Below are positions 1 to 34,658 of a stretch of 34,658 bases of DNA, in pieces. How positions within the stretch are numbered: the first letter of the stretch is position 1; every line of letters begins with the position of its first letter. The notes under the pieces were generated by a model. It had not been told where the DNA came from. It ran no database searches and saw nothing but the letters and a program-made list of their open reading frames with translations. This stretch comes from Candidatus Nomurabacteria bacterium RIFCSPHIGHO2_01_FULL_41_71 (GTDB lineage: Bacteria > Patescibacteriota > Minisyncoccia > Phycocordibacterales > UBA9973): the NCBI GenBank assembly GCA_001785355.1, contig MFTQ01000007.1, positions 1 through 34,658 of the forward strand, in the 5' to 3' direction. A program made the position numbers and the translations under genes.

Positions 1-408
1 GTTTTTGCACACGCGAGTCCGCGAGCGTGTCCGAGGCGCGCATCATTGGTCGTCAGGATTCAATTCAAAATACATTCGAACTTCGTTCAATATACACCGC
101 CAATTGGGAAATGTCTTTATTGGCTCGCCCTCTGTGAGGGCTCGCCAGCCGTTTTTCGGGGAAATTTCAAGCCGTTTTGAATTCAGTAAGGCTAGAAGTG
201 GGCTTTTTGAATTTTTATTGCTCAAATTTCAAATTGATGATTTAATGAAATAACCCATGAAAGTTTTTAGAAATGGTTTAGTGACAGGGTTAATTTTACA
301 GCTAACCATAGGTCGTGAAAGGGAGTTTATTAAAAGCGATATTTAAGTTTGGAGAAAAAGATGTAGTTTTAGATAAAGAAGTAAATATTGTTAACGAGCC
401 ATAAAAAT

Positions 409-627
409 ATGAACGAAAAATTACCTTTAGGAAAATATGAAAATTACAAAGGAAATCAATATGAAGTTATTGGTGTTGCGAAACATAGCGAAACCTTAGA
501 AGAATTAGTAGTTTATTGCGCTTTATATGGCGAACATGGTTTATGGGTTAGGCCATTGAAAATGTTTTTAGAAACAGTAGAAGTTGAGAACAAGAAAATT
601 CCAAGATTTAAATTTATTGGAAATTAG
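409..627 (+). CDS. DUF1653-like small protein
   Basis: ORF MNEKLPLGKYENYKGNQYEVIGVAKHSETLEELVVYCALYGEHGLWVRPLKMFLETVE resembles the DUF1653 family (GxYxHYKGxxYxVlgvarHSETxExlVvYxxLY...lWvRPlxmFxexV). Start refined to the internal ATG at 409. Confidence 0.8.
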   Translation: MNEKLPLGKYENYKGNQYEVIGVAKHSETLEELVVYCALYGEHGLWVRPLKMFLETVEVENKKIPRFKFIGN

Positions 628-840
628 AAAAGAATTTGCCGCCCCTCCTTCGCATAAAGCTACGGAGGGCAAAGCAAAGAAAAACTTGAATTGTCAAAGT
701 TCAGGATTTTGGTTTGGAATTTTTGGCCAAGCCCCGCCGCCTTTGGTGGCAAAATGCATCCGAACTACTTTAAAATACTCCGTCTTTGGTCGCTAAAGCA
801 ACCCATGGCGGATGCAATCCGCATTTGTTATATTGTCAAT

Positions 841-1278
841 ATGGCTGATTTTAAATCAAGAATTACTGGCATGCTCTCTAGAATTAAGGATTGGGATATT
901 AATATTCTAGCAAGAGAAGTTGTAAAAGAATTGGATAGATTTCTTATTGCCAAACTTGCTAAGCAAGAAGTAATTTTGTCCCGGGATGATAAAAGAGAAA
1001 TTATAGAAAAAGGCAATGCAGTCATCGATTCAGAAGAATGGGTCGAACTGGATGCGGCTATTTTAAATTTTGAACAAAAAATTGCATCCTTGGTTGATTT
1101 ATACCCCGGGGAAATAGAATTCGCGGTTGCAACACACCTGCAATCAATCTTCGCAGAAGTAGCGGAATGGACGGATAGATTCTCAGAAAAAAGAGTAGAG
1201 ACTCCAAATAAAGATAATGAATCGGCAAAAAAAGGGGGGATTGTTCTGCCGTTTAGGCCTGAGAAGGGTAGACATTAA
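841..1278 (+). CDS. hypothetical protein, helical
   Basis: ORF track 691..1278. The upstream part lies in a palindrome-rich intergenic stretch, so the likely start is ATG 841 (MADFKSRITGMLSRIKDWDIN...). Confidence 0.6.
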   Translation: MADFKSRITGMLSRIKDWDINILAREVVKELDRFLIAKLAKQEVILSRDDKREIIEKGNAVIDSEEWVELDAAILNFEQKIASLVDLYPGEIEFAVATHLQSIFAEVAEWTDRFSEKRVETPNKDNESAKKGGIVLPFRPEKGRH

Positions 1279-1345
1279 ATGATTCATAAATTTATTTCAA
1301 AAGTTCTAGTTTGCTCTATCCGCTAAAGCAGGATAAAATATATCT

Positions 1346-1846
1346 ATGGATACTGAAGAAAATATGGAAAAAAATTTTACGGAAAATTTGGGTGATATCC
1401 TCGCCTGGTCGGCGTTGGAATACGAAGAACGAGAACGCGGAGTAAACTGGTTCTGGGCGCTTGGAGTGATAATCATCACTGCCGTGGCTACTTCGGTAAT
1501 TTATAACAATTATTTTTTCGCTGTGTTAATTTTGCTTGGCGGAGGACTGCTTTGGTTCTTTGGCCGCAAATCTCCGGAGTTAATAGAATACAGGATCTCT
1601 GAAAAAGGACTCCGGATTAAATCGCATATTTATCTCTACTCCAATATTAAATCCTTCTGGGTAAAAAAAGAAGAAAAGCCGACTCTTTTTCTTAAAACCG
1701 AGAGATTCTTTATGCCGGTACTTTCCATACCAATAGCCTCGGAAGATGCGGAAAATATAAAAAATATTTTTCTTTTAAAGAATGTCCCGGAAGAAGAAAT
1801 GTGGGAACACCCATCGGAGAAAATAATGGACACGCTGGGTTTCTAA
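1346..1846 (+). CDS. hypothetical membrane protein, two TM segments
   Basis: 166 aa ORF with hydrophobic stretches WFWALGVIIITAVATSVIY and YFFAVLILLGGGLLWFFG. Confidence 0.65.
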   Translation: MDTEENMEKNFTENLGDILAWSALEYEERERGVNWFWALGVIIITAVATSVIYNNYFFAVLILLGGGLLWFFGRKSPELIEYRISEKGLRIKSHIYLYSNIKSFWVKKEEKPTLFLKTERFFMPVLSIPIASEDAENIKNIFLLKNVPEEEMWEHPSEKIMDTLGF

Positions 1847-1896
1847 AAAATTCTTTCTTTACCTTCTGCTCGAAAATTGATAATCTGGGCTTTAGA

Positions 1897-1968
1897 GCTC
1901 TCGTAGTTCAACGGATAGAATACAAGATTGCGGATCTTGTGATCCAAGTTCGATTCTTGGCGGGAGCA
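1897..1968 (+). tRNA. tRNA-Arg (anticodon GCG)
   Basis: Cloverleaf by eye: acceptor GCTCTCG/CGGGAGC, anticodon stem CAAGA/TCTTG with loop TTGCGGA, T arm CCAAG-TTCGATT-CTTGG, discriminator A. CCA not encoded. Confidence 0.9.
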
Positions 1969-2010
1969 CAGCTAATTTGACTTTTTCTATAGATATGCTA
2001 TAATGGACAG

Positions 2011-3723
2011 ATGCATGCAAAATACGCGCAAATTAGATTTTTAAATAAAATTTATATTTTATTGGCAGTTTTGGCGGTATTTCTCGCCTTAGCTTCCACG
2101 GCTTCCGCCGCTGTTTCGGTGGTGATTCCCGGAATTCAGAGAGAATATCTGGATCAAAGCGGAAACAACATTCATCCGGAAGGAAATTGGGAAAAAATCC
2201 TTTATTTGAAATATAATGAAGCCGGGATTCGCTTAAGACTAAAATATATAATCAGCGGTCCGGTATCAAGCTGTGTCGGTACTGGAGATCTGTGGAGTAA
2301 CCCGAAAAACTCTTATTCCGACACTGATCCTGTCTACGCTCAAACTTTCGGCCCCAGCACCAAAACTGCCGGCGTCAGATGCACAGGCACCGACGGCAGT
2401 ATTTCTGAGGATTATGCGACAGTAGTTCTACCGGGACCATCCGCGCCTATCCCCCCTATTCCCCAAAATCCGACTGCTTTTCTCAGCGCCAACCCGGTAA
2501 ACATCCAAGTAGGCCAGAATTCCGTTCTTTCTTGGAATTCAACCAATGCAACTTCTTGTTTTAATTCATGGAATGAAAACAACTCAACATCCGGAACTCA
2601 AGCGGTCTTCCCTTCATCCACCACAACCTACACCATCATTTGTAGCAACACCATCGGAGCAACCAATGCTTCGGCGACAGTCAATGTCTCTCAAGTTCAA
2701 GTTCAAAATCCAACAGTTTCCATTTTCGCTAATCCATCAAGTATCAACTATGGGGGAAATAGCATAATAACTTGGAGCTCGACAAATGCAACTTCGTGTA
2801 ACGCAAGTGGCGGCGCAAACGGCTGGGCGGGAACCAGAAATACGTCAGGAACTTTCAATACCGGATCTTTAACAAATACAACAACTTATGACATCTACTG
2901 TACAAATACCGCGGGGGCGTATGTTTATAACTCGGTTTCAGTGAGTGTGGGAAGCCAAATTCCAACATATGCATATCCGACATCTTATACTTACCCAAAT
3001 CCATATCCTATTCCTTACTCTATTCCTTATCCGACTACTTCATACATTGCTCCATATACAACTCCGGCAGTCGTTCCTTCTTACCAATATCAAAACCTTA
3101 CTCCATACATTGCGCCTTTAAACACGGCGTCTACAAGAGTAACAAGAACTACTGTGGCGACTAGTGGGGTGGGAATTGCGTCTTTGGTAAAACTTTCTGT
3201 TGATGGAGGAGAAGAGCCGGTATCTATAAATGATAAGCGCGCATACCATATAATGTGGCAAAATGAGAGCAACCAAAATCTAACAAAAGTTGTTTTGCGA
3301 GTAATCCTGCCTGATTCAATGACATTCGAATCTTCAACTTCGGGATCATTCAACGCCAAAGACAATATTTTAACTTTTAACATCGACACTCTTTCTGCGG
3401 GACAGGGAGGAGAAATATTTCTAACCGCAAGCATCAATACAAATCTGCAAAATAATCAATTCATCGTGGTGGTGGCCAATTTGGTTTATACCAATGAAGC
3501 TGGAATTCAGGGAGACGCGACAGCTTACGCCACTCATCGTGTATTTTTCGGACAAGGCGGAAATTCTCTGGTTGCAAGCGTGTTCGGTTTTGGCTTTTTA
3601 CCGGGAAGCCTTTTTGGATGGTTGCTTCTTATTATCTTTATTCTTCTTCTTGCTCTAATCTTCCAACAACTCTTCATGCACCCAGCAGAAATTAAAAGTT
3701 TGGACCCCGAAGATCATCATTAA
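2011..3723 (+). CDS. secreted or surface-anchored protein with repeated Ig-like/DUF11-like domains, Tyr/Pro-rich linker and C-terminal TM
   Basis: N-terminal hydrophobic signal; two related repeats (SANPVNIQVGQNSVLSWNSTNATSC / FANPSSINYGGNSIITWSSTNATSC); YPTSYTYPNPYPIPYSIPYP linker; C-terminal LLLIIFILLLALIF. Confidence 0.7.
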   Translation: MHAKYAQIRFLNKIYILLAVLAVFLALASTASAAVSVVIPGIQREYLDQSGNNIHPEGNWEKILYLKYNEAGIRLRLKYIISGPVSSCVGTGDLWSNPKNSYSDTDPVYAQTFGPSTKTAGVRCTGTDGSISEDYATVVLPGPSAPIPPIPQNPTAFLSANPVNIQVGQNSVLSWNSTNATSCFNSWNENNSTSGTQAVFPSSTTTYTIICSNTIGATNASATVNVSQVQVQNPTVSIFANPSSINYGGNSIITWSSTNATSCNASGGANGWAGTRNTSGTFNTGSLTNTTTYDIYCTNTAGAYVYNSVSVSVGSQIPTYAYPTSYTYPNPYPIPYSIPYPTTSYIAPYTTPAVVPSYQYQNLTPYIAPLNTASTRVTRTTVATSGVGIASLVKLSVDGGEEPVSINDKRAYHIMWQNESNQNLTKVVLRVILPDSMTFESSTSGSFNAKDNILTFNIDTLSAGQGGEIFLTASINTNLQNNQFIVVVANLVYTNEAGIQGDATAYATHRVFFGQGGNSLVASVFGFGFLPGSLFGWLLLIIFILLLALIFQQLFMHPAEIKSLDPEDHH

Positions 3724-3731
3724 TTAAAAAG

Positions 3732-3995
3732 TTATTTGCCCAACGCCCATTTTTTCAGGTTTTCGTAAGTGTCTTCCCCGCAGATCCATTTATTAGTTTT
3801 TAGATTATAGAAAAAAGGCACACCGCCGCAGAAATTTTTATCAAGTTCAAGAAGACGTTTTTCATTTTCTTTATTATGCCAGACTTCCAGGCTCTCAATT
3901 TTTATTCCTTCTTCTTTTTCCAAACGCTCCACCAACTCGTGCATGTGCACGCAGTGCGGACATTCAGTTCCATAAAATTCTAGTAAATGAGACAT
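3732..3995 (-). CDS. thioredoxin/glutaredoxin-like protein with CPHC motif
   Basis: MSHLLEFYGTECPHCVHMHELVERLEKEEGIKIESLEVWHNKEN...GGVPFFYN: CxxC and cis-Pro style VPFF. Confidence 0.75.
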   Translation of the reverse strand: MSHLLEFYGTECPHCVHMHELVERLEKEEGIKIESLEVWHNKENEKRLLELDKNFCGGVPFFYNLKTNKWICGEDTYENLKKWALGK

Positions 3996-4045
3996 AAAGA
4001 TAAGGCGGAGCTCCGCTAGACAGATTGCTTTCTAAATAACATATC

Positions 4046-4297
4046 CTAACGAACTAACTTTGATAATCTGGATTTCTTGCGAGCGGCGTTGTTCTTCTTG
4101 ATCACTCCCCTTTGCGCCGCTTTGTCGATAGCCTGGAAAGCGCCCGAGAGCATTTTAGCGGCTTCGGCTTTGTCGGCTTTCGCGAGTTTTTCGATTTTCT
4201 TGATTATATCCTTCATCGCGCGCTTCCTGGCATCATTAAAAGCCTTCTTGCGCAGGGACCCGCGAATGGCCTTTTTGGCTGACTGTGTAATTGGCAT
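4046..4297 (-). CDS. rpsT: 30S ribosomal protein S20
   Basis: MPITQSAKKAIRGSLRKKAFNDARKRAMKDIIKKIEKL...AFQAIDKAAQRGVIKKNNAARKKSRLSKLV. Confidence 0.9.
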   Translation of the reverse strand: MPITQSAKKAIRGSLRKKAFNDARKRAMKDIIKKIEKLAKADKAEAAKMLSGAFQAIDKAAQRGVIKKNNAARKKSRLSKLVR

Positions 4298-4358
4298 AGG
4301 CGTAATCTAGCAGAAAATTGTTAAAAATGCAAATAAATATTTATGTTATAATGAGTCG

Positions 4359-4925
4359 ATGATTGGTAGCATCAAGGGAAAAATAATATTAAAAACAGAG
4401 AAATATCTGATAGTCGAGACGGCTGGAGTCGGTTATAAAATAAATGTCTCGCCTGATGTATTATCTAAAGTGAACGCCAAAGACAAAGAATTTTTCTTTT
4501 TTATTCATACTCATGTCCGCGAGGACTTATTTGATTTATATGGATTTCTGGAAAGACAAGAATTGGAATTTTTTGAAATGCTAATAAATGTCTCCGGCAT
4601 CGGACCGAAGGGCGCGCTTTCTATTTTGGGCATTGCATCGCTTGATACACTGCGCAAAGCCATCAGTACCGGAGACACAGCCTATCTGACAAAAATCTCC
4701 GGCATCGGCAGAAAAACCGCCGAAAAAATCGTAATTGAATTACGGGATAAAATAGACGAAAAGAAATCAGGCGCTTCCCTGCAGGGAGAACTGGACGCCA
4801 TGGAAGCGCTCAGGTCCCTGGGTTACTCTCAAAACGAAATTAGGGAAGCGCTGAAAAAAGTTGATCCGGAATCTGGCATCAACGCTAAAATTAAAGAAGC
4901 CCTAAAAATTTTAGGGAATAAATGA
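4359..4925 (+). CDS. ruvA: Holliday junction branch migration protein RuvA
   Basis: MIGSIKGKIILKTEKYLIVETAGVGYKINVS...ISGIGRKTAEKIVIELRDKI: OB fold and HhH motifs. Confidence 0.95.
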   Translation: MIGSIKGKIILKTEKYLIVETAGVGYKINVSPDVLSKVNAKDKEFFFFIHTHVREDLFDLYGFLERQELEFFEMLINVSGIGPKGALSILGIASLDTLRKAISTGDTAYLTKISGIGRKTAEKIVIELRDKIDEKKSGASLQGELDAMEALRSLGYSQNEIREALKKVDPESGINAKIKEALKILGNK

Positions 4926-4926
4926 G

Positions 4927-5787
4927 ATGCCGGAATTACCAGAGGTGGAGACAACCACTAGAGGATTAAGAAAAGCAATTGTAGGACTTACTATTAAAAA
5001 TGTATGGACTGACCTCAACACAAAAGATAAGCGCCAGAAGGAAGCAGTAGCCAATCCAAAATTTTTTGCTTATTTTAGAAAAGAAGTTCTAGGCAAGAAA
5101 GTAATAAGTGTAGAACGAAGAGCAAAAAATATCTTAATAAATCTTTCTGATTCGAAAACTATTTTAGTGCATATGAAAATGACCGGACATTTTTTATATG
5201 GCAATTACAAAAAAGACTCCATCAATCGCTTTATTCATTTTGTGATTACTTTTAATGATAAGAAAAAATTATATTTTTCCGACATGCGAAAATTCGGGAA
5301 AATCACACTTTTAGATACGGGAACCGCTCATGACACAAAACATTTGAACAATATAGGTCCCGAACCATTGGGAAAACGATTCACAATCACGAATTTCAAA
5401 TTACGAATTTTGAGAAAGCAAAAAGGAAAGATAAAAAGTGTTTTGATGGATCAAAGCGTGATCGCCGGCATTGGCAATATTTATTCCGATGAAATACTTT
5501 GGCGCGCAGGCGTACATCCAGAACGGCCTGTAAAGAAAGTTCACGATCGTGAACTAAAGTTAATTTTCAAAGCCACGAAAGAAACTCTCAAAAAAGGTAT
5601 AGATTTCGGCGGAGATTCCATGTCCGACTATCGCAATATCCACGGCCTCCCGGGGAAATTCCAGCTTCATCACCAGGTATATAGACGCACGGGCAAAAAA
5701 TGCAGAAAACCAAAATGCGGCGGGGTAATAAAAAGAAAAATAATAAACGGCCGCAGCGCGCATTTTTGTAATGTGCATCAAAAATAA
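4927..5787 (+). CDS. mutM: formamidopyrimidine-DNA glycosylase (Fpg/MutM)
   Basis: N-terminal PELPEVETTTRGL, ...GIGNIYSDEILWRAGVHPERPV..., C-terminal zinc-finger-like YRRTGKKCRKPKCGGVIKRKIINGRSAHFCNVHQ. Confidence 0.95.
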   Translation: MPELPEVETTTRGLRKAIVGLTIKNVWTDLNTKDKRQKEAVANPKFFAYFRKEVLGKKVISVERRAKNILINLSDSKTILVHMKMTGHFLYGNYKKDSINRFIHFVITFNDKKKLYFSDMRKFGKITLLDTGTAHDTKHLNNIGPEPLGKRFTITNFKLRILRKQKGKIKSVLMDQSVIAGIGNIYSDEILWRAGVHPERPVKKVHDRELKLIFKATKETLKKGIDFGGDSMSDYRNIHGLPGKFQLHHQVYRRTGKKCRKPKCGGVIKRKIINGRSAHFCNVHQK

Positions 5788-5794
5788 TTATCGG

Positions 5795-5838
5795 TTGTAA
5801 TGTGCTAGGTGTGCTAGGTCTTGCCTAGCACATTACAA
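5795..5838. terminator. hairpin between convergent mutM and the SpoU methyltransferase gene; also a dispersed palindromic repeat
   Basis: Perfect 15-bp stem TTGTAATGTGCTAGG / CCTAGCACATTACAA. Contains a tandem 9-mer TGTGCTAGG TGTGCTAGG. Related copy at 12987-13018. Confidence 0.7.
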
Positions 5839-5852
5839 AAAACTCTGTGAAA

Positions 5853-6332
5853 CTAGATATTAAGAATTTTAAAAAGCGCCACCCCCAGAGCCACAGATAC
5901 ATTCAGCGATTCTTTTTTGCCTCGCATTGGGATCTCAGCTATTATGTCGCATTTTTTGAGAATGTTTGTTGGTAACCCGACCACTTCCGCGCCGACAATG
6001 AATGCATTCTTGTTTTTCAACTTTACTTTTTTATAATCAATAGATTTTTTATCTTGCTCTATGGCTACAATAAAATATTGTTCCTGTTTCAGTTTCGCTA
6101 GAAGTGAAGAAATACTTTTTTTCTCCTCCCACGGCACGTATTCCTCCGCCCCGAGTGCGGATTTGGCCAGATCTTTGCGCTTCCTGCCAAATCGATCGAG
6201 CGGCGTGGGCGTATACCCCGTCAAATAAATTTTATTTACCCCCGCCGCGTCAGCCGTGCGAAATATAGAGCCGACATTCTGTGCGCTACGAACATTGTGG
6301 ATTATTAAAATATTTTCTTTGTTTTTTCTCAT
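5853..6332 (-). CDS. TrmH/SpoU family RNA 2'-O-methyltransferase
   Basis: NVRSAQNVGSIFRTADAAGVNKIYLTGYTPTP...FIVGAEVVGLPTNILKKCD...IPMRGKKESLNVSVALGVALF. Confidence 0.9.
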   Translation of the reverse strand: MRKNKENILIIHNVRSAQNVGSIFRTADAAGVNKIYLTGYTPTPLDRFGRKRKDLAKSALGAEEYVPWEEKKSISSLLAKLKQEQYFIVAIEQDKKSIDYKKVKLKNKNAFIVGAEVVGLPTNILKKCDIIAEIPMRGKKESLNVSVALGVALFKILNI

Positions 6333-6376
6333 ACTTAAAACTATTCGCCTATTCGCGCGAATTAGAGATATGTTAA

Positions 6377-7006
6377 TTAAAAAAGTTTTGATTGGACATT
6401 TTCTAATTTTAGCTTTTCAGGAGTAGTTATTTCTTTTTCTTCTTCCAGTTTTCCGCTGGTAACTTTAGTCAGCGCGGCTGGAAGTTTTTTGAAAGTTCCT
6501 TCAAACATATTTAGGGCTTCCGTGCCGCGCAGCGCCGCCGCGGGGTGCAACATCGGCAGGATAAAAAGCCCGTTCATTTCAAAAAGTTTCCCCTGGTCCC
6601 TGGTAATCTTGGCTAGGGGTAAGAAATAATTCATGGAAAATCTGCCGAGCGGCACTATTATTTTAGGAGCAATAATTTCTATTTGCCGCGCCAAATATGG
6701 TTTATAATTTTCTATTTCTTCCGGCAAGGGGTCGCGATTCTCCGGCGGGCGGCGTTTCACTATGTTGGTAATATAAACATCCCTCTCCTGCCAGCCAAGG
6801 TCCCGAATATTTTTGCGCAAGAGCTGGCCGGCCCGGCCTACAAACGGTCTCTTTTCTTGGTCTTCGTTAAAACCCGGCGCCTCGCCGATAAAAAGAACCT
6901 CGCAATCGGGATTGCCCTCCCCGAAAACCAAATTGGTCTTAAGCGGCAAGCTTTTGTCCCCTGCCATTTCATTTTGTAATTTATCCAGTTCGGCAACTTT
7001 ATCCAT
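6377..7006 (-). CDS. uracil-DNA glycosylase, family 4/5-like
   Basis: LVFGEGNPDCEVLFIGEAPGFNEDQEKRPFVGRAGQLLRKNI...YITNIVKRRPPENRDPLPEEI...MLHPAAALR. Confidence 0.9.
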   Translation of the reverse strand: MDKVAELDKLQNEMAGDKSLPLKTNLVFGEGNPDCEVLFIGEAPGFNEDQEKRPFVGRAGQLLRKNIRDLGWQERDVYITNIVKRRPPENRDPLPEEIENYKPYLARQIEIIAPKIIVPLGRFSMNYFLPLAKITRDQGKLFEMNGLFILPMLHPAAALRGTEALNMFEGTFKKLPAALTKVTSGKLEEEKEITTPEKLKLENVQSKLF

Positions 7007-7018
7007 ACCCCAATTATA

Positions 7019-8236
7019 CTACTTCAAAAAATTCCTGCCGCGAAGGTTTTTATGATAAGAAATTGCGAATCGGTGCGCCTCGCTGTTTGCTAGCAAAATT
7101 GCTGATTTGTGCTGTTTTATTAATTTTTCATCGCCAATTATGGATTTGGGTTTGTGGCGTTCATCTTTTATCAGAGCTACCGTTCCAATATTTAAGTTCA
7201 ATTTTTTCAAAACTTTTTTTACCACATTCAATTGGGCGATTCCACCGTCAACAACAATCAAGCTGGGGTAAGCCCATTCTTTGTGCGCCAGACGTCTCTC
7301 CAAAATTTCTGCCAACGCACCTGTATCATTTATGTTATTTTGCGTTCTGATTTTGAATTTTTTATATTCTCTTTTTTTTATCTCTCCATTCTCCACGACA
7401 ACCATTACCCCCACCATATTTTTGCCTCCCATGTGAGCGATATCGTAGGCTTCGATGCGGTAGTTTGGGTCCCCCCTCTCCTTTTCAAGGAGAGGGGGGG
7501 AGTAAGGTAAATCTTTAAGCAAAGCAATATCATTAATATGATCCAAGGCAAAGATCTGATTGCGAATTTTAGCTGCCAATTCAAAATTTCCGGCTTTTGC
7601 TTCTACTTTCATTTCTCTTTTTAAATTCTGCAGAATTTTTTTCTTTTTGCCGCTAAAAAACAATTTCAGATTTCTGATGTCTTTTTTATACTTTTCTATA
7701 CCTTCCTTATTTGAAATACTAGGCACCAAGTTTACCTGTCTATAAAACTCGTAGCTGGTTTTTGATTTGTCATCCAAATATGGAAAAATTTTTCTAATTA
7801 TTTTCAGCGCTTCTTTTAATTGACTCCCGTTGGTATATGGCCCATACATCTTGTTCAACAATGAGGGGAGAACATTATAACCTCGCACGATTAAAACTTT
7901 CGGCAACTTTTCCTGCGTAATACAAACATAATTCCAACTCTTGTCATCCTTGGCGTCCGTATTGTATTTGGGCTGATATTTTTTAATTAAGTTTGCTTCT
8001 AAAATAAGCGCCTCCAAGACAGAGTCCGTCACGATCCAATCAATTTCATCGGCCTCTGCCGCCATTTTCTCCACAAGCGGCCCCCTCATGTCAAAGAGTC
8101 CCTTTGACATATAGCTTCGCACCCTATTTCGGAGCGAAGTGGCTTTGCCGATATACAGAATATGGCCGTTTTTTTTAAACAAATAGACGCCGGGTTTATC
8201 TGGAATATTTAATTTTTTAATTGACTCAATTTTCAT
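7019..8236 (-). CDS. uvrC: excinuclease ABC subunit C, short form lacking the C-terminal HhH region
   Basis: GIY-YIG (KPGVYLFKKNGHILYIGKATSLRNRVRSY), UVR motif, YRIEAYDIAHMGGKNMVGVMVVVENGEIKKREYKKFKI; ends NSEAHRFAISYHKNLRGRNFLK. Confidence 0.9.
   Translation of the reverse strand: MKIESIKKLNIPDKPGVYLFKKNGHILYIGKATSLRNRVRSYMSKGLFDMRGPLVEKMAAEADEIDWIVTDSVLEALILEANLIKKYQPKYNTDAKDDKSWNYVCITQEKLPKVLIVRGYNVLPSLLNKMYGPYTNGSQLKEALKIIRKIFPYLDDKSKTSYEFYRQVNLVPSISNKEGIEKYKKDIRNLKLFFSGKKKKILQNLKREMKVEAKAGNFELAAKIRNQIFALDHINDIALLKDLPYSPPLLEKERGDPNYRIEAYDIAHMGGKNMVGVMVVVENGEIKKREYKKFKIRTQNNINDTGALAEILERRLAHKEWAYPSLIVVDGGIAQLNVVKKVLKKLNLNIGTVALIKDERHKPKSIIGDEKLIKQHKSAILLANSEAHRFAISYHKNLRGRNFLK
7471..7499. 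repeat. palindrome inside uvrC
   Basis: CCCCCCTCTCCTT-TTC-AAGGAGAGGGGGG, 13-bp perfect stem, encodes SPPLLEKERG in frame. Confidence 0.85.
8088..8110. repeat. palindrome inside uvrC (family A)
   Basis: ATGTCAAAG-AGTCC-CTTTGACAT, 9-bp stem; near-identical to a uvrA palindrome at 12410-12430. Confidence 0.8.
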
Positions 8237-8251
8237 ACTCCGATTCTCCTA

Positions 8252-8279
8252 TATAACACGAAAACAACAATTAACAAAA
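8252..8279 (-). promoter_or_regulatory. putative promoter element upstream of uvrC, shared with uvrA
   Basis: Minus strand TTTTGTTAATTGTTGTTTTCGTGTTATA matches 12940-12967 at 24/28 positions; -35-like TTGTTA, TG-extended -10-like TATA. Confidence 0.45.
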
Positions 8280-8281
8280 TT

Positions 8282-8440
8282 ATTCATTCAGCCAAAACCA
8301 AATTTAAAAACCGAAATCATCGCAGACAGGAACTGATCAGATTCGTTAATTATTACAATACGGTCAAGCCTCACAAGGGAATTAGCAGTCGAACCCCTTT
8401 GGAGCAATTAACAGATTATTTTTATCCCCAAGAATTGTGA
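8282..8440 (+). pseudogene. C-terminal remnant of a DDE integrase-core (rve) IS transposase
   Basis: Open frame ...NRNHRRQELIRFVNYYNTVKPHKGISSRTPLEQLTDYFYPQEL* (TGA 8438-8440) looks like the C-terminus of IS3/IS481-type integrase domains. No N-terminal part or start. Confidence 0.6.
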
Positions 8441-8483
8441 AGAACGCTCTCGATTCTTACAGCTTATTGCATATAAAATAGAA

Positions 8484-8621
8484 AGACCTCGCGAGAAGCA
8501 GAGCTTTCACGAGGTCTGACGAACCTCGTGGTTCGTACTTGTCATAGACAAGTTTTAGATAATATTAAGAATCACTTACCCGAGAGCCTCCGCGCCCCAA
8601 AAAAAATTGGCGCGGAGGCTC
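8484..8621. repeat. cluster of four consecutive hairpins
   Basis: AGACCTCG..CGAGGTCT (8484-8517), ACGAACC-TCGT-GGTTCGT (8519-8536), ACTTGTC-ATA-GACAAGT (8537-8553), GAGCCTCCGCGCC..GGCGCGGAGGCTC (8584-8621). Confidence 0.75.
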
Positions 8622-8636
8622 AAGAACTCAAGAGGG

Positions 8637-9293
8637 TCAAGCCCTCAAGAGATCAAGTGGCATTTCCCGGGAGGCACCTACACCGACAAGGACGCTCGGG
8701 TTGCCGTCCCAGCTGCTGACGACGAGGCCGTTGCCGACCCAGTTGCCCACGCACGAGACGAAACCGGCGCCGACCTGCGAGGTCTTTACCGTGCGCTCCG
8801 CGCAGGCGGCCCAGCGAGTGCCGTTGGGGCGTTTGCCGGTGCGACGAAAACAGAGAATGTTTTTCGTCACCTCTTCAATCGTCGTCGGCACCCGGTACCC
8901 GGCGGGGAGCATCGCCGCCTGATCTTCGGGCGACTTGCCCGTTGAACCGGGGACGATTTCCCGCAGGGCGACATACAGGCGGGGCTCGAGGACGGCAAGG
9001 TCGGTGTGGGGCTGACCGGTATGCCAGGGATTGGTCGCGAAATAAAACTTCGGCTGGTCAGGTCCCGGGTGAACCTCTAACCACTTCGCGACCGTGAGCG
9101 GCGACCCGTCGAGCGCCGGCATCCCGAGGAATGCGAAGTGCATTTCCAGCACCCGCTTCCTCGAGTAGAACGGGCACGGGCCCTGCAGGATTTCCTCGAT
9201 CTGCGGGTCCAACTTTTCGGTCGGGCCGTAGAAGTTGGCCCAGTCAGCGCTCCCGAAGATCCGAACCCGCGGGTCCCTCTGTACGATGGTCAT
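8637..9293 (-). CDS. GC-rich hypothetical protein, putative accessory gene
   Basis: MTIVQRDPRVRIFGSADWANFYGPTEKLDPQIEEILQGPCPFYSRKRVLEMHFAFLGMPALDGSPLTVAKWLEVHPG...; clear GC shift against neighbours. Start chosen at 9293; the ORF track extends to 9446. Confidence 0.6.
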   Translation of the reverse strand: MTIVQRDPRVRIFGSADWANFYGPTEKLDPQIEEILQGPCPFYSRKRVLEMHFAFLGMPALDGSPLTVAKWLEVHPGPDQPKFYFATNPWHTGQPHTDLAVLEPRLYVALREIVPGSTGKSPEDQAAMLPAGYRVPTTIEEVTKNILCFRRTGKRPNGTRWAACAERTVKTSQVGAGFVSCVGNWVGNGLVVSSWDGNPSVLVGVGASREMPLDLLRA

Positions 9294-9482
9294 GACTTTT
9301 TCCTTACTGCCCGATTCGCCCGGGCTTTTGCGGCGTCGTCTTGGTGAGTGTAGAGAGACGAGCTTTTTAGGTCCTAGAATTTTAAGGCCCGAAAAGCTCG
9401 CCTCTTTAATGATTCTTTTGAAGAACTTTACCCTATAATTATACACTATTTGGAGAAAAAAGTAAAGGACCGCCGTAATTTT

Positions 9483-9806
9483 CTAAACCAATACTCCCCA
9501 AGATAGGATTTCACTAACTATTGGATTATCCACTTCTTTCAAGTTTTTTGGATTGAGGGGGTAGGGTTCAATGCGAGAATCTACCCGGCGGGCTTTTCGA
9601 AATAACATCTGCATTTCTTCCAAATCGTTGCGCCCGAAAGAAGGAGAAACAACACAGATGTCTATATCACTTTCTGGACGAGTATTGCCTTTGGCTTGTG
9701 AACCAAAAATAATCATGGAATCAATAAGGATGCGATCATTCTCTAGAGAGGAACGAAAAGACTTGGCTGCCTTTATTATATTTTCTGGAAGTACTTTTTT
9801 AACCAT
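9483..9806 (-). CDS. MNT-type nucleotidyltransferase (antitoxin-like)
   Basis: IIFGSQAKGNTRPESDIDICVV matches the GSx(10)DxD minimal nucleotidyltransferase motif. Confidence 0.85.
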   Translation of the reverse strand: MVKKVLPENIIKAAKSFRSSLENDRILIDSMIIFGSQAKGNTRPESDIDICVVSPSFGRNDLEEMQMLFRKARRVDSRIEPYPLNPKNLKEVDNPIVSEILSWGVLV

Positions 9807-10171
9807 GTTATGAATTCTTCGGCTTCTGATAAATATTTTTTCGTATATTTTTCGGTGGCCATTTTGTAAAATTGATTTTTATAATCATCATATCTAGCTT
9901 TTATATTGAAAGTGGTAATGTCAGAAAGTAAATCCAACTGGTCTTCCGAATACTGGATGCCGGTAGCTTCGGCCAAACGGACTAGATTATGTTCGTATGG
10001 TGCGGGCTTTGAGGTTCTAGCCACGATTAAACCTTTTAGCAATTTTTCTATCGAAAGATGCAAAAAGAAAAGACAATAGGAAAACCTTTGGCTGGCAAAA
10101 AGATTCCGTGAGAGATCGAAATCACTGTCGGAAGCATTCACCCAGTATTCCACAATCTCTTTCTCTTCCAT
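9776..10171 (-). CDS. HEPN domain protein
   Basis: EYWVNASDSDFDLSRNLFASQRFSYCLFFLHLSIEKLLKGLIV...HNLVRLAEATG...FNIKARYDDYKNQFYKMATEKYTKKYLSEAEEFITWLKK; overlaps the MNT gene. Confidence 0.85.
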   Translation of the reverse strand: MEEKEIVEYWVNASDSDFDLSRNLFASQRFSYCLFFLHLSIEKLLKGLIVARTSKPAPYEHNLVRLAEATGIQYSEDQLDLLSDITTFNIKARYDDYKNQFYKMATEKYTKKYLSEAEEFITWLKKYFQKI

Positions 10172-10277
10172 CCTTGAATGATAACATAAAATTGGAAAGT
10201 GGCCAATCTCATTTCTTTAACGCTCGTTTCAAATACCCCGAACGAAAGCCTGCGGCTTCATACGGGGCAGGCTTCCC

Positions 10278-12893
10278 CTATTTACGGAGAGCTCTTTTTA
10301 AGTATTTCCCCGTGTAGGAATTTTTATTATTCGCCACTTCTTCCGGTGTGCCTTTGGCCACCAGGTTGCCGCCGTGGACTCCCCCTTCCGGGCCGAAGTC
10401 GATAATATAATCCGAGCTTTTAATGATGTCTAGGTTGTGTTCTATCAAAACAACAGTATTGCCTTTGCTGACAAGCTTATTCAAAACTTCCAGAAGCTTA
10501 TGCACATCATCGTAATGTAGCCCGACAGTCGGTTCGTCTAAAAGGTAAATCGTTTTTTCTAAGTGTGGGCGATAAAGCTCGCTGGAGATTTTTACTCTCT
10601 GCGCTTCTCCGCCGGAGAGAGTGGTGGCGGATTGGCCAAGCTCTAAATAACCCAAGCCTACATCCATAAGGGTTTGCAATCTGTCGGAGATAGCCGGAAT
10701 ATCTTTGAAAAATCGCAGCCCTTCCTCTACCGTCATATGCAATACCTCGTAAATATTTTTCTTTTTATATTTCACTGTAAGTGTTTCTTTATCAAAACGT
10801 TTTCCTAAACAAACATCACAGGTAACATACACAGTCGGCAAAAAATGCATTTCCACCGCGATCATGCCGTTCCCTTCGCAAGCCTCGCACCGGCCGCCTT
10901 TGACGTTGAAGGAAAAACGGTTGGCCTTCCAGCCGCGCAGACGCGCTTCTTCGGTCAAAGCAAAGAGGTCGCGGATGTGAGTAAAGGTGCCGGTGTAAGT
11001 AGCGATATTTGAACGCGGGGTGCGGCCAATCGGAGACTGATCTATCAGAATGGCGCGGGAGAGATATTCCGTCCCGGAAAAAGAAGCGCAATCAAAAACT
11101 TTCGCCGCGCGATATCTGCGCTCGAGCCGGGCTTGCAAATTTTTATAAAGAATCTCGTACATGAAAGAACTTTTTCCGGAGCCGGAAACGCCAGTGATCG
11201 CGGTCATTACCCCAAGAGGCACTTCCACATTCAAATTATTGATATTGAAAATTTTCCCGCCCGCAACACGAAGCGCTCCTTTGGCATAACGGCGTTTTTT
11301 AGGAATTTCTATTTTTTCCTCTCTTCTAAGATAAGCAAGCGTGCGTGAATTATTTGTATTTTTTCGAGTGGTTAATAATTCTTCCAGATACCCGGAAACA
11401 ATAATCTCCCCTCCATGTATTCCCGCCTTCGGCCCGATATCCACGATGTAGTCTGAAGCGTAAATAGTGTCTTCATCGTGCTCGACAATCAAAATCGTGT
11501 TGCCCAAATCACGAAGATTTTGCAATGTTTTTATAAGCCTGTCATTATCTCGCTGATGGAGACCTATTGTCGGCTCATCAAGAACATAAAGAGCTCCCAC
11601 CAATCGAGAGCCAAGCTGGGAGGCCAGACGAATGCGCTGGGCTTCTCCGCCGGAAAGAGTGTTGGCCTTGCGGGAGAGTTGTAAGTAATCCAGGCCCACA
11701 TCCAGCATAAATTGCAACCGGGCTTCAATTTCTTTAACCACTGGTAAGGAAATTTCTTTCTCCTGCTCCGAAAGTTTAAGATTTTTGAAAAAATTATGCG
11801 CGTCTTTTATGGAAAGAGAAGAAAGTTCTAAAATATTCACTCTCCCCGAGGCAAGACCTAGGGACTTTTGCTTTTTAATATTTGCCCCTAGGTCTTGTCT
11901 CGGGGAAGCAGTCAAAAAAACATTCAGTGCTTCCACGCGCAATCGCGCGCCGTGGCAAGAATCGCACAGCTCTTCCCCCATAAAATATTTTGAACCGAGG
12001 CCGTTGCAGGCGGGGCAAGCCCCGTAAGGAGAGTTGAAGGAAAAAAGCCTTGGCTCGACTTCCGGGAAAGAAAAGCCGTCGTTCTTGCAGGCGAATCTGG
12101 CGGACATGATGAATTCTTCATCATTGATTTTTACTATAACCAAACTGTCTGATTCAATTAAGGCTCGTTCAATCGCTTCCGAAAGTCGTATCCTTGAATC
12201 TTCTTTTTTCAGTCCGTTAATTAAAAAGCTGTCCACCAAAACATCAATATTATGCGCTTTGGTTTTTGAAAGAATAATTTTCTCGCGAAGCTTTTTCATC
12301 ACACCATCCAAACGAATTTCGGAAAATCCCTTTCCCAGCAAATCGTAAAGCAATTGATAATATTCTCCTTTGCGCCCGCGAACCACCGGAGAAAAAACGC
12401 TGACTTGCGTGTCAAAGATGCCCTTTGACACTGATTTTTTATCAAAGGGCATCTTTGACAAAACAAAATTCAAAATTTCTTCGTTGGAAAGTTTTTTTAT
12501 TTCTTCCCCGCATTGCGGACAATACGGATGCCCGATACGCGCATACATCACCCGCAGATAATCATAAATTTCCGTGATAGTGGCTACTGTCGAGCGCGGA
12601 TTGTTGGAACGGGACTTCTGGTCGATGGAAATGGCTGGCGAAAGCCCTGTGATTTCATCTACATCCGGCTTGGGCATTTGATTCAGAAACTGCCGCGCGT
12701 AGGAAGAAAGCGATTCCACATAGCGTCTCTGTCCTTCGGCAAAAATGGTATCAAAAGCAAGTGAACTCTTCCCGCTTCCCGAAACGCCAGTAATGGCAAT
12801 CATTTTATTCCGCGGCATCTCCACGTCAATATTCTTGAGATTGTGTGTACGTGCGCCCTTTACTATTATTTTATCTATGTTTTTCTCTTTCAT
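10278..12893 (-). CDS. uvrA: excinuclease ABC subunit A
   Basis: [37 protein letters not shown], two ABC signatures ([36 protein letters not shown]), zinc-binding [10 protein letters not shown]. Confidence 0.95.
11843..11906. repeat. inverted-repeat element inside uvrA, in frame
   Basis: CCCCGAGGCAAGACCTAGGG (11844-11863) pairs with CCCTAGGTCTTGTCTCGGGG (11886-11905), 19/20 matches. Encodes [21 protein letters not shown]. Confidence 0.9.
12409..12460. repeat. two facing family A palindromes inside uvrA, in frame
   Basis: TGTCAAAGATGCCCTTTGACA (12410-12430) and inverted copy TATCAAAGGGCATCTTTGACA (12440-12460). Encodes [17 protein letters not shown]. Confidence 0.9.
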
Positions 12894-12939
12894 AAACTAA
12901 ACCGCACCCGCCGTATAGATAGGGGGTGTATATCTCTTG

Positions 12940-12967
12940 TATAGCACAAAAATAATAATTAACAAAA
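12940..12967 (-). promoter_or_regulatory. putative promoter element upstream of uvrA, shared with uvrC
   Basis: Minus strand TTTTGTTAATTATTATTTTTGTGCTATA, 24/28 identical to 8252-8279. Confidence 0.45.
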
Positions 12968-12986
12968 CTTGTCTCTATTTTTCTCT

Positions 12987-13018
12987 TGTGCTAGGTGTGC
13001 TAGGCAAGACCTAGCACA
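12987..13018. repeat. dispersed palindromic repeat at the uvrB 3' end
   Basis: TGTGCTAGG TGTGCTAGG CAAGA CCTAGCACA; overlaps the uvrB stop codon; copy of 5801-5832 with the loop in the other orientation. Confidence 0.8.
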
Positions 13019-15110
13019 TACTGACCCGCGTTTTTAATACTCCAATTTCGTCTCTTAGGATCGCTGCCGTTTCAAAGTCTAATTCCTTTACAGCTTTGTT
13101 CATTTCTTTTTCTTTCAATTTTATTATTTTTTCATAACTAAATTTTCCTTTGCCGAATACCTGCAAGTCTAAAGAAAGTTCTGTATTCACCGCCTTGCTA
13201 TGTTCGCTCTCCAACTCTTCCGTAATATCTTTTATTTTTTTGATAATCGTCCTGGGAATGATGCCGTGTTTTTTATTATGGGTAAGCTGGATATCACGCC
13301 GTCTTTTTGTTTCCCTGAGCGCATTCGCTAGCGCTTCAGTCATGATATCCGCATAGAGAATAACTTTCCCCTCACTGTTACGAGCCGCGCGGCCGATAGT
13401 CTGGATAAACGCTGTTTCGGAACGAAGAAAACCGGTTTTATCGGCATCTAAAATGCCTATGAGCGCAACTTCCGGCAAATCCAGTCCCTCGCGCAGAAGA
13501 TTTACCCCGACCAAAACATCAAAATTTCCTTTTCTAAATTGCGTTAAAATTTTAATTCTTTCCATGGTCTTTATATCGCTATGCAAATACTCGGCTTTGA
13601 TTTTTTTATCCTTAAGATAAAAGGAAAGATCTTCCGCCATTTTTTTCGTCAATGTAGTCGCCAGCACCCGAAAACCCTTTTTGATTGTTTTCTCTGTCTC
13701 TGAAATAAAATCCTGAATTTGGCCGGGGTAGCGAACATGCTCAAAGGAGTCTTCGCTGCGACCAGAAAGTGCTTGCCCTCCCAGGACAGAGTGCAGACGA
13801 CGGTGAGCATGTTCGCTACCCCGACCTTCGGAAACAGGCCGCACTATCGTCTCTGGATCTACCAATCCCGTCGGTCGAATTATTTGTTCAATAATTTGCC
13901 CGTTTGAGCTATGTTCCTGCTCTCCTGGAGTGGCGCTGGTATAAATCACCGGTCCGATGCGTTTTTCAAATTCCTGATATTTCAAAGGCCTATTGTCTTT
14001 GGCGGAAGGCAGGCGAAAACCGTATTTCACAAGAGTATTTTTGCGCGAAGCATCTCCGGCATACATGCCCTGGAGTTGGGGGAGGGTAACGTGAGACTCG
14101 TCAATAATAGTTAAAAAATCGTTTTTAAAATAAGACAATAGAGTTTCCGGTGGTTCACCTTCGCGTTTACCGGAGAGGTGCCTGGAATAATTTTCAATAC
14201 CGCTACAGTATCCAATTTCTTTCATCATGGCCAAGTCATGGTTTGTTCTGCGTTTTATTCTTTCAGCTTCTAAAAACTTTCCTTCTTTCTTGAATTTTTT
14301 TAACTCAACTTTTAATTCTTCTTTTATATTTTTTAGCGCCAATTTCAATCTTTCTTCTTCGGTAATAAAATGTTTAGCCGGAAAAATAAAAAGGTTTTTT
14401 TCTTCTTTAATAATTTGCGAAGAAATGGGATCGATTTTTATTATTCTGGAAATCTTGCCCAGAAAGAGCTCTATCTGGTACATTATTGTTTCGGATACCG
14501 GCATAAGCTCCACCCGCGAACCCAGTGAACGAAATGTGCCAGACTTCAAATCCGCATTAGTGCGCTCAAAATGTATTTCGATTAATTTTTTCATCAAAGT
14601 CGTACGATCCATCTTCATCCCCACTTCGAGTTTTAAATTCACTTTTTCATATTCTTCCGGAGAGCCCAAGCCGTAAATACAGGAAACCGAAGCGACAATG
14701 ATCACATCTCTCCTGGTAAGTAACGCTTGAGTAGAGGCATGGCGAAGCCGATCTATTTCTTTATTAATGGATGCGTCCTTTTCGATATATGTATCGGAAG
14801 CGGGCATATAAGCTTCCGGTTGGTAATAATCATAGTAAGAAACAAAATAATGCACCGCGGCATCTGGAAAAAATTCTTTGAATTCTTGCGCCAGCTGAGC
14901 GGCCAGAGTTTTGTTGTGAGCAATCACCAGGATCGGCTTGCCATACTTCGCAATCACATTCGCCATTGTAAATGTCTTGCCGGTTCCCGTGGCCCCGAGT
15001 AATGTTTGTACTTTCATGCCCCTCCTTAACCCTTCCATAAGCCCTGAAATAGCCTTGGGTTGGTCTCCCGCAGGATTAAATTGACTTTTTAATTTAAATA
15101 CAGAGGCCAT
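13011..15110 (-). CDS. uvrB: excinuclease ABC subunit B
   Basis: GATGTGKTFTMANVI, YYDYYQPEAYMPASDTYIEKD, TIDESHVTLPQ, LREGLDLPEVALIGILDADK, C-terminal UVR motif. Confidence 0.95.
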   Translation of the reverse strand: MASVFKLKSQFNPAGDQPKAISGLMEGLRRGMKVQTLLGATGTGKTFTMANVIAKYGKPILVIAHNKTLAAQLAQEFKEFFPDAAVHYFVSYYDYYQPEAYMPASDTYIEKDASINKEIDRLRHASTQALLTRRDVIIVASVSCIYGLGSPEEYEKVNLKLEVGMKMDRTTLMKKLIEIHFERTNADLKSGTFRSLGSRVELMPVSETIMYQIELFLGKISRIIKIDPISSQIIKEEKNLFIFPAKHFITEEERLKLALKNIKEELKVELKKFKKEGKFLEAERIKRRTNHDLAMMKEIGYCSGIENYSRHLSGKREGEPPETLLSYFKNDFLTIIDESHVTLPQLQGMYAGDASRKNTLVKYGFRLPSAKDNRPLKYQEFEKRIGPVIYTSATPGEQEHSSNGQIIEQIIRPTGLVDPETIVRPVSEGRGSEHAHRRLHSVLGGQALSGRSEDSFEHVRYPGQIQDFISETEKTIKKGFRVLATTLTKKMAEDLSFYLKDKKIKAEYLHSDIKTMERIKILTQFRKGNFDVLVGVNLLREGLDLPEVALIGILDADKTGFLRSETAFIQTIGRAARNSEGKVILYADIMTEALANALRETKRRRDIQLTHNKKHGIIPRTIIKKIKDITEELESEHSKAVNTELSLDLQVFGKGKFSYEKIIKLKEKEMNKAVKELDFETAAILRDEIGVLKTRVSMC
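13721..13826. repeat. about 106-nt inverted-repeat element inside uvrB, in frame
   Basis: Perfect 20-bp arms CGGGGTAGCGAACATGCTCA (13724-13743) / TGAGCATGTTCGCTACCCCG (13804-13823), 22/23 including the flanks. Confidence 0.92.
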
Positions 15111-15132
15111 AAAAATGCTATTATATCATCAA

Positions 15133-15828
15133 ATGAAGCTGTCAGTAATAATCCCCTGCCACAACGAAGAGAAGTATATAGAAAAAGTTTTAACCGATGT
15201 AAATTCCCTGGAACTTCCATGTGAAAAAGAAATTATCGCGATAAACGACGGCTCGGACGACAATACTAAAGCATTACTCAAAAAATTAAAAGGGGGGGTA
15301 AATTTTAAACTTCTCGAACATAATAAAAATCTTGGCAAAGGAACAGCGATCAAAACAGGGCTCGGGATAACCACAGGAGACTTGATAATAATTCAAGACG
15401 CTGATTTGGAATACGATCCGGCGGATATCCCTTTTCTTTTAAAAAAAATGGAGGGTGATGTATGGGCGGTATATGGAAATAGGGGGATCAAAAGGTGGCC
15501 AAAAAGGGGCTTTCATTACATGCTCGGAGCAAAAGCGTTAACCTTCCTGGTTAATTTTATTTACCGATCAAATTTACACGATGTTTATACTGGATACAAG
15601 CTTTTTAATTTAAACAAAACCGGCAAAGAATTATTCAAAAACATAAAAAGTTCCGGTTTTGAATTCGAAGCGGAAATAACATGTAAGATACTCGAGATTC
15701 AAGGAAAAATAATCGAGGTGCCGATAAATTACACTCCCCGTAACAAAGCTGAAGGCAAGCACATCGGACTTAGGGACGCATTTAAGGGATTTTTTACCAT
15801 TATGCGATGTTTTGCGGAGAAGAAATAA
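15133..15828 (+). CDS. glycosyltransferase family 2 (dolichyl-phosphate-mannose synthase-like)
   Basis: MKLSVIIPCHNEEKYIEKVL...AINDGSDDNT...GDLIIIQDADLEYDPADIP...DVYTGYKLFN. Confidence 0.9.
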   Translation: MKLSVIIPCHNEEKYIEKVLTDVNSLELPCEKEIIAINDGSDDNTKALLKKLKGGVNFKLLEHNKNLGKGTAIKTGLGITTGDLIIIQDADLEYDPADIPFLLKKMEGDVWAVYGNRGIKRWPKRGFHYMLGAKALTFLVNFIYRSNLHDVYTGYKLFNLNKTGKELFKNIKSSGFEFEAEITCKILEIQGKIIEVPINYTPRNKAEGKHIGLRDAFKGFFTIMRCFAEKK

Positions 15829-15878
15829 ATCCATATTTCCTTGATTTTCAGCTTTATTTCATATATATTTTCAAAGAT

Positions 15879-15951
15879 GCGCCCATAGCTCAGCTGGTAG
15901 AGCAGATCCCTCTTAAGGATAAGGTCGGGGGTTCGATCCCCTCTGGGCGCA
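15879..15951 (+). tRNA. tRNA-Lys (anticodon CTT)
   Basis: GCGCCCA/TGGGCGC acceptor, D arm GCTC..GAGC, loop CTCTTAA, T arm GGGGG-TTCGATC-CCCTC, discriminator A; no encoded CCA. Confidence 0.92.
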
Positions 15952-15955
15952 CTAT

Positions 15956-15982
15956 ATAAGGAAGTCTGACTTCCTTAAAAAG
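15956..15982. repeat. left hairpin repeat flanking the RAYT gene
   Basis: ATAAGGAAGTCTGACTTCCTTAAAAAG, identical to 16684-16710; contains AAGGAAGTC-T-GACTTCCTT. Confidence 0.95.
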
Positions 15983-16006
15983 TTAAAAGATGTTAATATC
16001 ATTAAT

Positions 16007-16687
16007 ATGAGAGTTGAAAATCATACGATTGGTTCAATTATGCATATTGTAAAAAGGGGTGCTCGAGGTATAGACATTACTGCAGATTTATCAGATAGAG
16101 TGCGGTTTAAGCGTTTGCTTTTTTATGTGAACGACTTATATCAAGATAATAATTTCGGAACCGCCATAGATACTCTTGAATTCTTTGAAAGACCAAAAAC
16201 ATGGCCTGATCGCGAGCCCCTAGTCAACATTTTGGCTTGGACATTAGTACCTAATCATTTTCACTTAATTCTGGAGGAAATACGAGATAGTGGAATAGCA
16301 AAATTTATGCAACGTTTATGTGGAAGTATGTCATCTCATTCAAACGCAAAATACAAAACTTCAGGAAGCTTGTTTCAGGGAGCATATAGGGGGAAAGTTA
16401 TAACTACCGATTCATACTTGAGGCAAGTCTTTTGTTACGTCATTATAAAAAATGTATTCGAACTACACCCACGTGGATTAAATTATGCAATAAAAAATTT
16501 TGATGCGGTTTGGCGGTGGGCATTAAAATATAAGTCTTCGAGTTTTGCGGATTCTGTTTTAAAAACTGGGTCCCCTATCCTTACAGAACACGAATTATTT
16601 AAAGATATCTCTGATTCAAAAAAGTTTAAAAAGGAAGCTTTAGAACTTTTAAAAATTCATCAAAACTTCGCAGAACTTGAGAAATAA
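16007..16687 (+). CDS. REP-associated tyrosine transposase (RAYT), Y1/IS200-like HUH family
   Basis: MHIVKRGARGIDITADLSDRVRFKRLL...WTLVPNHFHLILEE (HUH motif HFH)...SLFQGAYRGKVITTDSYLRQVFCYVIIKNVFEL. Flanked by identical hairpins. Confidence 0.88.
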   Translation: MRVENHTIGSIMHIVKRGARGIDITADLSDRVRFKRLLFYVNDLYQDNNFGTAIDTLEFFERPKTWPDREPLVNILAWTLVPNHFHLILEEIRDSGIAKFMQRLCGSMSSHSNAKYKTSGSLFQGAYRGKVITTDSYLRQVFCYVIIKNVFELHPRGLNYAIKNFDAVWRWALKYKSSSFADSVLKTGSPILTEHELFKDISDSKKFKKEALELLKIHQNFAELEK

Positions 16688-16710
16688 GGAAGTCTGACTT
16701 CCTTAAAAAG
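16684..16710. repeat. right hairpin repeat flanking the RAYT gene
   Basis: Identical to 15956-15982; includes the stop codon of the RAYT gene and of the convergent minus-strand gene. Confidence 0.95.
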
Positions 16711-17350
16711 CTTCGAGGAGAAATCGCTCAAAGACAGATTCGGTGTCTCTGCCCTTCTTCCGAGCTTCGGGAAGAAGATAAGATAATTTTTGGAGAAAAT
16801 TTTTAAGCTCTTTTTCGGAAAATTTTGCAAAGTTCTTTTTAATAAGCATATCTTTTATTTTCCAGAACAAAACGCCAGCAAGTTCCTCCATCCCCACCCC
16901 CTTATCCACCGCTTGCCTAAAGTAAATCCAGAGGTTCAATTTATCTTTTTGTGAAAAAGCGTTGGCCACTAAAAAGTTGTTAAACTTTTCCTTTTTTTCT
17001 TTTGTCAATTCAAAAACATTTATCTCCGCGCCAGCTTTTCTAAAAGCATCCAACACGGGCTTGCCAAGCTTGCCTTCCAAAAAAATAAAAAAGTTGTCCG
17101 AACGCGCCAGAGAAGATAATTTTTCTAAAACAAAATCTCTGGTTTCTTGATATTCCAGGATTTCAGAGAAGGATGCCGCGAATTTGCTGAAAAAAAGTCC
17201 GGATCCGGAATATAGACTTTCGATTTCCCCGGAATTGAAATTGTTGCGGTAAAATTTCAAAATTTCCACACCTACTGGCAAGGATTTCATGAATTTCTCG
17301 AAAGCGGAGAGCTTCTTTGAAGTATCGTCGCCGGAAAAAAGATAGATCAT
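16703..17350 (-). CDS. DNA polymerase III delta subunit-like (HolA)
   Basis: MIYLFSGDDTSKKLSAFEKFMKSL...DNFFIFLEGKLGKPVLDAFRKAGAEINVFELTKEKKEKFNNFLVANAFSQKDKLNLWIYFRQAVDKGVGMEELAGVLFWKIKDMLIKK. Confidence 0.65.
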   Translation of the reverse strand: MIYLFSGDDTSKKLSAFEKFMKSLPVGVEILKFYRNNFNSGEIESLYSGSGLFFSKFAASFSEILEYQETRDFVLEKLSSLARSDNFFIFLEGKLGKPVLDAFRKAGAEINVFELTKEKKEKFNNFLVANAFSQKDKLNLWIYFRQAVDKGVGMEELAGVLFWKIKDMLIKKNFAKFSEKELKNFLQKLSYLLPEARKKGRDTESVFERFLLEAF

Positions 17351-17352
17351 GG

Positions 17353-17856
17353 TTAGAACTTTACTGATTTTTTATATTCCATATACGGAGTTCCATATTT
17401 TTGGAATAATATTCTTTCTTCTTTCCGGATAAAAACCATTTTAGTTATAAGAAAAGAAGCAAGGGTAAAAAGCACCACAAAAACAGAATTTATCACCAAC
17501 CCAAATCCAAACATAGCCAGAAATAGCCCCCAATGCGTAGGCATCCGAGTATAGCAATATGGCCCCCGGCAGAATGCTTCTTTGTTTATTTCTGCGGTGT
17601 TCAATCGACGAGAAGTTTTCTGAGCCCAGACTATCAGAAAAGTGGCGAATAAAAGAAGCAAAAATCCGACAAATGGCACAACTTCGCTCTCATAAATTCG
17701 AAATGAAAACAGAAAATCAAAAAAGAGGCCGGCTAGAAAAAGAACAAAGTAAAGCGCATAAGAATGCGCCAGAACCGCATGCACATTTTCTTCGAGCATA
17801 GCCCTTACCGTATGCGTCATACTCGGCATTATATCATGAATATCTTCGATTCGCAC
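17353..17856 (-). CDS. isoprenylcysteine carboxyl methyltransferase/PEMT-like membrane protein
   Basis: Multiple TM segments; C-terminal GPYCYTRMPTHWGLFLAMFGFGLV...FIRKEERILFQKYGTPYMEYKKSV. Confidence 0.75.
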   Translation of the reverse strand: MRIEDIHDIMPSMTHTVRAMLEENVHAVLAHSYALYFVLFLAGLFFDFLFSFRIYESEVVPFVGFLLLLFATFLIVWAQKTSRRLNTAEINKEAFCRGPYCYTRMPTHWGLFLAMFGFGLVINSVFVVLFTLASFLITKMVFIRKEERILFQKYGTPYMEYKKSVKF

Positions 17857-17862
17857 CCCTGC

Positions 17863-20265
17863 TTATTTCACTTCCCCTAAATTATTGCCGAAGCTTGAAT
17901 GGACCGAGAGAGGAATCTCCGTCTTAAGACGGAGATAAGACCGGAAAAGCACTTCTTCCATGGCATTTTTTATAACTGCGTTCGCTTCTTCCAACACGCT
18001 TTCTTTTATTTCATAAACCAGTTCATCGTGGACCTGAAGCACTAGATACGCGCTATCCGCAAGTCCCGCTTTCCGCAGATCCTCTCCGGCAAATCTTATG
18101 GCAAGCTTGATGATATCGGCGGCAGTACCCTGAATAGGAGCATTGATGGCTGTGCGTTCCGCCATATTCTTAAGAAATGGAATTCTGGAATTTATATTCG
18201 GAAAATTCCGCCTGCGACCGAATAAAGTTTCCACATAAAAACGCTTCTCGGCAAAAATCTTGACTTCATCCAGATATTCGCGCACTCCGGAAAATTGATT
18301 AAAATAATTGTTATAAAATTTTTGCGCTTCTTCTCGGGTACCACCCAAATTTTTCCGTAAAGCCGATACTCCCATTCCATAAATAATTCCAAAATTTATC
18401 ACCTTGGCCTTGCGGCGCATCTCGACGTCCACTTTATCTATCGGCACACCGAAGACGAAGGAAGCCACTCCGGCATGAATATCTTTCCCTTCTTTGAAAA
18501 TTTGCGTCATTTTTTTATCTCCGGAGAGAATAGCCGCCACCCGAAGTTCTATCTGACTGTAATCGAAAGCGGAGAGTTTCCAACTCGCTTTTGCCACGAA
18601 TCCCTGTCTAATTCTCCGGCCAAGTTCGGTCTTGACGGGTAAATTTTGCAAATTAGGATCTTGAGAGGAAAAACGCCCCGTGGTGGTGCTATTTTGCAGA
18701 AATTTCGCATGCAAGCGACCATCCTCTCCGATTCGGCTGGGAATCACGTCTATATAAGTGGTGAGCAGTTTTTGCAATTCCCTATAAGCCATTATTTCTT
18801 TTATAATCTCATTATCTTCTTCCAGTTCTTCCAGCACCGAAATTTTAGTTGAGAAGGACCCATTGGCCCCTTTTTTTTTGCTCTTCATGCCAAGTTTAAC
18901 AAAAAGGATTTCGGAAAGCTGTTTGGGGGAATTGATATTGAACTCGGTCCCGGCCATTTTGTAAATTTTCTCGGTAAGTATTAATAGTTCTCGATGATAT
19001 TCAACCGATAAGTCGGCAAAATATTTTTTGTCTATCAAAATTCCGTGCTTCTCCATGGATCGCACTTCTTCGATAATCGGCTTTTCTATCTCAAAAAATA
19101 TTTTCTCCAGGTTTTTTTCCTTGAGTTTTTTAAAAATAAAATTATAGGCTTCTTTGAAAAATTTAGAGTCGGCAAATCGAAGAATATCTTCAAGTCCCGG
19201 GACGGAAATATCCGAATTTACAAGCCAGAGAGCAATACCAGCCTCTTCAAGCTCTATCGGATTCACTTCCTCTGCACTTTTTTCACTATAAAAAAAATCG
19301 AGAGTTCCGGTTTTATCCTCGGCCCCGTTTTTATGAAAGAAAGTTTTTAATCTGGCGAATAAACTGCGGAATTCAAACACGCCGAATACTCGTTCTATTT
19401 TCTTAAGATCGGCGTTATCCCAAAAAGTTTTCTCCGGTATTTTGAAATTAATCGGCGCGTCTCGCCTGATGGTAGCCAAAGTTTTAGAAAAAATGGCTTC
19501 TTCTTCATTGTCTTGTATCAGCTTTACAATTCGCTCGGAAAGCCCTATTTTTTTTAAATTCTCGGGATCTTTCTTGACCGCTTTATAAATATTTTCGATA
19601 GTCCCGAATTTTTTAATCAAATTCCCGGCGGTTTTCTCTCCTATCCCGACAATACCGATAATGTTGTCTGACGGATCTCCTCGAAGACCCTTGTAATCCG
19701 GCAAAAATTCAGGATTAAAACCGAAACGCTCGCGTACAGCGTCTTCGTCGTAAAGTATGGTATCCTTGATGCCTTTCTTTAGAGTATAAATCCGCACTTT
19801 TTTATCATCCACAAGTTGCATGGTATCCATGTCGCCGGAAGCAATGATAATATCCAAGTTTGTTTTATCTTTTTTTATTTTATTTACTATCGTGCCCAGC
19901 ACATCATCCGCCTCAAAGCCCGGCGCATCGTAGACTGGGATGTTAAAAGCTTCAAAAATTTTTCGAGAATTATCAAGCTGGGCGATAAGGGCATCGTCCG
20001 TTTTTAAGCGTTTGGCTTTGTAGCCATCATAGGCCTCGTGGCGAAAAGTCTTGTCCGGCAAATCATAGCAGGCAATAATATAGTCCGGCTTAAGTTCTCC
20101 TATAATCTTCATAAGCATGGTGGAAAGGCCGTAAAGAGCCCCGGTAGGCTCTCCTTGGGAAGAAAGAAAATCCGGCAGAGCGTGGTAGGCCCGATGGATA
20201 ATGGCATGGGCGTCCAGAAGCACCAGAGTTTTTGAAGTTTGTTTAGCTTGTTTGACTTTCGGCAT
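17863..20265 (-). CDS. polA: DNA polymerase I
   Basis: 5'-3' exonuclease (LLDAHAIIHRAYHALPDF...GLRGDPSDNIIGIVGIGEKTA) and polymerase motifs (FSAFDYSQIELRVAAILSGD-like, FGIIYGMGVSALRKNLG, QVHDELVYE). Start refined to MPKVKQ. Confidence 0.95.
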   Translation of the reverse strand: MPKVKQAKQTSKTLVLLDAHAIIHRAYHALPDFLSSQGEPTGALYGLSTMLMKIIGELKPDYIIACYDLPDKTFRHEAYDGYKAKRLKTDDALIAQLDNSRKIFEAFNIPVYDAPGFEADDVLGTIVNKIKKDKTNLDIIIASGDMDTMQLVDDKKVRIYTLKKGIKDTILYDEDAVRERFGFNPEFLPDYKGLRGDPSDNIIGIVGIGEKTAGNLIKKFGTIENIYKAVKKDPENLKKIGLSERIVKLIQDNEEEAIFSKTLATIRRDAPINFKIPEKTFWDNADLKKIERVFGVFEFRSLFARLKTFFHKNGAEDKTGTLDFFYSEKSAEEVNPIELEEAGIALWLVNSDISVPGLEDILRFADSKFFKEAYNFIFKKLKEKNLEKIFFEIEKPIIEEVRSMEKHGILIDKKYFADLSVEYHRELLILTEKIYKMAGTEFNINSPKQLSEILFVKLGMKSKKKGANGSFSTKISVLEELEEDNEIIKEIMAYRELQKLLTTYIDVIPSRIGEDGRLHAKFLQNSTTTGRFSSQDPNLQNLPVKTELGRRIRQGFVAKASWKLSAFDYSQIELRVAAILSGDKKMTQIFKEGKDIHAGVASFVFGVPIDKVDVEMRRKAKVINFGIIYGMGVSALRKNLGGTREEAQKFYNNYFNQFSGVREYLDEVKIFAEKRFYVETLFGRRRNFPNINSRIPFLKNMAERTAINAPIQGTAADIIKLAIRFAGEDLRKAGLADSAYLVLQVHDELVYEIKESVLEEANAVIKNAMEEVLFRSYLRLKTEIPLSVHSSFGNNLGEVK
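17915..17936. repeat. 22-nt perfect palindrome inside polA near its 3' end
   Basis: ATCTCCGTCTTAAGACGGAGAT encodes YLRLKTEI. Confidence 0.85.
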
Positions 20266-20338
20266 TCTTGTGAAATTATACCACTTTAATCCCCCCTCGT
20301 TTGTTTTTAATCCTCTCTTGCTGTTATAATTCCCTATA

Positions 20339-22036
20339 ATGCCCATATTCGATGATGAGAAACAAAACAGGCAATTGGAAGATCTGCGCATGGAAGAGGA
20401 GGAGGATTTGGTTAAAATTCTGGCGCAGTCAAAATATAATTTGCCTTATATAAACCTCTATCAAACCGTCGTGGATAATGAGGCGCTTCGGGCTATCCCA
20501 GAAAAAGAAGGGCGCGAAATGAACGTGGCGCCTTTCAAGCTTTTTGGAAATAATATCTTCATCGCGCTTCGATCTCCGGCACCGGAGATTTTGGCAAAAT
20601 TAAAAGAAACCATGAAAAGGAAAAATTTAGAGCCCGCTTTTTATATGGTTTCAAGCGCAAGTCTGGAAAAAGTCTGGGATAGATACAAGGAACTCTCCAT
20701 GGCAGAGAGCTCTACGGAGGGGGGATTGGAAATTTCAGGAGAAGCACTCCGAAATACCGCGCAAAACATGCGTACCATAGAGGACATCGGGCGTAACATC
20801 AAAGAGGTGGTGGAAGGAAGCAAGGTTCATAAAGTTTCCAGATTTTTGGAAATAATTTTAGCCGGAGCTATCGCCATCAAAGCAAGCGATATTCATATCG
20901 AACCGGAAAAGGACAAATGCAGGCTCCGGCTTCGTCTGGATGGGGTGCTTCAAGATATCGCTTTCTTTGAGCTCAATATTTATCATCTTATCAATTCTCG
21001 CATTAAGCTTCTCTCCGGAATGAAATTTACTTCAAAAATAGCCCAAGACGGGCGATTTAATATTTCCGAAGGAGAAGAAGAAATAAGCATCCGTTCTTCG
21101 CTCATCCCGGGAACATACGGTGAAGCCATAGTAATGAGAATTCTCGATCCTAAATCTATCCAGGTAAGAATAGAAGATCTGGGGATAGAGCCACACCTGT
21201 TCTCCATTATAGAAAGCGAAATAAAGAAACCAAACGGAATGATTTTAGTAACGGGACCTACCGGTAGTGGCAAGACTACCACCTTGTATGCGTTTTTGCG
21301 TAAAATCTACAATCCGGAAATAAATATTGTAACTATCGAAGATCCGGTAGAATATCACCTGGAAGGCATTACCCAAACTCAAGTAAACCACAAAAAAGGC
21401 TATAGTTTTCCGGAAGGTCTTCGTTCCGCTCTGCGTCAAGATCCTGACGTAATCATGGTGGGCGAGATCCGAGACGCAGAAACGGCCGAGATCACGGTCC
21501 AGTCGTCGCTTACCGGACATATGGTTTTTTCCACTCTTCACACCAACAACGCCGCTGGGGTAATCCCGCGACTTATCGACCTAAAAGTAAATCCCAAAAT
21601 TATGACTTCTGCTCTTTCTCTCTCTATGGCCCAGAGATTGGTCCGCAAACTTTGTCTCTCCTGCCGTAAAGAAAAAATCCTAACCGCGGAAGAAAATAAA
21701 ACAATCAAGCTGGTGTTAGAAAGTATGAAAACTGAAAAAAAGGATTTTGCAAAACATGATATCAATCCAGTCGAGCCGTTTAAAATATTCACCCCTGTTG
21801 GATGCGACAAGTGCCACCAGACCGGTTACAACGGACGAATAGGAATTTTTGAAGCTATAAAAACGGACGAAGTGATTGAAAAAATAATGCTTGAAAATCC
21901 AAGCGAAAGAGAAATAAAAAAGGCCGCGCGCGATCAAGGAATACTTTCCATGCGACAAGACGGCCTGGTGAAAGTTATGCGCGGCATCACTTCTCTCGAA
22001 GAAGTATCCAGTGTGGTCGACTTATTGGAAGAGTGA
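20339..22036 (+). CDS. pilB: type IV pilus assembly/type II secretion ATPase PilB/GspE
   Basis: ASDIHIEPEKDKCRLRLRLDG, MILVTGPTGSGKTTTLYAFLRKI, IEDPVEYHLEGITQTQVN, ALRQDPDVIMVGEIRDAETAEI, CDKCHQTGYNGRIGIFE. Confidence 0.93.
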   Translation: MPIFDDEKQNRQLEDLRMEEEEDLVKILAQSKYNLPYINLYQTVVDNEALRAIPEKEGREMNVAPFKLFGNNIFIALRSPAPEILAKLKETMKRKNLEPAFYMVSSASLEKVWDRYKELSMAESSTEGGLEISGEALRNTAQNMRTIEDIGRNIKEVVEGSKVHKVSRFLEIILAGAIAIKASDIHIEPEKDKCRLRLRLDGVLQDIAFFELNIYHLINSRIKLLSGMKFTSKIAQDGRFNISEGEEEISIRSSLIPGTYGEAIVMRILDPKSIQVRIEDLGIEPHLFSIIESEIKKPNGMILVTGPTGSGKTTTLYAFLRKIYNPEINIVTIEDPVEYHLEGITQTQVNHKKGYSFPEGLRSALRQDPDVIMVGEIRDAETAEITVQSSLTGHMVFSTLHTNNAAGVIPRLIDLKVNPKIMTSALSLSMAQRLVRKLCLSCRKEKILTAEENKTIKLVLESMKTEKKDFAKHDINPVEPFKIFTPVGCDKCHQTGYNGRIGIFEAIKTDEVIEKIMLENPSEREIKKAARDQGILSMRQDGLVKVMRGITSLEEVSSVVDLLEE

Positions 22037-22104
22037 ATTTTTAGCAATAGCGCGCGACCACTTCTTATTGCTTAATGCAAATTAAATTGAAAGATAACAT
22101 AAAA

Positions 22105-22256
22105 TTAAAAAAGCATTAATCTCCAAACAATCCTTTCCCGGCTGTGCCGGAAGAGTAACAAATTTTTACAGGATAGCCCCAGCGAACTATAAATAGAGCC
22201 AGAACGTCCTGCGTAAACTCGTATAACCAGTGGCTGATTGCTTAGAGATTAATGCT
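22105..22256 (-). ncRNA. candidate structured ncRNA, family unknown, divergent from ruvB
   Basis: 21-bp closing stem (22112-22132 / 22236-22256), inner hairpin around 22134-22151, T-rich tract on the minus strand at 22105-22111. The two non-Watson-Crick positions are G.U only if transcribed from the minus strand. Confidence 0.55.
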
Positions 22257-22365
22257 CTCTATGAATATAGATTTTACTACATATAAAAGAACGCAAATGC
22301 TATAATGTTTATATAGTTGTTAATACTCTGTTGATAAACCAACAACTCTAATAGTATAGCATATT

Positions 22366-23388
22366 ATGAAACCAAAGTCAAGTCCTAAAACCGAAGATTC
22401 GTTATTGGACCAAACCCTGCGCCCTACCCGCTGGGACGAGTATATTGGCCAAAAACACATAAAAGACAACGTCAAAATCCTGCTTCGAGCCGCCGAAGAA
22501 CGCGGGCACATACCGGAACACATCCTTTTTTACGGACCGCCGGGGCTCGGCAAAACAACTCTCGCCCACTTGATAGCCAAAGAAACAGGCCGGCAAATGA
22601 AGATCACTTCCGGCCCGGCCATTGAAAAAGTGGGTGATTTGGCCTCCATTCTTACCAACCTCGCTTCCGGTGATATTCTTTTCATAGATGAAATTCATCG
22701 GCTCAATAAAATGGTGGAGGAAATACTCTACCCTGCCATGGAATCCGGAGTGCTGGATATAATTATCGGCAAGGGTCCCTCGGCGCGAACTATCCAGCTT
22801 GACCTACCGCCCTTTACCCTGATTGCGGCCACCACTCGGGTCGCGCTCATTTCCTCTCCGCTGCGTTCTCGTTTCTCCGGCGGAGTTTTTCGTTTGGAAT
22901 TTTATTCGGACGAAGAGATCGCGAAAATTGTGGATAGGTCAAGCAATCTCTTAAAAATAAACCTGGATGGAGAGGCTCTGGAAGAAATCGCCAAAAGAAG
23001 CAGGTTCACTCCGCGCACCGCGAATTATTTTCTAAAAAGAGTACGCGACTTCGCCCAAGTTTATAAAAAAAGCAAGGGGGGAAGTTTAGATAAAAAAACC
23101 GTCAAAGAGGCGCTCGATATGCTCTCAGTGGATGAGATCGGCTTGAATAGTTCCGATAGAAAATTTTTAGAAATATTGATTGGAAAATTTGGCGGCGGAC
23201 CAGCGGGGCTCAAAACCCTTGCCGCCGCTCTTTCGGAAGAAGAGGCGACGCTCGAAGAAGTGGTAGAGCCTTACCTGATCCAGCTCGGCCTCCTGGAGCG
23301 CACGGCCCGAGGACGGGTGGCCACAAAAAAAGCGTATGAGCATCTGGAGTTTGACATACCGGAGGGGAAACAAAGTAAATTGATTTAG
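22366..23388 (+). CDS. ruvB: Holliday junction branch migration helicase RuvB
   Basis: LRPTRWDEYIGQKHIKDNVKILLRAA...ILFYGPPGLGKTTLAHLIAKE...DILFIDEIHRLNKMVEEILYPAMES. Confidence 0.95.
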   Translation: MKPKSSPKTEDSLLDQTLRPTRWDEYIGQKHIKDNVKILLRAAEERGHIPEHILFYGPPGLGKTTLAHLIAKETGRQMKITSGPAIEKVGDLASILTNLASGDILFIDEIHRLNKMVEEILYPAMESGVLDIIIGKGPSARTIQLDLPPFTLIAATTRVALISSPLRSRFSGGVFRLEFYSDEEIAKIVDRSSNLLKINLDGEALEEIAKRSRFTPRTANYFLKRVRDFAQVYKKSKGGSLDKKTVKEALDMLSVDEIGLNSSDRKFLEILIGKFGGGPAGLKTLAAALSEEEATLEEVVEPYLIQLGLLERTARGRVATKKAYEHLEFDIPEGKQSKLI

Positions 23389-23391
23389 CTT

Positions 23392-23652
23392 TCATCCATA
23401 CAATTCCGGGTGAGTGCCTATGTCTGAAAAGACAATTTTATCTTCATCGAAATATTCAAACACAGCCCTGAAATTCCCAGTAACATTTATACTTCTACAT
23501 CCCTCATATTCACCATGAAGTTTATGATTATTTAAAATAGGATTAGATTTGTCTCTTTTTAATAACTCTAATCGTTCAAAGAATTTATCAACTACCTTGG
23601 CGGACATTTTTTTAATTTTTTTATTAAAATTTGTAGAGAAAGAAACTTGCAT
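23392..23652 (-). CDS. YafQ/RelE-family toxin
   Basis: MQVSFSTNFNKKIKKMSAKVVDKFFERLELLKRDKSNPILNNHKLHGEYEGCRSINVTGNFRAVFEYFDEDKIVFSDIGTHPELYG. Confidence 0.85.
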   Translation of the reverse strand: MQVSFSTNFNKKIKKMSAKVVDKFFERLELLKRDKSNPILNNHKLHGEYEGCRSINVTGNFRAVFEYFDEDKIVFSDIGTHPELYG

Positions 23653-23655
23653 AAT

Positions 23656-23925
23656 TTACACTCCTATTGACTTACGCAACTTTTTTATATCCGTATAAAA
23701 TTTAAGTTTACCACTTTTATATTCTTTTCTTGCGTCTCTGATGGCTTTTCTTAAACGAGTGTTGGGTATCTCTGGAGCATTAAATTCAATTCTTTTTTCT
23801 GAAATTAGCTTCTTTAAATAGGCATTAAAAGCAATAGAAAAATTAAGCCCCATTTCATCCAAGACTTCTTTGGCCTCGCTTTTTAACTTGCTATCCGTCT
23901 TAAAATTTATGACTGTTTGCGACAT
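23656..23925 (-). CDS. RelB/DinJ-family antitoxin
   Basis: MSQTVINFKTDSKLKSEAKEVLDEMGLNFSIAFNAYLKKLISEKRIEF (ribbon-helix-helix); immediately upstream of the toxin. Confidence 0.85.
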   Translation of the reverse strand: MSQTVINFKTDSKLKSEAKEVLDEMGLNFSIAFNAYLKKLISEKRIEFNAPEIPNTRLRKAIRDARKEYKSGKLKFYTDIKKLRKSIGV

Positions 23926-23954
23926 ATATACATAGTATATACTGGGTGTATATA
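23925..23954. promoter_or_regulatory. putative toxin-antitoxin autoregulatory operator
   Basis: TATATAC-ATA-GTATATA at 23925-23941 overlapping the antitoxin start, with a further GTATATA at 23948-23954. Confidence 0.5.
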
Positions 23955-24034
23955 AAAGTCAAGCTCGTGATGTGTCTACTATCTTTGTAGGTGTAAAGTT
24001 GGTGGACAAAGGGGGAAAGAATAAATAAAAATAG

Positions 24035-24200
24035 AAAAGCCGTCAGCGACTTTCCCGAAAGAAAACCGACGACGGCCGAGATGAGAACATTGAGGGGGCT
24101 CCGGCGTGTTACACTTCCCGGAACCCCGCCCCCTCAGGTCAGTTAGCTAGCCACGTTGGCTAGCCGTGGGTGGGCCTGACCATGCCCACCGCCCACTCTT
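24035..24200 (-). other. GC-rich, hairpin-dense intergenic region, possible structured RNA
   Basis: GCCGTC..GACGGC (24039-24076), TGAGGGGGC..GCCCCCTCA (24091-24136), GGTCAG..CTGACC (24137-24181) enclosing GCTAGCC-ACGTT-GGCTAGC, TGGGC..GCCCA. Minus strand ends ...GACGGCTTTTCTATTTTTATTT. Confidence 0.4.
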
Positions 24201-24298
24201 ACAGCTTAAACCGATATATATATATGTCAAATTTTAGTGGGGAAAACGAAAATAGATAAAAGTATAAAAACATAAGAATTTAATGTATAATCCACGGT

Positions 24299-24931
24299 AT
24301 GCGAACTTTTGTTTTTATAGACGCCTCGAATCTTTTTTATGGCGGAGAAAAGAGCTTGGGTTGGAAAATTGATTACAAGAAACTATTCGGCTATTTGCAA
24401 GAAAAATACAGCGCTAGCCGTATATTTTATTTCGGCGGCGTGGAAATACATAATTTCAAATACGATTACCAGAAAGATGACACAGTGCCAATCGTAGAAC
24501 TTGAAAAATATTTATCTCGTCTTATTAAAGACAAGGGTGAAAAATTAAATGAAGCGGAAATACTTCTTATTGGCAGGCATTTACAGAGGGTTCGTTTTTA
24601 TTTAAAACTCTTGAAATTCGGATACTGTTTATTCTTAAAACCTGTGAAGTTATATGAGCAAGAAGACGGCACTACCAAAAGAAAAGCAAACTGTGATGTT
24701 GATATGGCTTTTTACCTGATGAAGGAGAAAGATAATTTTGATAGAATTATTGTGCTCTCCGGAGATGGAGATTTCCTGCCAGTGTTAAAATACCTGAAAG
24801 AAATCGGGAAAGAAGTATTCATACTTGCCAGAGGTCCGAGAACAGCCAAAGAGATAAGACAGTTTGCTGGCAGTAACTTTAGAGACTTCGAGTATCTACG
24901 AGAAATTTTAAAAATGAAAGATAAAATATAG
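24299..24931 (+). CDS. NYN domain (LabA-like PIN-fold) protein
   Basis: MRTFVFIDASNLFYG...NCDVDMAFYLMKEKDNFDRIIVLSGDGDFLPVLKYLKEIGKEVFIL. Confidence 0.88.
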   Translation: MRTFVFIDASNLFYGGEKSLGWKIDYKKLFGYLQEKYSASRIFYFGGVEIHNFKYDYQKDDTVPIVELEKYLSRLIKDKGEKLNEAEILLIGRHLQRVRFYLKLLKFGYCLFLKPVKLYEQEDGTTKRKANCDVDMAFYLMKEKDNFDRIIVLSGDGDFLPVLKYLKEIGKEVFILARGPRTAKEIRQFAGSNFRDFEYLREILKMKDKI

Positions 24932-25065
24932 AAAACAAGAAAGGCACCCGTATAGGATGCCTTTCACGTTTAGTATCTTGATTGTAGCATAGAATGTTAT
25001 AAAAAAGCAAGGGGGAAAGATAGGTCGATTCAGTTTTAATAAACAACAAAAACAAAACTTAACTT

Positions 25066-25563
25066 ATGCGTATTCTAGGCATTGATCCCGGGTTTGAGAG
25101 ATTGGGAATCGCGGTTTTGGACCCCGTCGCTCGCGAGCGACGGGGTGGAAAAAATTATAATCATTGTGTAATTTTTTCCGAATGCTTCAAGACTTCGGCT
25201 AAATTGGAATTTGCGGAAAGATTGAAGTTGATCGGCGAAGAGGTTAAAAAAGTAATCAAAAAATACAAGCCGGAAGTTTTGGCTATTGAGACTTTATTTT
25301 TTACCACCAATCAGAAAACGGTCATGCGAGTGGCGGAGGCGCGCGGGGTATGTATGTATGAAGCGAAAAAGGCCGGCCTTGATATTTTTGAGGCGACGCC
25401 CCTCCAGATAAAAATAGCCGTAACGGGCTACGGCCGAGCGGACAAGGCGCAGATAATGAAAATGCTTAAAATGTTGGTGGAAATAGAGAAAAATAAAACA
25501 TCGGATGATGAGCTTGACGCTATCGCTGTTGCTTTAACCGGGTTTTCCACACTTCGAGTCTAA
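25066..25563 (+). CDS. ruvC: Holliday junction resolvase RuvC
   Basis: MRILGIDPGFERLGIAVL...VLAIETLFFTTNQKTVMRVAEARGVCMYEAKKAGLDIFEATPLQIKIAVTGYGRADKAQ...SDDELDAIAVALT. Confidence 0.93.
   Translation: MRILGIDPGFERLGIAVLDPVARERRGGKNYNHCVIFSECFKTSAKLEFAERLKLIGEEVKKVIKKYKPEVLAIETLFFTTNQKTVMRVAEARGVCMYEAKKAGLDIFEATPLQIKIAVTGYGRADKAQIMKMLKMLVEIEKNKTSDDELDAIAVALTGFSTLRV
25121..25146. repeat. 26-nt perfect palindrome inside ruvC
   Basis: ACCCCGTCGCTCGCGAGCGACGGGGT encodes DPVARERRG(G). Confidence 0.9.
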
Positions 25564-25646
25564 TTGCTATTGCCAAGTTTTTTTGATTTTGATACAAAAT
25601 AAGCGTTATTAGAATAATTTTGCGATCCGCCTCGAGCGGATAAGTT

Positions 25647-25760
25647 ATGGATGAAGAAGAAAAATTAGAAGATGGGGAAGAGCCGATGGAAGAAACTCAA
25701 GGAGAGGATGGTTTCAGATTTGAAGACGATGAATATGACGACCCGGATCGAGACCATTAA
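25647..25760 (+). CDS. small acidic protein, 37 aa
   Basis: ATG..TAA: MDEEEKLEDGEEPMEETQGEDGFRFEDDEYDDPDRDH; preceded by hairpin ATCCGC-CTCGA-GCGGAT (25625-25641), followed by a strong terminator. Below the ORF track size cutoff. Confidence 0.5.
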   Translation: MDEEEKLEDGEEPMEETQGEDGFRFEDDEYDDPDRDH

Positions 25761-25761
25761 A

Positions 25762-25794
25762 TAGAAAAACGGAAGCAAAGCTTCCGTTTTTCTA
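25762..25794. terminator. bidirectional intrinsic terminator
   Basis: TAGAAAAACGGAAGC-AAA-GCTTCCGTTTTTCTA, perfect 15-bp stem with A/T tracts; overlaps the tyrS stop codon. Confidence 0.85.
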
Positions 25795-26988
25795 TTTTAC
25801 GGATATTTTAACAAATCTTTTCTTGCCGATTTTCAGAATAATATCTGAGGTAAGGGGGAAATACGGATCCGTGATACTTTGACGGTTTCCCAGATCATGA
25901 ATACCGGAAGCGTTCACCAGCCTGCGCCACTCGCTTTTTGATTTCAAGACCTTGCTTTTTACCAACACATCGCCCAGAAGCTCTTCTCTCTTCCCCGCTA
26001 TTTCTTCCATCTCTTCCGGTATCTCTCCCTTTTGAAAAGTATTGATAAAATTCGCTTCAGCCAGTTTTGCTTTTTTTTCTCCGTGATAAATTTTCACAAT
26101 CTCATAAGCTAGCTTCATTTTTATGTCGCGCGGATTTACTTTTTTCTCAAGTTTGTTCTTAAGCTCTGAAATTTCAAAAAGTGGTAAATCGGTACAAAGA
26201 GTAAAATACTTTATAATGAGATTATCTTTTACCGCCATGACTTTTATAAACATATTATCCGCAGTATCGAGAATAGAAATTACATTTCCCCAAGAAGAAG
26301 ACATTTTTCTGCCATCGGTGCCTTCGAGCATGGAAACAGTCATAATATCCTGTTCTTTTTCTCCGTACCTTTTTTGGACTGTTCTCCCGGCTTTCAAATT
26401 AAAAAGCTGATCGAACCCCCCAATTTCAACATCCGCTTTTACGGCAACACTATCATAACCCTGTAAGGCCGGGTACATAAACTCGACTACAAAAATATCT
26501 TTGCCTTTTTCGAGTCTCTCCTTAAAATTTCTTCTTTTTGACATCTGTTGCACGGTAAAGCATTCAAGTAAGCGAGCCATTTCAAGATAACTCATCTTGG
26601 CCAACCATTTGGAATTGTACTGGATTTCACATTTCGAAATATCAATTACTTTTTTGATTTGCTTGAGATAATCTTTTAAATTTTTTTTAATCTGCTTATC
26701 AGCGAGCATCGGTCTTTTTTCGAGCTTATCCGAAGGATCACCAATCTTGGCGGTAAAATCACCTATAATAAGCACAATTTTATGTCCTAAATCTTGAAAA
26801 GATTTCAGTTTTCGTAACGCAACTGCTCTGCCTAAATGAATATCGGGGCCCGTGGGATCTATCCCAAGTTTGATACGGAGCTGTTCTCCGGAAAGCAAAG
26901 CCTTTCGTAAATGTTCCCTGATAAAAATATCCTGTGTCCCCCTGGTAAGCAGCTCGTCAATTTTGCTTTCATCCGTTGATACTTTCAT
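25792..26988 (-). CDS. tyrS: tyrosine--tRNA ligase
   Basis: LRIKLGIDPTGPDIHLGRAVALRKLKSFQDLGHKIVLIIGDFTAKIGDPSDK; GTDGRKMSSSWGNVI; S4-like C-terminus. Confidence 0.93.
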   Translation of the reverse strand: MKVSTDESKIDELLTRGTQDIFIREHLRKALLSGEQLRIKLGIDPTGPDIHLGRAVALRKLKSFQDLGHKIVLIIGDFTAKIGDPSDKLEKRPMLADKQIKKNLKDYLKQIKKVIDISKCEIQYNSKWLAKMSYLEMARLLECFTVQQMSKRRNFKERLEKGKDIFVVEFMYPALQGYDSVAVKADVEIGGFDQLFNLKAGRTVQKRYGEKEQDIMTVSMLEGTDGRKMSSSWGNVISILDTADNMFIKVMAVKDNLIIKYFTLCTDLPLFEISELKNKLEKKVNPRDIKMKLAYEIVKIYHGEKKAKLAEANFINTFQKGEIPEEMEEIAGKREELLGDVLVKSKVLKSKSEWRRLVNASGIHDLGNRQSITDPYFPLTSDIILKIGKKRFVKISVK

Positions 26989-27027
26989 GATTCGAATAAT
27001 ATCATATTTCTGCTATAATCGGTAGAA

Positions 27028-29577
27028 ATGCTTAAAATTTTTAGAAGATCGCCAAAGGGGTTTCAAAAAAACAAAAACTTCTGGAAAAATATCACCTTCT
27101 TCACAAGCGGAGTTTTTATCCTTTCGGCGGGAATAATAACGATCTGGTTTTCTTCTCTGCAGATCCCGGACTTCAATACTTTCGATGAAAGAAAAGTAAT
27201 CAATTCCACCAAGATATACGACCGCACCGGAGAAATATTGCTTTATGATGTAAATAAAGATATCCGAAGGACAAGTATCGATTTCGCCGACATGGGAATA
27301 AATATCAAGAACGCCACCGTGGCGGTAGAGGATTCCGAATTTTACAATCACAGCGGTATCCGCATTCCATCCATCATCCGAGCCACTATAATAGCCAAGC
27401 TTACCGGTAAGAAATTAACCGGCGGATCCACTATTACCCAGCAGCTTATCAAGAATACTTTGCTTACCGCCGAAACCACAATGATGAAAAAGGTGGGCAG
27501 AAAAATAAAAGAGTGGGTGTTGGCTTTGAAGATGGAACAAGTTTTTTCCAAAGAAAAAATTCTAGAACTTTATTTGAACGAAGTGCCGTATGGAGGCACA
27601 ATTTATGGGATAGAAGAAGCGAGCAGGATGTACTTCAGAAAAAAGCCGGCGGATCTAACCATAGCCGAAGCGGCGTATCTGGCTTCTATCCCGCAGTCTC
27701 CCACTCTTCTTTCTCCTTATGGCAAGAACAAGGACAAACTGGAAGACCGAAAAAATTACGTACTTTCCAGGATGCGTGAACTTAAATTTATTTCTGAAGA
27801 AGAATACCGGGAAGCAAAAAACGAAATAGTGGTTTTTATCCCGCAGGAGTTTCGAAGCATTAAAGCTCCGCATTTCGTCTTTTTTATAAAGGAGTATCTG
27901 GAAGAAAAATACGGAGCGGAGTTGGTGGAAAGGGGCGGGCTTAAAGTCATAACCACTCTCGATTATACTCTCCAGCAAAAGGCGGAAGAATTCGTAAGAG
28001 AAGGCGCCTTGGAGAATGAAAAAGTCTGGGACGGTAAAAATGCCGCTTTGGTGGCCATCGACCCTAAAACCGGACAAATCCTCTCCTTGGTGGGCTCTAG
28101 GGATTATTTTGATAAAGCGGTAGATGGAAATTACAATGTTGCCACCGCTTTCCGCCAACCCGGATCGTCGTTTAAACCTTTTATTTACGCCACTGCTTTC
28201 AGTAAAGGATTCACCGATAAAACCGTGCTTTTCGATCTACCGACAGAGTTTCAAACTACCTGCGACGCTTTCGGCAAAGCTCTTCCCAATCACAACCAAG
28301 AAGACTGCTATATGCCGGATAATTATGATGGTAAATTCCGCGGTCCTATGAGCTTGCGAAGCGCGCTCGCGGAATCCATAAACGTGGTAGCGGTAAAATT
28401 ATTTTATCTGGCGGGGTTATCGGATTCGCTTAAAACCGCCGAAGAAATGGGAATAAGCACCTTAACCGATATCAACAGATACGGACTTACCTTGGTAATC
28501 GGAGGCGGAGAAGTAAGCTTGCTTGATATGACTTCAGCTTACGGTGTTTTCGCAAATGGAGGAATTAGAAACACGCAAACCGGTATTTTAATGGTGGAAG
28601 ATACGAGGGGAAAAATTTTAGAAGAATACGCCCCGAGTCCTAAAGAGGTCTTGTCTAAAAATTCAGCTTCAATTGTTTCCGACATTCTTTCGGATAATGC
28701 GGCCAGAACACCGACTTTCGGAATCGGCTCGCCGCTTCATATCTCCGGACGGGAAGTAGCGGTAAAAACCGGAACTACTAACAACAACAAGGATGCTTGG
28801 ACCATCGGATATACGCCATCTATCGCCGTCGGGGTATGGGCCGGAAACAACGATAACCAACCGATGAAAAAAGGAGGTTCTGCGGTAGCCGGACCTATTT
28901 GGAATAAATTTATGGCCGAGGCACTCAAGACACTTCCGGAAGAAAATTTCGAAAAACCCGATCCGGCTCTTTATCTGGATAAAAAACCCATCCTCCGCGG
29001 ATTCTGGCAAGGAAATGAAAATTTCTTTATGGATAAAATATCCATGATGCTGGCAACCCCATTCACCCCGGAAGAAACAAAAGAAGAAAAAGTGATAACC
29101 AATGTTCATTCTATATTATACTGGATAGACAAGAAGAATATTTTAGGGCCAGCTCCGGAAAATCCGGAAAGCGACTCGCAATTTAAACACTGGGAAATAC
29201 CGGTACAAAACTGGTGGGCGCAAAATTCATATAAATATGAAAAGGTTACGAAAGAAAACAAACCGACGGGAATAGATAATGTGCATACTCCGTCGACTGA
29301 ACCAGTCATCGAAGTATTGGAGCCAAATCTGCAAAAAACTTACAGATCTGGGGAAAAAATACAACTGAAGGTAAAAAGCTTGGGAGTTTACCCCCTAGAG
29401 AGAATGGATATTTTCATAAATGAAGTTTATCTGGGAACCTTAAATTCCCCTTTTGGTTTTTCTTTTACTCCCGAAGAATTGGATAATTTGAGAGAAAATA
29501 ACGAGTTGAAAGTTATAGTTTACGATAAAGTATTCAATCGAGCTGAAAACGTCTTTTATTTCAAGGTATCCGACTAA
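27028..29577 (+). CDS. class A penicillin-binding protein (transglycosylase/transpeptidase)
   Basis: VAVEDSEFYNHSGIRIPSIIRA...GGSTITQQLIKN...RQPGSSFKPFIYATAF...KTGTTNNNKDAWTIGYTPSIAVGVWAGN. Confidence 0.93.
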   Translation: MLKIFRRSPKGFQKNKNFWKNITFFTSGVFILSAGIITIWFSSLQIPDFNTFDERKVINSTKIYDRTGEILLYDVNKDIRRTSIDFADMGINIKNATVAVEDSEFYNHSGIRIPSIIRATIIAKLTGKKLTGGSTITQQLIKNTLLTAETTMMKKVGRKIKEWVLALKMEQVFSKEKILELYLNEVPYGGTIYGIEEASRMYFRKKPADLTIAEAAYLASIPQSPTLLSPYGKNKDKLEDRKNYVLSRMRELKFISEEEYREAKNEIVVFIPQEFRSIKAPHFVFFIKEYLEEKYGAELVERGGLKVITTLDYTLQQKAEEFVREGALENEKVWDGKNAALVAIDPKTGQILSLVGSRDYFDKAVDGNYNVATAFRQPGSSFKPFIYATAFSKGFTDKTVLFDLPTEFQTTCDAFGKALPNHNQEDCYMPDNYDGKFRGPMSLRSALAESINVVAVKLFYLAGLSDSLKTAEEMGISTLTDINRYGLTLVIGGGEVSLLDMTSAYGVFANGGIRNTQTGILMVEDTRGKILEEYAPSPKEVLSKNSASIVSDILSDNAARTPTFGIGSPLHISGREVAVKTGTTNNNKDAWTIGYTPSIAVGVWAGNNDNQPMKKGGSAVAGPIWNKFMAEALKTLPEENFEKPDPALYLDKKPILRGFWQGNENFFMDKISMMLATPFTPEETKEEKVITNVHSILYWIDKKNILGPAPENPESDSQFKHWEIPVQNWWAQNSYKYEKVTKENKPTGIDNVHTPSTEPVIEVLEPNLQKTYRSGEKIQLKVKSLGVYPLERMDIFINEVYLGTLNSPFGFSFTPEELDNLRENNELKVIVYDKVFNRAENVFYFKVSD

Positions 29578-29835
29578 TTAAATTATTAGCGACGGAGATT
29601 TTTTTTTCAAGGCCACCTTAAGTTCCTCTATAATTTTCTCTCTTTTCATAAAAATTTCGTTTTTATAAATATGCTTTATATCCAGTCGCAATATTCCATT
29701 TCTTATTCCTATTCCCCCAGCAGGGATATCCAGACCGGTAGTTTTTTTTATTACATCTCTAATTATATCTTTCTTTATTTCTTCAGCTAGAAGAACATCT
29801 CTGAAACCGATAAGAAGATCTTTGATTTCGATCAT
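29578..29835 (-). CDS. small hypothetical protein downstream of dnaN (possibly DUF721/DciA-like)
   Basis: 85 aa, one-start overlap with the dnaN operon: MIEIKDLLIGFRDVLLAEEIKKDIIRDVIKKTTGLDIPAGGIGIRNGILRLDIKHIYKNEIFMKREKIIEELK. Confidence 0.5.
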   Translation of the reverse strand: MIEIKDLLIGFRDVLLAEEIKKDIIRDVIKKTTGLDIPAGGIGIRNGILRLDIKHIYKNEIFMKREKIIEELKVALKKKSPSLII

Positions 29836-29844
29836 GTTTTTGAA

Positions 29845-30942
29845 TTATTTATTCATCGGCATAATAAGGTAAGTAAAAGATGGATCAGAAACAGGGGAAA
29901 CCAATATGGGGTGCGCGGCATCGGTTATTTTTATAATCAAGCTGTCGGAATTTATAGACTGGAAGCAATCCATAAAATATTTGTAGTTGAAGGAAAGCTC
30001 CACCGCTTCTCCCTCAAGCGCGGCATCAATCCTTGTCTTATTTTCTCCAACATCTGTATTTTCCGAAGATAGTTCAAATATGCGCTCTTTCGGGGAAATA
30101 GATAAATTCACTTGATTAAATTTATCCGAAAAAATATTTGATAATTTCAGGGCGTTTTGCAGATCTTGTTTTAATATTATGGCCTCTGTTTTCTGGCTTT
30201 TGGGAATAATTTGTCGATAATCCGGAAAAATTCCGTCAATCACTCTGGAAGTGAGATAAACATTTTCCGAAGAGAAAGAAATTTGATTTTTATTGAAAGC
30301 AACATTAACTATCCCGGGAACCTCTCCAAAAATTCTTAAAATTTCAGGCACGTTTCTAAAAGGAAGAATTATTCCCTTTATCTCGTTTAGTTTTTTAATT
30401 TTTATTTTTTTCTCCGCCAAACGGAAAGAATCCGTGGATACAAAAACCAAATCATCTGCATCTTTATACATATAAACACTGGATATTTCCGGCTTTATAT
30501 CAGATACGGAAGAACTATAATAAACCGATTTTATGCCATCTACCAGCTTCTTGGACTCAATTTCAAATGATTCTCCCGATACTAGAGGAATAGTCGGGAA
30601 GTCTTCCGTTGGATTTCCTTTTACTTTTATTTTACTTTTTTTTGTTCTCACTATAATGTTTCCATCCACACTTTCTATATTTACACTCTCGTTTTGCGAT
30701 ATATTCGAGAATATTCCAAAAAGAACAGACCCGGAAATAGCCACAATTCCCTCTTTTTCTATTTTTGCCGGTATTTCTATTTCTAAACCAAGACTTAAAT
30801 TTGTGGATCTTAATTTAATGGATTTTCCGGAAGCTCTAATTAATATAGAGTTTAATATGGGTAATGTAAGGTTTTTGCCGGTAATTCTTTCTGCTTGAGA
30901 AATAGCATCTTTTAGTTTTTCAATTCCGCATTCTATTTTCAT
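29845..30942 (-). CDS. dnaN: DNA polymerase III beta sliding clamp
   Basis: MKIECGIEKLKDAISQAERITGKNLTLPILNSILI...LPFRNVPEILRIFG...FNYKYFMDCFQSI...YLIMPMNK. Confidence 0.93.
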   Translation of the reverse strand: MKIECGIEKLKDAISQAERITGKNLTLPILNSILIRASGKSIKLRSTNLSLGLEIEIPAKIEKEGIVAISGSVLFGIFSNISQNESVNIESVDGNIIVRTKKSKIKVKGNPTEDFPTIPLVSGESFEIESKKLVDGIKSVYYSSSVSDIKPEISSVYMYKDADDLVFVSTDSFRLAEKKIKIKKLNEIKGIILPFRNVPEILRIFGEVPGIVNVAFNKNQISFSSENVYLTSRVIDGIFPDYRQIIPKSQKTEAIILKQDLQNALKLSNIFSDKFNQVNLSISPKERIFELSSENTDVGENKTRIDAALEGEAVELSFNYKYFMDCFQSINSDSLIIKITDAAHPILVSPVSDPSFTYLIMPMNK

Positions 30943-31156
30943 ATGTTTATAATCTTTTATTTTTAATCTACTATTAATAATAGGTCTGTGAATATGTGGA
31001 TAAAAAAATTTTAATTAATAAATGTTGAATATTTTTATTTTTTGTTTTAATTATTTTATTTGATAACCTTTTTTATTTATTGATTTATTTTTTATATTTA
31101 TTTTTTTATAATACTTATTAAATATAATAAACATTTTTTCCACTTATTCTAAACAC
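30943..31156. other. AT-rich dnaN-dnaA intergenic region with DnaA box, candidate oriC/DUE component
   Basis: Perfect DnaA box TGTGGATAA at 30995-31003 followed by about 130 nt of near-pure A/T. Confidence 0.6.
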
Positions 31157-32503
31157 TCATTTAAACATAATCCGTATTTGTTCCATTTCCTGCATTAATC
31201 CCGGGTCACTTTTTATGTCATTTTTTATTTTTAAACATGAATGAATGACGGTAGTATGATCCTTTCCTCCAAGTTTTTGGCCTATTAACGGGTAGGACAC
31301 ATTAAAATCCTCTCTAAGGAGATACATCACTACTTGTCTTGCCTTTACTATTTCCTTTTTTCTGGTTTTTTCATAAATAGAAGTTTCTTGTATTTTATAA
31401 TAATCACCCACTATTTTTACCACATCGCCGATAGCCATATTTTTCTTTGGCCTTATATTATTTTTTAGCAGGTTTTTTACTTCAACCAGAGACAGGGGCC
31501 TATTTTTAAGCCGATATTGGCATATTATGGCATTTAAACTACCCTCCAATTCTCGAATGTTTCCTTCTATCACTTCAGCCACATATTCCAGAATCTCTTT
31601 TTCAAGCCCGATTCCCTGTTCTTCGGACTTTACCTTTAAAATTGCCATACGAGACTCGAATTCGGGTTCGGAAACATCCACAATCATACCGGCGGCAAAA
31701 CGGGATTTTAGCCGGTCTGCCAGCTCTGGAATGTAGTTGGGGTGTTTGTCCGAAGAAAAAATTATCTGTTTGTTGTTCTCATAGAAAGTATTGAATGTAT
31801 GGAACAACTCTTCCTGAATTTTTTCCATTTTGCCGATAAATTGAATGTCATCTATGATCAAGAGATCATATTTTCGATATTTTTCCTTGAAAGAATTTGC
31901 TTTGTTTGACTGGAGAGAGTTTATAAAATCAGTGGCAAACTTTTCTAATGTCATATAATGCGTTTTTTTACTCGGGTATTTATTTTTTATTGAGTTTCCC
32001 ACGGCTTGAATTAAGTGTGTTTTTCCCAAGCCCGTTCCTCCATATACAAAGAAGGGATTATATTTAGTGCCCGGATTATCTATAATAGCTTCTGCCGCGG
32101 CATAGGCGAGCTCATTAAACCCTCCCACGATGAATGAATCGAAACGGTATCTTGGATTTAGATTATCATCCGGATTTATATACAAATCTTTCAACGGCAG
32201 TTCTTTGTTTGCCGGCGCTTCCGTTTTAATCTCCAATACTTCTTCTTTTTCCGATTCTATTTTAGTGATAGTATATTCCACTGCCCGCATACTCTCATAA
32301 GTGCCAGCGATAGTCTTTGTGATCAGTTTATGGTATTTATTCTTGAGCCAATCCCGCACGAATTCATTTGGAACCCCGATGTAAATCACTCCCGTATCTT
32401 CTTTTAAAATGGAGGTATTTTTAAACCAAGTGCTGAAATTCGCTTTTGAAATTCCAGACTCAATCTCCATTAAGCAATTTTTCCAAAGCTGTTTTGTATC
32501 CAT
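31157..32503 (-). CDS. dnaA: chromosomal replication initiator DnaA
   Basis: NPFFVYGGTGLGKTHLIQAVGNSI...LLIIDDIQFIGKMEKIQEELFHTFN...C-terminal GGKDHTTVIHS. Start refined to MDTKQLWKN. Confidence 0.96.
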   Translation of the reverse strand: MDTKQLWKNCLMEIESGISKANFSTWFKNTSILKEDTGVIYIGVPNEFVRDWLKNKYHKLITKTIAGTYESMRAVEYTITKIESEKEEVLEIKTEAPANKELPLKDLYINPDDNLNPRYRFDSFIVGGFNELAYAAAEAIIDNPGTKYNPFFVYGGTGLGKTHLIQAVGNSIKNKYPSKKTHYMTLEKFATDFINSLQSNKANSFKEKYRKYDLLIIDDIQFIGKMEKIQEELFHTFNTFYENNKQIIFSSDKHPNYIPELADRLKSRFAAGMIVDVSEPEFESRMAILKVKSEEQGIGLEKEILEYVAEVIEGNIRELEGSLNAIICQYRLKNRPLSLVEVKNLLKNNIRPKKNMAIGDVVKIVGDYYKIQETSIYEKTRKKEIVKARQVVMYLLREDFNVSYPLIGQKLGGKDHTTVIHSCLKIKNDIKSDPGLMQEMEQIRIMFK

Positions 32504-32562
32504 TGTGGTTCGCATTATACTATACTCGAAAATAAACGCGTCAATAAAAATCTTATTAAGTG

Positions 32563-32582
32563 TGTTGATAATCTGTGGATAA
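32563..32582. promoter_or_regulatory. tandem DnaA boxes upstream of rpmH/dnaA
   Basis: TGTTGATAA (32563-32571) and perfect TGTGGATAA (32574-32582). Confidence 0.65.
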
Positions 32583-32599
32583 TGTTATATGATATACAG

Positions 32600-32734
32600 A
32601 TGTCACAGACATATCAACCAAAAAAAAGAAAACGCGCGAAGACTCACGGTTTTTTGACCCGGTCTAAATCCAAGACCGGCAAGAGAACACTTTCAAGAAG
32701 ACGCCGTAAGGGCAGGAAGAAGCTCTCCGTTTAA
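32600..32734 (+). CDS. rpmH: 50S ribosomal protein L34
   Basis: MSQTYQPKKRKRAKTHGFLTRSKSKTGKRTLSRRRRKGRKKLSV, 44 aa, missed by the ORF track size cutoff. Confidence 0.95.
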   Translation: MSQTYQPKKRKRAKTHGFLTRSKSKTGKRTLSRRRRKGRKKLSV

Positions 32735-32735
32735 C

Positions 32736-33062
32736 ATGACCCCCAAAACAAGCAGGGCGGACAGAAGGACTATAGAAAAAATTTTTAAAACAGGCAAATC
32801 GTTTGTTTCCAATGGATTAATATTTAAGTTTTTTTTAGATAAAAGTTTTCTTTCTCCAAAGATATCGTTTATTGTTCCCAAAACGATAGCGAAAGGGGCG
32901 GTAGATCGCAACAGACTAAGGAGACAGGGATATGGGGCTCTTCAAATACACTTCCACCAATTTCCCAAAAACACAGCGGGAGCCTTCGTTTTTAAAAAAC
33001 TATTTTATTCGGTTGCGGATATTGAAAATGAAATTAAAAATATTCTTTTTAAAATTAATTAG
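32736..33062 (+). CDS. rnpA: ribonuclease P protein component
   Basis: IFKTGKSFVSNGLIFKFF...ISFIVPKTIAKGAVDRNRLRRQGYGAL; located between rpmH and yidD. Confidence 0.9.
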   Translation: MTPKTSRADRRTIEKIFKTGKSFVSNGLIFKFFLDKSFLSPKISFIVPKTIAKGAVDRNRLRRQGYGALQIHFHQFPKNTAGAFVFKKLFYSVADIENEIKNILFKIN

Positions 33063-33243
33063 CTTTTATCAGAAAAATATTTCCGTTTTCACCATCAGGC
33101 GTTGCGTTTTCTATCCCACTTGTTCGGAATATGCCAAAGACGCAATTTTAAAATATGGCATCGCGAAAGGAGTTTGGTTTGCCAGTCTTCGTATTTTAAG
33201 ATGCCATCCGTGGCAGAAAAACCGCATCGATCCGATAAAATAA
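33028..33243 (+). CDS. yidD: membrane protein insertion efficiency factor YidD
   Basis: MKLKIFFLKLISFYQKNISVFTIRRCVFYPTCSEYAKDAILKYGIAKGVWFASLRILRCHPW; start refined, overlaps the rnpA end. Confidence 0.92.
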   Translation: MKLKIFFLKLISFYQKNISVFTIRRCVFYPTCSEYAKDAILKYGIAKGVWFASLRILRCHPWQKNRIDPIK

Positions 33244-33282
33244 AAAATTGATAATTTAGCCCCGTTCATATAGAATGAAATT

Positions 33283-34023
33283 ATGCTTCATAATATATGG
33301 GATTTTACGCTGTATAAACCGCTTATAAACGCGTTGGCATTTCTGGTTTCTATCATACCGGGGGGAGATTTGGGGATTGCGGTGATTCTTATCACCATTT
33401 TGATTAAATTAATCCTTTTTCCGCTTTCCCAGCATTCCATCAGAAACCAAGCGGCCATGGCTATGCTTGGCCCGGAGATAAATAAGATAAAAGCAAACGG
33501 AAAAAGTAAAGAAGAACAAGCCAGACTAACTTTCGAACTTTATAAAAAACATAAAACCAATCCCTTTTCCGGTTGTCTGGTGCAAATTCCCATCATTATT
33601 ATTTTTATTTCTTTATATTATGTTTTTTATAAAGGCGTGAATTTCAATACCGAATCCTTATACTCTTTTGTGCATATTCCGGAAAATATAAATCTTCTTT
33701 TCTTGGGTATTTTGGATATCAGTCAAAAGAATATTATTTTGGCGATCTTAGCCGGAGCATCCCAGTATTTTCAGGCATACTTTATGCCCAAACTTCCGTC
33801 TTCTCAAGCCACCCCGGGATCTTTTCAAGAAAGTTTCTCAAAAAGCATGAATATGCAAATGAAATATTTTTTTCCGTTTTTGATGGCCTTTATCGCTTAT
33901 GGCTCCGGAGCTCTCGCTCTATATTGGATTACCAGCAATGTTTTCACCATTTTTCAACAAATTTATGTGGGCAAAACGGAAGCAAGAGTTTTGCATAAAG
34001 AAGCGGAAAAACTAAACCCGTAA
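33283..34023 (+). CDS. yidC: YidC/Oxa1 family membrane insertase
   Basis: GGDLGIAVILITILIKLILFPLSQHSIRNQAAMAMLGPEINKIK...KHKTNPFSGCLVQIPIIIIFISLYYVF...ALALYWITSNVFTIFQQ. Confidence 0.93.
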   Translation: MLHNIWDFTLYKPLINALAFLVSIIPGGDLGIAVILITILIKLILFPLSQHSIRNQAAMAMLGPEINKIKANGKSKEEQARLTFELYKKHKTNPFSGCLVQIPIIIIFISLYYVFYKGVNFNTESLYSFVHIPENINLLFLGILDISQKNIILAILAGASQYFQAYFMPKLPSSQATPGSFQESFSKSMNMQMKYFFPFLMAFIAYGSGALALYWITSNVFTIFQQIYVGKTEARVLHKEAEKLNP

Positions 34024-34029
34024 AATAAC

Positions 34030-34488
34030 ATGAATAAGACAGATGTCCAAAATTTAATAAAAGAGCTTATAGAAAGAACGGGAGTTTCCGTTACCGGAAT
34101 CTCGATTATGGAAGGTTCGCCCGATGAAATGCATTTCAAGGTAGAAGTACCGGAACCGCATCTTTTTGTTTCTCATGAAGGAGAAGGACTCAATGCCTTA
34201 AATCATCTGGTCAGAAAAATGCTGGAGACAAAATTGGAAGAAAACGTAAACATTTTGATAGATATAGACGACTTTCAAAAAAAAAGAATTGAAAATGTTC
34301 AGGCCGTGGCTCACATGATGGCGGAGCGGGCGCGATATTTCAAATCCAATATCGAAGTTGATCCCATGTCTTCCTTTGAGCGCAGAATAGTGCATGAATT
34401 TCTCTCTGATGCCAGCGACCTTACGACAGAATCCGTGGGTTTCGGTCCGACTCGTCGGGTAGTGATCAAATACACCGGGGAAATTTAA
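34030..34488 (+). CDS. jag: KH/R3H RNA-binding protein Jag/KhpB
   Basis: R3H-type C-terminus: DPMSSFERRIVHEFLSDASDLTTESVGFGPTRRVVI; located after yidC. Confidence 0.88.
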   Translation: MNKTDVQNLIKELIERTGVSVTGISIMEGSPDEMHFKVEVPEPHLFVSHEGEGLNALNHLVRKMLETKLEENVNILIDIDDFQKKRIENVQAVAHMMAERARYFKSNIEVDPMSSFERRIVHEFLSDASDLTTESVGFGPTRRVVIKYTGEI

Positions 34489-34496
34489 ACAATTTA

Positions 34497-34526
34497 CCAT
34501 AATAGGAACGGCCGTTCCCATTATGG
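34497..34526. terminator. near-perfect palindrome after jag, probable terminator
   Basis: CCATAATAGGAACGGCCGTTCCCATTATGG (14 of 15 bp pair) followed by TTTTCT. Confidence 0.6.
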
Positions 34527-34658
34527 TTTTCTGGGAATTTTACCTTAAAATTTGAAATTATATTTCAAGCCGATTATTTCAAGTTAAGTTTCCAAAGAAA
34601 AGAATTTTTTCTGTTTATAAAAAATAGATAATCTTCTTTTTGATCCAGAGATAATTTT

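Follow-up and report, generated by a model that had tools for sequence, protein, structure and literature searches.

A RAYT-like transposase gene between copies of a short palindrome, and in-frame palindromes in protein genes of a reduced Patescibacteria genome

Results

A RAYT-like gene lies between two hairpin repeats beside tRNA-Lys

The window, by which we mean the whole stretch of 34,658 nucleotides analysed here, contains a gene for a Y1/HUH transposase located between a tRNA-Lys gene and a conserved gene on the opposite strand (Table 1). An earlier note on this DNA had described identical 27-bp repeats around this gene, and both copies of the repeat, ATAAGGAAGTCTGACTTCCTTAAAAAG, were indeed recovered. 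Its core is a 21-bp palindrome, TAAGGAAGTCTGACTTCCTTA, and its occurrence is well beyond chance, as a search with the 19-bp core at up to three mismatches gave four strand-wise matches in the real window against 0.01 in the shuffled window. Both copies fold into a hairpin with a 9-bp stem and a 3-nt loop, and this fold beats that of nearly all shuffled sequences. In agreement with the note, the left copy begins 4 nt past the 3' end of the tRNA-Lys(CTT) located by ARAGORN, and the right copy provides two stop codons from within its palindrome, i.e., the TAA of the transposase gene (16685-16687) and the TTA of the convergent gene (16703-16705). The proposed 'holA-like' identity of the convergent gene could not be confirmed, as no Pfam match was obtained at E ≤ 0.001.

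Table 1 Features of the window at and around the transposase locus
Feature	Position	Strand	Remarks
Intergenic palindrome, RAYT family on contig C8	5809..5833	+	
Palindrome of the C13 RAYT family inside uvrC (7019-8236)	8089..8109	-	No net length change compared with relatives
Two palindromes of the C13 RAYT family inside uvrA (10278-12893)	12410..12460	-	Hypervariable loop
C8-family palindrome	12995..13019	-	Overlaps the 3' end of a 699-aa (UvrB-like) ORF, 13011-15110
tRNA-Lys (CTT)	15879..15952	+	ARAGORN; adjoins the left copy; adjacency to the convergent gene conserved in genus mates
Left repeat copy	15956..15982	+	21-bp palindrome core at 15957-15977
RAYT-like Y1/HUH transposase gene, 226 aa	16007..16687	+	Pfam Y1_Tnp, alignment, fold match 4ER8
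Right repeat copy	16684..16710	+	Palindrome core at 16685-16705; holds the stops of the RAYT and convergent genes
Convergent conserved gene, 215 aa	16703..17350	-	In 56 of 60 genus genomes; no Pfam match

What is actually repeated is the 21-bp palindrome, because the flanks of its copies elsewhere in the genome are unrelated. Moreover, the convergent gene already terminates in TTA(A/G)AAAGC in relatives; the AAAAAG of the right copy therefore belongs to the convergent gene, and the 27-bp identity overstates the repeat. The earlier note had read this identity as a sign of recent activity or insertion; while the identity is real, it is the one observation from which recent activity could be read. 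As judged by the centre base, the two palindromes of the window are direct and not inverted, a call that the near-symmetry of the palindrome makes weak. A GTAG/GTGG foot was found neither at the window palindrome nor was any conserved tetranucleotide seen adjoining its five copies in the genome.

The protein matches Pfam Y1_Tnp (E=2.5e-5), and the NHFH motif by which the note had assigned it to the Y1-type HUH transposases is intact (N83-H84-F85-H86). Together with Tyr144, these residues are invariant or nearly so across 14 aligned sequences. The window protein is divergent, sharing 23-33% identity with the other family members aligned, and its match to NCBIfam REP_Tyr_transpos (29.2 bits) lies under the curated cut-off of 80; the IS200 NCBIfam gave no match, and neither did a sequence search of the PDB. 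An AlphaFold2 model obtained from 14 family members reached a mean pLDDT of 80 and a pTM of 0.80. Its top fold match in the PDB, at moderate scores, is 4ER8 (E=4.9e-6), a RAYT bound to a REP hairpin, with the IS608 and ISDra2 transposases ranking next. A low-confidence loop of the model, about residues 45-68, coincides with the region that matches the internal palindromes of other RAYTs (see below). Judging from the intact catalytic residues and a predicted fold nearest to 4ER8, the window protein is RAYT-like.

The tRNA-Lys junction is variable among genus mates

In nearly all genus mates examined, the tRNA-Lys and the convergent gene adjoin each other. The spacer between them ranges from 21 bp to more than 1 kb and contains varied cargo, and no HUH ORF or RAYT was detected at this junction in the genus mates examined. 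Thus, the RAYT is a lineage-specific arrival at a variable tRNA-Lys junction. The earlier note had suggested a search for an empty site after the tRNA-Lys. The absence of the RAYT from the junction fits that idea, but neither a precise nor a single-repeat empty site was found in the genus mates, whose spacers do not align; we attribute the lack of a single-repeat site to the variability of the spacer. The tRNA-Lys beside the convergent gene has the anticodon CTT here, compared with TTT in all genus mates in which ARAGORN located such a tRNA; in many mates the tRNA is on the opposite strand.

RAYT genes are paired with palindromes of their own

The genome containing the window comprises 634 kb in 22 contigs and encodes 11 Y1 genes by Pfam, or 12 by a profile built from these proteins. 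All but one of the 12 are bracketed by a palindrome of their own, each palindrome being different; at least 11 RAYT-palindrome pairs coexist in this genome. Stretches taken from six genomes of the genus contain 41 RAYTs, of which 32 were paired with matching palindromes. Among 594 control ORFs, 150-350 aa long, 10 were paired, and seven of these ten bear RAYT-type palindromes. Pairing extended beyond the genus, to 13 of 18 readable RAYT loci in the rest of the order, and the RAYT family is present in 39 of 60 genera sampled from the order. The similarity of RAYTs was weakly but significantly correlated with that of their palindromes across genomes (Mantel rho 0.25, p=0.002); the window genome alone gave no Mantel signal. 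The earlier note's view of a RAYT with cognate palindromes is thus supported by this pairing, by further copies in the genome and by a REP-bound RAYT as best fold match.

Positioned precisely between the convergent genes, the right copy gives both of their stops and folds stably, so that the hairpins could be host signals such as bidirectional terminators, alongside which the RAYT landed by accident. This explanation is already disfavoured and we regard it as highly improbable, since each of the 11 RAYTs has a different palindrome, pairing is rare among control ORFs and copies also occur within coding genes.

Within the window genome, each palindrome family includes one RAYT gene and several solo palindromes. 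In another genome of the genus (G003, L185:6836-9790), we observed two RAYT genes of the same length, 2.26 kb apart, with 100% aligned identity, identical match scores and matching palindromes at both. Such a duplication, the lack of the RAYT at the junction in genus mates and the similarity of the modelled fold to IS608 and ISDra2 transposases would all suit an IS200/IS605-like element that moved whole beside the tRNA-Lys, its ends being the two palindromes and the remaining copies solo ends or decayed elements. We consider this unlikely, given the single RAYT and several solo palindromes per family in its own genome, the rank of 4ER8 above the IS transposases and the lack of an IS200 NCBIfam match.

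Palindromes are enriched in their own genomes and often lie within genes

The RAYT palindromes have 81 extra copies in those parts of their own genomes that were sampled, compared with 18.9 expected from their density in other genomes, a tally that may count some copies under two related palindromes. For the window genome, about 418 kb of the 634 kb were surveyed as stretches, and copy numbers are lower bounds. The genome search proposed in the earlier note was productive, with the window palindrome (family C7) occurring at five places at 0-1 mismatch; the sister genomes yielded one match among 99 relatives, which we judge coincidental. This match (G028) is located inside an ORF at the peptide KEVGLPLGNLTSQ, which we take to be typical of reverse transcriptases.

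Of the 40 extra copies in the window genome, 28 fall within ORFs of 100 aa or more; ORFs of this size cover 88% of all stretches surveyed. Elsewhere in the genus the corresponding numbers are 1 of 15 (G003) and 4 of 16 (G037), and since most extra copies there lie outside long ORFs, the intragenic bias is not general. A 3-mismatch match in purL (C4:54610) was judged to be chance, as it shows no gap compared with relatives; the 28 nevertheless include it. At their starts, contigs C4 and C5 (L005:1-50 and L006:180-230) share a dispersed sequence, GCACAGAGGCGCTTTAGCGCGCGGRGAACGCTAT, possibly another repeat that broke the assembly.

The window palindrome is found in frame inside the essential genes glmS, atpB and guaA, the guaA copy differing by one base that turns an in-frame TAA into TAC. 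Palindromes of other families lie in frame in leuS, purD (two sites), dus, tig, pyrF, rseP, pbp2, rnhA, sua5, purL, uvrC and uvrA, and one is found at the end of rplC; purD and some of the short gene names were partly assigned by our own reading of the sequences. Five of the 11 paired RAYT genes of the window genome contain their own palindrome inside their own ORF, in four cases ahead of the HUH motif. Internal RAYT palindromes in other genera, at residues 53-74, are likewise located ahead of this motif.

A comparison with the nearest relative, G037, reveals what these copies add to the proteins. LeuS is longer by 14 residues, corresponding to a 42-bp in-frame inverted doublet whose flanks are continuous in G037, i.e., a clean insertion. 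PurD has gained 8 and 13 residues at its palindrome sites and GlmS 6, while AtpB is longer than in relatives by about 4 residues and GuaA by 3. UvrC shows zero net length change, and its palindrome-bearing peptide YMSKGLFDM aligns with YFSKDLIDT of relatives. Thus, most tested copies are net in-frame insertions in length-variable loops, but some replace native residues. The unchanged length of UvrC would agree with palindromes made locally, by template switching that perfects quasi-palindromes with no insertion. We consider this very unlikely, because LeuS, PurD and GlmS have each gained between 6 and 14 residues net at such sites, and because unrelated genes share one and the same RAYT-linked sequence.

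Several further features of these sites were observed. At the uvrC site, where native codons are replaced by the palindrome, the genus mate G022 carries a similar palindrome of the RAYT type at the corresponding position. The UvrA loop (residues about 145-163) is hypervariable in length within the genus, with inserts that differ between species. G037 contains large, different inserts of its own in the same loops of Dus (L133) and trigger factor (L143), which suggests that these are shared tolerant sites. The two C8-family palindromes of the window bracket the uvrC-uvrA stretch, and an extra half-arm, TGTGCTAG, is found next to the hairpin in both of them as well as in most copies of that family.

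Discussion

Taken together, our analysis makes it quite likely that the locus is a REPtron-like unit, in which a RAYT gene lies between two copies of a palindrome recognised by its product. Most probably, a hairpin formed by the palindrome as a single strand is bound by the RAYT and cut through the HUH/Tyr144 site, with Tyr144 performing the attack. The cut palindrome would then be rejoined at new sites, singly or as doublets, and selection in a gene-dense genome would remove insertions that break reading frames. Under such a filter for open frames, many of the surviving copies would encode short peptides, read in frame and placed in the variable loops of essential proteins. We propose this route as the likeliest on the basis of the known chemistry of TnpA-REP proteins (PMC6006769, PMC3733652).

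Intragenic REPs, REPs inside tnpA-REP genes and the protein-coding palindromes of Rickettsia are already published (PMC3733652, PMC6006769, PMC3767692, PMC10969869). In the open-licence literature we did not find the combination described here, i.e., a single reduced genome with many RAYT-palindrome pairs in parallel, mostly intragenic copies and no GTAG foot on the window palindrome, nor any relevant paper on RAYTs or coding palindromes in Patescibacteria/CPR. The combined pieces tie a candidate enzyme to palindromes that are now part of proteins. For the entry of palindromes into protein genes, each family here has a candidate enzyme, at least 11 times in 634 kb, so that a single small protein and a few short oligonucleotides would suffice to address the question. 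Short peptides added to conserved proteins are, moreover, relevant to annotation and to protein evolution in reduced genomes. As a speculation that we ourselves hold to be rather doubtful, the RAYTs might act here as a standing machine that writes short palindromic peptides into essential proteins, with every RAYT seeding the palindrome that belongs to it into coding sequence, including the gene that encodes it; RPE-type protein-coding palindromes seen elsewhere could stem from the same process after loss of the transposase.

The closest known systems are REPtrons, which combine a RAYT/TnpA-REP with REP palindromes (Nunvar 2010, PMC2817692; Quentin 2018, PMC6006769). As in these, a Y1 transposase has one copy of its palindrome family on either side, there are several RAYTs with a separate family for each, and copies are dispersed, some as doublets. 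REP insertions in frame inside tnpA-REP genes are described for subclass 2.4, generally between HuH and Y, whereas the internal copies here are mostly ahead of the HUH motif (PMC6006769). Further differences are the lack of a GT[AG]G hairpin foot on the window palindrome, a tetranucleotide also missing from subclasses 2.6 and 3 (PMC6006769), the near-perfect palindromes that are mostly direct by centre base in contrast to inverted flanking REPs, and the location of the dispersed copies, which in this genome are mostly in ORFs whereas REPs are mainly extragenic. As foot, inverted orientation, a mainly extragenic location of the copies and a score above the NCBIfam cut-off are all lacking, we call the unit REPtron-like in its working and encoded by a RAYT homologue.

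TIR-associated tyrosine transposases (TIRYTs, PMC3733652) resemble the locus in that a Y1 transposase lies between repeats without a GTAG tag, and some of their TIRs are self-complementary. However, the terminal inverted repeats of TIRYTs are long and in many cases contain GGGGWSAS, whereas the copies here are 21-bp palindromes and mostly direct.

Intragenic REPs are known from several species, in frame and as single copies or dimers, in genes including uvrA and tRNA synthetases (PMC3733652). The palindromes described here are similarly short and in frame, occur singly or as dimers in uvrA and tRNA synthetase genes, and their termini likewise provide stop codons. The REPs in that study are mostly intergenic and GTAG- or CGTC-tagged, and they differ from the many parallel families, each with a linked RAYT, in one 634-kb genome. 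Rickettsia palindromic elements (PMC3767692, PMC10969869; RPE-4/6 in PMC3733652) share with our palindromes that they are protein-coding and have been put into unrelated protein genes with the frame unbroken. By description they are set apart in length, at about 150 bp compared with units of 19-42 bp here. Finally, CGTC repeats including RPE-4/6 come without a linked transposase (PMC3733652), whereas the palindromes here have a linked RAYT.
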